Source of the DNA: a virus
Length of the DNA stretch: 39,226 nucleotides
Direction: 5' to 3' (one strand)
IMG/VR virus record: IMGVR_UViG_3300047287_000435
Location: 1-39,226 of that record
Shown: one piece after another, positions 1 to 39,226 of the stretch
How positions within the stretch are numbered: the first letter of the stretch is position 1
How the letters are laid out: each line of letters begins with the position of its first letter
The notes under the pieces: model-generated
The model's database searches: none
The model's input: the letters and a program-made list of their open reading frames with translations, nothing else
Told to the model about the DNA's origin: nothing
Program-made: the position numbers and the translations under genes

Positions 1-21
1 GGATAAAGGAGCCCTTAGAGC

Positions 22-300
22 ATGAGTAAACCTAAACACACGCCGGGGCCTTGGACTGCGTTAAAAACGGTTGTGGCCATGAAGCAAAACCTTAAAGTCG
101 GAGTTCTTACGGGTAAGATTGATTTTCCTGCCGAAGAACTAGAAGCCAACGCCCGCCTTATCGCCGCCGCGCCTGAGCTTTTGGAGGCGCTGGAGTATGT
201 GTCTATGAACCTAGGATTAGGTCAGGGGCAAATTGATCCAAAAATAGTGGAATTGCAGAAAACTATGAAAGCCGCCATAGCCAAAGCGAAGGGGGAGTAA
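22..300 (+). CDS. Small phage protein, Ea22-like
   Basis: A 92-residue protein. It opens with the HTPGPW motif (residues 6-11) and carries ANARLIAAAPELLEAL around residues 43-58. This combination recurs in many small accessory phage proteins of the Ea22/ead-like type, whose function is unknown. The start is supported by AAGGAG about 10 bases upstream. It is the first gene of a tight rightward cluster and is followed one base later by the lipoprotein gene. No enzymatic motif is visible. If the genome is circular, this cluster would be transcribed from the promoter-like sequence at the far right edge of the window. The family resemblance is clear, but the role is unknown. Confidence 0.75.
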   Translation: MSKPKHTPGPWTALKTVVAMKQNLKVGVLTGKIDFPAEELEANARLIAAAPELLEALEYVSMNLGLGQGQIDPKIVELQKTMKAAIAKAKGE

Positions 301-301
301 A

Positions 302-607
302 GTGAAAAAGGTTGGATTGGCTATATTGTTTCTAACTTTATCTGCCTGCGCCCCCGAAAAAAAAGATCAGCCTCTGGCCGCGGAGTCTGAACTTAGGATT
401 TCAGATATCCCTAAAGGGTGTCAGTTCTACTACACCGACGATCTAGCTCGGGGTTCGCATGAGTTCCCGCAAACCTTGACCGGCCCTAGGGTTATTCTTG
501 CCACCGGTTTTGACTGCGGGATTAGACAGGGTAAGCGCTGCTTTTACTATCTCGCTTTCGACAGGGAACTAGACGGCTCGATCATTGACGACGTGAGGTG
601 CGAATGA
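302..607 (+). CDS. Small putative lipoprotein
   Basis: A 101-residue protein with a GTG start. A lysine-containing N-terminus and a hydrophobic stretch lead to a lipobox, LSAC, with the lipidated cysteine at residue 16. Export and lipid anchoring in the host envelope are therefore likely. The mature part is short, charged, contains three further cysteines and matches no family I recognise. Lipoproteins in phage accessory regions often act at the host surface, for example in superinfection exclusion, but here that is inference from the signal peptide alone. Its stop overlaps the ATG of the next gene (ATGA), so the two are translationally coupled. Confidence 0.65.
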   Translation: MKKVGLAILFLTLSACAPEKKDQPLAAESELRISDIPKGCQFYYTDDLARGSHEFPQTLTGPRVILATGFDCGIRQGKRCFYYLAFDRELDGSIIDDVRCE

Positions 608-798
608 AACGCCTAGAGGATGTGATCCAAAAGAAACGCTCGAGAAAGATAAAGCCGACTCACATAATGGTTAGGTTTGACGCAAAAGCAAGAGAGCTTC
701 ACGAGCATGTGGTTAAAAGATCAAAAGAGTTAGGCGTCTCGATGAACGCTTACATGGTCGCCCTAGTTCAACTCGATAAGGAGAATCAAAATGAGTGA
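604..798 (+). CDS. Ribbon-helix-helix (Arc-like) protein
   Basis: A 64-residue basic protein. After a Lys/Arg-rich N-terminus the segment from about residue 20 (HIMVRFDAKARELHEHV) followed by KELGVSMNAYMVALVQ has the strand-helix-helix layout and the SMN turn typical of Arc/CopG-type ribbon-helix-helix DNA-binding proteins. These bind DNA as dimers through the N-terminal strand and usually regulate neighbouring genes. I place the start at the ATG at 604, which forms an ATGA overlap with the previous stop. A GTG at 598 is an alternative that adds two residues. No operator was identified next to it. The fold assignment rests on pattern only. Confidence 0.6.
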   Translation: MKRLEDVIQKKRSRKIKPTHIMVRFDAKARELHEHVVKRSKELGVSMNAYMVALVQLDKENQNE

Positions 799-1093
799 GC
801 CTAAAACCACAGCTCAGGAGCTAGCGATAGACGAAGTTCTAAACGGCAAGCACCCGAGGACTTTTAAAGACGTAATCACGTTCAGTTTATGCGTAGGCCC
901 ACTCATGGGAGCCGAAAAAAGAATGTACGACAACGTTAAAGACTTCATGTCTCAAAAGTTTCAAGTAGCGATGTTAGAGCGCCCGGAGCTAGAGACCTAC
1001 TACCTAGAGCTATGGGACAGCATTTTCGGAAATAGGTTTAAAGAGAAGCCGAAAACGATAGAGGAATTTAAGGCCCTAAGCGATAAGACTTAA
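791..1093 (+). CDS. Hypothetical phage protein
   Basis: A 100-residue protein starting inside the end of the RHH gene (8-base overlap) and closing this rightward cluster. It looks mostly helical, with no signal peptide, membrane segment or recognisable motif. Codon usage and the overlapping layout match its neighbours, so it is very likely a real gene. It ends just before a convergent gene on the other strand. I do not recognise its family. Confidence 0.6.
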   Translation: MSEPKTTAQELAIDEVLNGKHPRTFKDVITFSLCVGPLMGAEKRMYDNVKDFMSQKFQVAMLERPELETYYLELWDSIFGNRFKEKPKTIEEFKALSDKT

Positions 1094-1154
1094 GTGGACT
1101 GGTACAAAAACATGCCTTTGCTTATACGGACTTATCTTGGGGCTTTTTTTAAAG
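1082..1154 (+). terminator. Possible terminator between convergent genes
   Basis: The 55 bases between the convergent genes carry GATAAG (1082-1087) pairing with CTTATC (1131-1136), followed by TTGGGG and a run of seven T (1144-1150). A second small hairpin, GCTTT/AAAGC, sits at the T run. This could end rightward transcription, but the first stem has a long loop, so the call is weak. Confidence 0.3.
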
Positions 1155-1445
1155 CTTCTGATTTTTGAACTGGATTAGGAATGCGGAAAAAGCCTGGCAA
1201 AACATCTCTAAAGCATCCTCTGAAAGCCTCTCGTGAAGGCCTGACTCTAGAGCGAACGCGTGAGCTAGTTCGTGCAGAAATGTCCGACGCGCGTAATCAG
1301 CTTTTGAGAGTAAATCACTATCTAATTTTATCTCAAAGTCATGAAACGAGCATAACCCTTCGAGCCCATGATCTTTGCCTAGATTTGGCGTGGCAGTTAC
1401 AGTGTAGTCTTGGGTTAGCACGCGAACTTTACGAGGAAGTTTCAA
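1149..1445 (-). CDS. Zinc metallopeptidase-like protein (HELAH)
   Basis: A 98-residue protein with a zinc-protease motif, HELAH, at residues 58-62, and a downstream acidic residue in EDALEMFCQAF near residue 80 that could be the third ligand. Such small HExxH proteins (SprT/ImmA-like) recur in phage genomes. Their substrates are mostly unknown; some act on regulators or structural proteins. The start is TTG with GGAG seven bases upstream. It forms a TTGA overlap with the stop of the upstream HNH gene, so the two are coupled. The C-terminal helix fits the usual layout of these proteins, but the domain is minimal. Confidence 0.65.
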   Translation of the reverse strand: MKLPRKVRVLTQDYTVTATPNLGKDHGLEGLCSFHDFEIKLDSDLLSKADYARRTFLHELAHAFALESGLHERLSEDALEMFCQAFSAFLIQFKNQKL

Positions 1446-1792
1446 CGATTGCTCCAGAGGTTACGAAAGACCGAAAAAACTTGGGCGACGAACCTATCTA
1501 GAGGCAAAGATCCTTTAAGCTGATTACACCAGCGACAACAAGGAACGCAGTTATCCAGAGTATAGCCCCGAGTAGTATCCACGCGGTCAATACCGTTAGT
1601 AAGATCGGTCGAAACGCAGCGTTTTCCGTAGTCGATCCATTCGCGCTTTTGTGGGGCCGCTCCGCAGTAATGGCATGGCTTTTTGATAAGCTCATTAAAT
1701 TCGGCCTTCTCTAATTGCCAGACCTTCCCACCCTGTTTGGCGTTCGAGCGATAGAAGGTCCAGCTGCGGGGGGCGTATGGCTTTTCAACCAC
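1442..1792 (-). CDS. HNH-type endonuclease
   Basis: Contains CHYCG, then NGIDRVD, GYTLDNCVPCC and WCNQLKG. This is the usual order of a zinc-binding HNH nuclease, with two CxxC pairs flanking a His/Asp/Asn ββα-metal core. The segment YRSNAKQGGKVWQLEKAEFNELIKK just before it is also typical. The reading frame is open up to a GTG at 1888 but contains no internal ATG. I place the start at the GTG at 1792, preceded by GGGGA, because the region further upstream is hydrophobic and overlaps the divergent gene's control region. Such proteins act as free-standing homing nucleases or DNA-processing enzymes. It is coupled to the downstream metallopeptidase gene. Confidence 0.65.
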   Translation of the reverse strand: MVEKPYAPRSWTFYRSNAKQGGKVWQLEKAEFNELIKKPCHYCGAAPQKREWIDYGKRCVSTDLTNGIDRVDTTRGYTLDNCVPCCRWCNQLKGSLPLDRFVAQVFSVFRNLWSNR

Positions 1793-1880
1793 TCCCCATA
1801 AGTCGAGCCCGAAAAACCCTAAATCGAAAGGCCAGCTAGACCCATTCCAGACTTGAGACCAGATAAAAACTATGAGGCAA

Positions 1881-1896
1881 TGTTCCACATGGAACG
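1881..1896. promoter_or_regulatory. parS-like inverted repeat at divergent promoter region
   Basis: TGTTCCACATGGAACG has arms GTTCCA and TGGAAC around a CA centre and matches 12 of 16 positions of the bacterial parS consensus TGTTTCACGTGAAACA. It lies at the head of the long rightward operon, opposite the leftward HNH gene, where an operator is expected. It could instead bind a phage regulator. Confidence 0.4.
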
Positions 1897-2113
1897 CTTA
1901 GTTCAAAAGCGATGTGCCTGCGGCTGCGGACTTACCTGGCGTGCTTATAAAACGAGCAAGTCGAAGTATTACGGAGAGGATCACAAGGCCGCTAACCTAA
2001 AAAGAGCACTTGAAAAACCAAAAGAGCGGTCTAAAGATTATATCTACGCGACGAAAGTAAAGAATAAAGAACACTTAAGGCAGTCGCTGGGGGAAAGCTT
2101 TTTATATGCCTAG
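1889..2113 (+). CDS. Small Cys-rich hypothetical protein
   Basis: A protein of about 74 residues from the ATG at 1889. A second ATG lies at 1880, and an upstream ATG-like extension would overlap the divergent gene. Near the N-terminus, CACGCG gives three closely spaced cysteines, as in small phage zinc-binding proteins. The rest is Lys-rich and helical. It opens the late operon and overlaps the next small gene by eight bases. The GTTCCA...TGGAAC palindrome lies across its start, so it may be autoregulated or subject to the operator there. No family is recognised. Confidence 0.5.
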   Translation: MERLVQKRCACGCGLTWRAYKTSKSKYYGEDHKAANLKRALEKPKERSKDYIYATKVKNKEHLRQSLGESFLYA

Positions 2114-2270
2114 CTATTACGACGAGAAGAAAAAGAAATACGTGGTCGATGGCCAACAATTCGAAGAAAAGCCTACCCTTATGGATCGGCTTAAAGAAGG
2201 CTTTCAAGATCAGAATACTAAAGCCCAATTAGAGGCTTTACGTAAGCGGAGAATGAGCCGGAATGGATAA
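2106..2270 (+). CDS. 54-residue hypothetical protein
   Basis: A short gene: ATG at 2106 preceded by GGGGGAAA at good spacing, TAA at 2268-2270. It overlaps the previous stop by eight bases and the ATG of the ParB-methyltransferase gene by eight bases. That packing is what a real, translationally coupled gene shows here. The product begins MPSYYDEKKKKYVVDG and is highly charged, with no membrane segment or known motif. The position between two coupled genes is the main evidence. Confidence 0.6.
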   Translation: MPSYYDEKKKKYVVDGQQFEEKPTLMDRLKEGFQDQNTKAQLEALRKRRMSRNG

Positions 2271-3594
2271 GCCAGAAATGCGCATAGCCTTCTCCGGCTA
2301 CGACGAACTTGTAAAACTCTCGAGTTTAAAGAAATCAAAACACCAGCGCAACAAACACCCGAAAGAGCAAATCGAGCGCTTAGCTAAAATTATGCGCGAG
2401 CATGGGGTTAGGCATCCGATACACGTGTCAAAACTCTCAGGGCAGATATGCTTTGGCCATGGGCGCTTAGAGGCCGCTAAACTTAATGGCTGGAAAGAGT
2501 ACCCAGTCGTTTATCAGACCTTTAAGAACGACGACGAAGAATACGCCTGCGTACAGTCAGACAATGCCATAGCGCACTGGGCCGAACTAGATCTATCGGC
2601 CATTAATACAGATTTGGCTAACTTAGGGCCTGATTTTGATATTGATCTATTAGGTATTAAGGATTTTGTTTTAGAGCCTGCGGAGAAGTTTGAAGCTCAG
2701 TGCGATGAAGACGAAGTGCCTGAGCAAGTGGATACGCGATGTAAGCTTGGCGATATATGGACGCTTGGGCGCCATAGGCTTATGTGTGGGGATTCGACAA
2801 GCATTACGGATGTAGAGAAGCTTATGGCGGGCGAGCGGGCTGATATGGTTTTTACGGATCCGCCTTACAATACAGGGATGAGCGCAAAAAAAAACTATGG
2901 CTCAACCAGGTTGAGCCATATGTTCGACGACGACTACACGGACGAACAATGGGCGAATCTACTCGGCGCAATGTCCGCTAACTACTGGATCATCTCAAAG
3001 GATGCTTCAGCCCATTACGTTTGTCTAAATTGGAAGCGTAGTCACGAACTTGTCCCCGCTTATCTTAAGGCTGGTTTTAAGTTTTCTAATTTGATTGTCT
3101 GGGACAAAGTGGTTCACGGCCTCGGTTCGGACTACAAATACACCCACGAATATATACATCTTTTCAAGAAAGGCTCACCAGAAATAAACTCTCATCAGGG
3201 GGATGGCGAATTTCAGGATATTTGGCACATCCAGAGAAAGATAGGAAAAGACGAAGACCACGCGACCAAGAAGCCTATCGAGCTAGTGGAGAGGGCGATA
3301 AAACACGCGACGAATCCTAAAAGCCTGGTCGTGGATTTGTTTATGGGCTCAGGGTCGACGCTAGTGGCGAGTGAGAAAATGGGGCGCAGGTGCTACGGGA
3401 TGGAGCTTTCTCCTGGCTACTGCGACGTAATCCTCTCCCGCTGGGAAAAGTACACAGGCCAAAAGGCAGAAAGAATAGATGGCACGACCGAAGAAACCGA
3501 TAAGCGAGGAGCAAGTAAAGCAGCTCGCCGCGATAAATTGCAGTTACGCCGAAATGGCAGCCGTGCTGGGGTGCGACGAGAAGACTCTATCTAA
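2263..3594 (+). CDS. ParB-like domain fused to DNA methyltransferase
   Basis: A 443-residue two-domain protein. Residues about 10-135 form a ParB/sulfiredoxin-like N-terminal domain, with GHGRLEAAKLNGW at 65-77. From about 160 a DNA amino-methyltransferase follows: catalytic DPPY at 199-202 and the SAM-binding loop FMGSGST at 360-366. DPPY preceding the SAM loop indicates the beta class. Such fusions are common in phages; they methylate adenine or cytosine amino groups, probably to protect phage DNA from restriction, though a role at the packaging site is possible given the position before the terminase. The last 38 residues are Arg-rich and lie over the small terminase gene in another frame. 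A perfect inverted repeat sits just after the DPPY codons. Confidence 0.9.
   Translation: MDKPEMRIAFSGYDELVKLSSLKKSKHQRNKHPKEQIERLAKIMREHGVRHPIHVSKLSGQICFGHGRLEAAKLNGWKEYPVVYQTFKNDDEEYACVQSDNAIAHWAELDLSAINTDLANLGPDFDIDLLGIKDFVLEPAEKFEAQCDEDEVPEQVDTRCKLGDIWTLGRHRLMCGDSTSITDVEKLMAGERADMVFTDPPYNTGMSAKKNYGSTRLSHMFDDDYTDEQWANLLGAMSANYWIISKDASAHYVCLNWKRSHELVPAYLKAGFKFSNLIVWDKVVHGLGSDYKYTHEYIHLFKKGSPEINSHQGDGEFQDIWHIQRKIGKDEDHATKKPIELVERAIKHATNPKSLVVDLFMGSGSTLVASEKMGRRCYGMELSPGYCDVILSRWEKYTGQKAERIDGTTEETDKRGASKAARRDKLQLRRNGSRAGVRREDSI
2886..2920 (-). terminator. Ideal intrinsic terminator on the antisense strand
   Basis: TATGGCTCAACC (2896-2907) and GGTTGAGCCATA (2909-2920) form a perfect 12-bp inverted repeat around one base. 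On the plus strand it is preceded by nine A (2886-2894). Read on the minus strand this is a strong hairpin followed by nine T, a textbook rho-independent terminator, yet it lies inside the methyltransferase coding sequence with no leftward gene upstream. Confidence 0.7.
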
Positions 3595-3859
3595 CCGTTT
3601 CTCCCAAGCTATTAAAGAAGGCAGAGAAACCGGCAAGATGAGCCTAAAGCGTAAGCAATGGGAAGTCGCCATGAAGGGCAACGTCGCCATGCTCATTTGG
3701 CTTGGCAAAATCCAATTAGGCCAGGTTGACACCAATCGCCAATGGATTGATCAGACGAACACGAACATCAACACAGAGGTCCAGTCCAGCCAGGCTAAAG
3801 AAATCCTAGCGGACTTGCGCAGTCTCATTGACACTAAAGTTAATGAGCGAAAAGGCTAA
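3479..3859 (+). CDS. Small terminase subunit candidate (HTH protein)
   Basis: A 126-residue protein. MARPKKPISEEQVKQLAAI is followed by SYAEMAAVLGCDEKTLSNRF, a clear helix-turn-helix (about residues 22-43), then WEVAMKGNVAMLIWLGKIQLGQ. This arrangement is typical of small proteins directly upstream of the large terminase and annotated as small terminase or packaging-site recognition subunits. It would bind the pac/cos DNA and hand it to the large subunit. The gene starts 116 bases before the methyltransferase stop, in a different frame, and is followed by a coupled zinc-binding protein. Identification rests on motif and position. Confidence 0.7.
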   Translation: MARPKKPISEEQVKQLAAINCSYAEMAAVLGCDEKTLSNRFSQAIKEGRETGKMSLKRKQWEVAMKGNVAMLIWLGKIQLGQVDTNRQWIDQTNTNINTEVQSSQAKEILADLRSLIDTKVNERKG

Positions 3860-4082
3860 GAAACCGCAATACGAAATCCTAGTGAAAAAGGATCAGCTCA
3901 CTTCGAAAAACCTAAGCCCAACGCCTCAAGAGCTTTACGACATGATGCATCTGACTTCATGCGAGCATGCGATTAAGCGCTGGAAAGAGGAATGGATCCT
4001 TTGCCCAGTTTGTAGCCAGGCCTCTAGCGGAGGCGATGCTGATATTTATGTCCATAAGACCAGGAAGGAGCTTTTGGCATGA
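3843..4082 (+). CDS. Small zinc-ribbon-like protein
   Basis: A protein of about 79 residues from ATG 3843. An in-frame TTG at 3828 is possible but lacks a better ribosome site. TSCEHAIKRW and ILCPVC supply a Cys/His plus CxxC pattern suggesting a small zinc-binding fold. It overlaps the end of the small terminase gene, and its stop forms ATGA with the next gene. No family is recognised; position within the packaging cluster is the only functional hint. Confidence 0.55.
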   Translation: MSEKAKKPQYEILVKKDQLTSKNLSPTPQELYDMMHLTSCEHAIKRWKEEWILCPVCSQASSGGDADIYVHKTRKELLA

Positions 4083-4300
4083 GCCCTTTTAACGAAGGCC
4101 CGATAGTAGACCTGATCAACCGTAGGTTTGACGACTTACGCCAAGACTTGATTTCGATAAGGGCAGAGCTGAAGGCCGAAATGATAAGACAAGACCAAAG
4201 GATTACGGAGTTAGAAAAGATCCATTGGAAAGTGGCCGGCGGCGTGACTCTCGCCGTTCTCGTCGTACAGTTACTTTATGACAAGCTCATCGCTTCTTAA
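4079..4300 (+). CDS. Coiled-coil membrane protein
   Basis: A 73-residue protein. Residues 10-48 form a charged amphipathic helix or coiled coil (RRFDDLRQDLISIRAELKAE). A single transmembrane segment follows at about 52-68 (AGGVTLAVLVVQLLY) and a very short tail. This layout resembles XhlA-type haemolysin or holin-accessory proteins of phages, which sit in the inner membrane and help lysis. The gene lies in the packaging cluster, far from the endolysin, so a lysis role is only a possibility. The start gives an ATGA overlap and the end overlaps the terminase by 23 bases. Confidence 0.6.
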   Translation: MSPFNEGPIVDLINRRFDDLRQDLISIRAELKAEMIRQDQRITELEKIHWKVAGGVTLAVLVVQLLYDKLIAS

Positions 4301-5057
4301 GATCCCCGATCGTATCGCCAAACTATCAGAGCAAGAGCAAACGGCCGCGGCGCTCGACGCCACACGCGAGTTACTGCTCAACGACTTTTTCTTGTTCGCT
4401 AAACGCCTACTTGGCTACTCTGATATGGAATGGGACGTACATCGAGAAGCGGTACAGGCTCTAGAATCAAGCGCAAAGAGAAAACTTATCGTGATGCCGC
4501 GAGGATCATTCAAGAGTTCCTTAGGGAGCGTCGCTTACCCTATATGGAGAATCCTGAAAGATCCGAACATCACGATTTTGCTCGACTCCGAGCTATATAC
4601 AAACAGCAAGAACCTATTACGAGAGATCAAAGGGCATTTATCGAGCGCACGTTTCATAAATATTTTCACGGACATTTCGGGTTCTAAATGGGACGAAGGC
4701 GAAATCATCGTCAAAACCAGGACCAGGAACCGTAAAGAGGCGACGATTACAGTCGGCGGAATCGGCACGACCAAAGTCGGCCAGCACTATGACCTAATCA
4801 TTGGCGATGACTATAACTCGGCGCAAAACTCAGATAGCCCAGAGAAGTGCCAGAAGGTCCTTGATCACTTCAAGTATAACTTGAACATCTTAAACCCAGG
4901 TGGCGAGTACGTGATTATTGGGACTCGGTATGCGGAGCTTGATGTTATAGGCTTTTTATTGTCGAATGTTTTAGAAGAGAAATACTTGGCCGAGGGCAAG
5001 CTCTTAAGGGGAAGCCCGCATGTTCAAGAGGCCGACGAATCCGGGGGGATATTTTGA
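4278..5057 (+). CDS. terL: Large terminase, ATPase half (split gene)
   Basis: 259 residues covering the N-terminal motor domain of the phage large terminase: Walker A PRGSFKSS (74-81), Walker B LIIGDD (173-178) and the coupling motif IGTRY (214-218). This domain pumps DNA into the procapsid. The frame stops at residue 259, just where the linker to the nuclease domain should begin; the nuclease domain is encoded separately at 7880-8698. Together the halves make about 530 residues, normal for a terminase. At the break, GGGGGGATATTTTGA puts the stop in place; dropping one G would restore a Tyr-Phe-Glu frame like that at the start of the nuclease half. The stop overlaps the TTG start of the next gene. 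Confidence 0.88.
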   Translation: MTSSSLLKIPDRIAKLSEQEQTAAALDATRELLLNDFFLFAKRLLGYSDMEWDVHREAVQALESSAKRKLIVMPRGSFKSSLGSVAYPIWRILKDPNITILLDSELYTNSKNLLREIKGHLSSARFINIFTDISGSKWDEGEIIVKTRTRNRKEATITVGGIGTTKVGQHYDLIIGDDYNSAQNSDSPEKCQKVLDHFKYNLNILNPGGEYVIIGTRYAELDVIGFLLSNVLEEKYLAEGKLLRGSPHVQEADESGGIF

Positions 5058-5380
5058 GCGCACAAGCTAGAGATACGTTTCGCATCGGCTCGACTCTTAT
5101 GGTCGTAGGCCTTTCTAACGCGGTGGACTTTGTGCCTCCCGCTAACTGTAACGGCGGGTTTTTTAAGATCCAAAGCGGCGGCGGAACGCTCTACATCGCA
5201 AGCTCCTATAGCCAAATCGTAGGCGCGACCATGTACTCGGTAGGCGCGACTGAGATAGTTCAGTTCGATGGCCCGGCCCGGTTCTTCTTAGGTGCCGCCG
5301 GTGCGACGATGGTCGTAAGTGTCGGCCTTAAATACTCTAGCTATCAAGGTATTACTCAAAGCCCGATTGCGGGGGGATAA
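5054..5380 (+). CDS. Small virion-type protein inside the terminase split
   Basis: A 108-residue protein, rich in Gly, Ala, Ser and Val, with alternating hydrophobic residues that suggest an all-beta fold (FRIGSTLMVVGLSNAVDF, TLYIASSYSQIVGATMY). It looks like small structural or decoration proteins near tail-fibre genes. The start is TTG, overlapping the TGA of the terminase ATPase half (TTGA), with G6 a few bases upstream acting as the ribosome site. The next gene is preceded by the same GGGGGGATA block, so the pair looks like a cassette. No family is assigned with certainty. Confidence 0.6.
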   Translation: MSAQARDTFRIGSTLMVVGLSNAVDFVPPANCNGGFFKIQSGGGTLYIASSYSQIVGATMYSVGATEIVQFDGPARFFLGAAGATMVVSVGLKYSSYQGITQSPIAGG

Positions 5381-7312
5381 ATGGGGTTACCGCAATCTGG
5401 GCCCTTTCTCTTTAGATCGGGCGGTGGAGGCGGTAGTGCCTCTGGCTCCTCAGGCATCAATTACCTAAGCGCCATCTATGCTGGCGATACGACCACGAAC
5501 ATCAACACCTATAACGATGGGGCCAGCTCTACTCCTACGAATGGAACTGGCGGCGTAGTCGCTGGCCTCACTACAGCCTTAAACACTACGACTCCTCTTG
5601 TCGGAACGTCATGCGTTAGGTTTTCGAAGGATGCCTCAAATAGGCAAGGCGAAGGCTGGTCTTATGACTTTACGGTCGATGATATATCGAGCGACTCGAG
5701 CCAGCCGGTATTCATACAATTCTACTACCGGACTAGCGCAAACTACGCGTCGAGCGACTTAAGGGTTTTCGTTTACGACGTTACGAACTCTACGCTTTTA
5801 AACGTCCAAGACATATCTAATAATTCAGGCAACATTATCGCAGCGCCGAGTGATGCGCTATTTACTGGTGTTTTCTATACAGTAAGCGCGTCTAGCTCTT
5901 ATCGGTTGATCTGGCATATCACGAGTACAAATGCATCGGCCTATGATTTTGATATTGATAATTTTGTAGCTAGTCCTCAGGGCGTAGTTCCGGGCGCTAT
6001 AGTTGCGGACTATGGGACTGAGACTTGGACTGACTCTTGGGCTAACTCCACGACTAGCGTCAAATTACTTCGAATCGGTAACCGAGTTTTTGCGCGAGGT
6101 ATTTCAACCATTACTGGAGCTGGAGATACAAACTTCGCAATCACGGTTCCTGCAGCCTACACCGGCGATAGTTCCTACAACTTCACGCAAGCATCAAATA
6201 ACGTCGGAATGGCATCTCTCCGCGACACCGGGACCGATACATTTATAGGCTCAGCCGTGCTCACTGCCGCAAATACTTTGACTATCTATGCAATAGACCC
6301 GGCTACCGCCACAAATAACTGGGCTACCCTTACTTCAACAAATCCTTTTACGTGGACAAACGGCGACTTTATTTTCTGGGAGGCCTCTTGGTTTGTCTCG
6401 GGCTGGTCCGCATCGGCAGCCTTAAGCACGACTGAGGCTTTGTTTAGTACGGGCCAATTTACGGCTAGAAAGTCAGGCACTCAGACAATTAGCTCAGCAT
6501 CGCCAACAAAGGTAACTTGGACAACTCCATCAAAAGATAATCTCAACGGATGGGACTCTGTAAACAATAGATATACGGTCGCGAAGTCTGGGCGATGGAA
6601 CGTTGACGCTTCTTTAGGTACGGCAAACGTCGCATCTGAGATTTTTCTTGTAATGATTTACGTCAACGGATCTGAAGTTAGACGAAACTATTTTAACGGC
6701 ACGACTAGCAACGGAACAATTTCTGCACCCCTCGATTTAAATAAGGGCGACTACATCGAGATATGGGTCGATTCTAGTGCCGATACGTCTTACGATATTA
6801 TCTCAACTGACGGCTATACTTGGTTTAGTGTTACTGAGGACCCCAACTTCTCCATCTTCTCCACCTACGGGCAGTTTGAACTCATAACCGCGACTAGTTC
6901 GGTAAAGACGCCGAGTGCGACGAATAACTATCATCAGTTGACTGGTAATTCGCTTACGCTAACGCCGGGGACTTGGAAGCTACAGGGTAGCGCAAGATTT
7001 GCGTCGAGTGGTTCTCCGGCCTACACATTTGGCGGTATTGGATTTTTTGGAGCCAACGGAGCTGATACATCTAGCATACCTGCCGCACTAAGCACGGTAG
7101 GAACCGTTTTAAGTTCTAGTGATGCATCGGTTTACGGCGCAGGCGGAACAGGCGGCCCTCTTTCTGCGACCGGCATTGATAATATGCAAACGGGCTCAGT
7201 CATTTTTCGTACTACATCTACGGTTACAGTTTACATTGTGTCTATTTCTTTTCAGACCACTGCCGCAAACGCCCGAATCACGGTCTACGCCAACGCGGAG
7301 CGGTTACAGTAG
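5381..7312 (+). CDS. Tail-fibre / receptor-binding type protein with C1q-like domain
   Basis: 643 residues, beta-rich, strongly enriched in Ser, Thr, Ala and Asn. After a Gly/Ser linker (about 13-25), residues 75-200 look like a jelly-roll carbohydrate-binding module (SKDASNRQGEGWSYDFTVDD). Residues about 359-485 resemble a C1q/TNF-like trimerising head (TGQFTARKSGTQTISS, then GRWNVDASLG and IYVNGSEVRR). A third beta domain fills 497-643. Such proteins form trimeric fibres or spikes that bind host glycans. The gene is oddly placed between the two halves of the large terminase rather than after the tail genes. Start: ATG directly after the previous stop, with GGGGGGAT upstream. Confidence 0.75.
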   Translation: MGLPQSGPFLFRSGGGGGSASGSSGINYLSAIYAGDTTTNINTYNDGASSTPTNGTGGVVAGLTTALNTTTPLVGTSCVRFSKDASNRQGEGWSYDFTVDDISSDSSQPVFIQFYYRTSANYASSDLRVFVYDVTNSTLLNVQDISNNSGNIIAAPSDALFTGVFYTVSASSSYRLIWHITSTNASAYDFDIDNFVASPQGVVPGAIVADYGTETWTDSWANSTTSVKLLRIGNRVFARGISTITGAGDTNFAITVPAAYTGDSSYNFTQASNNVGMASLRDTGTDTFIGSAVLTAANTLTIYAIDPATATNNWATLTSTNPFTWTNGDFIFWEASWFVSGWSASAALSTTEALFSTGQFTARKSGTQTISSASPTKVTWTTPSKDNLNGWDSVNNRYTVAKSGRWNVDASLGTANVASEIFLVMIYVNGSEVRRNYFNGTTSNGTISAPLDLNKGDYIEIWVDSSADTSYDIISTDGYTWFSVTEDPNFSIFSTYGQFELITATSSVKTPSATNNYHQLTGNSLTLTPGTWKLQGSARFASSGSPAYTFGGIGFFGANGADTSSIPAALSTVGTVLSSSDASVYGAGGTGGPLSATGIDNMQTGSVIFRTTSTVTVYIVSISFQTTAANARITVYANAERLQ

Positions 7313-7313
7313 C

Positions 7314-7442
7314 GTGTATTTCGAGAAAGTCGTAGACGGTGAAACTTGGGTAGTCTGCTTGACTATTTATCAAGAGATGGGCGATCATTTTTGGAATGAA
7401 ACTTATTCAGTTAAGCCAGGGCAAATGTGCGAAGGTCGATGA
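7314..7442 (+). pseudogene. Remnant copy of the terminase junction segment
   Basis: Right after the fibre stop, the frame beginning GTG at 7314 reads VYFEKVVDGETWVVC and then continues to a stop at 7442. The nuclease half of the terminase begins MYFEKEVDGELWACC at 7880, so this is a diverged second copy of that boundary, broken by the homing endonuclease gene that starts at 7396. No good ribosome site precedes it. It is best read as a fragment of a terminase gene left behind by insertion or gene conversion. Confidence 0.6.
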
Positions 7443-7890
7443 TGACGTTTTTGATTTAATAAAAGGTTTTAAGTGGACAGCGACAAGAGGACATAAAACC
7501 TTTTACGCGGTGAGGGGTGAAGCGGTCGCTCCGTACAAGAGGCGCCTAATACAAATGCATCGGCAAATTCTCGGTGCTCCGCCGTTTCCTAGGGCCGAAG
7601 TAGACCATATCAACGGGGATGGCCTAGATAACCAGAAAGCAAATCTGCGCTGGTGCACTCACGCCGAGAATCGAAGGAACGAACCTAAAAGAAAGACAAA
7701 AAGTATCAGTCGTTTCAAAGGCGTATTTTATAGACCAAAATTGAAGAAGAAACGATGGATGGCTCAAATAAAAGTTCAAGGTCGAGCGCTTTTCTTAGGT
7801 CACTTTTTAACGGAAGAGGAAGCCGCCGAAGCCTATAATAAAGCCGCACTGATCTATTTCCGTGAACATGCGAGATTAAATGTACTTTGA
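7396..7890 (+). CDS. HNH homing endonuclease with AP2 domain
   Basis: A 164-residue protein. The HNH core is MHRQILG...VDHINGDGLDNQKANLRWCTHAEN (about residues 55-93), containing the invariant His, Asp-His and Asn residues. It is followed by an AP2-type DNA-binding domain (FKGVFYRPKLKKKRWMAQI to AAEAYNKAALIYF). This is a common architecture of mobile phage endonucleases that cut a cognate allele and spread by repair. Its gene sits at the split in the large terminase. Its last codons overlap the ATG of the terminase nuclease half by 11 bases, so that half may be translated by coupling. It is related in plan to the nuclease at 19243-19758. Confidence 0.85.
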   Translation: MKLIQLSQGKCAKVDDDVFDLIKGFKWTATRGHKTFYAVRGEAVAPYKRRLIQMHRQILGAPPFPRAEVDHINGDGLDNQKANLRWCTHAENRRNEPKRKTKSISRFKGVFYRPKLKKKRWMAQIKVQGRALFLGHFLTEEEAAEAYNKAALIYFREHARLNVL

Positions 7891-8698
7891 GAAGGAAGTA
7901 GATGGAGAGCTTTGGGCGTGCTGTTACGATAAAGCTATTCGCGAGGATGGCAGTTACATGTTTCCCAAAAAACTCACGCCTGAGTTTTTGGCCAGGCAAA
8001 GGAAAGCTCAAGGCTCGTACATCTTTTCTTTTCAGTATCTTAACGAAATCATACCTGCCGATGACCAGGACTTTAAAAAAGAATGGCTTCGGTATTACCA
8101 AGAGCTTCCAAAGATAAAGCACACGTTCGCGTTTGTAGACCCGGCGATATCGCTCGAAAACCATGCGGACTACACCGCTATCGTAGTCGTTGACGTTGAT
8201 GTGAATAACGACTGGTACTTAAAAGTAGCAAGGCGAGCTAGGATAACCGCGACGCAAACCGTTAAGTTGATCTTTGACCTTCAGAAGCTATTCAAATGTA
8301 ACGTAATTGGGATCGAGGCCGTAGCTTACCAGATGGCGTTGATGCACTTTATCGCGGACGAGATGAAGCTTCGGAAAACGGTTATCCCGGTTCATGCGAT
8401 AAAGAGAGGCCCCGATAAGTCTAAGGCCATGCGCATTAGGTCTTTAGTCCCTAGGTTTGAGTGGGGACATATCTATGTGAAGGCTGGGCTTCATGAGTTC
8501 GAGGACGAGTTTGCTAAATTTCCTAGAGGCACCTACGTTGACATCTTAGATGCCCTAGCTAGTATCGAAGAGATTGCTTACCCACCGGATAAGGAGCGCG
8601 TGAATGCAAGAGAGCCAGCCAGAAACAGCCCGGAATACGAAAAGTGGTACATTAGAAACCTCCTCAAAACAAAAGCGCAAGCGCAGGACGAAGGCTGA
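7880..8698 (+). CDS. terL: Large terminase, nuclease half (split gene)
   Basis: 272 residues forming the C-terminal RNase H-fold nuclease domain of the large terminase, plus the preceding linker (SYIFSFQYLNEIIPADDQDF, about 46-65). Likely metal-binding acids: Asp87 in FAFVDPA, Glu146 in IGIEAV, and Asp221/Asp224 in VDILDAL. This domain cuts concatemeric DNA at the start and end of packaging. It begins with ATG inside the homing endonuclease gene and has no strong Shine-Dalgarno of its own, so coupling is likely. Its partner ATPase half ends at 5057. The nuclease motifs look intact, which argues for a working two-piece enzyme rather than decay. Confidence 0.88.
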   Translation: MYFEKEVDGELWACCYDKAIREDGSYMFPKKLTPEFLARQRKAQGSYIFSFQYLNEIIPADDQDFKKEWLRYYQELPKIKHTFAFVDPAISLENHADYTAIVVVDVDVNNDWYLKVARRARITATQTVKLIFDLQKLFKCNVIGIEAVAYQMALMHFIADEMKLRKTVIPVHAIKRGPDKSKAMRIRSLVPRFEWGHIYVKAGLHEFEDEFAKFPRGTYVDILDALASIEEIAYPPDKERVNAREPARNSPEYEKWYIRNLLKTKAQAQDEG

Positions 8699-9185
8699 GA
8701 TGGAAGCGGCCCGTAAGGCCGAGGGTAAGCCCCCTAAAGGTAACCCGATGTTTAAGATGCCGAGCGATCAGGAGTTGGAAAAGATCGCAAGCGAGATTTC
8801 TTTAGGCGTAACCGACGAGGATCTAGCCTTAGACCGGGAACTTGAAGAGATGGCGAAGCAGAATCAGGCGCCGAAAGGGGTCGAGGATGTGCCTGTGGTC
8901 GAGCTTAAAAAAGACCGGCCGGTTGCGAATCTTATGGAAGGCGATCCGGTTACAAGTCATTCGGAGCTTTTAGAGCGCATTCACTTGGCTAAGGTCGAGG
9001 GTTACGATTCTATCGAAGCATCCGCTGACTTAATAAAGCAGCTCTTTCGGCGCGACTTTGATTATATCAAGACCGAGACTGGCTACGGTATTTATAACGA
9101 CATTCGCGTTTACATTGCCGGGTATTTCGACAAAAATAAAAATGCAGATAAAGTCTCGATGGAAGAGAAGCTTCATAAAAAGTGA
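8604..9185 (+). CDS. Hypothetical protein with basic N-terminus
   Basis: 193 residues. It starts 95 bases inside the end of the terminase nuclease gene, with AAGGAG seven bases upstream. A Lys/Arg block, KQKRKRRTKAEMEAARKAEG (about 22-41), may contact DNA; the rest is acidic and helical. An alternative ATG at 8700, right after the terminase stop and behind AGGACGAAGG, would remove the basic block. I favour the longer form because that block looks like genuine protein. Its place between terminase and portal is common for small packaging or connector accessory proteins, but no family is recognised. Confidence 0.6.
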   Translation: MQESQPETARNTKSGTLETSSKQKRKRRTKAEMEAARKAEGKPPKGNPMFKMPSDQELEKIASEISLGVTDEDLALDRELEEMAKQNQAPKGVEDVPVVELKKDRPVANLMEGDPVTSHSELLERIHLAKVEGYDSIEASADLIKQLFRRDFDYIKTETGYGIYNDIRVYIAGYFDKNKNADKVSMEEKLHKK

Positions 9186-9433
9186 CAGACCCAGGCTTAA
9201 ACTACTTTATTCTAGGCATTCTCGTCGCCCTTCTGTTCGGAACGCAGATTTTTTGGGCGCGGATTGCCTATAATTTAGTCGATAGGCTTATGTCTCGAGA
9301 TTTTAGCGAGTACAATCACGTAAAGGGCGTAAATAAACCTAAGGTCGCACCGATAAAGCCGACGCCAGTCGCCTCTATCGACCCGATTGCTGAAGAAAAC
9401 GCCAAGAAAGCGAATAGCATTCTTGGACTTTAG
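9182..9433 (+). CDS. Small single-pass membrane protein
   Basis: 83 residues with a GTG start forming a GTGA overlap with the previous stop. One transmembrane helix lies at about residues 7-30 (YFILGILVALLFGTQIFW), followed by a hydrophilic Pro/Lys-rich tail. No known motif is present. Possible roles include an inner-membrane or virion accessory; it lies far from the lysis genes. It ends 15 bases before the portal gene. Confidence 0.6.
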   Translation: MTDPGLNYFILGILVALLFGTQIFWARIAYNLVDRLMSRDFSEYNHVKGVNKPKVAPIKPTPVASIDPIAEENAKKANSILGL

Positions 9434-9448
9434 TAATCGGGAGCATTT

Positions 9449-11590
9449 TTGGCTTCATTTCTAGAAAACGCACGTAATAGGCTTAACTCATGGGTAAAGG
9501 GCGAGGAGCCCGGGCTCAAATCGGTCGAGGATCAGACCGAAGAGGAGAAAGCGCTTGTCACGTTTGTCGATGCTGAGCTGGAAAATCGCCGAATGTCTGC
9601 GGCCAGACAAGCTCAAGAGGCCATTACTCTTACTAACACTGCATATCTTTGTGGTTTTGATAGCGTTTATTTTGATGGCGCTACTCGCCAATTTAAGCCT
9701 GTTCCTGCACCTTCTCAACTGATCGCGAAAAACCGAGTTCACGTAAACCGAATTCTTCCCACAGTTCAAAACCGTCTGGCGAAGCTTTTAAAGAACGAGC
9801 CGCGCTGGGAGATTCGGCCTAACTCTGGCGACGAAGAGGATAAAGACGCAGCACGCTTAGGTGAGCAGATCCTGATTCAGCTTTGGGATCAGCTACAGAT
9901 CAATAAGAAGCGCGCGAGCCTTATCATGTGGGTTCAGCAGGCGGGCTCGAGCTACTTAAAAGTGTGCTGGGATCCGACGTTAGGTGAGAAAAAAGTCGTC
10001 CCTGAGGACCAGCCGCAAGAGGATGGGACGGTAAAGCGTATCTATAAGCTTGAGGCCATGGGCGATATCCGGGTTGATGTAGCTTCGTTCTTCGAAGTCT
10101 TTCCCGATCCCCTCGCTATGTACTGGTCCGAATGTAAGTCGATAGTTCAGGCCAAGATTAGGCCGCTTTCCTACTTTAGAGATCAATACCCGGAGCGTGG
10201 CCATCTAGTTAAGGAAGAGGATTGCTGGATCAATAGCCTTCAATACGAGGCGAGGATTAATGCGATAAACGTTCAGACCGGCGCGTCTGGAATGTCTACG
10301 AATCAGATCAAGGATTCGGCGATAGAGCGCGTTTACTATGAGCGCCCGTGCAACAAGCATCCGATGGGGCGCTACATAGTTAGCGCAAACGGTGTGCTAC
10401 TTAAAGACGGCGTTCTTCCGATTGATGAACTTCCTTGGATAAAGTTCGACGACATTATCGTAGGCGGGAAGTTTAACGCAGAGGCCGTAATCACTCACCT
10501 AAGGCCGCTTCAAGATCAGCTAAACCGTGGCAAGACCATGCGCGCTGCGTTCTTGAATAGGCTCTTAGCTGGTAAGTACATCGTAGCACGCGGAGCTAAC
10601 CTTGCCCGCGAGTCGCTAGATGACCAGTCGGGCGAAGTTGTAGAATACGATCCCGTACCGAACGCGCCGGCAGGAGGCGCAGTTCAGCCGCTCGATATGC
10701 CGACTATCCCCTCTTACGCCTATGAGGAGGAAGAAGTCTTAAAGTCGGACATCAACGATACAGCGGGGATTAACGAAGCGAGCCGTGGCCAGATGCCGTC
10801 TGCTCAGATCCCGGCGATTGGTATGCAGTTACTAGTTGAGCAGGACGACACACGCATCGGTGTCATGACCGAAAGCCATGAGCATAGTTATGCAGACCTA
10901 GGCCGAATCCTGCTTAAATTTGTAGCAAAGTATTACGAGACGCCGAGACTTTTAAAGATTGCAGGCGAGGACCTGCAGTACACGGTTAAAGAGTTCCGCG
11001 GCGCTGATTTAAGAGAAAACTTCGACGTAAAGGTAAAGCGCGGATCTATCTCGCCTGGGTCCAGAACTCTTAAGCGCCAAGAGATTTTAAATCTACATCA
11101 GGGCGGATACTTCGGGAACCCTACTGATCCAGGCGTTGTTCAAAACGTGCTCTCTATGCTCGAATACGGTGACGAGTATCAGGCGTGGAAATCTCTCTCT
11201 CTTCGTAAACGACAAATCAAGCGCGGCCTAGAGATGATTGAGCGTGGCGAAAAGCCCGCAGTCTTAGAGTTCGACGATCACGCCTTGTGGCTTAAGGAAC
11301 TCGACGATTTCAGGCTTTCGGATAAATACCTAACGCTTAATCCGGCCCAACAAGAGCTTGTTCTTGAACTAATGAACGAGCACGCCGACATGCTTACCGA
11401 AATGACGGCAGGACCGAATGATCCTGATAACGACATCGAGCTTAAGACTACGGACGCGGCTCAGGCCGAGCACGATAAGGTCTTAGCCGAAGCTCCGCCC
11501 GAGGCTCCCGCAGCAGATCAATTAGGCGCGCAGATTCAGGCTCAGAGTGCCGAGATGGCAGCTCCTCCTGAATCAGGAGGGCTAACTTAA
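9449..11590 (+). CDS. Portal protein (P22-type)
   Basis: 713 residues, the size of P22-like portals. Characteristic stretches include NRILPTVQNRLAKLLKNEPRWEI (about 95-117), FFEVFPDPLAMYW (about 213-225), and LRPLQDQLNRGKTMRAAFLNRLLAGK (about 350-375). A helical C-terminal barrel region ends in an Ala/Pro/Gln-rich tail. Twelve copies form the ring at one capsid vertex through which the terminase packages DNA and the tail attaches. The start is TTG with CGGGAG upstream. It follows the terminase cluster and precedes the scaffold and coat genes, the standard order. Confidence 0.88.
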   Translation: MASFLENARNRLNSWVKGEEPGLKSVEDQTEEEKALVTFVDAELENRRMSAARQAQEAITLTNTAYLCGFDSVYFDGATRQFKPVPAPSQLIAKNRVHVNRILPTVQNRLAKLLKNEPRWEIRPNSGDEEDKDAARLGEQILIQLWDQLQINKKRASLIMWVQQAGSSYLKVCWDPTLGEKKVVPEDQPQEDGTVKRIYKLEAMGDIRVDVASFFEVFPDPLAMYWSECKSIVQAKIRPLSYFRDQYPERGHLVKEEDCWINSLQYEARINAINVQTGASGMSTNQIKDSAIERVYYERPCNKHPMGRYIVSANGVLLKDGVLPIDELPWIKFDDIIVGGKFNAEAVITHLRPLQDQLNRGKTMRAAFLNRLLAGKYIVARGANLARESLDDQSGEVVEYDPVPNAPAGGAVQPLDMPTIPSYAYEEEEVLKSDINDTAGINEASRGQMPSAQIPAIGMQLLVEQDDTRIGVMTESHEHSYADLGRILLKFVAKYYETPRLLKIAGEDLQYTVKEFRGADLRENFDVKVKRGSISPGSRTLKRQEILNLHQGGYFGNPTDPGVVQNVLSMLEYGDEYQAWKSLSLRKRQIKRGLEMIERGEKPAVLEFDDHALWLKELDDFRLSDKYLTLNPAQQELVLELMNEHADMLTEMTAGPNDPDNDIELKTTDAAQAEHDKVLAEAPPEAPAADQLGAQIQAQSAEMAAPPESGGLT

Positions 11591-11863
11591 ATGTTTGGTA
11601 CTAAGTTCAGCGGCGTAGGCGACATGTTAGGCCAGGCGATAAAGCAAAGGCGTCAAAACATGATGCCTATGCAGCAGACATCGGCAGATCAAAAAGAGTT
11701 CAATTCTTTAAACCTAGGTAAAGGCGGCGCCTTAGGCTCTCGAGTTCTTCCGCAGTTTCAAGGTGGATATGCTCAAGGCCAAGCGGTGCCTACTTCTATA
11801 GCAATCAGACGCAGACGCGCGTCGATGGGACCTATCATGGGCATGATGGGAGGGGGATTTTAA
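11591..11863 (+). CDS. Hypothetical protein between portal and scaffold
   Basis: A 90-residue protein starting right after the portal stop with AGGAGG upstream, so translation should be strong. Rich in Gly, Met, Gln and Arg, ending in a Met/Gly tract (GPIMGMMGGGF). It looks flexible, with no known domain. It may be a minor head or assembly protein, judged only from its place among head genes. Confidence 0.55.
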   Translation: MFGTKFSGVGDMLGQAIKQRRQNMMPMQQTSADQKEFNSLNLGKGGALGSRVLPQFQGGYAQGQAVPTSIAIRRRRASMGPIMGMMGGGF

Positions 11864-12289
11864 ATGGACGGCATGTACTCGGCTATTAAGAACCGGCGCG
11901 GTGGGCTTTTAAATGATGACGAAGAAAACGCACACCAGATGCCGATGGAAAAGAAAGCCATGGGCAAACCCTCTGGTGAAATGCAGAGCCTGATTGCTCA
12001 GCTAGACGACACACAAAAGATGGAGCTTTTAAAACTCCTCTCCGCCGACGTTGCCGCCGCTGACTCGAGAGAGATTGAAAAAGGCGGAATGGGCCCTGGC
12101 GAAATGATGGAACTCGCCGAAGAAGCGGGCGAAGTCGAGGGCATGGGCGAAACCGAGGATGAGATCGCGGCAGATATGGTCTCGTCTGCCGACATGACTA
12201 GGGCCGAGCAGAACACGAAGCCTAGAAATTTAGGCGAGCGCGCCCGCATTGAGATGGCGAAGAAGTTAAAAACTAAAAAAGGAGTATAG
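11864..12289 (+). CDS. Acidic hypothetical head-region protein
   Basis: 141 residues, directly abutting the previous gene and followed two bases later by the scaffold gene. It has a basic N-terminus, then a long acidic helical region rich in Glu, Met and Ala (EMMELAEEAGEVEGMGETED, about 82-101), then a basic tail. Composition and position suggest an assembly or scaffold-accessory protein, but no family is recognised. GGGGG lies close upstream as ribosome site. Confidence 0.55.
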   Translation: MDGMYSAIKNRRGGLLNDDEENAHQMPMEKKAMGKPSGEMQSLIAQLDDTQKMELLKLLSADVAAADSREIEKGGMGPGEMMELAEEAGEVEGMGETEDEIAADMVSSADMTRAEQNTKPRNLGERARIEMAKKLKTKKGV

Positions 12290-12291
12290 TT

Positions 12292-13074
12292 TTGGAATTA
12301 GAGAATGCAGACGTTCAATCGTTAGGCGGCATGGAAGAGGGTCAGGCGACTGAGACTCAAGCACCCGCTGTAACCTCGCTCGACGGACTCTCTGAGTTCG
12401 AGTTTCAGGGCGAGCGTTTAACGCCGGAACGTTTACAGGAAGTATTTAACGGTTACCGCTCTTTAAGCGAGAAGCAAAAGCAGTACGAATCCGAGGGGCG
12501 CTATCAGGCCAACCTCGAGGCCGACTTAGAGAATGTCCTAGAGAATCCAGCCTTAGCTGAGAAGTTTAAACAGGTCTACCCTGCCAAATATCACGGCATC
12601 GTAGACCGGCTCATGGCTAAGCTGAACCCTCAAGGCCAAGGTCCTCAACTGCCCAAAGAGATTACGAGCCGTTTATCGAAGTTAGATCAACTCGAGCAAC
12701 GCCTAGAGGCTATGGCCTTAGAGTCGGCGAATGCCAAACTCGACGCCACGCTGCCGCGCCTACAGGAGAAGTTTCCGCTTATGAACGAGGATCAGGTTTT
12801 AGCGAAAGCCGAAATCTTTCTCGCTCAAGGTGGGAAGCTTACCGATCAGGCATGGGAGCGATTAGCTAAGGAGTCGCACGAGAAAATGTATAAGGCGTCT
12901 CAGGCATATTTTAAAAAACAGCTTGAGGCACAAAAAGAAAAAGGAATGAAAGCAAGTGACGTTGGCCCTGGCGGTGCTCCCGCAGGAAAGGCGCCCGTTC
13001 GGCCTAAGAATTTCGACGAAGCTCGAGAAGCTATGCTGAAGGAACTGCGCCATCAAGGTCATAAGGCTTTCTAA
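12292..13074 (+). CDS. Scaffolding protein candidate
   Basis: 260 residues, strongly helical and charged. An N-terminal acidic segment leads into FEFQGERLTPERLQEVFNGY, then long coiled-coil-like stretches (LSKLDQLEQRLEAMALESAN, about 128-147), and a basic C-terminus that in P22-type scaffolds contacts the coat protein. Position immediately before the coat gene and low sequence complexity both fit a procapsid scaffold. The start is TTG behind an AAAGGAG site. Confidence 0.7.
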   Translation: MELENADVQSLGGMEEGQATETQAPAVTSLDGLSEFEFQGERLTPERLQEVFNGYRSLSEKQKQYESEGRYQANLEADLENVLENPALAEKFKQVYPAKYHGIVDRLMAKLNPQGQGPQLPKEITSRLSKLDQLEQRLEAMALESANAKLDATLPRLQEKFPLMNEDQVLAKAEIFLAQGGKLTDQAWERLAKESHEKMYKASQAYFKKQLEAQKEKGMKASDVGPGGAPAGKAPVRPKNFDEAREAMLKELRHQGHKAF

Positions 13075-13095
13075 AATTTTAAGAGGAGTTAATTA

Positions 13096-14334
13096 ATGGC
13101 TAACGCATATCAGAGTATTTCCTCAGGCTTGGGCATCCTGAAGAATTTCTACCAAGGCCCTATCGTTGACCAGTTCAACGAAGAAGTGAATATCTACCGT
13201 GGAGCCGCTAAGGGCGTCTATCCCTGGTCTGGTGTTCAGGTGAACCGTCCCTTGAAAGTTCGTCGTAACCCCGGAATCGGTGCGACTTCCGATGGCGGCG
13301 CTTTGCCGGCAGTCGGTCGCCAGACAACGCTTCAGGCCGTGATTTCTGCGAAGTACAATTACCTTCGCTTCGGTATCACAGGACCTATGATTGCTGCATC
13401 GAAGAGCAACGTCGGATCTTTCGTTCGTTCTGCTAGCTTCGAACTCGAAGAAGGCTATAACGACTTAAAGTCTGACGCTAACCGGCAGATGAGCTGGGAT
13501 GGCACTGGCGACTTGGCTCGTGTTAATACCGGCGTTGTCGCCTCCGCATCTGTGGTGATTAAAGGTCGCGAGGACACTGAGCCCGCGCTGAAGTTCTTGG
13601 ACGTTGGTTCTGTCGTTGATATTTATAACGGCTCGACGCTTGTTCAAAGCGGATTGACCATCAACTCGATTTCGAGCGGTAACGCAAACAGCGCAACTGC
13701 AACCGTCGTGTTTGACCAAGCCGTGACGGCTTCGGCTAACGACGTGTTCGTCCGTTCGGGATCCTTCGGAAACGAAATCCAAGGAATCTTGACTCAGCTC
13801 GACGGCGGAACCTCGACGGTTTTCTCGATTGATCGCTCTCTCTATGTGGCGACTCAAGGAAACGTCGTGTACTGCACGAGCGATGGTACCAGCACGGGCA
13901 CCGACCTTCCCTTGGCGCTGAATTACCTTCAGCAGGCACAAGACGAAGCCGAGCGCCGTGGTGGAAAGATCAACGCGATTTACTCGGACTACACGAGCCG
14001 CCGGTACTACCAGAAGCTGCTCCAGGCCGATAAACGCTACGTGAACACTGTTCAGGGCGATGGCGGCTTCTCGTCTAAGGACAAGAACTACCTCGAGTGG
14101 AACGGTATGCCGTGGGTTGCCGATAAAGATTGTCCGACTCGCATCTTTATGCTCCCGGATAAGTTTATCGAGAAGTATGTGCTCGAAGAGATGGCCTTTG
14201 CGGACGAGACTGGCTCCATGTACATCGCAGCTGCCGAAAACGACCAGCTCGAAGTGCGGATCCGTTTCTTCGCGAACCTGTTTAACGCTAAGGCTTCGGC
14301 CTCGGCCGTTGTTCAGGATTATACGAGCCCGTAA
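13096..14334 (+). CDS. Major capsid (coat) protein
   Basis: 412 residues, placed just after the scaffold gene behind a strong AAGAGGAG site. The central part (VFDQAVTASANDVFVRSGSF) and the C-terminal part (RIFMLPDKFIEKYVLEEMAF, then DETGSMYIAAAENDQLEVRI) match the plan of HK97-fold coat proteins of short-tailed phages. Hundreds of copies build the icosahedral head. Codon choice differs visibly from its neighbours (few CTA/TTA leucines, more CTC/CTG/TTG and GAC/TTC), as expected for the most highly expressed gene. The stop overlaps the next ATG (TAATG). Confidence 0.85.
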   Translation: MANAYQSISSGLGILKNFYQGPIVDQFNEEVNIYRGAAKGVYPWSGVQVNRPLKVRRNPGIGATSDGGALPAVGRQTTLQAVISAKYNYLRFGITGPMIAASKSNVGSFVRSASFELEEGYNDLKSDANRQMSWDGTGDLARVNTGVVASASVVIKGREDTEPALKFLDVGSVVDIYNGSTLVQSGLTINSISSGNANSATATVVFDQAVTASANDVFVRSGSFGNEIQGILTQLDGGTSTVFSIDRSLYVATQGNVVYCTSDGTSTGTDLPLALNYLQQAQDEAERRGGKINAIYSDYTSRRYYQKLLQADKRYVNTVQGDGGFSSKDKNYLEWNGMPWVADKDCPTRIFMLPDKFIEKYVLEEMAFADETGSMYIAAAENDQLEVRIRFFANLFNAKASASAVVQDYTSP

Positions 14335-14819
14335 TGATTTTGCCGCAATCGTACACTAAGGCTTTAAAAAGGTACGACGAGTGCCTTTTCGCAGAGCGCA
14401 CCAAGGATGGGCGGCTCTGCGTTTTCCGGAAAACCAAAAGGTTTGACGGGCCGATAGAGTATGACGGCAAATTCTTTTACAATTTAATAGACTGCAAACA
14501 ACTGGTGTTCGCGCTTACGGACACCTGGACGTTGGCCGGAGTGCCCCGGTTTTGGGGGATCGACCGAGTGTTGGAACGCATTCGCGAGATTGACATTCAG
14601 GCTAATGAGCGGCTGATCGAGGAGATGGACGCTGCCAACGAACGCGCCGACGAATCGAAAAGACGCAAGTTTCGTAACGAAGCTGAGGCGTTTTGGTCCG
14701 AAAATAGAAAAGAGTTTATCAAGGCGGTAGACCAAGTCTATGGGACGATCACTTCGCTATCAAAGGATGAACCCAAAAAACGTCTAAAAGACAGGAGTAT
14801 TAAAAATGGGAATCGTTAA
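14334..14819 (+). CDS. Hypothetical protein between coat and decoration genes
   Basis: 161 residues, starting at TAATG over the coat stop. A compact N-terminal half (LCVFRKTKRFDGPIEYDGKF) is followed by a charged helical C-terminus (RADESKRRKFRNEAEAFW). Codon usage returns to the phage average rather than the coat bias, so it is probably made at lower levels despite sharing the message. No family is recognised. It overlaps the start of the next structural gene by 14 bases. Confidence 0.55.
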   Translation: MILPQSYTKALKRYDECLFAERTKDGRLCVFRKTKRFDGPIEYDGKFFYNLIDCKQLVFALTDTWTLAGVPRFWGIDRVLERIREIDIQANERLIEEMDAANERADESKRRKFRNEAEAFWSENRKEFIKAVDQVYGTITSLSKDEPKKRLKDRSIKNGNR

Positions 14820-15228
14820 CCGTACCCTCGATGTGACTGAACAGAAGAAGCAGATGGATGTGACCATCAACGGAACCGTGACCGGTAAGGATTACGTCGT
14901 TTACCGCGCACCCGCTCCGATGGTTATTTCCGATGCCCGCGCGATTGGCGTTGGTCTCTCTGGAACCCCGACCTCGACGCTGAAACTTCAGCGCTTCGTT
15001 ACTGGTGCTGGCTTGACCACGATCAGTATCTCGGGCGCTTTGACTGTGACCGCAATCGGTACCAGCGGTGCTCTACAATATAGCTTGCCTGCGGCTGGAA
15101 GTTCGCTTCTGAGCCTTCAGGCGGGCGACGTTGTCGTAGCTACTTCTGGCGGTACCAACGCGGCTCTCGAGCAGCAGTATGTGAACCTCGTTGTTTACTC
15201 GCTGCAAGATATCCGTTCGTGGAGCTAA
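14806..15228 (+). CDS. Virion decoration protein candidate
   Basis: 140 residues, all-beta by composition, rich in Thr, Val, Gly and Ser (DVTINGTVTGKDYVVYRAPA, ALTVTAIGTSGALQYSLPAA). It has the same highly-expressed codon choice as the coat gene and a strong CAGGAG site, so it is likely an abundant virion protein, for example a head decoration or stabilising protein. No specific family is assigned. A long RNA hairpin follows its stop. Confidence 0.6.
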   Translation: MGIVNRTLDVTEQKKQMDVTINGTVTGKDYVVYRAPAPMVISDARAIGVGLSGTPTSTLKLQRFVTGAGLTTISISGALTVTAIGTSGALQYSLPAAGSSLLSLQAGDVVVATSGGTNAALEQQYVNLVVYSLQDIRSWS

Positions 15229-15246
15229 TTTAGTAGAGTAGTTTTA

Positions 15247-15319
15247 GCTCCCGAGGCTTTAGCCTGTTCATGTTGCGAGGCCCGCTACATGCTCCTTTCA
15301 GGTCTAAGGCTTCGGGGGC
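15247..15319 (+). ncRNA. Long nested hairpin in the late message
   Basis: The 115 bases after the decoration gene hold a 19-bp stem with several G-U pairs and one bulge: 15247-15265 (GCTCCCGAGGCTTTAGCCT) pairs with 15300-15319. Inside it is a second 9-bp stem, 15269-15277 with 15283-15291. There is no T run after it, so it is not a standard terminator. It could be an RNase III or stability element separating abundant head messages from later genes. Confidence 0.5.
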
Positions 15320-15343
15320 GCCTTTCATAAAGGGCGGGGTAAA

Positions 15344-16078
15344 ATGGCGACTAGACCTTACTGGCTATCTTTCGGAAGTTCTGCGGTCTCAGGCCTTGCG
15401 CCGACCTTCGTGGTTTTTGTAACGACCACGGGTGCAAATGCAACTCCGCCATCGATTACGGAGCCGGGATCTAAGGGGCTTTACAAGTTCGATTACGATG
15501 CGAGCCTTACTCAGATTGCTTTTGTGTGCTGGGGCGCTACTACTTCTCTTAGCTTCTCGGACCAATACGTCCAAGGTGTTTTGGACCCGTATGATACGTT
15601 TGGAGTTACGCTTAATGCGGCTTACGCGGCGGGCGTGACAAGCGTTGCGCTCGGTACGACGAGCGTAGCACTAGGCACTACGGCCGTCGCTCTCGGTACG
15701 ACCGGCGTTGCGATTGGGCTTACAGGCGTTGCTATAGGAACGAGCAATATCGCGCTCGGAACTACGAACGTAGCGCTAGGTACGACCGCCGTAGCCGGTA
15801 TTGGCTTTATGGGTCAAACCCTTGTGGCCATCGGAAATACGGTTGCAGGGATCGGATCTATTGCTGGCCTTATCGGGGATACCTCGAGCTTGATCGGCGA
15901 TAACGCGACCGATCCTACGACTGTCTTTGGCTTCTTAAAGCGTGCTCTTGAAACTCGAGAAGGCGACGAGACATACACGAAAGCGACGGGAGTTTTAACA
16001 ATCTACGATAGGACCGGCGCTACACTTTTAAGAACGCAGACGATTGCAGAAACGGCGAACACAGTAACTCGCACTTGA
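15344..16078 (+). CDS. Structural protein with seven-residue repeats
   Basis: 244 residues. After a beta-type N-terminal domain (1-95), residues 101-149 contain seven consecutive seven-residue repeats of the form VALGTTx/VAIGxxx, then a looser Gly-rich continuation and a charged C-terminal segment. The regular AxG spacing resembles the left-handed beta-roll of YadA/Hep_Hag trimeric adhesin heads, so a trimeric fibre or head spike is plausible. Its position among head genes suggests a virion fibre. A GGGCGGGG ribosome site precedes the ATG. Confidence 0.6.
   Translation: MATRPYWLSFGSSAVSGLAPTFVVFVTTTGANATPPSITEPGSKGLYKFDYDASLTQIAFVCWGATTSLSFSDQYVQGVLDPYDTFGVTLNAAYAAGVTSVALGTTSVALGTTAVALGTTGVAIGLTGVAIGTSNIALGTTNVALGTTAVAGIGFMGQTLVAIGNTVAGIGSIAGLIGDTSSLIGDNATDPTTVFGFLKRALETREGDETYTKATGVLTIYDRTGATLLRTQTIAETANTVTRT
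15644..15790 (+). repeat. Seven tandem 21-bp coding repeats
   Basis: Seven in-frame units of 21 bases encode VALGTTS, VALGTTA, VALGTTG, VAIGLTG, VAIGTSN, IALGTTN and VALGTTA. Third positions vary, so selection appears to act on the protein repeat rather than on the DNA. Confidence 0.85.
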
Positions 16079-16134
16079 TGCTTAAGGTTTAGGTTCTTAT
16101 GCTGTTCAGGTCTCATTTTAACAAAGGAGTACGA

Positions 16135-18354
16135 GTGAGCCGACCCAGCATTAGCCTAGCCTGCATCATGAAAAACGAAGCCCATAATATCGGGCCATTC
16201 CTAAAGAGCGTAAACGGTTGCTTTGATGAGATTATCCTCGTCGATACCGGCTCGACTGATAACACGCTGGAGTTCGTTGAAAACGTAAACCGGCAAAGAG
16301 AGATGGGCTCGACCATCTGGGATTTGCCGGAAATAAAAGTCTATCACTTCGACTGGGTAAATGACTTTGCAAAGGCTAGGGAGTTCGCTTTCTCAAAGGC
16401 GACTAAGGACTACATAGCCTGGCTCGATCTTGATGACTCTTTATCCGACGCCGAAGCCTTTAAGAAGTGGCGCGATAATGTCATGCATTCGGCCCACTTC
16501 TGGGTCGCGCTGTATAATTATGCATTCGATGCATACGGTAAGCCTGTCTGCCAGTTCATTAGAGAGCGCGTGATTAAACGTAACCACGGCTTTCACTGGG
16601 AGTATCCGGTTCACGAGGGCTTAATCCAGAAAGAGGATAAGAAGTTCTGGGGGCAAAGAGCTACGACGTGGTGGGTTAATCATCGAAGAACCGATGAGGA
16701 CCGCAAGCAAGACCACATGCGAAACATAAAAATCATCGAGAGTCTGAATCTCGACGAGATGCACCCTCGGATGAAGTTCTACTACGGGAAAGAACTCTTC
16801 GAGAACGGCTTTGCAGAAAAAGCTGGAAAGCCTCTACTTGAGGCTGCGAAATCCGAGAAGCTTGATATTCACGACAGGATTTTAACGATTCAATATGCGG
16901 GGCAGAGTGCGTTTGCGGCGAAAGCCTGGCCTCAGCTTTTCGATTTACTCTATAACGGTGTGAAACTCGTGCCGAACAGGGCCGAGTACTGGTGTCTACT
17001 CGGCGACGCTTATGCGGTAACCGGGGATATTCCAAAGGCGTTTCATGCCTATAAGTGTGCGGCCATCTGTACGCCGAACGATTTTGGCGGGACCGTAGTC
17101 GTACATCAAGACGCATACGGGGAGTATCCGCATCGTCGCATTGCGGAGCTTTCGATTCAGACGGGAGATTGGCTTCAGGCTCAGCAGGACTTAGACGTTC
17201 TTCACGAGATGAAGAGCCCTAGCGTAACTGAACTCGAGGTAAAGCTTGCTCAGATGAAGGATCTCGATACGCTTCGAACTGATTTACCAAAAGTCAGCGA
17301 CGTAATCATTACGGTTCAGCCAGGGATGCCCGGGGATTGGGATGAGCACACACTTGAAACGAAGGGCGTGGGCGGCTCTGAGACGGCTGCAATTGAAGTC
17401 GCAAGATGGATTAGAAAAAAGACTTCCCGTCGGGTTAAGGTTTTCCAGCCAAGAGTTGCAAGAGCCGTCATGCCGAGCGGAGTCGAATACGAGCCCGTGG
17501 CCGATCTGGCTGGTTATGTGAGAAACGTCGAGCCTACGGCGCACATCGCCTGGAGGCATCCGACTAAGCTTACAAACGCTAAAACGTTCGCATGGTGCCA
17601 TGATTTACAGATGCCGGGCGCAGATAAAGGTCAGTTCGATAAGATCGTGGCTCTATCGGAGTTTCATAAGAATTACCTGATCGAAACGAACGGCGTCCCT
17701 GAGCATAAAATCGTAGTAGGATTTAACGGGATTAATCCGAACGACTTTGAAGTAGACGCTGAGAAAGATCCGCTTAAAGTGGTTTTCTCTTCAAGCCCCG
17801 ATAGAGGTTTAGTTCAGTCGATTGATATCGTAGCCGCAGCTAGAAAGGCATCTGGCCTAGACATAAAGCTTCACTGCTTTTACGGCACCGGCAATATGCG
17901 GAAAATGGGCCTAACCGAGTGGGCCGACAAAATCGAGAAAAAGATCGAGGATAATAAGGAGTTCGTCACTTACCACGGCATGGTAAAGAAGAAAGAACTC
18001 ATGCGGCATTTTAAAGAGGCCGCGGTTTGGCTTTATCCAGCGGATTTTATAGAAACTTCATGCATCACAGCAATGGAGGCCATGTGCGCAGGCGCTTGGC
18101 CTATTGTTCGAGACATGGGCGCTCTAAAGTATACGATGAAAGACGCCATCGAGCGCGAGTGTGTGGACATGCTCGACATCGAAGTGACGAACGAAGGCTC
18201 TATCGGGATTTGGGCTAATACGTTAGTCGAGGCGATTTTAGATAAGAAATGGCAGAAAATGGACTTCTCCGCTGAGAATTACTCTTGGGAAAAGGTTGCC
18301 GATTGGTTCATTAAAGAAATGAATTTGGGGGATGAATCGCAAGCCCAGTCTTAG
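16135..18354 (+). CDS. Bifunctional glycosyltransferase (GT2 + GT4-like)
   Basis: 739 residues from a GTG at 16135 with AAGGAG five bases upstream; an ATG at 16099 is open but lacks such a site. Residues 1-250 are a GT2-family domain: SISLACIMKNEAHNIGPF, VDTGSTD (36-42) and the metal-binding DLDD (98-101). A helical TPR-like middle follows (ALPQLFDLLYNGVKLVPN-type repeats). The C-terminal third looks GT4-like (VVFSSSPDRGL, VTYHGMVKKKELMRHFKEA, SCITAMEAMCAGAWPIV). It should transfer sugars from nucleotide donors. The target could be virion proteins, given its place among structural genes, or host surface glycans. The end overlaps the Cys-Trp repeat ORF in another frame. Confidence 0.8.
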   Translation: MSRPSISLACIMKNEAHNIGPFLKSVNGCFDEIILVDTGSTDNTLEFVENVNRQREMGSTIWDLPEIKVYHFDWVNDFAKAREFAFSKATKDYIAWLDLDDSLSDAEAFKKWRDNVMHSAHFWVALYNYAFDAYGKPVCQFIRERVIKRNHGFHWEYPVHEGLIQKEDKKFWGQRATTWWVNHRRTDEDRKQDHMRNIKIIESLNLDEMHPRMKFYYGKELFENGFAEKAGKPLLEAAKSEKLDIHDRILTIQYAGQSAFAAKAWPQLFDLLYNGVKLVPNRAEYWCLLGDAYAVTGDIPKAFHAYKCAAICTPNDFGGTVVVHQDAYGEYPHRRIAELSIQTGDWLQAQQDLDVLHEMKSPSVTELEVKLAQMKDLDTLRTDLPKVSDVIITVQPGMPGDWDEHTLETKGVGGSETAAIEVARWIRKKTSRRVKVFQPRVARAVMPSGVEYEPVADLAGYVRNVEPTAHIAWRHPTKLTNAKTFAWCHDLQMPGADKGQFDKIVALSEFHKNYLIETNGVPEHKIVVGFNGINPNDFEVDAEKDPLKVVFSSSPDRGLVQSIDIVAAARKASGLDIKLHCFYGTGNMRKMGLTEWADKIEKKIEDNKEFVTYHGMVKKKELMRHFKEAAVWLYPADFIETSCITAMEAMCAGAWPIVRDMGALKYTMKDAIERECVDMLDIEVTNEGSIGIWANTLVEAILDKKWQKMDFSAENYSWEKVADWFIKEMNLGDESQAQS

Positions 18355-18584
18355 TCAGCTATGACCCTTATGCAGACCTAACGTTTGGGCTTTTAAGTTA
18401 CCAGACGGCGCCCGAAATTAGGCCTAACGGTGTCGCTCTGGTAACTGAATGGCTATCGGGCGAGCAGTTCACTTTTTGCTACGACCAGCCGGTTACTTCT
18501 TGGACCGATTGCTACGGCTCGCCTTCTACTAGCTGGAGCGCGTGCTATAATAATCCGACGACGACTTGGGAGGATTGCGAATGA
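18336..18584 (+). CDS. Cys-Trp repeat ORF without a visible start
   Basis: An open frame of 82 codons after a stop at 18333, ending in TGA that overlaps the adaptor ATG (ATGA). That overlap is the usual sign of translational coupling here. Its product contains three 11-residue repeats, CYDQPVTSWTD, CYGSPSTSWSA and CYNNPTTTWED, so it is surely protein-coding. No ATG, GTG or TTG lies in frame. An ATG with a G-rich site sits at 18332, one base out of frame; ATGAATCGC would be in frame if one A were absent. A sequencing indel, a true frameshift, a non-standard start or ribosomal slippage could explain it. Confidence 0.5.
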   Translation: MASPVLVSYDPYADLTFGLLSYQTAPEIRPNGVALVTEWLSGEQFTFCYDQPVTSWTDCYGSPSTSWSACYNNPTTTWEDCE

Positions 18585-19243
18585 CGCTTTCACAGCTAAG
18601 AACTCTAGCTCTTGACTGGCTCGACGATCCTTCAGGCACCTACTTTACTCAAAGCGTCTTAAACTTAAGGCTTAACCTGGCTCAACGAGAGCTTCAAAAG
18701 AGACTGATTTCGGCGAACAAGGAATTCTATCTCAAATGCGTAAAAACAAACACGGTAGCGGCTCAGCAAGCCTATGCCGTGCCTTCGGATTTCATTCAAG
18801 TCTTACGCCTGGAATGGTACGAAGTCGGAACATCTGCGACAAGTCTATCGAATCAAATCATGCCGATGACGCCGAATCAGAGGGATTTAGTCGGAACCGT
18901 AACTGGCGATCCTCAGTTCTGGACGTTCGCGAAAAACAATATTCTTTTCTGGCCGATCCCTGATAGAGCGGTCGAGGTTCACCTAGAATATTCATATTTA
19001 GTCGCCGACATGTCGAGCGACTCCGACGAGCCGGATGCGCCTGAAGAGTTTCATGAATATATCGCGATCTTAGCGACTAGGGATTGCCTCTTAAAAGACG
19101 GTAGACCCTTATCTCCGATTGAAACCAAGCTTAACGACTTCCAGACACTTATGAAGCAGATCGCGGATCAGAGAAACGTAGACTCTCCGCGAAGAATTGT
19201 TGTAACCCAGGGCGGATCGGCTCCTGGCGGATGGGCCTGGTGA
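18581..19243 (+). CDS. Head-to-tail adaptor (gp4-like)
   Basis: 220 residues. The helical N-terminus LSQLRTLALDWLDDPSGTYF and LNLRLNLAQRELQKRL, then AYAVPSDFIQVLRLEWYEVG and the NILFWPIPDRAVEVHLEY strand region, are typical of short-tailed phage adaptor proteins. These form a ring under the portal and connect the tail nozzle. The start at 18581 forms ATGA with the upstream ORF; an upstream in-frame extension at 18566 is less likely. It is followed by an inserted homing endonuclease gene and then the nozzle gene, its normal partner. Confidence 0.7.
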   Translation: MTLSQLRTLALDWLDDPSGTYFTQSVLNLRLNLAQRELQKRLISANKEFYLKCVKTNTVAAQQAYAVPSDFIQVLRLEWYEVGTSATSLSNQIMPMTPNQRDLVGTVTGDPQFWTFAKNNILFWPIPDRAVEVHLEYSYLVADMSSDSDEPDAPEEFHEYIAILATRDCLLKDGRPLSPIETKLNDFQTLMKQIADQRNVDSPRRIVVTQGGSAPGGWAW

Positions 19244-19758
19244 TGAGCAAGCCCAAGTGGGAAGATCTAGTTATTTATTGCAATGGTCAACTGCAGTGGA
19301 AGCACTTGCCTGAGCTTTCTCCGCGCCACCGCGGCAAAAAAGCCGGGCACATGATTAGATCAATTGGTTACTTTGGGATTGCATATCGCAGAAAAATATA
19401 TCTGGTCCACCGAGTTATTTGGGAGCTTTTTAATGGCCCTATTCCAAGTGGGCGCAAGATAGATCATATAAATCGGATTAGGACTGATAATCGAATAGAA
19501 AACCTTCGTCTAGTTGACAACTACGCTAATTCGCAAAACCAATCTAAGCGTAAAGGCACAAGCTCAAAGCACAAAGGCGTTTATTTTTACAAACGCGTCG
19601 GGAAGTATCTTGCAAGGCTGCATCACCGAGACAAGATTTACTATCTGGGCTATTTTGAGAATGAGGATGATGCTGGACTCGCCTATAATGAAAAGGCGCG
19701 TGAGGTTTTTGGCGAATACGCTAGCCTAAACGTCATTCCTGGAGATGCAAATGGCTGA
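19243..19758 (+). CDS. HNH homing endonuclease with AP2 domain
   Basis: 171 residues from the ATG in TGATG over the adaptor stop. The HNH core is LVHRVIWELFNGPIPSGRKI then DHINRIRTDNRIENLRLVDN (about residues 46-86), with the conserved His, Asp-His and Asn. It is followed by an AP2-like DNA-binding segment (HKGVYFYKRVGKYLARLHHR). The plan matches the nuclease at 7396-7890, including a similar C-terminal ending. It sits exactly between the adaptor and nozzle genes without disrupting either, the usual pattern for free-standing mobile endonucleases. Its end overlaps the nozzle start by eight bases. Confidence 0.85.
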   Translation: MSKPKWEDLVIYCNGQLQWKHLPELSPRHRGKKAGHMIRSIGYFGIAYRRKIYLVHRVIWELFNGPIPSGRKIDHINRIRTDNRIENLRLVDNYANSQNQSKRKGTSSKHKGVYFYKRVGKYLARLHHRDKIYYLGYFENEDDAGLAYNEKAREVFGEYASLNVIPGDANG

Positions 19759-21814
19759 GGCGTCTGGCGGGCAGAAAACAGCTGTAACAAGCTACAATTT
19801 GCTGGGCGGAACCAATCAGAAGCAATCGGAGTATACGACTGGGCTCGCTCAGTTCTTAAACCTTAGGAACTTAGATTTTGATGTGCCGAACGCGCTTTCG
19901 AAGAGGCCGGGTTCGACTCAGGCGATAAGCGCGAACACGTCCGGTCCTCTTAATTCGGTTTTCGAGTTTCAGCGGTTAGATGGCGCAAGCTGGGTTGTGA
20001 CTGGCTCTGATACCGCGATGTTTTATAGAACCGGATCAGGCCTCACGCTTTTATCTAGCGGATGGAATAACGGTCAGCCCGCTGACATGTTGGCGTTCGT
20101 AAACCGTCTTTGGATGGCCAATGGACAAAAATACGAATCGTGGAGCGGCGTTGGTTCTACGGCGCTTCCTGCTGGACTGCCTTGTGTCGCGGTGGGACCA
20201 ACCCAGTTTATGGCCAGCAACGACACCTCAGCATCATGGTTCCTTGCCGGCGGCGCTACGATGTTTATTGAAACATCCGGTAGTTCCTGGGTTCTTAGAG
20301 GAATTTACGTCGCGTATTCTTATATTCGATCCGATGGCTACTACGGTCCGGCAGACTTTCTAAGTACAGCCAAAAACACAGTAGTTGTGGGGAGCAATTT
20401 TTCTAGCGGGACCGAGTACTTTTCTAATTCTAACAATTTTGCGAGTAACTTAGGCGGCGCTACCGTTTTAAATGGATATGGAATAAGTGCGATTGCCGTA
20501 TGGATTGCAGTTGATACCATCAGCGCCGCAACGACTCAGCGCGAATATATTCCGGGCCAGGCTGCAAGCTTCGTTCTTACTGGTAATTTAGGCTGGGCTA
20601 TTTACTACGCGGGCGCGCGAGGCGCTTTAAGTGTTACGCTAAAGCCTAATGCCGATCTTTCTAGATTTCATTTATACACCTTAATCGCTCCAGGAACGTT
20701 CTTTGCACAAAGTAATAGCGGAGTAACTTCTCTCGCTTTTACGTTTTTGCCAAACTTCAACACTTATACTGGGATAGCCAGTGGTGGGGCGGCGTTTACA
20801 GGTATGAATTTCTGCTGGTTTAATACCAACACGCCGAAGTTCTTAGACATAAACCAAAACGTTATGTTTATGTCTGGTTTTTCAGGCGCAGCTTCTACCG
20901 TCTGGTTTTCTGAGGTCGGACTGCCTGAAACTATAGAGCCGGAGTACAATATCGAGGTTCGAACTAACGACGGCGACGTTATTCGAGGCCACAAGACCTA
21001 TAATAACCAGACGATAGTTTTTAAAGAGAACTCGTTTCATAAAATCATAGGCGTCAGTCCAGAGGAGTTCGAGCTAATCGAGCTTTCTACAGAATACGGC
21101 TGTATTTCGGACAAGACCATTATTGAGTATCAGGAGAAGCTTCTCTTCCTAGATAAGAAGGGGATCGTCGAGTATAACGGCGCGAGCTGGGATGTGATCT
21201 CGACTCCTGTCGAGGATATTTTTAGGCGCATGAACCTGTCCGCGGCCCGTGAAAAAGCCTGCGCTGTTCACCAGCTTTATAGGAACCAAGTCTGGTTTGG
21301 TATCCCGGTTGATGGCTCGACAACGAACAACATAACCGTCGTTTACGATTACTTGGTTAAGGGCTGGACTTTCTTTGACGGGTTTAATCCTGCAAGTTTC
21401 GCGATGGTTCAAGGCGAGCTGACTAAGCCTACCGTTTGGACCGGTAACTATTCGGGCGTGCTTAGATATTTTTCGGAAAGTTTCTATGGCGACAACGGAT
21501 CCGGTATCACTTGCCTTGCCTATAGCTCTTGGGAGCATGGCCAGCAGAACGAGACTTGGATCTGGCGTAGACTTTTCCTAGACGTCGCAACCGTCACCGG
21601 GCTTACAGGTACGATTACGGGCAAGCTCTTTTCGAACTACAATACTTCAACCGTTCAGGCGACCTTTTCGATGTTTCAGGATGCATTTCAGTCTCGGGCT
21701 GAGTTTGGTTTGCCTGGTAAGGCTTGCGCTTTTGAAATTGCTCACACGTCGGCGAGCTTACCGCTTTTAATCAACGGCTACACTTGGGCTAGGAGATTTA
21801 TCCGAAATGTCTAA
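19751..21814 (+). CDS. Tail nozzle / stabilisation protein (gp10/gp12-like)
   Basis: 687 residues. LAQFLNLRNLDFDVPNALSK near the N-terminus and the C-terminal block RTNDGDVIRGHKTYNNQTIV, ELSTEYGCISDKTIIEYQEK, LLFLDKKGIVEYNG are shared by large beta-propeller tail proteins of short-tailed phages (T7 gp12 / P22 gp10 type). These form the tail tube end and close the channel. The start is ATG 19751 with GGAG six bases upstream; an ATG two codons earlier is possible. The adaptor gene lies just before it, apart from the mobile nuclease gene. Confidence 0.75.
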   Translation: MAEASGGQKTAVTSYNLLGGTNQKQSEYTTGLAQFLNLRNLDFDVPNALSKRPGSTQAISANTSGPLNSVFEFQRLDGASWVVTGSDTAMFYRTGSGLTLLSSGWNNGQPADMLAFVNRLWMANGQKYESWSGVGSTALPAGLPCVAVGPTQFMASNDTSASWFLAGGATMFIETSGSSWVLRGIYVAYSYIRSDGYYGPADFLSTAKNTVVVGSNFSSGTEYFSNSNNFASNLGGATVLNGYGISAIAVWIAVDTISAATTQREYIPGQAASFVLTGNLGWAIYYAGARGALSVTLKPNADLSRFHLYTLIAPGTFFAQSNSGVTSLAFTFLPNFNTYTGIASGGAAFTGMNFCWFNTNTPKFLDINQNVMFMSGFSGAASTVWFSEVGLPETIEPEYNIEVRTNDGDVIRGHKTYNNQTIVFKENSFHKIIGVSPEEFELIELSTEYGCISDKTIIEYQEKLLFLDKKGIVEYNGASWDVISTPVEDIFRRMNLSAAREKACAVHQLYRNQVWFGIPVDGSTTNNITVVYDYLVKGWTFFDGFNPASFAMVQGELTKPTVWTGNYSGVLRYFSESFYGDNGSGITCLAYSSWEHGQQNETWIWRRLFLDVATVTGLTGTITGKLFSNYNTSTVQATFSMFQDAFQSRAEFGLPGKACAFEIAHTSASLPLLINGYTWARRFIRNV

Positions 21815-22139
21815 GGTCACGATTAGCTCCGACATCGATAGGGTCTCGCCTGAGGATTTGCCGAGATACACAGCGATTGCGCTTGACGCTATTATAGGCA
21901 CGATCAACGGAAACCTAGATTTTCAGACGAACTTTAACGCGAAAACGTCGTCGGTTATTTTCTCGGCCGCGAATACGGATACGGCGGTCATTCACGGCTT
22001 AGGTCGAGTTCCGATAGGTTACATCGTTTACGGGACGACCGCTGCCATGAGCATTTATGATGGTGCGACTCCTTCGACTTCACAGCTGCTTTATTTACGT
22101 GCATCAGCCACAGGTACGGCTAGAATTTTGATATACTAA
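21807..22139 (+). CDS. Small virion-type beta protein
   Basis: 110 residues overlapping the nozzle stop by eight bases. The second half, KTSSVIFSAANTDTAVIHGL then GRVPIGYIVYGTTAAMSIYD, is beta-rich and looks like a small tail or spike-associated domain. Proteins with a VxHGLGRVP stretch often occur near tail fibres. The family is not firmly recognised. It ends nine bases before the first ejection-protein candidate. Confidence 0.55.
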   Translation: MSKVTISSDIDRVSPEDLPRYTAIALDAIIGTINGNLDFQTNFNAKTSSVIFSAANTDTAVIHGLGRVPIGYIVYGTTAAMSIYDGATPSTSQLLYLRASATGTARILIY

Positions 22140-22148
22140 GGGGCGATT

Positions 22149-22865
22149 ATGGCAAACCCATTTCAGAGTCAGGTAGATAGCGTAAGGTCGAGCGGCCTTT
22201 ACGACGATAAAGACGCATGGGCTAAGGATACTTTAAGAAGCTATTTAGGTGGGGATAACAGGTTTAAGGACTGGGTTCGCGGGATCGCTGGCGCAGGCCG
22301 CCCGGATACCGCACGTTCTGCCTTGGCGAACCTTGAGGCCAGAGACACACAGCGACGAGGATTGATTCAAGGCATTGAGTCGATGCCGGGGCAATTTCAA
22401 GAAGAGACTGACCTTTTAAAAGGGGAGGCTAACCGTGCACTTGAATCAGGCTTATCGAATACTCGAAAGAATTTTAACAAGCGTGGCCTCCTTTATTCGG
22501 GCCTTAGGGAAGGGGGCGAGCAGTCAGTCAAAGGCGGCGTGGCGTCGTCCCTCGCCTCTGGCATGGCTGGGGCGACGAGAGATTATCAAAACCTTCTCGA
22601 TCAAAGGAAACAAGCACTCGCAAGCCTCGGGCTCCAGACGCAAGCGCAGCAGCTCGAGGCCGCAAATCAAGCGTTCGAGATGACGCAGCGGAATAACGTC
22701 GCAAGGGCTCAGGCGTTTCAGCAGTTAGGTCAGGGCGTAGGATATGGCGCTGGAATGTGGGCCGGCGGAGCCTTTAGCCGTGAGCCTAGCACACCGTCAA
22801 CGGGCGGTTACTCCTCGGGGATGAATTCCTACGGTAATCAACCTAGAATAAGACCACTGGATTAA
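22149..22865 (+). CDS. Ejection / internal virion protein candidate 1
   Basis: 238 residues, helical and Gln/Ala/Gly-rich: a charged N-terminal half, then long helices (NFNKRGLLYSGLREGGEQSV, YQNLLDQRKQALASLGLQTQ) and a Gly/Ser/Pro-rich tail. It lies right after the tail genes and before three similar proteins, the place where short-tailed phages keep the proteins that leave the head first and form a channel across the envelope. No close family is named. AAGGGG precedes the ATG. Confidence 0.55.
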   Translation: MANPFQSQVDSVRSSGLYDDKDAWAKDTLRSYLGGDNRFKDWVRGIAGAGRPDTARSALANLEARDTQRRGLIQGIESMPGQFQEETDLLKGEANRALESGLSNTRKNFNKRGLLYSGLREGGEQSVKGGVASSLASGMAGATRDYQNLLDQRKQALASLGLQTQAQQLEAANQAFEMTQRNNVARAQAFQQLGQGVGYGAGMWAGGAFSREPSTPSTGGYSSGMNSYGNQPRIRPLD

Positions 22866-22869
22866 AAAT

Positions 22870-23364
22870 ATGAACACGACTCACTCAGTAGAAGGCTTAA
22901 TAAAGGACGTGCAGGGCGATAGCGCCGCGTCAACCGCTCAAAGGTATACCGAGGGCGGGATGGCCGCTGGCCGAGGGCTCCTGAACACTCCAGACACCAT
23001 GAACCAGTCGCTGAATTATGGCGATCAGGCCTTAAGCTCGGCGATTCGGAATAAATACATGGGCCGATACTCTCAAGGCGAAAGGCGTTTAGCTCAGACC
23101 ATGAGGAGTGCGGGCCAGGACGATTACCTTAAGAAACTACAGGTAACCGCCGACATGGCGAGCCAAGAACATCAAATGAACCTCCAAAAAGAGATCCTAA
23201 GGCAGAAGAAGGCTCAGGCTAAAAAAGCGGCGCGGGGCCAAGTCTTAGGGACTGTCTTAGGCATTACTGGAGCCGTGGCCGGTGGCTTTGTGGGCGGCGG
23301 CGCGGGAGCTATGGCCGGATATCAGCTTGGCTCCGGTATTGGCGGCGCTGCGGGGAGTATGTAA
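22870..23364 (+). CDS. Ejection / internal virion protein candidate 2
   Basis: 164 residues. The first two thirds are helical and charged (YLKKLQVTADMASQEHQMNL). The C-terminal 40 residues are a Gly/Ala-rich hydrophobic segment (VLGITGAVAGGFVGGGAGAM) with glycine-zipper spacing, able to insert in a membrane. That fits a channel-forming ejection protein. It is packed between similar genes. Confidence 0.55.
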   Translation: MNTTHSVEGLIKDVQGDSAASTAQRYTEGGMAAGRGLLNTPDTMNQSLNYGDQALSSAIRNKYMGRYSQGERRLAQTMRSAGQDDYLKKLQVTADMASQEHQMNLQKEILRQKKAQAKKAARGQVLGTVLGITGAVAGGFVGGGAGAMAGYQLGSGIGGAAGSM

Positions 23365-24183
23365 ATGGCGGGACTTATCGGTGACGACTATAGCGGTATT
23401 GCGGGCCTAGGCGGGGCGGTCGAGGGTTTTGCTAAGGGCCTAATGCAAGCCGAGGACATGATTGATCGGCGAGAAGAGCGTCGATTAAAGAAAATGGAAA
23501 CCGAAGCTAAGCTCAGGGTTGAGCAGGCGGATAAACAAAAAAAAGCTGACGAAGAGAAGTTTCGGCGCGCCGAAGGGCTTCGTAAAGAGTGGATGGGTAA
23601 CCAGACCACGAAGAATTCTCAGACAGTTAAAGAGTCTTACGACAAGATCAGGAATGCTGCGCCTAATGCCGCAGGCGATATCTCTCTTGTGTATAATTTT
23701 ATGCGCATAAATGACCCCGGTTCTACGGTTCGAGAGGGCGAGTTTGCAACTGCTCAAAACGCAGCGGGGATTCCGGATCAAATACGAAACGCTTACAACC
23801 GGGCGCTCACCGGAGAACGGTTAAGCCCAGGCCAAAGAAGTCAGTTCGTTAATCAGGCAGGGCGTCTTTTTCAGGCTCAACTCGAAAGTCAAAAAAAATT
23901 CGACGAGCAGTTTGGCGGTCTTGCTGACCGATATGGAGTTGAACGCGGCGAAGTCGTCTTACCGATCTTTGTAACGGATCCTCAGACCGGCGAGCAGAAG
24001 GTCGTACAGGTTCCTGCGAGCGAAGTTCAAGATCCTCAGCAAGGGCTTTTGGCTAAGAAACCAGGGCTTGTAAAGAAACCGTCTGGGCTTTTGCCGAAAA
24101 CAGCGAAGCCTAAGGACGACTTAGAGTCTTTATCTGATGAAGAGCTAGAGCGTCTGTATAACGCCAAAATGAAAGGCAAATAA
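23365..24183 (+). CDS. Ejection / internal virion protein candidate 3
   Basis: 272 residues with a Gly-rich N-terminus (GLIGDDYSGIAGLGGAVEGF) followed by a long charged coiled coil (MIDRREERRLKKMETEAKLR, about 32-51) and a Lys/Pro-rich C-terminal part. ATG abuts the previous stop with GGGGAG upstream. Composition and location suggest an internal virion protein released with the DNA. No enzymatic motif is visible. Confidence 0.55.
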   Translation: MAGLIGDDYSGIAGLGGAVEGFAKGLMQAEDMIDRREERRLKKMETEAKLRVEQADKQKKADEEKFRRAEGLRKEWMGNQTTKNSQTVKESYDKIRNAAPNAAGDISLVYNFMRINDPGSTVREGEFATAQNAAGIPDQIRNAYNRALTGERLSPGQRSQFVNQAGRLFQAQLESQKKFDEQFGGLADRYGVERGEVVLPIFVTDPQTGEQKVVQVPASEVQDPQQGLLAKKPGLVKKPSGLLPKTAKPKDDLESLSDEELERLYNAKMKGK

Positions 24184-25572
24184 ATGCCGACTCGAGAGGA
24201 AATGATTGCCGCACTACGCGAGGAGGCGCCAAAGAAAAAGCCTTCACGTGAAGAAATGATTGCGGCTTTAAGGGGCTCTCCTACAGATAACAGGGGGCTT
24301 TTATCTAAAGGCGCTGACTATGGATTTCGAGTCCTTGATTATTTAGGAGGAATCGGGCGCACTTCCGCACAAGGCGCATATGATCTTTATATGATGACCA
24401 AAGACCCAAAGCATAGGCCTGAGGTTGGCATAGATGATTTTAAAAAAGCTGTAATCCAGGGCCAAGCGCCCACAACGGAGCAATTTCTTGAGCGACGCGG
24501 GGTAGGAAAAGGATTTGAAGTCGATCTGAATCCTTGGCTGAAGGGAAAAACAACGGGACGCGATATTGTGGGATTTGCTGGCGATATCGTAACCGATCCT
24601 ACTGGCCCAATAACGCAAAGCCTTTCTAAGCTTGGTAAGGGCGGTAAGGCTATTGCAACTATATTGAACCCCATTAGTGCGGCAACCGAAAAGGCTGGCG
24701 AGAAAGTCTTTAAATCTGGATTAAAAAACGTCGATAAAGATCTCGTCGAAAAAGGGAAGGGCGCTCTTTCAGACATTCTTTGGGACGAACGCACAGCTGG
24801 GTCGATGAAAAAACTTTCCGGCGTAGCAGACAAGGCCAAAGAAAAGCTAATGAGTCAGCGGGCTAAGCTTTATCAGGCTGCCAATGATGCTGGCGCTCTT
24901 GTCGATATGAGCGACGTAGTAAAGAATGCCGAAAAGGAAATTGCAAAAGTTAGAGCCAATCCAGGCACGAGGGATTTGGCTGAAAAGCTAACCGACTACC
25001 TCAATCGCTACAAGTCGGAAGGTTTCGTCGATGTTCAGTCGGCGTCTGATTGGAAGACCGCTCTTTACGATTCCCTACCTGCTACCGCTTTTGGGCCCGA
25101 TGGGAAAGTAAAGGGCGTTGCGAAGAACTTTGAGAAGGCTCTGGCCAAGGACTTCAAGCTAGCTATAGAAAAGGCGGCCGACGATGTCGCGCCCGGCATG
25201 GGACGTGAGATAAACAAAATTAACGAAAAAGTAGGAACCATTCTCACGGCCAGAAAACCCATAAACCGCGAGATAAAAAAAGCTGTAACTCCGAATAGTG
25301 GGACTCAAGTCGATGTCATGTTTGGAGGACTTGGTGGAAGTATTGGTGGAATGTTTGGGGGCTGGCCTGGAGCTGCTATAGGTACAGCTACGGCTATTGG
25401 CAGTAAAAATGCCATGAAGGCTTTTAACACCACTGGCGGAAGAACTCGAACTGGGTTGCTTCTTAATCAGTTTGGGAAAACCGGCTTGCTTGACAATGCT
25501 GCTAGACGCGGATTGATTAATTTGAGCGAAGAGGATGAAGAAAAGCTCAAGAAGTTCGTTAGGTCGAAATGA
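24184..25572 (+). CDS. Large ejection / internal virion protein candidate
   Basis: 462 residues. The N-terminus carries two copies of a short helical unit, TREEMIAALR and SREEMIAALR, separated by a Lys/Pro linker; such repeated EEMIAALR-type units are known at the start of large phage internal proteins. A region with DIVGFAGDIVTDPTGPITQS and long charged helices follows. Near the C-terminus a glycine-rich hydrophobic stretch (VMFGGLGGSIGGMFGGWPGA) could span a membrane. It is probably the largest protein ejected into the cell with the DNA. Its stop forms ATGA with the next gene. Confidence 0.6.
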   Translation: MPTREEMIAALREEAPKKKPSREEMIAALRGSPTDNRGLLSKGADYGFRVLDYLGGIGRTSAQGAYDLYMMTKDPKHRPEVGIDDFKKAVIQGQAPTTEQFLERRGVGKGFEVDLNPWLKGKTTGRDIVGFAGDIVTDPTGPITQSLSKLGKGGKAIATILNPISAATEKAGEKVFKSGLKNVDKDLVEKGKGALSDILWDERTAGSMKKLSGVADKAKEKLMSQRAKLYQAANDAGALVDMSDVVKNAEKEIAKVRANPGTRDLAEKLTDYLNRYKSEGFVDVQSASDWKTALYDSLPATAFGPDGKVKGVAKNFEKALAKDFKLAIEKAADDVAPGMGREINKINEKVGTILTARKPINREIKKAVTPNSGTQVDVMFGGLGGSIGGMFGGWPGAAIGTATAIGSKNAMKAFNTTGGRTRTGLLLNQFGKTGLLDNAARRGLINLSEEDEEKLKKFVRSK

Positions 25573-25913
25573 ACGAAACCGTTAATAAGTCCTGGACTAC
25601 TTTTCTAGAAAGCCTAGGCGACGACTTAGAATCGTCGTTCGACAAGCTACCGTGCGCTATTGAGGAGTTTTTCGATCAACAAAAATTTATCGATAAGGCT
25701 AGGAAAGACTTAAAGCGAAAAGAGATCGAGAAAATTCTTAAGCTCTATCTAACTCGACTCGATCTCCTAACGCTTCGTGATAAGATCGAAAAGTATCGCC
25801 GGAACTTTGAGCGAGGATTTGGTCGGGATCGCTTAAATCATTTGCAGTTACTCGTCGATTTAAAGATCATTTTAGAGAATCAAAAACCGAGACGCGGGTT
25901 ACTCGCGTCATAA
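25569..25913 (+). CDS. Hypothetical charged helical protein
   Basis: 114 residues, ATGA-coupled to the previous gene. Highly charged and helical (KARKDLKRKEIEKILKLYLT), suggesting a coiled coil. No signal, membrane segment or known domain. It may be an accessory of the ejection set, judged from coupling only. Confidence 0.5.
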   Translation: MNETVNKSWTTFLESLGDDLESSFDKLPCAIEEFFDQQKFIDKARKDLKRKEIEKILKLYLTRLDLLTLRDKIEKYRRNFERGFGRDRLNHLQLLVDLKIILENQKPRRGLLAS

Positions 25914-25936
25914 ACACCTAAATTAGGGGGATAGTC

Positions 25937-26203
25937 ATGGGTAAAGGGGTAAAGGAAACTCTTGAGGCATTAGAAGCAGCTCGCGTGATCTTGGTCATTT
26001 TCAAAAAAGTTATGGCAGATGGGAAAATTACAACTGGTGATATCGGCGCTGTCTTTGACCTTGTTCGCGCTATGTCTGTGCTTAACGCCGGCATTGCTGG
26101 GGTCGAGCAGGTCCCGCATGAGATGAAGGATCTGGACGCTCAGGAAGCCGAGCAGGTTATTGCTAAGGCTATGGAAATCGTAGGCCTCTTCGTAAAGGTC
26201 TAA
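25937..26203 (+). CDS. Small conserved-looking phage protein before lysis genes
   Basis: 88 residues, with GGGGGAT ribosome site. Helical, with a moderately hydrophobic stretch and the segment KVMADGKITTGDIGAVFDLV and VEQVPHEMKDLDAQEAEQVI. Small proteins of this style occur beside lysis genes in several phages, but the function is not known to me. It could be a virion or lysis-associated protein. Next comes the putative holin. Confidence 0.5.
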   Translation: MGKGVKETLEALEAARVILVIFKKVMADGKITTGDIGAVFDLVRAMSVLNAGIAGVEQVPHEMKDLDAQEAEQVIAKAMEIVGLFVKV

Positions 26204-26206
26204 GCC

Positions 26207-26365
26207 TTGAACTGGCTCGATATTCTAATCAAAATCATTCAGATCATAGGCGCTATCATTCAGGTGTGGCGCCTTAATGGGGCTCAAGAGGCTAAGCTTG
26301 TAGCCGAAAAGCACCGTCAAGCGATCTGCGATGAGGCGTGTCAGTTAAAGGAAAAGAAGAAATGA
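26207..26365 (+). CDS. 52-residue membrane protein, holin candidate
   Basis: A short frame with a TTG start at 26207 and TGA at 26363-26365 forming ATGA with the endolysin start. The first 22 residues, WLDILIKIIQIIGAIIQVWR, form one hydrophobic helix. The rest is charged, with two cysteines and a Lys-rich end. A one-helix protein coupled directly to an endolysin is a good candidate for a small holin, pinholin or lysis regulator that lets the enzyme reach the cell wall. Evidence is position and topology only. Confidence 0.55.
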   Translation: MNWLDILIKIIQIIGAIIQVWRLNGAQEAKLVAEKHRQAICDEACQLKEKKK

Positions 26366-26937
26366 GAAAAATCCCTTTTGAGCTAGAGCAGTTCTTAGAT
26401 CAGAAATTGGCTAACTTCGGCGCGGCTCAAGAGGCGATTAAGAAGAAAGACGCGCGGGCGCTGATGCAATACGCGGCGCTCGCCTGTGTCGGCATCAAGG
26501 AAGTACCGAACAATAAAGGGAAAATGGTCTTGATGTTTTCAGACACCATAGGCCCTGCCGACTCTATCCCATGGTGCATGGCGTTTGTGCAGAGCATGAT
26601 TGCTTACGCTGAGGAGAAAACGGGAAAGGTTTCGCCTGTCTTTGCGACCGAGCACTGTATGACGTGCTGGCGCGAAACTCCGAAAGCAAATCGAGTTAAG
26701 TTCTTTCCGGCACCAGGCGCCGTCATTATCTGGCGACGAGAGGGATCCGACTCTGGCCATACCGGCATTTTACTATCGGCTACGCAGAAGAGTTTCGTAG
26801 CGGTCGAGGGGAATACGGGTAGCGGTATAGATGAAAACGCCGAGGCGATCAGAGAAGGCGACGGCGTCTATAAGACAAGGCGCCCTATGGGCGATATCGG
26901 AAGCCTAGAGCTAATCGGCTTCCTAAAGCCTTTTTAA
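26362..26937 (+). CDS. Endolysin, CHAP-type peptidase/amidase
   Basis: 191 residues from ATG 26362; an upstream GTG at 26338 is less likely given the ATGA overlap. The cysteine-histidine peptidase core is visible: DSIPWCMAFVQSMI with Cys72, then APGAVIIWRREGSDSGHTGI with His133, and VEGNTG with Glu149/Asn151. Such enzymes cut peptidoglycan peptides or amide bonds to lyse the host at the end of infection. It has no signal peptide, so it would depend on a holin such as the small membrane protein just upstream. It is the last gene of the rightward late operon and converges with the leftward operon, overlapping by four bases. Confidence 0.8.
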   Translation: MRKIPFELEQFLDQKLANFGAAQEAIKKKDARALMQYAALACVGIKEVPNNKGKMVLMFSDTIGPADSIPWCMAFVQSMIAYAEEKTGKVSPVFATEHCMTCWRETPKANRVKFFPAPGAVIIWRREGSDSGHTGILLSATQKSFVAVEGNTGSGIDENAEAIREGDGVYKTRRPMGDIGSLELIGFLKPF

Positions 26938-27110
26938 AGCTCTCTTTTTAAAACGTAAGTCGAAAAGATCCCGCCGCCTGAACCTATATACGTCGTAGAG
27001 CTTACGAGTTCCCAGCGCTCGACCCCAAGCTTATTTAGGATTTCTTCTTTTAGGCGAACTTCCAAAATCCCGAACTCTAAAATCGTGTATTCCCACTTAG
27101 TCTTCGCCAA
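26934..27110 (-). CDS. 58-residue DUF4177-like protein
   Basis: A short leftward frame starting at TTG 27110 inside the end of the upstream gene and stopping over the endolysin stop. Its product MAKTKWEYTILEFG, NKLGVERWELVSS and YVLKREL has the WEY...LGxxxWELV...YxLKR pattern of DUF4177-type small proteins found in bacteria and phages, function unknown. The pattern match is what makes it a likely real gene. It is the last gene of the leftward operon. Confidence 0.6.
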   Translation of the reverse strand: MAKTKWEYTILEFGILEVRLKEEILNKLGVERWELVSSTTYIGSGGGIFSTYVLKREL

Positions 27111-27438
27111 GGTGCTTCTTCTTTAGCTCGGCCATTTTCGAGCGCTTATAGGTGTTCATGATATTTGTATGAGACTGATCGATATTTTTTAAAAGCTCGC
27201 CGAAAGCCTTAACTAGGTCGGCTTGATCGGGATGAGCCGCCTTTAGCCTTTCAAATTCAGCCTTTTCAGTCTGCTCGACCTGAAGCTGAAGCGCCTTCGT
27301 CTCGGCGTCGATTACATCGATTTCGTCTAAGATTTCTTTAGCGACGAATCGTTTACCGTAGTCGATATAGCGGGTCGCAAACCCACGCATCTGAAATAGG
27401 TCCGTTTCGATTATTTTCTCTAGTTCTTCTTTTGTCAT
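27097..27438 (-). CDS. Hypothetical helical protein
   Basis: 113 residues, start ATG with AAAGGAG six bases upstream. Charged helices throughout, including KALQLQVEQTEKAEFERLKA, consistent with a coiled coil. No membrane or catalytic motif. It lies downstream of the leftward glycosyltransferase gene and overlaps the DUF4177-like gene by 14 bases. Confidence 0.55.
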   Translation of the reverse strand: MTKEELEKIIETDLFQMRGFATRYIDYGKRFVAKEILDEIDVIDAETKALQLQVEQTEKAEFERLKAAHPDQADLVKAFGELLKNIDQSHTNIMNTYKRSKMAELKKKHLGED

Positions 27439-27449
27439 AAGGGGCTCCT

Positions 27450-28415
27450 TTATAAAATTGAATCCTCTAACCGGCTCCGGAAATACGTCCTAATCTCATC
27501 GCGCAACATAATCTGGCGATCACTCCAGGTCTCTAGCTGATAAAGGCCTTGAGCGTCTTTCTTTAAGTCTGTCGCCGGATCGTACTGATTTTGAATAAGA
27601 ATTTTCCAGCGGTCCTGATAAAAACGGTTCCGCTTGTTACCGTGCCAGTAATGGGTAATCGCGCCCGGCACGTAGCCCACGTCTCTCTTGATCCAGCGCT
27701 CAGCCTTCTCTTGCCATAAAGCTAAGGACTGCCTGTAACCGCCCGTACACTCATCGGGCATTGATGCTTCGTAGGAGCCGATTAGAGCGGTAGACATGTT
27801 ACGGTCACCTGATCCTAGGATACCCACATCAAAAAGGCCGCCTACGCGATTTAGAGCGTCTATGTTTGCTGCCCAAGCATAACCAGGATGGCCGTGGCGA
27901 GAATACCCACCAAGATCCCAAAAACCAGTTTTTGTAGGCTGTCGATAACCACTTTGAACATATGCCGCCATGAAACTGATCTGCTGCTTCCCGATTGGGT
28001 TGTACTGGAAGTCGAGGTCTTGAGACTTTTCCCACATCTGAACGAATTCATAATGCTCCAAGGCTTGAGCCGTTTCATAAAACCAACGCTCGGGGGGCTG
28101 GCTCGGGAAAACATCGGCGTCAACCCATGCGACTTTCTTAGCCTTAGGGTCTAGCCTCATCAAGTGCTGAATGCCGATGTTCAGCATGTTCTCTTTATGC
28201 CAAAGTTCGTCGATAGACCTTAGCTGGATATCGAGCGGGTTATCTCTTGAGGTAACGTTAAAATCGCGATCACCAAAGGCCATCTCGACTGTTATTAGCT
28301 TTACCTTACCGGCATGGCACATCTCCCGAAACTTCTCGAAAAGCCGGTAGCGCCTTCGGTATCTAATAGGGTTAGAAATAGCCGTAACGACGTAAAAGTT
28401 TTCGGTATTTAACAA
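27450..28415 (-). CDS. Glycosyltransferase-like protein
   Basis: 321 residues. NFYVVTAISNPIRYRRRYRL at the N-terminus, KVAWVDADVFPSQ with the metal-binding DAD at 99-101, and the C-terminal ITHYWHGNKRNRFYQDRWKI are typical of a GT-A-fold glycosyltransferase found in phages and bacteria. It should transfer a sugar from a nucleotide donor; acceptor unknown (DNA base, virion protein or host surface polysaccharide). The start is TTG with GGGGAG six bases upstream, and that site lies in a hairpin (28419-28441). With the genes at 16135, 36723 and 37487 it suggests a sugar-modification theme. Confidence 0.75.
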   Translation of the reverse strand: MLNTENFYVVTAISNPIRYRRRYRLFEKFREMCHAGKVKLITVEMAFGDRDFNVTSRDNPLDIQLRSIDELWHKENMLNIGIQHLMRLDPKAKKVAWVDADVFPSQPPERWFYETAQALEHYEFVQMWEKSQDLDFQYNPIGKQQISFMAAYVQSGYRQPTKTGFWDLGGYSRHGHPGYAWAANIDALNRVGGLFDVGILGSGDRNMSTALIGSYEASMPDECTGGYRQSLALWQEKAERWIKRDVGYVPGAITHYWHGNKRNRFYQDRWKILIQNQYDPATDLKKDAQGLYQLETWSDRQIMLRDEIRTYFRSRLEDSIL

Positions 28416-28418
28416 AGG

Positions 28419-28441
28419 ATGCTCCCCTAACGGAGAAGCAT
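28419..28441 (-). promoter_or_regulatory. Hairpin covering the glycosyltransferase ribosome site
   Basis: On the minus strand ATGCTTCTC pairs with GGGGAGCAT (nine pairs, two G-U) around a short CGTTA-type loop. GGGGAG is the Shine-Dalgarno of the TTG start at 28415, so folding would hide it. This could be a temperature- or factor-dependent translation control. Confidence 0.45.
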
Positions 28442-28490
28442 TCTATACGTCTAAGCACTTCGTCAACTAGACCATTAACGCTCGGTGCCT

Positions 28491-28673
28491 TTAACCTTCT
28501 TTTATTAAGAATTCGATAGCCGATTCGGGGAGCTTTTCGTCGTCTTCTTCTGGGTCTATCTTACCGTCTAAAAAGAGTTTTAGTTTTCTGTTAGCGATTA
28601 GCGCTGCGGCTTCGGCTGAGGCATACTCGCCGTCCTTGTTTTTGAAATCCTCTGGTTTAAATAAATCTTTCAC
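28491..28673 (-). CDS. 60-residue hypothetical protein
   Basis: Starts with an ATGA overlap over the upstream stop. Sequence begins MKDLFKPEDFKNKDGEY, with AAALIANRKLKLFLDGK and an acidic segment PEEDDEKLPE. Small, soluble, no cysteines. The C-terminal half resembles short helical phage accessory proteins but no family is named. Part of the coupled leftward series. Confidence 0.6.
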   Translation of the reverse strand: MKDLFKPEDFKNKDGEYASAEAAALIANRKLKLFLDGKIDPEEDDEKLPESAIEFLIKEG

Positions 28674-29053
28674 TTCTTATCCCTCATCTCCTCGGCCTTC
28701 AAAAGTGCTTCGCGAGCGGTCTGGCCCATCTCTGCGCTAGTTATATAAGGTGGACCGATTCTCCAGTTCCTGTGCGAAGGACTTGATGGCCAAGAAATTT
28801 GAGTAATGCCGTCGATATCAAGATTGTGTCCCTCAGCATAAAATTCCAGCGCCTCCCTATACACGGCTGAGATTTCGCGTTCGAGCTGGAGTTCCTTTTC
28901 TGATTTAACTAATTTTTTGGCGAGCGGATACGGGTCTAATTTTAACCGCTCAATCTCCTCGCGGGCGGACGCAACGCCCTTGTCGTAACCTTGTTGCCAA
29001 CCGCTGCACGTATCACGGCATGGATGATTTAGCTCTTCGTTTGACTGGATCAT
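28670..29053 (-). CDS. Hypothetical protein with HPC-TCSG motif
   Basis: About 127 residues from the ATG at 29053, which gives an ATGA overlap with the upstream stop; a longer frame is open but its N-terminus lies over the upstream gene. Near the N-terminus NHPCRDTCSGWQQGYDKG carries two cysteines in a motif shared with the gene at 29855-30097. It continues as a charged helix and ends in a segment with GPPYITSAEMGQTAREALLK. Function unknown; the shared motif may bind metal or be a small interaction module. Confidence 0.6.
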   Translation of the reverse strand: MIQSNEELNHPCRDTCSGWQQGYDKGVASAREEIERLKLDPYPLAKKLVKSEKELQLEREISAVYREALEFYAEGHNLDIDGITQISWPSSPSHRNWRIGPPYITSAEMGQTAREALLKAEEMRDKK

Positions 29054-29715
29054 CCTTCCCCCTTCCATGCTTTGTACGCGGACAATACCTCTAATCGTTT
29101 TTCTGTGGTCTTCCAATCCCAAAGGAAATAGCACTCCCCCTTGACCCAGATACGCCAACAGGCTCGGCATAATTCTTCATCGGGGATGTCGTTGCCGTTA
29201 CAGCAGCCAATACAGTGCTTGGTTTTTCCATGTTCAATTTCTGACTTTATTTCCTTCAAAGCCCCCGCGAGTTTTTCGATTATCGTGCGGGCGGCGGTGA
29301 GTTCTTTACCTATGTTTCTTTGAATGTCCGCTTCGCGCAAAGTGGCTTCGCACCTGCGGCGCCACTCGTCGCGCTCTTTATCAACCTCATGAAACGCATC
29401 CATCCACCGCTCGTTTTCCGCCTTCAGCGCCGCAATCTGGCTAGAGAGTTGGTCGTGTTGCCATTTGGCCGAATCTTCTCCGCCGTCAGTGTAAGCTCCA
29501 GCCATTGGCAAATATTCTTCTTTTTCCCACAATCTAAAAGCTTTTTTATCAAGCTCCGGCGCGGCGTTGAGATAGTGGTTGTGGAGCCATTCGACGCCAG
29601 CCATCCAAAAGTCTTGGCAATAGGGTTTGCCTAAAGCGTGGGCCGCTAAAATTTCGTGACCAGCTTTTATAGCAGCTTCGAGCACGGGCTTGGGGAGGTT
29701 CTTATATTTGCTCAT
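29050..29715 (-). CDS. Hypothetical coiled-coil protein with Cys cluster
   Basis: 221 residues. The centre (SQIAALKAENERWMDAFHEV) is a coiled coil. The C-terminal part contains HCIGCCNGNDIPDEELCRAC, a five-cysteine cluster that could bind zinc. The N-terminus has AGHEILAAHALGKPYCQDFW. It resembles composite accessory phage proteins of no known function. It is coupled on both sides by ATGA overlaps, including to the short membrane protein gene upstream. Confidence 0.6.
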   Translation of the reverse strand: MSKYKNLPKPVLEAAIKAGHEILAAHALGKPYCQDFWMAGVEWLHNHYLNAAPELDKKAFRLWEKEEYLPMAGAYTDGGEDSAKWQHDQLSSQIAALKAENERWMDAFHEVDKERDEWRRRCEATLREADIQRNIGKELTAARTIIEKLAGALKEIKSEIEHGKTKHCIGCCNGNDIPDEELCRACWRIWVKGECYFLWDWKTTEKRLEVLSAYKAWKGEG

Positions 29716-29858
29716 TTAAACCACCAATCTCGCCAGAAATATTCCCAAAGTAAAATAGTAGATAGAGAATCAAGAGCGACAAAAAATATATATACAGTCC
29801 ACCTGGATAATCTCCTAATTCGTCTTTTTGTCTTAAGGCTAAGTTCGTCATTATTCAT
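29712..29858 (-). CDS. 48-residue membrane protein
   Basis: A short leftward gene: ATG at 29858 with GGAG upstream, TGA at 29712-29714. It is coupled by ATGA overlaps both to the gene before (stop at 29855) and to the gene after (start at 29715). The product has a basic N-terminus (LKTKRRIRRLSRW) followed by one transmembrane helix (TVYIFFVALDSLSTILLW) and an aromatic tail. Double coupling makes it a confident gene although it is very short. Function unknown. Confidence 0.65.
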   Translation of the reverse strand: MNNDELSLKTKRRIRRLSRWTVYIFFVALDSLSTILLWEYFWRDWWFK

Positions 29859-30097
29859 TTTCTTAACTCCTTAAGTTTGGCGAGCGCCGCACGTAAAAAT
29901 ATATTTTGCTCTATTTGGTTGTCCGCCGCCTCCGCCACGTCCGCAAGCGCTTCGATGAGTGGGAGCAGGCGGGCGTTTTCTTGTGCCTTACCCGCGCCTA
30001 TGCCTTGTGTCCGCCCGCTGCATGTCTCTGCACACGGATGCTGGAATGAGTGTGCTTCGTTCGACTCCGCAAGCTTCAGGATTTCTGCTTTGGTCAT
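29855..30097 (-). CDS. Hypothetical protein with HPC-TCSG motif
   Basis: 80 residues. HSFQHPCAETCSGRTQGIGA shares the HPCxxTCSGxxQG motif with the product of 28670-29053, so the two genes carry a common small module. The rest is an Ala/Leu-rich helix (LLPLIEALADVAEAADNQIE). ATG start preceded by GAGAGGTGACC. Function unknown. Coupled to the 48-residue membrane protein gene downstream. Confidence 0.6.
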   Translation of the reverse strand: MTKAEILKLAESNEAHSFQHPCAETCSGRTQGIGAGKAQENARLLPLIEALADVAEAADNQIEQNIFLRAALAKLKELRK

Positions 30098-30135
30098 AGG
30101 TCACCTCTCGTTAACAGTAGTTATCGCGACTTTTT

Positions 30136-30366
30136 TTATTTCAAAAACTTAATGCTTTGTTTAATCTCATCGCTTAAGCGCTCAAGGTCATTTAAGTCGA
30201 GAACAACAGTTTTTAGTGGAGATCCTTGACCGTAGAGTTTTGGGCCAAAGATTCGAAACCCATCGCCATTTCCTTCAGCATTTACTCGGCTTATAGTGAG
30301 GCCGAGTGAATTATGTACGCGATAGATTTCCAATTCTACTTTTTTATTTGACGCTTTTCGTTTCAT
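30136..30366 (-). CDS. Hypothetical small protein
   Basis: About 76 residues from ATG 30366 with GAGTGAG upstream; a GTG at 30378 would add four residues. Basic start (MKRKASNKK), then beta strands (VELEIYRVHNSLGLTISRVN) and a C-terminal helix with LSDEIKQSIKFLK. No family recognised. Gaps of about 30-40 bases separate it from both neighbours, larger than most in this operon. Confidence 0.55.
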   Translation of the reverse strand: MKRKASNKKVELEIYRVHNSLGLTISRVNAEGNGDGFRIFGPKLYGQGSPLKTVVLDLNDLERLSDEIKQSIKFLK

Positions 30367-30396
30367 TTTAATACTCACTCTCGTTCGTTGCTCTTA

Positions 30397-30762
30397 TCAC
30401 TTCTCACCCCTCACGATGGCCATGAGTTCGGCGTTCATTAGGTCCAGCCCAATCTGTTTGCTAAATTTGTCTGGCCATTTTGTATATTCGTCCCGCTGCT
30501 CAATCAGCTTCTCTATCACCTTAATCGCGGTCGGCAGGTCGGTTCTGGCGTGTGCTGCGAATATGCAGTCAGATTTAGCTTTTGGATTTTCTCTGTCTGT
30601 GTACCATGCCAAAATATTGTGGTTCTTTGGCGTTATACAAGTTTCCAACTGATAGCTAATTGACCCATCATCATTGTCGAAGCGTACAACTTCAAGCGGA
30701 CCCTCAGTCGCCATATCCGCCCGCTCTTTTACTTCGGTGAGCCAGTCTTTAAGATCATTCAC
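30397..30762 (-). CDS. Ea22-like phage protein
   Basis: 121 residues from GTG 30762, behind AGGGAG at seven bases and overlapping the previous stop by eight bases; the longer open frame is unlikely. The segment DCIFAAHARTDLPTAIKVIE (about 78-97) is the hallmark of a widespread class of small phage proteins (Ea22/ead-like) with unknown roles. The N-terminus (LTEVKERADMATEGPLEVV) also fits. Coupled in the leftward operon. Confidence 0.65.
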   Translation of the reverse strand: MNDLKDWLTEVKERADMATEGPLEVVRFDNDDGSISYQLETCITPKNHNILAWYTDRENPKAKSDCIFAAHARTDLPTAIKVIEKLIEQRDEYTKWPDKFSKQIGLDLMNAELMAIVRGEK

Positions 30763-30970
30763 GGCCAATCTCCCTTTTGAACTTCTTAAAATCAGCCACA
30801 GGCTCATATACTTCCAAAAGTTCCAAGACTCCGGCCAACTTCTCGGCCTGCTCTAGGAGAGCTGTGTACTCAATGGCTTTTATATACCAGTCTTGGTCAA
30901 TATAATGGGCGTCACCTGGTAAGCGGTCGTTGTGGTGAAACAAATAGCGTTTTGGCTTGCCGTTGCTCAT
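30755..30970 (-). CDS. Hypothetical small protein
   Basis: 71 residues. N-terminus MSNGKPKRYLFHHNDRLPGD, then a helical region (IEYTALLEQAEKLAGVLELL). ATGA-type overlap with the gene before. No cysteines, no membrane segment. No known family. Confidence 0.55.
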   Translation of the reverse strand: MSNGKPKRYLFHHNDRLPGDAHYIDQDWYIKAIEYTALLEQAEKLAGVLELLEVYEPVADFKKFKREIGRE

Positions 30971-31167
30971 TTGGACTCCTCTGGCCCGATCAAGATCACG
31001 CGGCCTCTTGACCCCCTCACTAATGCATGGTCCAGCAATGGCACTTCGAATTGAATTGGACCGCGATCAAGCTCTATCTCGTGCATAAGAAACACCGGCC
31101 ATGCATCGTGCTTGTTTTCTAAAAACCTCTTCAGCTCTCCAACGGTCATTGGCTTTTTATCGCTCAT
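30967..31167 (-). CDS. Hypothetical small protein
   Basis: 66 residues starting MSDKKPMTVGELKRFLENKH, followed by AWPVFLMHEIELDRGPIQFE. The MTVGELKRFLE...VFL pattern recurs in short phage proteins of unknown function. Four-base overlaps on both sides. Probably soluble. Confidence 0.55.
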   Translation of the reverse strand: MSDKKPMTVGELKRFLENKHDAWPVFLMHEIELDRGPIQFEVPLLDHALVRGSRGRVILIGPEESK

Positions 31168-31502
31168 TTGGACTCCAGTAATTTGCGAATTTCCTCTAAG
31201 GCCTGCGATACGGACTTTGAATGATCTTTTAAAATTGCGCTAAGCTTTTCTTCAAGTGTGAGCGGCTGAATTGGCTGGATGTTAATCAGAAGGCCGCTGT
31301 GGGTACTTTCGTGCGTTTCAATCGGCCGCCACCGCTGGTCGGCCTTCTTGTCCATGTAAACCTTCACTCCCTTTTCCAGCATGCACTCTAGGTCGTCGGC
31401 GGAAACGACCTCCTCGAATGCAAGCTCACCGGGCCCTTTGCTGTACTTTGTTTTTATCCTAAGCCCTAAACTCTCAATCAGCGGGTATTTGAGTTTTATC
31501 AT
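31164..31502 (-). CDS. Hypothetical protein
   Basis: 112 residues. It begins MIKLKYPLIESLGLRIKTKY, then FEEVVSADDLECMLEKGVKV, and ends in a charged helix (SVSQALEEIRKLLESK). Coupled by ATGA overlaps on both sides. No motif of known function. Confidence 0.55.
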   Translation of the reverse strand: MIKLKYPLIESLGLRIKTKYSKGPGELAFEEVVSADDLECMLEKGVKVYMDKKADQRWRPIETHESTHSGLLINIQPIQPLTLEEKLSAILKDHSKSVSQALEEIRKLLESK

Positions 31503-31708
31503 TTTGGCTCAATCTTTTGAAGGCCCACTTCTTCCGCCCACCGCTCTAGGTTTTCGAGTGGTCCGTAAAGAGCCTCCTCTGAATACTCAAGAGTTATTGG
31601 GTGCCTGACCCTAAAACAAAACTCTTTTCTATCGAACTCGGCAACCTCTAGAATTTCGCCGGTTCTTGCCCGGTACGTGTCGCCAATGTTCCATTTGTTT
31701 CCGCTCAT
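31499..31708 (-). CDS. Hypothetical small protein behind a repeated leader
   Basis: I place the start at ATG 31708 (69 residues, MSGNKWNIGDTYRARTGEIL), because TAAGGAG lies seven bases upstream inside a 24-bp sequence also found as the leader of the gene starting at 32049. The frame is open to an ATG at 31768 that gives an ATGA overlap with the upstream stop and would add 20 residues, so the longer form cannot be excluded. The protein looks like a small beta domain. Function unknown. Confidence 0.5.
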   Translation of the reverse strand: MSGNKWNIGDTYRARTGEILEVAEFDRKEFCFRVRHPITLEYSEEALYGPLENLERWAEEVGLQKIEPK

Positions 31709-31714
31709 ATCTAT

Positions 31715-31738
31715 CTCCTTAGTAAAAACCGCCGCCGC
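31715..31738. repeat. 24-bp direct repeat, copy 2 (leader with RBS)
   Basis: Identical over 24 bases to 32049-32072. On the minus strand it reads GCGGCGGCGG, TTTTT, ACTAAGGAG: a GC-rich block, a T run and a strong ribosome site just before a start codon. Confidence 0.8.
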
Positions 31739-31764
31739 CGGGCGCAACGGGTATTTGGGCTTGC

Positions 31765-32049
31765 TCATTTTTTCCTTAGCGATTCAATCGCTTCTTTAAA
31801 AGTTTTAAGGTCATCCGGGCTGTGGATTAATTTCAGCAGGCTTTCAAAAACTCGATGAAGCTCGCCATAGGCCTTATCCATCCTGACCTGGGCGTCTTGA
31901 GCGTGATTGTAATATCTCGAGCCACGCTCAAGGAGGCAATCATTTCTAGTTTTCTCTGCTGCAAGTTTGTGTTCTAGGCCAACTATGGTCCCCTTCGCTA
32001 TTGCCAACTCCTCTAGTAATTGTGCTTTTCCTTTAAAAAACATTTTCAC
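31765..32049 (-). CDS. Hypothetical coiled-coil protein
   Basis: 94 residues. MKMFFKGKAQLLEELAIAKG and LEHKLAAEKTRNDCLLERGS indicate a coiled coil; the C-terminus LIHSPDDLKTFKEAIESLRK is helical. ATG preceded by TAAGGAG in the repeated leader, directly after the tRNA-like structure. It is the first gene of the small-gene series. No family recognised. Confidence 0.55.
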   Translation of the reverse strand: MKMFFKGKAQLLEELAIAKGTIVGLEHKLAAEKTRNDCLLERGSRYYNHAQDAQVRMDKAYGELHRVFESLLKLIHSPDDLKTFKEAIESLRKK

Positions 32050-32072
32050 TCCTTAGTAAAAACCGCCGCCGC
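32049..32072. repeat. 24-bp direct repeat, copy 1 (leader with RBS)
   Basis: Identical to 31715-31738. Here the GC-rich block is also the 3' strand of the tRNA-like closing stem, followed by the T run and AAGGAG of the gene starting at 32049. Confidence 0.8.
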
Positions 32073-32141
32073 TTGGGCCGGGCTCGAACCGGCGACTCCC
32101 GTTACGGGCGTGTTCCCACTACACTAGCCAAACGGCAGCGG
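32063..32141 (-). ncRNA. tRNA-like cloverleaf with collapsed anticodon arm
   Basis: On the minus strand a 14-bp closing stem (32128-32141 with 32063-32076, three G-U pairs) encloses three hairpins. One is a D-like arm GTGT/ACAC (32110-32124). One is CCCG-TAA-CGGG (32098-32108) in the anticodon position. One is a perfect T-arm, GCCGG-TTCGAGC-CCGGC (32077-32093), abutting the closing stem. GGTTCGAGCCC matches the tRNA T-loop consensus, but the anticodon arm is about eight bases too short and no CCA end is present. It looks like a tRNA-derived structured RNA or leader element, not a working tRNA. Confidence 0.5.
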
Positions 32142-32411
32142 TTCAAAATTTAAAAACACACCCGTTGCGCATCGGCTTGCCATACGGCGGCCTAGCCTCG
32201 GGCTCTAAACAGGAATCTCACCCGCCTAGCGTGTAAATTTAAAAAGCCCCTCAAGCGGCTTGGCCGGGCGCTTCGGTAAACGCCTGCCGGATCATCATAG
32301 GTCAGCTTTAGCCGGGCTCACTCGCGTGTCCCGAAGGTGACGCCTTTCATTCAATGCCGACGCGCGATTGTCCACGCTGCAAACCGCAAGAGGGACTAAG
32401 CCTATTTCATT
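32142..32411 (-). other. Non-coding, GC-rich structured stretch
   Basis: No convincing gene lies here on either strand. On the minus strand it divides into two GC-rich segments, each ending in TTTTTAAATTT (32235-32245 and about 32146-32156), matching the layout of the tRNA-like segment that follows. Possible stems include GGCGTT/AGCGCC near 32268-32285 and GGCGG/CCGCC in the second segment. It separates the subtilase gene from the small-gene series. Confidence 0.5.
32235..32261 (-). terminator. Possible terminator after the subtilase gene
   Basis: On the minus strand AAGCC pairs with GGCTT around GCTTGAGG, followed by TTTTTAAATTT. The stem is short (5 bp), so at best it is a partial terminator or pausing site. 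Confidence 0.35.
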
Positions 32412-33590
32412 TCATTGCACCGTCGCCATCGCGTCCGCCATCGGGTAACCGCCAACCGTGCCGCTCGTTTTTATGCAGGGCTTTATTCCTTTGGCGACTC
32501 CGAACGCGCAAATCGCCGCTGCATGCGGGGTTGCCATAGACGTGCCGTCAAGACTTCGAGTCCCTCCGCCTGGCCAGTTGGAAACAATACCTGCTCCAGG
32601 AGAGATGAAGCGCGTTTCAGGTCCACGGCTTGAGAACGAAGTGATGCGGTCAGCTTGGTCGCTTGCCGCAATCGCATAAATAAGAGGATTAGACCCAGCA
32701 AGTTTAGCAGGCCAATTAACAGGGCCGCCGTCGTTACCATTTGCGACAAAGACATAAATACCTTTCTGTGTTAGCGATTGGATCGCTTGGTTGATGAGCG
32801 GGTCACTTTGCGTTGAACCCCACGAGTTCGAGACGATTTGCGCCCCTTGGCTTCCGCACCAAGTAAGGCATTGTGCAAGCTGGCTGCTAGATCCTGAGCC
32901 CGAGTCAGACAGTCCTTTGCAGACGAGAAGTTTCGCTCGGCTAACTCCAACGCCTCCCGTGCCTGCGATAGTTCCAGCCACATGAGTCCCGTGACCTTGC
33001 TTGTCTTGAACTGCTCCCGCATAACCAATACTCCCTATGATTTGCCCGTTGTTCGGGTGGTTTAAATCTATACCTGTGTCAATCACGCAGACCTTTACAT
33101 TCGACGTGTCCACTAACCGCTTAGCCTCAAGCGCTCTCACGCGCGTAATACCCCAACTCTTTGCCGTCTCTACCGGTGTAGGTTGAGGCGTTGGGTTAGG
33201 ATTAGGTCCAGGGCAAACTGGGCATTGAGGACATGTGGGCGTAGGCTGACTTTCTACCGGCGTAATCCTATAGAGCGTCTCGAAAGTATGGTAGGTCACC
33301 TCTTCGGTAACTTCCCACTCATCGCTCGAAATCGTTAAAGGGGCTTTCGCGTTCTTTACCGTAAAGCCGTTAATCAGATCAAGCGGCTTCATATTCTCTT
33401 CGCCAAAGATTTTAGCCAAGGCATAAATAGTCGAGCGCTTCATCGTGACTAGGCCTTCTGGCTTTAAAAACTGCTTCTTATTCCAGACCACGTAATTCTT
33501 AGTTTCAGGCCCAGGTCCTTCTACGGCCTTAGGCGTTTCCGTCGTCGCACAGCTCGTAAGCCATAAACATAAAATGATTAGTAGACGCAT
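32412..33590 (-). CDS. Subtilisin-like serine protease lipoprotein
   Basis: 392 residues. The N-terminus MRLLIILCLWLTSCATTE is a lipoprotein signal with lipidated Cys14. A propeptide-like region (30-115) and a Cys/Pro-rich linker (PTCPQCPVCPGPNPNPTPQP) follow. The S8 peptidase domain (145-392) has an intact triad: Asp171 in VIDTGID, His200 in GHGTHVAG, Ser351 in GTSMATPHAA, with oxyanion Asn286 in ANGND. It should be an active, membrane-anchored protease in the periplasm or on the cell surface. That is unusual in a phage; possible roles are host-surface modification, defence against other phages or prey-type functions. It may have been acquired from a bacterium. Confidence 0.88.
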   Translation of the reverse strand: MRLLIILCLWLTSCATTETPKAVEGPGPETKNYVVWNKKQFLKPEGLVTMKRSTIYALAKIFGEENMKPLDLINGFTVKNAKAPLTISSDEWEVTEEVTYHTFETLYRITPVESQPTPTCPQCPVCPGPNPNPTPQPTPVETAKSWGITRVRALEAKRLVDTSNVKVCVIDTGIDLNHPNNGQIIGSIGYAGAVQDKQGHGTHVAGTIAGTGGVGVSRAKLLVCKGLSDSGSGSSSQLAQCLTWCGSQGAQIVSNSWGSTQSDPLINQAIQSLTQKGIYVFVANGNDGGPVNWPAKLAGSNPLIYAIAASDQADRITSFSSRGPETRFISPGAGIVSNWPGGGTRSLDGTSMATPHAAAICAFGVAKGIKPCIKTSGTVGGYPMADAMATVQ

Positions 33591-33591
33591 T

Positions 33592-33783
33592 TTATCCCCC
33601 GATTCTTTGTCGGCATTGTTTACAGAGCCTCATATGAGGCCCATCTGATAAGAACTTAGTCGCGCACCTTAGGCAATCGCGCTCTGTTTTTTGTAAGGCT
33701 CTGAGGCCAGAGAGTTTCCTGGCCTGCTTGATCTCGCTTGCTGCAAAACGAGTCAGCCTCGACTCCGTTCCTTTTGCTCCCAA
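33592..33783 (-). CDS. Small zinc-ribbon-like protein
   Basis: 63 residues, basic. CLRCATKFLSDGPHMRLCKQC gives two CxxC pairs 15 residues apart, a likely zinc ribbon. The start is TTG behind GGGGGGAG, the style used elsewhere in this genome. Small zinc ribbons of this kind can act in transcription or DNA binding. It ends just before the subtilase gene. Confidence 0.6.
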   Translation of the reverse strand: MGAKGTESRLTRFAASEIKQARKLSGLRALQKTERDCLRCATKFLSDGPHMRLCKQCRQRIGG

Positions 33784-33800
33784 AATCTCCCCCCTTTTGA

Positions 33801-34103
33801 TTATTTGAATTTATCTCTGACAACCTTGGCTGCTGCTGCTGAAAAGTCGATTTTTCTGCCATCAAAAAACTCCGGGAAATGCTGAATTGCTTCTAAAGGG
33901 AAACGCTTTCGACCATTCGAATGATAGAGGATGTGGTGAGGCCCTATCATTACCTTAAAAGAGGTCATGCTCGAGTTGATAAACACGATGAATTTTTCTC
34001 GATCCATCGTGTCCGGGTTGATTTTCGAATCCCTTAGGATTTGGCCAAGTCCATTAAAGCTATAGCTCATGGGAACGTTTAAAAAAACTCGAGCTATCTC
34101 CAT
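33801..34103 (-). CDS. Hypothetical protein
   Basis: 100 residues. MEIARVFLNVPMSYSFNGLG, FIVFINSSMTSFKVMIGPHH and LYHSNGRKRFPLEAIQHFPE show a compact alpha/beta protein. The layout has a faint likeness to the IS66 accessory protein TnpB/Orf2 (an F-x-F-I-N then K-x-L-x-x-x-G arrangement), but no other insertion-sequence gene is near, so I leave it unassigned. The start overlaps the previous stop by ten bases. Confidence 0.5.
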   Translation of the reverse strand: MEIARVFLNVPMSYSFNGLGQILRDSKINPDTMDREKFIVFINSSMTSFKVMIGPHHILYHSNGRKRFPLEAIQHFPEFFDGRKIDFSAAAAKVVRDKFK

Positions 34104-34375
34104 AACGACTCCATGACTTCTTTTACCTGAGACGGCTCGACGATGATTATCGCGACACTTTTAGGCTTCGTATTAAGCGGTATCTCGATACTTTGATGCT
34201 TTTTTCCTCTCACATGTTTCGTTTTGCTTTTCGCCTCTGTCTCTCTCTTGTAAGCCACAGAGATTCCGTGCGCACTTCGCCCTAGCTTTTTTGCAATTTC
34301 TTTAAAGGTAAGGCCTTCGTCCCTTAGGCGCACGATTTCGGCCTTCTCTTTATCGTCCATATGTTTAAATCCCAT
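34094..34375 (-). CDS. Helix-turn-helix protein
   Basis: 93 residues. KAEIVRLRDEGLTFKEIAKK then LGRSAHGISVAYKRE is a clear helix-turn-helix of the homeodomain/sigma-region-4 kind (about residues 11-45). A basic linker and a C-terminal strand-helix (KSVAIIIVEPSQVKEVMESL) follow. It probably binds DNA as a small regulator. ATG with AAAGGAG eight bases upstream; a second ATG five codons later is possible. Confidence 0.65.
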   Translation of the reverse strand: MGFKHMDDKEKAEIVRLRDEGLTFKEIAKKLGRSAHGISVAYKRETEAKSKTKHVRGKKHQSIEIPLNTKPKSVAIIIVEPSQVKEVMESLWR

Positions 34376-34413
34376 GAAACAGCTCCTTTATCTGTTAGAG
34401 GGTTATTGATCTT

Positions 34414-34902
34414 TTAGAATGGAGGCTCGTCGCCATAGTCCGGCATAGGTGAATCCTCAAACTGAGGTTCACTTTCTTCTTTACTGCCGCCCAGATCGAC
34501 CAGCTTAACCGCATCAATAACTCGCCATCCGGCTTCGTTCGGCTGAGTGTCGGCTATCTCGATAAAATACTCTGTGTCGTCTTTGGTCGATCCGCTTCTC
34601 GTAATTTCCACGACTAGTCTTTCGAGCGGCTTTTTCTTATTGAGGAATTCAAGACGCTTCATAACTCTGGTGCCTTGTGAAAACACTTTTGCGACATAAG
34701 ACGCGCCGTCTTTGGTTACGAAATTTAGCTCAAAACGCCATGCCGCACCCGGGGTCCCTTCAGGGACTTCGCCCTCGCCCCACTTCTGATAGAAGTAGCG
34801 CGGCTCGCCTTTGAATACGCCCTTAACTGATTCTCCATCCTTTAACTTTAAAAATGGAATGTTCCCTCGGCTAGGCCGATCCTTTGGTACCTTCAGATCC
34901 AT
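34414..34902 (-). CDS. Single-strand DNA-binding-like protein
   Basis: 162 residues. The body (PFLKLKDGESVKGVFKGEPR, AWRFELNFVTKDGASYVAKV, LERLVVEITRSGSTKDDTEY) has the beta-strand layout of an OB fold. The C-terminus is acidic and ends DYGDEPPF, as in SSB proteins whose acidic, aromatic-ended tip recruits replication and repair partners. It would coat single-stranded DNA in phage replication or recombination. ATG with AAAGGAG; the gene begins inside the end of the upstream RecB-like nuclease gene (32-base overlap), so the two are co-translated. Confidence 0.7.
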   Translation of the reverse strand: MDLKVPKDRPSRGNIPFLKLKDGESVKGVFKGEPRYFYQKWGEGEVPEGTPGAAWRFELNFVTKDGASYVAKVFSQGTRVMKRLEFLNKKKPLERLVVEITRSGSTKDDTEYFIEIADTQPNEAGWRVIDAVKLVDLGGSKEESEPQFEDSPMPDYGDEPPF

Positions 34903-35656
34903 TTGCTTGCTCCTTTTTATATTGTGGACAAAAACTTGCTACATCGCAGTAGAACATGCACTTGAGCGGATAAATGCCGCCCATCGTGCGGTTGTGCCTT
35001 TTAAACCGTTCGTCATCTGTACATTCAGGCACAGGTCTTTTCTCATGCTCCTGAATTCTTAAAGTGACCGCATCGACTACTCTTTGGGGCTCCCAGAAGG
35101 GAATCGGGATTTTCGCAACCGGTGCCTGTGGGTAGCTAGGCTTGGCCCAAGCCTCGACTTTCGAGTGATCCTTCCCAAACGCACAGATCTGAAGCGCATC
35201 AACCTTTAAGCCGTTTTCCCTTAAAAGATAGGCCTGAACGTTGAGCTGAAACTCCCAGTCGGGCTCGACTTTGTTCAGTTTAAAGGCTGGGCATCTCTTA
35301 TAGTCCGATAGAGTATGTGGGGCCTCATCGTCCCAGGCCAGATGGTCTATCTGAGCCGATATCACTCGGCCTGCGATCTCGGCGTAAAACCTTTTCTCTA
35401 CCAAACCTTCTCGATTCGCTTTTTGAAGGTAGGCATGAAGGATCTTTCCCTCGAACCTATAGATTAGGTCGGATGCGTCCTCTATGATCTGGTCCTGAAA
35501 CTTCTTTCTTAAAAGCCTTTGCTGTGGCGGTGATAAGAGTTCGGTGACCGTATAGTCACACTCCCCGCGGTCGTAATCGTCCTCTAAAAGAACGTCGAGC
35601 ACTGGCTTTGGTAGATTAAACTTATTCGTTATTTTTTTATTCGTTATTTTCCGCAT
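34871..35656 (-). CDS. RecB/Cas4-like PD-(D/E)XK nuclease
   Basis: 261 residues from ATG 35656, which lies inside the end of the upstream small gene. TVTELLSPPQQRLLRKKFQD and GKILHAYLQKA (His74) match a widespread phage exonuclease family. The catalytic core is Asp104 in AQIDHLAW and DYK at 118-120, with a QxxxY-type motif (Gln137, Tyr143). Near the C-terminus CMFYCDVASFC supplies cysteines that may form an iron-sulphur cluster as in Cas4/AddB. It likely acts as a 5'-3' exonuclease for recombination with the SSB-like protein downstream. The first codons contain a tandem repeat giving KITNKKITNK. Confidence 0.75.
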   Translation of the reverse strand: MRKITNKKITNKFNLPKPVLDVLLEDDYDRGECDYTVTELLSPPQQRLLRKKFQDQIIEDASDLIYRFEGKILHAYLQKANREGLVEKRFYAEIAGRVISAQIDHLAWDDEAPHTLSDYKRCPAFKLNKVEPDWEFQLNVQAYLLRENGLKVDALQICAFGKDHSKVEAWAKPSYPQAPVAKIPIPFWEPQRVVDAVTLRIQEHEKRPVPECTDDERFKRHNRTMGGIYPLKCMFYCDVASFCPQYKKEQANGSEGTKGSA

Positions 35657-35813
35657 TCTCGTCCTCAGATGGGCATACGTGAAAATCACGCCCGACCGCT
35701 TCGTAAAGTTCCTTTTCTTCGTCCTCGCGATTTTCGGCCTCCCACTCCGCCTTCATTTTCTCAAGTAAACGCGTCGCCTCATCGCTAAGGAGCCATTCGA
35801 TTTGTTTTTGCAT
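35637..35813 (-). CDS. Small acidic protein at the head of the leftward operon
   Basis: 58 residues from ATG 35813; a TTG two codons earlier is open. Sequence MQKQIEWLLSDEATRLLEKM then a strongly acidic helix (AEWEAENREDEEKELYEAVG). It is the first gene after the operator palindrome (35821-35837), with almost no leader, so its message may be leaderless or nearly so. No family recognised. Confidence 0.55.
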   Translation of the reverse strand: MQKQIEWLLSDEATRLLEKMKAEWEAENREDEEKELYEAVGRDFHVCPSEDENAENNE

Positions 35814-35836
35814 GGTCAAAACTTATAGACTATAAG
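35808..35836 (+). promoter_or_regulatory. Rightward promoter
   Basis: TTGCAT (35808-35813) and TATAAG (35831-35836) are spaced by exactly 17 bases, close to the sigma70 consensus. The start would fall at about 35843, at or next to the ATG of the RHH gene, giving a leaderless message. The -10 lies inside the palindromic operator. Confidence 0.6.
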
Positions 35837-35837
35837 T
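35821..35837. promoter_or_regulatory. Perfect palindromic operator
   Basis: ACTTATAG-A-CTATAAGT is a perfect 8-1-8 palindrome between the leftward operon and the rightward RHH gene. It covers the rightward -10 and would block both directions when bound. The adjacent RHH protein is the obvious candidate binder. Confidence 0.65.
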
Positions 35838-35843
35838 CGCCTC

Positions 35844-36005
35844 ATGGGTAAAGACATAATGGGACATAACGATATGCGTAAGCGAAAAAGTAAAAGCCGA
35901 ATCTGTATTTATTTAAGCCCTGAAGAGATCGAGCGGATAAAGGCTAGGGCTAAGGTCGCCTATGGCGGGAATGTTTCGCTTTATGTCCGCTCTGTTTGTG
36001 CTTGA
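35844..36005 (+). CDS. 53-residue ribbon-helix-helix regulator
   Basis: A short gene. Start ATG 35844, TGA at 36003-36005; later ATGs at codons 6 and 11 are alternatives. After a basic N-terminus (MRKRKSKS), RICIYLSPEEIERIKARAKV followed by GGNVSLYVRSVCA has the strand-helix-helix pattern of CopG/Arc repressors. It directly follows the ACTTATAG palindrome, so it probably controls its own gene and the leftward operon. Two GACATAA elements ten bases apart lie within its first codons. Confidence 0.65.
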   Translation: MGKDIMGHNDMRKRKSKSRICIYLSPEEIERIKARAKVAYGGNVSLYVRSVCA

Positions 36006-36188
36006 AATTTTATCCGGTCTAGAGGCCTTAATGTAGGTTGTTTTAGGTACCCCTATAGGACGGTTTTTTAGCGATTACTGTTGTTGGCCTTTAGATCGGG
36101 TTTTTGTTTTTGTGACGGCGGCGGGATGGCGCCGGGGATGACGATTACCCGACGCGCCAACGCCGACCCGACATATTTGGGGGGGATT

Positions 36189-36557
36189 TTGTATTACCGG
36201 CGATCTAGAAACAAATTCGGCGCAAGGCGTACGGCAGACGGATTTCCTTCCAAGCTCGAGGCCGCGGTTTATAAAAATCTTTTAGACAGAGAGCGACTGG
36301 GCGAAATCTCGAACATTAGGCGACAGGTAGTCGTAAGGCTACTGGATGGGCCAAAGGATTTGATTGTTAACTGGAAGATTGATTTTTCTTTCGAAGAAAA
36401 AGGGCAGACTGTTTATGCCGAGGCGAAGGGGATCGAGACTTCTGATTTTAAAATCAAACTTAAGCTCTTTAGAAAGTTAAGAATCGCTCCTATTGAAATC
36501 TGGAAAGGCACATGGCGCTACCCTAAGATGGTAAAGAGATATGAAACCACAGCTTAA
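36189..36557 (+). CDS. DUF1064 / endonuclease I-like nuclease
   Basis: About 122 residues from TTG 36189 behind seven G; the frame is open upstream to 36081, with ATGs at 36126 and 36138. The family core is clear: NKFGARRTADGFPSKLEAAV (9-28), NWKIDFSFEEKG (Asp65), VYAEAKGIET (Glu78, Lys80) and DFKIKLKLFRK. These form the E...D...ExK active site of DUF1064 proteins, related to T7 endonuclease I and likely acting on branched DNA or junctions in replication and packaging. It is followed by a coupled small zinc-type protein. Confidence 0.75.
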   Translation: MYYRRSRNKFGARRTADGFPSKLEAAVYKNLLDRERLGEISNIRRQVVVRLLDGPKDLIVNWKIDFSFEEKGQTVYAEAKGIETSDFKIKLKLFRKLRIAPIEIWKGTWRYPKMVKRYETTA

Positions 36558-36726
36558 GATCGATGGTAGATGTTTGGTTCATGAGCCCGTCCTTGACGCT
36601 GAGAATTTAAAAATCTCAAAAGACCTGATGACAGGAAAGCCTTACCTTGCCTACTACACGAACATGAAATGGCGTTGTCAGAGGTGTTTAAAAGAGCTTC
36701 ACGCTAAATGGAAGGTGAATAAATGA
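36541..36726 (+). CDS. Small zinc-binding-like protein
   Basis: 61 residues overlapping the nuclease gene by 17 bases. MKPQLKIDGRCLVHEPVLDA, then WRCQRCLKELHAKWKVNK: a CxxC near the C-terminus with an upstream Cys-His may bind zinc. It ends ATGA over the methyltransferase start. No family recognised. Confidence 0.55.
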   Translation: MKPQLKIDGRCLVHEPVLDAENLKISKDLMTGKPYLAYYTNMKWRCQRCLKELHAKWKVNK

Positions 36727-37490
36727 GCCAAGGGAAACCGGTTGCGTTTGATGTAGACGTTTACCTGGATGCGGTCGAAATGATGATTAACGCGGACGAA
36801 GTCGAGCGCGCTTTTTGGATGCTCGATAACATGCCGGGTTACTACCGAGATCATGTGCCGCTCCGCGCCAAAGAGATTTGGGCTCAGCTTCATGCGAACC
36901 TTCACACGACGGCGCTCTATAAGGGCGAATACGACGATTTAAAGCTCGACCCTAGGGAAGTTATGGACCTGTGGCCCGGGAGGGCTCAGATCGTCGCACA
37001 GGCGGTCAAATGGATGAATGTGAGAGGCCATAGGCCCCACCTGATGGAGTTTGCTCCTGGATCCGGGTTTCTACCTTTTGGTTTGAATTACTTAGGACTT
37101 GATTTTAGTTACGAGTATCGGGGCCTAGATTGCCCTAATTACAGGCACACAGCAGAGATTCAAAAATACGCATCTAATGTGTTTATCGCCTTCGAAGTAA
37201 TTGAGCATTTATCGAACGAGTTCGAGATTTATCAGAACTATACGAAATTCGGGCGCGAGGCCGATTTTGTTTTCTTGAGCACGCCGCTCTATACCATTAA
37301 CGGTGGAGAGCTGAATTGGCAGTCAAGACAGCTCGGGCATTTAAGGACCTATACGCCGAATGAATTTCTAAGCGTGGCTAAGAAAATGTTCCGCGGGTAT
37401 CAGTTTACGGTGATTACTGACGAGACGATAGTTCTGGTGGGTGCCAAGCATCGGGATCCTAGGGAGATCTTAGGTTACAAGGGCGGTTAG
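36723..37490 (+). CDS. SAM-dependent methyltransferase
   Basis: 255 residues. After a helical N-terminal part (1-100), the class I methyltransferase fold shows motif I LMEFAPGSGFLPFG (107-120), the acidic end of the second strand RGLD (133-136), and FEVIEHLSNEF (157-167), typical of type 11/12 methyltransferases that act on small molecules or sugars rather than DNA. FLSTPLYTINGGELNWQSRQ follows. Together with the convergent cupin gene it suggests sugar modification. It is coupled (ATGA) to the small gene before it and overlaps the cupin stop by four bases. Confidence 0.75.
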   Translation: MSQGKPVAFDVDVYLDAVEMMINADEVERAFWMLDNMPGYYRDHVPLRAKEIWAQLHANLHTTALYKGEYDDLKLDPREVMDLWPGRAQIVAQAVKWMNVRGHRPHLMEFAPGSGFLPFGLNYLGLDFSYEYRGLDCPNYRHTAEIQKYASNVFIAFEVIEHLSNEFEIYQNYTKFGREADFVFLSTPLYTINGGELNWQSRQLGHLRTYTPNEFLSVAKKMFRGYQFTVITDETIVLVGAKHRDPREILGYKGG

Positions 37491-37816
37491 CGCCCTTCGT
37501 ACTTTTCAAAGACAGCGATAAATCTTAGGCCCGTCTCGGAAGCTACGACTTTATGAAAGAGCCCGTCGGCTACGGCTATGATATCGCCTTTTTCTACAGG
37601 GAAGAGTTCATCCCCTAAGAGCATGGCTCCTCGACCAAAGGTGAAGAAATAAACTTCTTCTTTCCCGGGGTGACTATGACCTTTCGTAGACCAGTTTGCG
37701 TTCAGATAGGTTTCCGAAACGGTTAAGTGCTTCAGATAATCGCTATCCTTTACGGTATAACGCTCATCGTTACGAATGGTATTGCCTAGGAATTGACCAT
37801 GTTTATTAAGCTTCAT
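37487..37816 (-). CDS. Cupin-domain protein
   Basis: 109 residues. WSTKGHSHPGKEEVYFFTFG (about 43-62) supplies the metal-binding His-x-His...Glu of cupin motif 1, and VEKGDIIAVADGLFHKVVA (about 74-92) cupin motif 2 with its His. Such small single-domain cupins are often sugar epimerases or isomerases, or metal-dependent small-molecule enzymes. It is the only leftward gene in this rightward block, and converges with the methyltransferase gene, suggesting a separately acquired pair or cassette. Confidence 0.75.
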   Translation of the reverse strand: MKLNKHGQFLGNTIRNDERYTVKDSDYLKHLTVSETYLNANWSTKGHSHPGKEEVYFFTFGRGAMLLGDELFPVEKGDIIAVADGLFHKVVASETGLRFIAVFEKYEGR

Positions 37817-38299
37817 GGGGAAAGAAAATAACGGCGAGAAGCGTAAAAGTAAAATAATAGTTGGAAAAGCCGTCCGATGGCCTTTAACGTAGATGAAGTG
37901 GGCGGCACTACCGCCCGCAATTCTAGGTTAGGATTTTGCCGATCCACCCTAGTCTCCGACATAGCTCACATGTCTGGATTAATCTCTTAATCCCATAAGA
38001 CATAAAGGCGTGTCCAGTAAGAATCGGCAACGGTGAGCCAAAAACCCTCGACGTATCTGAATTTTCGCAGTGGCAAATGAGGGGGACTCGGCCTGGCTAT
38101 GGGCTACCTATCCACCGTCTAGCCACCTTTAGGGTGGGGTAAAAGAATAAGGGTTCATAGTCCGCTATGTGGGGGGTTCGAGACTCAGGGGAGAAGGCCA
38201 ACCGCTAGGGAATTCTTTTACTCTAAGAGTCATTCTTGGGGTTTGGGGGAATTCCTTCGCTAGAAGGGGATTCTCGATCTAGGGGAGAAGGGGTGAGCT
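37817..38299. other. Non-coding control region, 483 bases
   Basis: No gene is seen. It holds several hairpins: GGGCGG/CCGCCC (37900-37916), a two-part stem ATGTCT-GGATTAA with TTAATCC-AGACAT (37970-38003), CCACC/GGTGG near 38118, ACTCT-A-AGAGT (38220-38230) and CCTTC-GCTA-GAAGG (38254-38267). AGGGGAGAAGG occurs twice (38187-38197, 38281-38291) and GGGAATTC-like blocks three times. It could contain promoters or an origin; no clear -35/-10 pair was identified. Confidence 0.5.
37970..38003. repeat. Two-part inverted repeat
   Basis: ATGTCT and GGATTAA (37970-37982) pair with TTAATCC (37987-37993) and AGACAT (37998-38003), interrupted by CATA on one side. Thirteen pairs without mismatch make it a likely folded RNA or protein-binding site. 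Confidence 0.6.
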
Positions 38300-38854
38300 A
38301 TGAAAAAAATAATTATCTTAAGCGAGGAAGAAAAAAAAAGAATAGAAGCAAAGATAAATGAGCGGGCAAGAAAACACGCTACCTTCCTAGAGACGAAAAG
38401 AAAAAGAATATGTCCTGCCTGCGGTAAAACCTTTGATCGAAACGTAGCTAGAAGAAATCACCATACGGGTCGATGTTCAGTAGAGTGTAACCCTGGTGGA
38501 GTACCGATAAGGCGCTTAAGTAAGTCTGAAAGAAAAGCCGCAAGAAAAGCAAAAGAGTTACGCAGGAAACAAAACCGCCGAAAAGAAAATAGAGCCAAAT
38601 TGTCGTCGCCTGCGGACTTCTACGAGACGAGGGAGTGGAGGGAGTTGCGGTACAAGGTCTTACGGAAGTTCGGGTTTAAATGTATGGCTTGTGGTTCAGG
38701 TACAGAAAAGGGCCCCTTACACGTAGATCACATAAAGCCCAGGTCTTATTTCCCCGAGCTAGAACTTGAATTCGAAAATCTGCAAGTGCTTTGTGGCGAC
38801 TGCAATATCGGAAAAAGCAATCATTTCTCGGACGATCTAAGGCCGAAACTCTAG
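38300..38854 (+). CDS. HNH endonuclease with extra zinc finger
   Basis: 184 residues, very basic. An N-terminal finger RICPACGKTFDRNVARRNHH (CxxC...HH) is followed by a Lys/Arg-rich helix, then the HNH core: WRELRYKVLRKFGFKCMACG, LHVDHIKPRSYFP and NLQVLCGDCNIGKSN. The two CxxC pairs and the DHI motif are intact, so it should be an active metal-dependent nuclease. Unlike the AP2-type enzymes at 7396 and 19243 it may take part in phage DNA processing; HNH proteins also assist packaging. ATG with AAGGGG six bases upstream, after a long structured leader. Confidence 0.8.
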   Translation: MKKIIILSEEEKKRIEAKINERARKHATFLETKRKRICPACGKTFDRNVARRNHHTGRCSVECNPGGVPIRRLSKSERKAARKAKELRRKQNRRKENRAKLSSPADFYETREWRELRYKVLRKFGFKCMACGSGTEKGPLHVDHIKPRSYFPELELEFENLQVLCGDCNIGKSNHFSDDLRPKL

Positions 38855-38869
38855 ACATAACCATATGTC
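38854..38869. promoter_or_regulatory. GACATA palindrome in the gap before the last gene
   Basis: GACATA-ACCA-TATGTC is a perfect 6-4-6 inverted repeat, extendable by CTA/TAG with one bulge, directly after the HNH stop and about 20 bases before the next ATG. It looks like an operator or a short hairpin controlling the downstream gene. Confidence 0.45.
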
Positions 38870-38887
38870 CTAGTCTAAGGTGGGGCC

Positions 38888-39181
38888 ATGAGGTTTAAAA
38901 CCCCGATAAAAGAGATCCTAGCTAAAACCTACCCCGGATGTGAGACCGTCCAAGATGCCTTAGCTTATATTCGAGCTAGGATAGCGAATAAAGAGCCCTT
39001 ACCGCCGATAAATGAGATTTCAAACCAGGCGCTCTGGGCGGACTATAGGATGAAGCACGGGGCGAGCCCTACTTTGACTACCCCGGAGGCTCAAAAACCG
39101 CCCATAAGCGATCCTAAAGAGCGACGTAAATTGTCACTGCCCTACAAAGACGACGACGAAGCTCCGGATATCCCATTTTGA
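38888..39181 (+). CDS. Small protein with SSB-like C-terminal tip
   Basis: 97 residues, ATG with AAGGTGGGG upstream. The N-terminal part (FKTPIKEILAKTYPGCETVQ) is a small helical domain. A flexible Pro/Thr-rich linker follows (about 62-80), then the acidic end KDDDEAPDIPF. The last residues closely resemble the conserved tip of bacterial SSB (DDDIPF), which binds many replication and repair proteins. The protein itself is too small and lacks an OB fold, so it may mimic SSB to recruit or block host partners. This is inference from the tail. Confidence 0.6.
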   Translation: MRFKTPIKEILAKTYPGCETVQDALAYIRARIANKEPLPPINEISNQALWADYRMKHGASPTLTTPEAQKPPISDPKERRKLSLPYKDDDEAPDIPF

Positions 39182-39194
39182 TAATTAAGCAAAA

Positions 39195-39226
39195 TTGTAC
39201 TAGCTATTTTATATAAGCTAGAATAC
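39195..39226 (+). promoter_or_regulatory. Promoter-like sequence at the right edge
   Basis: TTGTAC (39195-39200) and TAGAAT (39219-39224) are spaced by 18 bases, pointing out of the window. An inverted repeat CTAGCT/AGCTAG (39200-39205, 39216-39221) lies across the spacer. If the ends join, it would drive the cluster beginning at position 22. Confidence 0.45.

Follow-up and report, generated by a model that had tools for sequence, protein, structure and literature searches.

SpF41 RNA (Rfam family RF02435) adopts a cloverleaf with a 7-nt D loop containing GG, a mini anticodon hairpin of 11-12 nt, a 4-nt variable region and an extended acceptor helix, and it carries no CCA. The pneumococcal F41 RNA has been detected by Northern analysis, and its deletion attenuates sepsis (PMC3395615). 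Its neighbours in streptococcal phages are a small conserved gene (start MGGRGASSG) on one side and terS on the other; its own TTGAAA/TATAAT promoter is located inside the end of the MGGRGASSG gene, and a separate terminator stands behind the RNA. Another tRNA-like RNA with a reduced anticodon arm, mascRNA/menRNA (RF01684, animal MALAT1), resides inside a longer transcript, from which RNase P and RNase Z release it before CCA is added.

Here we describe a tRNA-like element encoded in a 39,226-nt stretch of viral DNA (IMG/VR record IMGVR_UViG_3300047287_000435, positions 1 to 39,226; hereafter the window). The element is similar to non-decoding tRNA-like RNAs of other phages and of bacteria, a class that has attracted little notice. 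At this locus an RNA of that known kind is combined, within a leader, with a tail that resembles a terminator.

Short-arm tRNA-like RNAs in phages and bacteria

IMG/VR, together with one genome per species (84,980 species), was scanned with a D-arm/T-arm pattern designed to leave out normal anticodon arms. The scan recovered SpF41 from streptococcal phages and satellites as well as similar RNAs in phages of other Firmicutes (L017 and L040), where the order of MGGRGASSG-type gene, promoter and RNA is retained. When the D/T pattern was relaxed, extra matches appeared (L103-L107) that we dismissed as chance. The pattern CCCGNNNCGGG plus a T arm occurred at 31 loci, and a short-arm cloverleaf was formed by L097 alone.

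A model of these RNAs, R1, was built from 11 SpF41-type sequences with the window left out. Covariation was strong: thirteen of its 22 pairs were changed on both sides, a result obtained in none of 500 shuffles. Applied to 295 genomes of the order to which L040 belongs, R1 identified short-arm RNAs in seven, L040 among them. These clostridial relatives (L113-L118 and L040) are unannotated, have promoters, and bear mini anticodon arms capped by GNRA or UUCG loops; the loops that replace the anticodon include GAAA, GCAA and UUCG. ARAGORN was silent at these loci. With the clostridial additions, the window element and L053 included, 16 of 21 pairs were doubly changed, in an alignment that was fitted to the model. 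SpF41 therefore mimics a tRNA, and its mini anticodon arm covaries; in a literature search conducted mostly outside subscription journals we found no paper that calls it a tRNA mimic or names the clostridial relatives.

Several loci in this collection have arrangements of their own. Different short-arm tRNA-like RNAs occur as tandem pairs in a phage (L017, 2875-3014, minus strand) and in a streptococcal satellite (L101, 303-372 and 538-607, plus strand). A short-arm RNA in L053 (1430-1496, minus strand) is positioned ~190 nt ahead of terS (PF03592), in a phage contig that is otherwise different. In L050, a tRNA-like gene with an anticodon arm of normal length (1724-1823, minus strand) has a leader and trailer that extend the acceptor to 22 bp, indicating that leader-trailer helices are not exclusive to the window.

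A tRNA-like element upstream of a small-gene operon

The window represents a podovirus-like phage, with genes for a portal, capsid, internal virion protein, endolysin and split terminase, and the closest relatives of this phage are uncultivated. Its minus strand carries a tRNA-like structure at 32141-32063, with the sequence CCGCTGCCGTTTGG CTA GTGTAGTGGGAACAC G CCCGTAACGGG AGTC GCCGGTTCGAGCCCGGC CCAAGCGGCGGCGG. Read arm by arm this is CCGCTGCCGTTTGG CTA GTGT-AGTGGGA-ACAC G CCCG-TAA-CGGG AGTC GCCGG-TTCGAGC-CCGGC CCAAGCGGCGGCGG, giving a D arm of 4 bp with a 7-nt loop, an anticodon arm of 4 bp with a 3-nt loop and a T arm of 5 bp with a 7-nt loop (Table 1). The original prediction, which did not specify a strand, had proposed a cloverleaf with a 14-bp closing stem and a three-base anticodon loop. 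We confirmed this fold: the stem comprises exactly 14 bp with no mismatches and two G-U pairs, and a descriptor for cloverleafs with a short anticodon arm matched once in the window and never in 100 Markov-simulated windows. The anticodon arm can be paired either as CCCG/UAA/CGGG, with the 3-nt loop, or as CCC/GUAAC/GGG, with a loop of 5 nt. The prediction that the element abuts a T run and the ribosome site of the next gene also held, since the stem is followed on the minus strand by TTTTT, ACT, AAGGAG and then an ATG at 32043.

Three additional pairs can extend the closing stem to 17 bp (32144-32060). The resulting form of 85 nt reaches -46.0 kcal/mol (z -3.8), with none of 300 shuffles as good, while the z-score of the 79-nt form (32141-32063) is about -2.6. 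The cloverleaf lies within 0.2 kcal/mol of the minimum fold, which differs in the D arm only. For ten further flanking pairs to form by chance beyond a given point the probability is about 1e-4. The RNA is probably the minus strand, because the two G-U pairs of the stem become A-C mismatches on the plus strand, where folding is weaker (-34.7 kcal/mol, with 14 of 200 shuffles as good).

Table 1. Features of the element and its surroundings, listed in the direction of minus-strand transcription
Feature	Position	Strand	Evidence
Gene upstream, encoding a subtilase (Peptidase_S8) that has a lipoprotein-like signal	32412..33590	-	protein annotation
Predicted gap structure 1, with a long closing stem, then TTTTTAAATTT	32245..32397	-	fold z -1.9
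Predicted gap structure 2, then TTTTTAAATTT	32157..32234	-	fold z -1.2
Whole tRNA-like element, 17-bp closing stem	32060..32144	-	fold z -3.8; Rfam tRNA; R1
Closing stem, 5' side, GAACCGCTGCCGTTTGG	32128..32144	-	fold
Connector CTA, 3 nt versus the usual 2; equivalents of U8 and A9	32125..32127	-	sequence, descriptor
D arm GTGT-AGTGGGA-ACAC; equivalents of A14, G15, G18, G19 and A21	32110..32124	-	fold, descriptor, R1
Collapsed anticodon arm CCCG-UAA-CGGG	32098..32108	-	fold, descriptor, R1
Variable region AGTC; C48 equivalent pairs with G15	32094..32097	-	sequence, descriptor
T arm GCCGG-TTCGAGC-CCGGC	32077..32093	-	fold, descriptor, R1
Closing stem, 3' side, CCAAGCGGCGGCGGTTT; last three Ts shared with the T run	32060..32076	-	fold
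T run abutting the 14-bp stem; candidate tail of an intrinsic terminator	32058..32062	-	sequence
Shine-Dalgarno sequence AAGGAG	32049..32054	-	sequence
First downstream gene, 92 aa, heading a chain of small unknown genes	31765..32043	-	no family match

The element is very probably a tRNA-derived RNA that has lost decoding: the elbow-forming acceptor, T and D parts are retained, and leader and trailer are fused into a helix of 14-17 bp. Derivation from a tRNA had been suggested previously, and two results substantiate it. In a scan of 121 nt with permissive filters, the Rfam tRNA model (RF00005, gathering score 29) matched over its full length at 32133-32070 with 34.3 bits. Moreover, the elbow is intact, because all five of its pairs (U8-A14, G15-C48, G18-U55, G19-C56 and U54-A58, in tRNA numbering read onto the sequence) are present. 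A default-filter scan of the window at gathering level reported nothing from Rfam, and ARAGORN called no tRNA gene in the window. The element thus shares the fold, the T loop and the D-T elbow contacts with canonical tRNA. It differs in that the anticodon arm measures 11 rather than 17 nt, the usual 5-bp stem and 7-nt loop being absent and the anticodon lost, and in that an extra base sits between the acceptor and the D stem. In addition, where a canonical tRNA has a 7-bp acceptor with a free leader and a 3' CCA, or room for one, the element has its 14-17 bp stem; CCA is unencoded and the U run comes immediately after the stem.

The element closes a noncoding gap of 368 nt (32044-32411) in a same-strand operon that is otherwise tightly packed. 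The region 32063-32411 is GC-rich (58% versus 49% for the genome), ranking second of 778 windows. No sigma-70-type promoter was found in a promoter scan between the upstream gene and the Shine-Dalgarno sequence, and therefore the element sits within a transcription unit. The T string TTTTTAAATTT occurs at just two sites in the window, one of them at 32235-32245, each behind one of the two upstream gap structures; the folds of these structures are not significant individually, and neither matched an Rfam family. An exact 24-nt repeat, GCGGCGGCGGTTTTTACTAAGGAG, is present on the minus strand at 32049-32072 and 31715-31738. It takes in one half of the closing stem together with the T run and the Shine-Dalgarno sequence, and the copy at 31715-31738 lies within the next gene, right before an ATG. 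The 92-aa product of the first downstream gene matched no family and has no relative in IMG/VR.

A proposed terminator-like leader and competing explanations

We tentatively propose that the element is a non-decoding, tRNA-derived RNA whose fused leader-trailer helix, together with U5, may serve as a terminator or attenuator before the small-gene operon. During transcription of the minus-strand operon the three arms would fold first. As the 3' side of the stem leaves RNA polymerase, it would pair with the 5' side, by then already exposed, and so enclose the folded core, and the closed helix with the immediate U5 would end or attenuate transcription, either partially or in a regulated manner. 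Termination would release a small, compact RNA of tRNA shape that ends in a U tail, whereas read-through would yield the mRNA of the small-gene operon, with the Shine-Dalgarno sequence 3 nt further on. The sequence shows the fold, the tRNA derivation, the loss of decoding, the position, the U run and the Shine-Dalgarno sequence; termination, control of read-through and stability of the product are what we infer. The 17-bp stem is flush with TTTTT, and its closure at the T run would have the geometry of an intrinsic terminator.

Like a rho-independent terminator or attenuator, the element has a GC-rich stem, five Ts directly behind it and a gene downstream. The GC-rich gap is consistent with such a role, as are the two further gap stems that also run into TTTTTAAATTT. 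Counting against it, there are just five consecutive Ts, and the stem closes over the 51 nt of a three-armed tRNA core where a terminator has a loop of 3-8 nt. These two properties account for the element not being called by a terminator scan. The original prediction of a translation-control leader stands in so far as the element is a leader directly before the ribosome-binding site. However, the stem ends in U5 and leaves the Shine-Dalgarno sequence uncovered, which makes termination or attenuation the simpler reading; a role in translation control is possible.

Alternatively, the element could be a separately made, trans-acting small RNA of the SpF41 type that occupies proteins binding the elbow or acceptor (candidate targets include modification enzymes, EF-Tu, RNase P and tRNA-directed defence), its position before the Shine-Dalgarno sequence being incidental. 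The architecture agrees with SpF41 and its clostridial relatives in the mini anticodon arm, the extra connector base, the extended acceptor helix and the 4-nt variable region, with SpF41 also in the 7-nt D loop containing GG and the lack of CCA, and F41 is an expressed RNA with a deletion phenotype (PMC3395615). R1, built without the window, gave a single match there (44.2 bits, 32136-32068), above the best full-length tRNAs in 39 other loci (about 33 bits). Host tRNA-Gln genes elsewhere nevertheless reach 42-46 bits with R1, so that this score denotes tRNA-likeness with a short arm rather than descent from the SpF41 group. For the same reason, with host tRNA-Gln(CTG) scoring just as high, R1 or SpF41 scores were rejected as proof of kinship. 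The SpF41 model itself gave 38.7 and 30.3 bits, placing the element below the gathering score of 52 and outside the family. Moreover, the SpF41 group has its own promoter, a separate terminator hairpin and, in phages, a position before terS, whereas the window element is promoterless and its closing stem itself meets the T run. We consider a trans-acting RNA of this type unlikely.

It is rather improbable that the element is a decaying phage tRNA gene, which would have undergone a recent 6-base deletion in the anticodon arm and would be under no present selection, with the leader-trailer pairing a relic or chance. Short-arm tRNA genes also occur within large phage tRNA arrays (L010, L015 and L016), canonical phage tRNAs with leader-trailer helices of 13-22 bp are known from this collection (L050, L098 and L071), and related phages lack the element. 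Decay is, however, difficult to reconcile with perfectly paired arms, intact elbow residues, a clean mini-arm hairpin and a stem flush with the T run and Shine-Dalgarno sequence, or with the low chance probability of a 10-bp extension.

The element had also been envisaged as a substrate of RNase P, an enzyme that reads the T arm and the contacts between T and D arms. Its preference is for leaders that are unpaired, and a paired leader and a missing CCA both oppose its cleavage. Leader and trailer of the element pair completely over 7-10 bp past the normal 7-bp acceptor, and no CCA is encoded, contrary to this proposal; the paired leader makes RNase P processing a disfavoured route. A related scheme, in which cleavage at the acceptor parts the upstream RNA from the downstream mRNA as at the tRNA-like end of MALAT1, is accordingly very unlikely. 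The T arm and T-D contacts would suit it, and a similar element (L017b) scored 32.7 bits with the mascRNA model (cut-off 42.5), but the pairing extends past the normal cut site and distinguishes the window element from mascRNA; the window gave no match to that model. Finally, an attachment-site remnant is not favoured, as no integrase was found among the window proteins scanned.

Related phages and non-decoding tRNA mimics

Returning to the proposed terminator-like leader, the element preserves the shape of a tRNA scaffold after loss of the decoding part, at a site where control of transcription is possible. A speculative generalisation, which we regard as doubtful, is that phages repeatedly remade tRNAs into stable non-decoding RNAs of tRNA shape, in which a mini hairpin, frequently capped by GNRA or UUCG, takes the place of the anticodon arm and the acceptor is stretched into a long helix, and that these RNAs act on the host tRNA machinery or on tRNA-directed defences. 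SpF41 would be one branch and the window element another, arising in an unrelated phage and doubling as terminator and mRNA leader. SpF41 and its clostridial relatives provide RNAs with which one can test how tRNA mimics that do not decode benefit phages, and the recognition of SpF41 as a tRNA mimic, a by-product of this analysis, may outvalue the window element itself.

A search with the capsid protein identified four contigs of the same phage group (59-68% identity), and a portal search added a fifth related contig of 6.4 kb (portal identity 80%). The element and the subtilase were found in none of these five contigs, which are fragments, so that absence from them is not proof; the window genes from ~23.4 kb to 39 kb likewise had no counterpart in the parts of the related contigs that were examined. 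The upstream subtilase had protein matches of only 30-33%. A BLAST search with the region returned no match among GenBank phages, and the 91-nt element alone gave only short matches, mostly to the T arm. As judged from these fragmentary contigs, the element looks accessory.

The large terminase gene of the window (4278-8698, plus strand) is split, with 4278-5057 and 7880-8698 matching consecutive parts of phrog_38. Between the two parts lie an ORF of 643 aa and an ORF for an HNH endonuclease. In the relatives L130 and L131 the terminase is interrupted at this site as well; a homologue of the 643-aa ORF is present inside that of L130 and absent from that of L131. Ahead of the internal virion protein gene, the product of a further ORF (19231-19758, plus strand) shares 39% identity with the HNH endonuclease in the split terminase of the relative L031.
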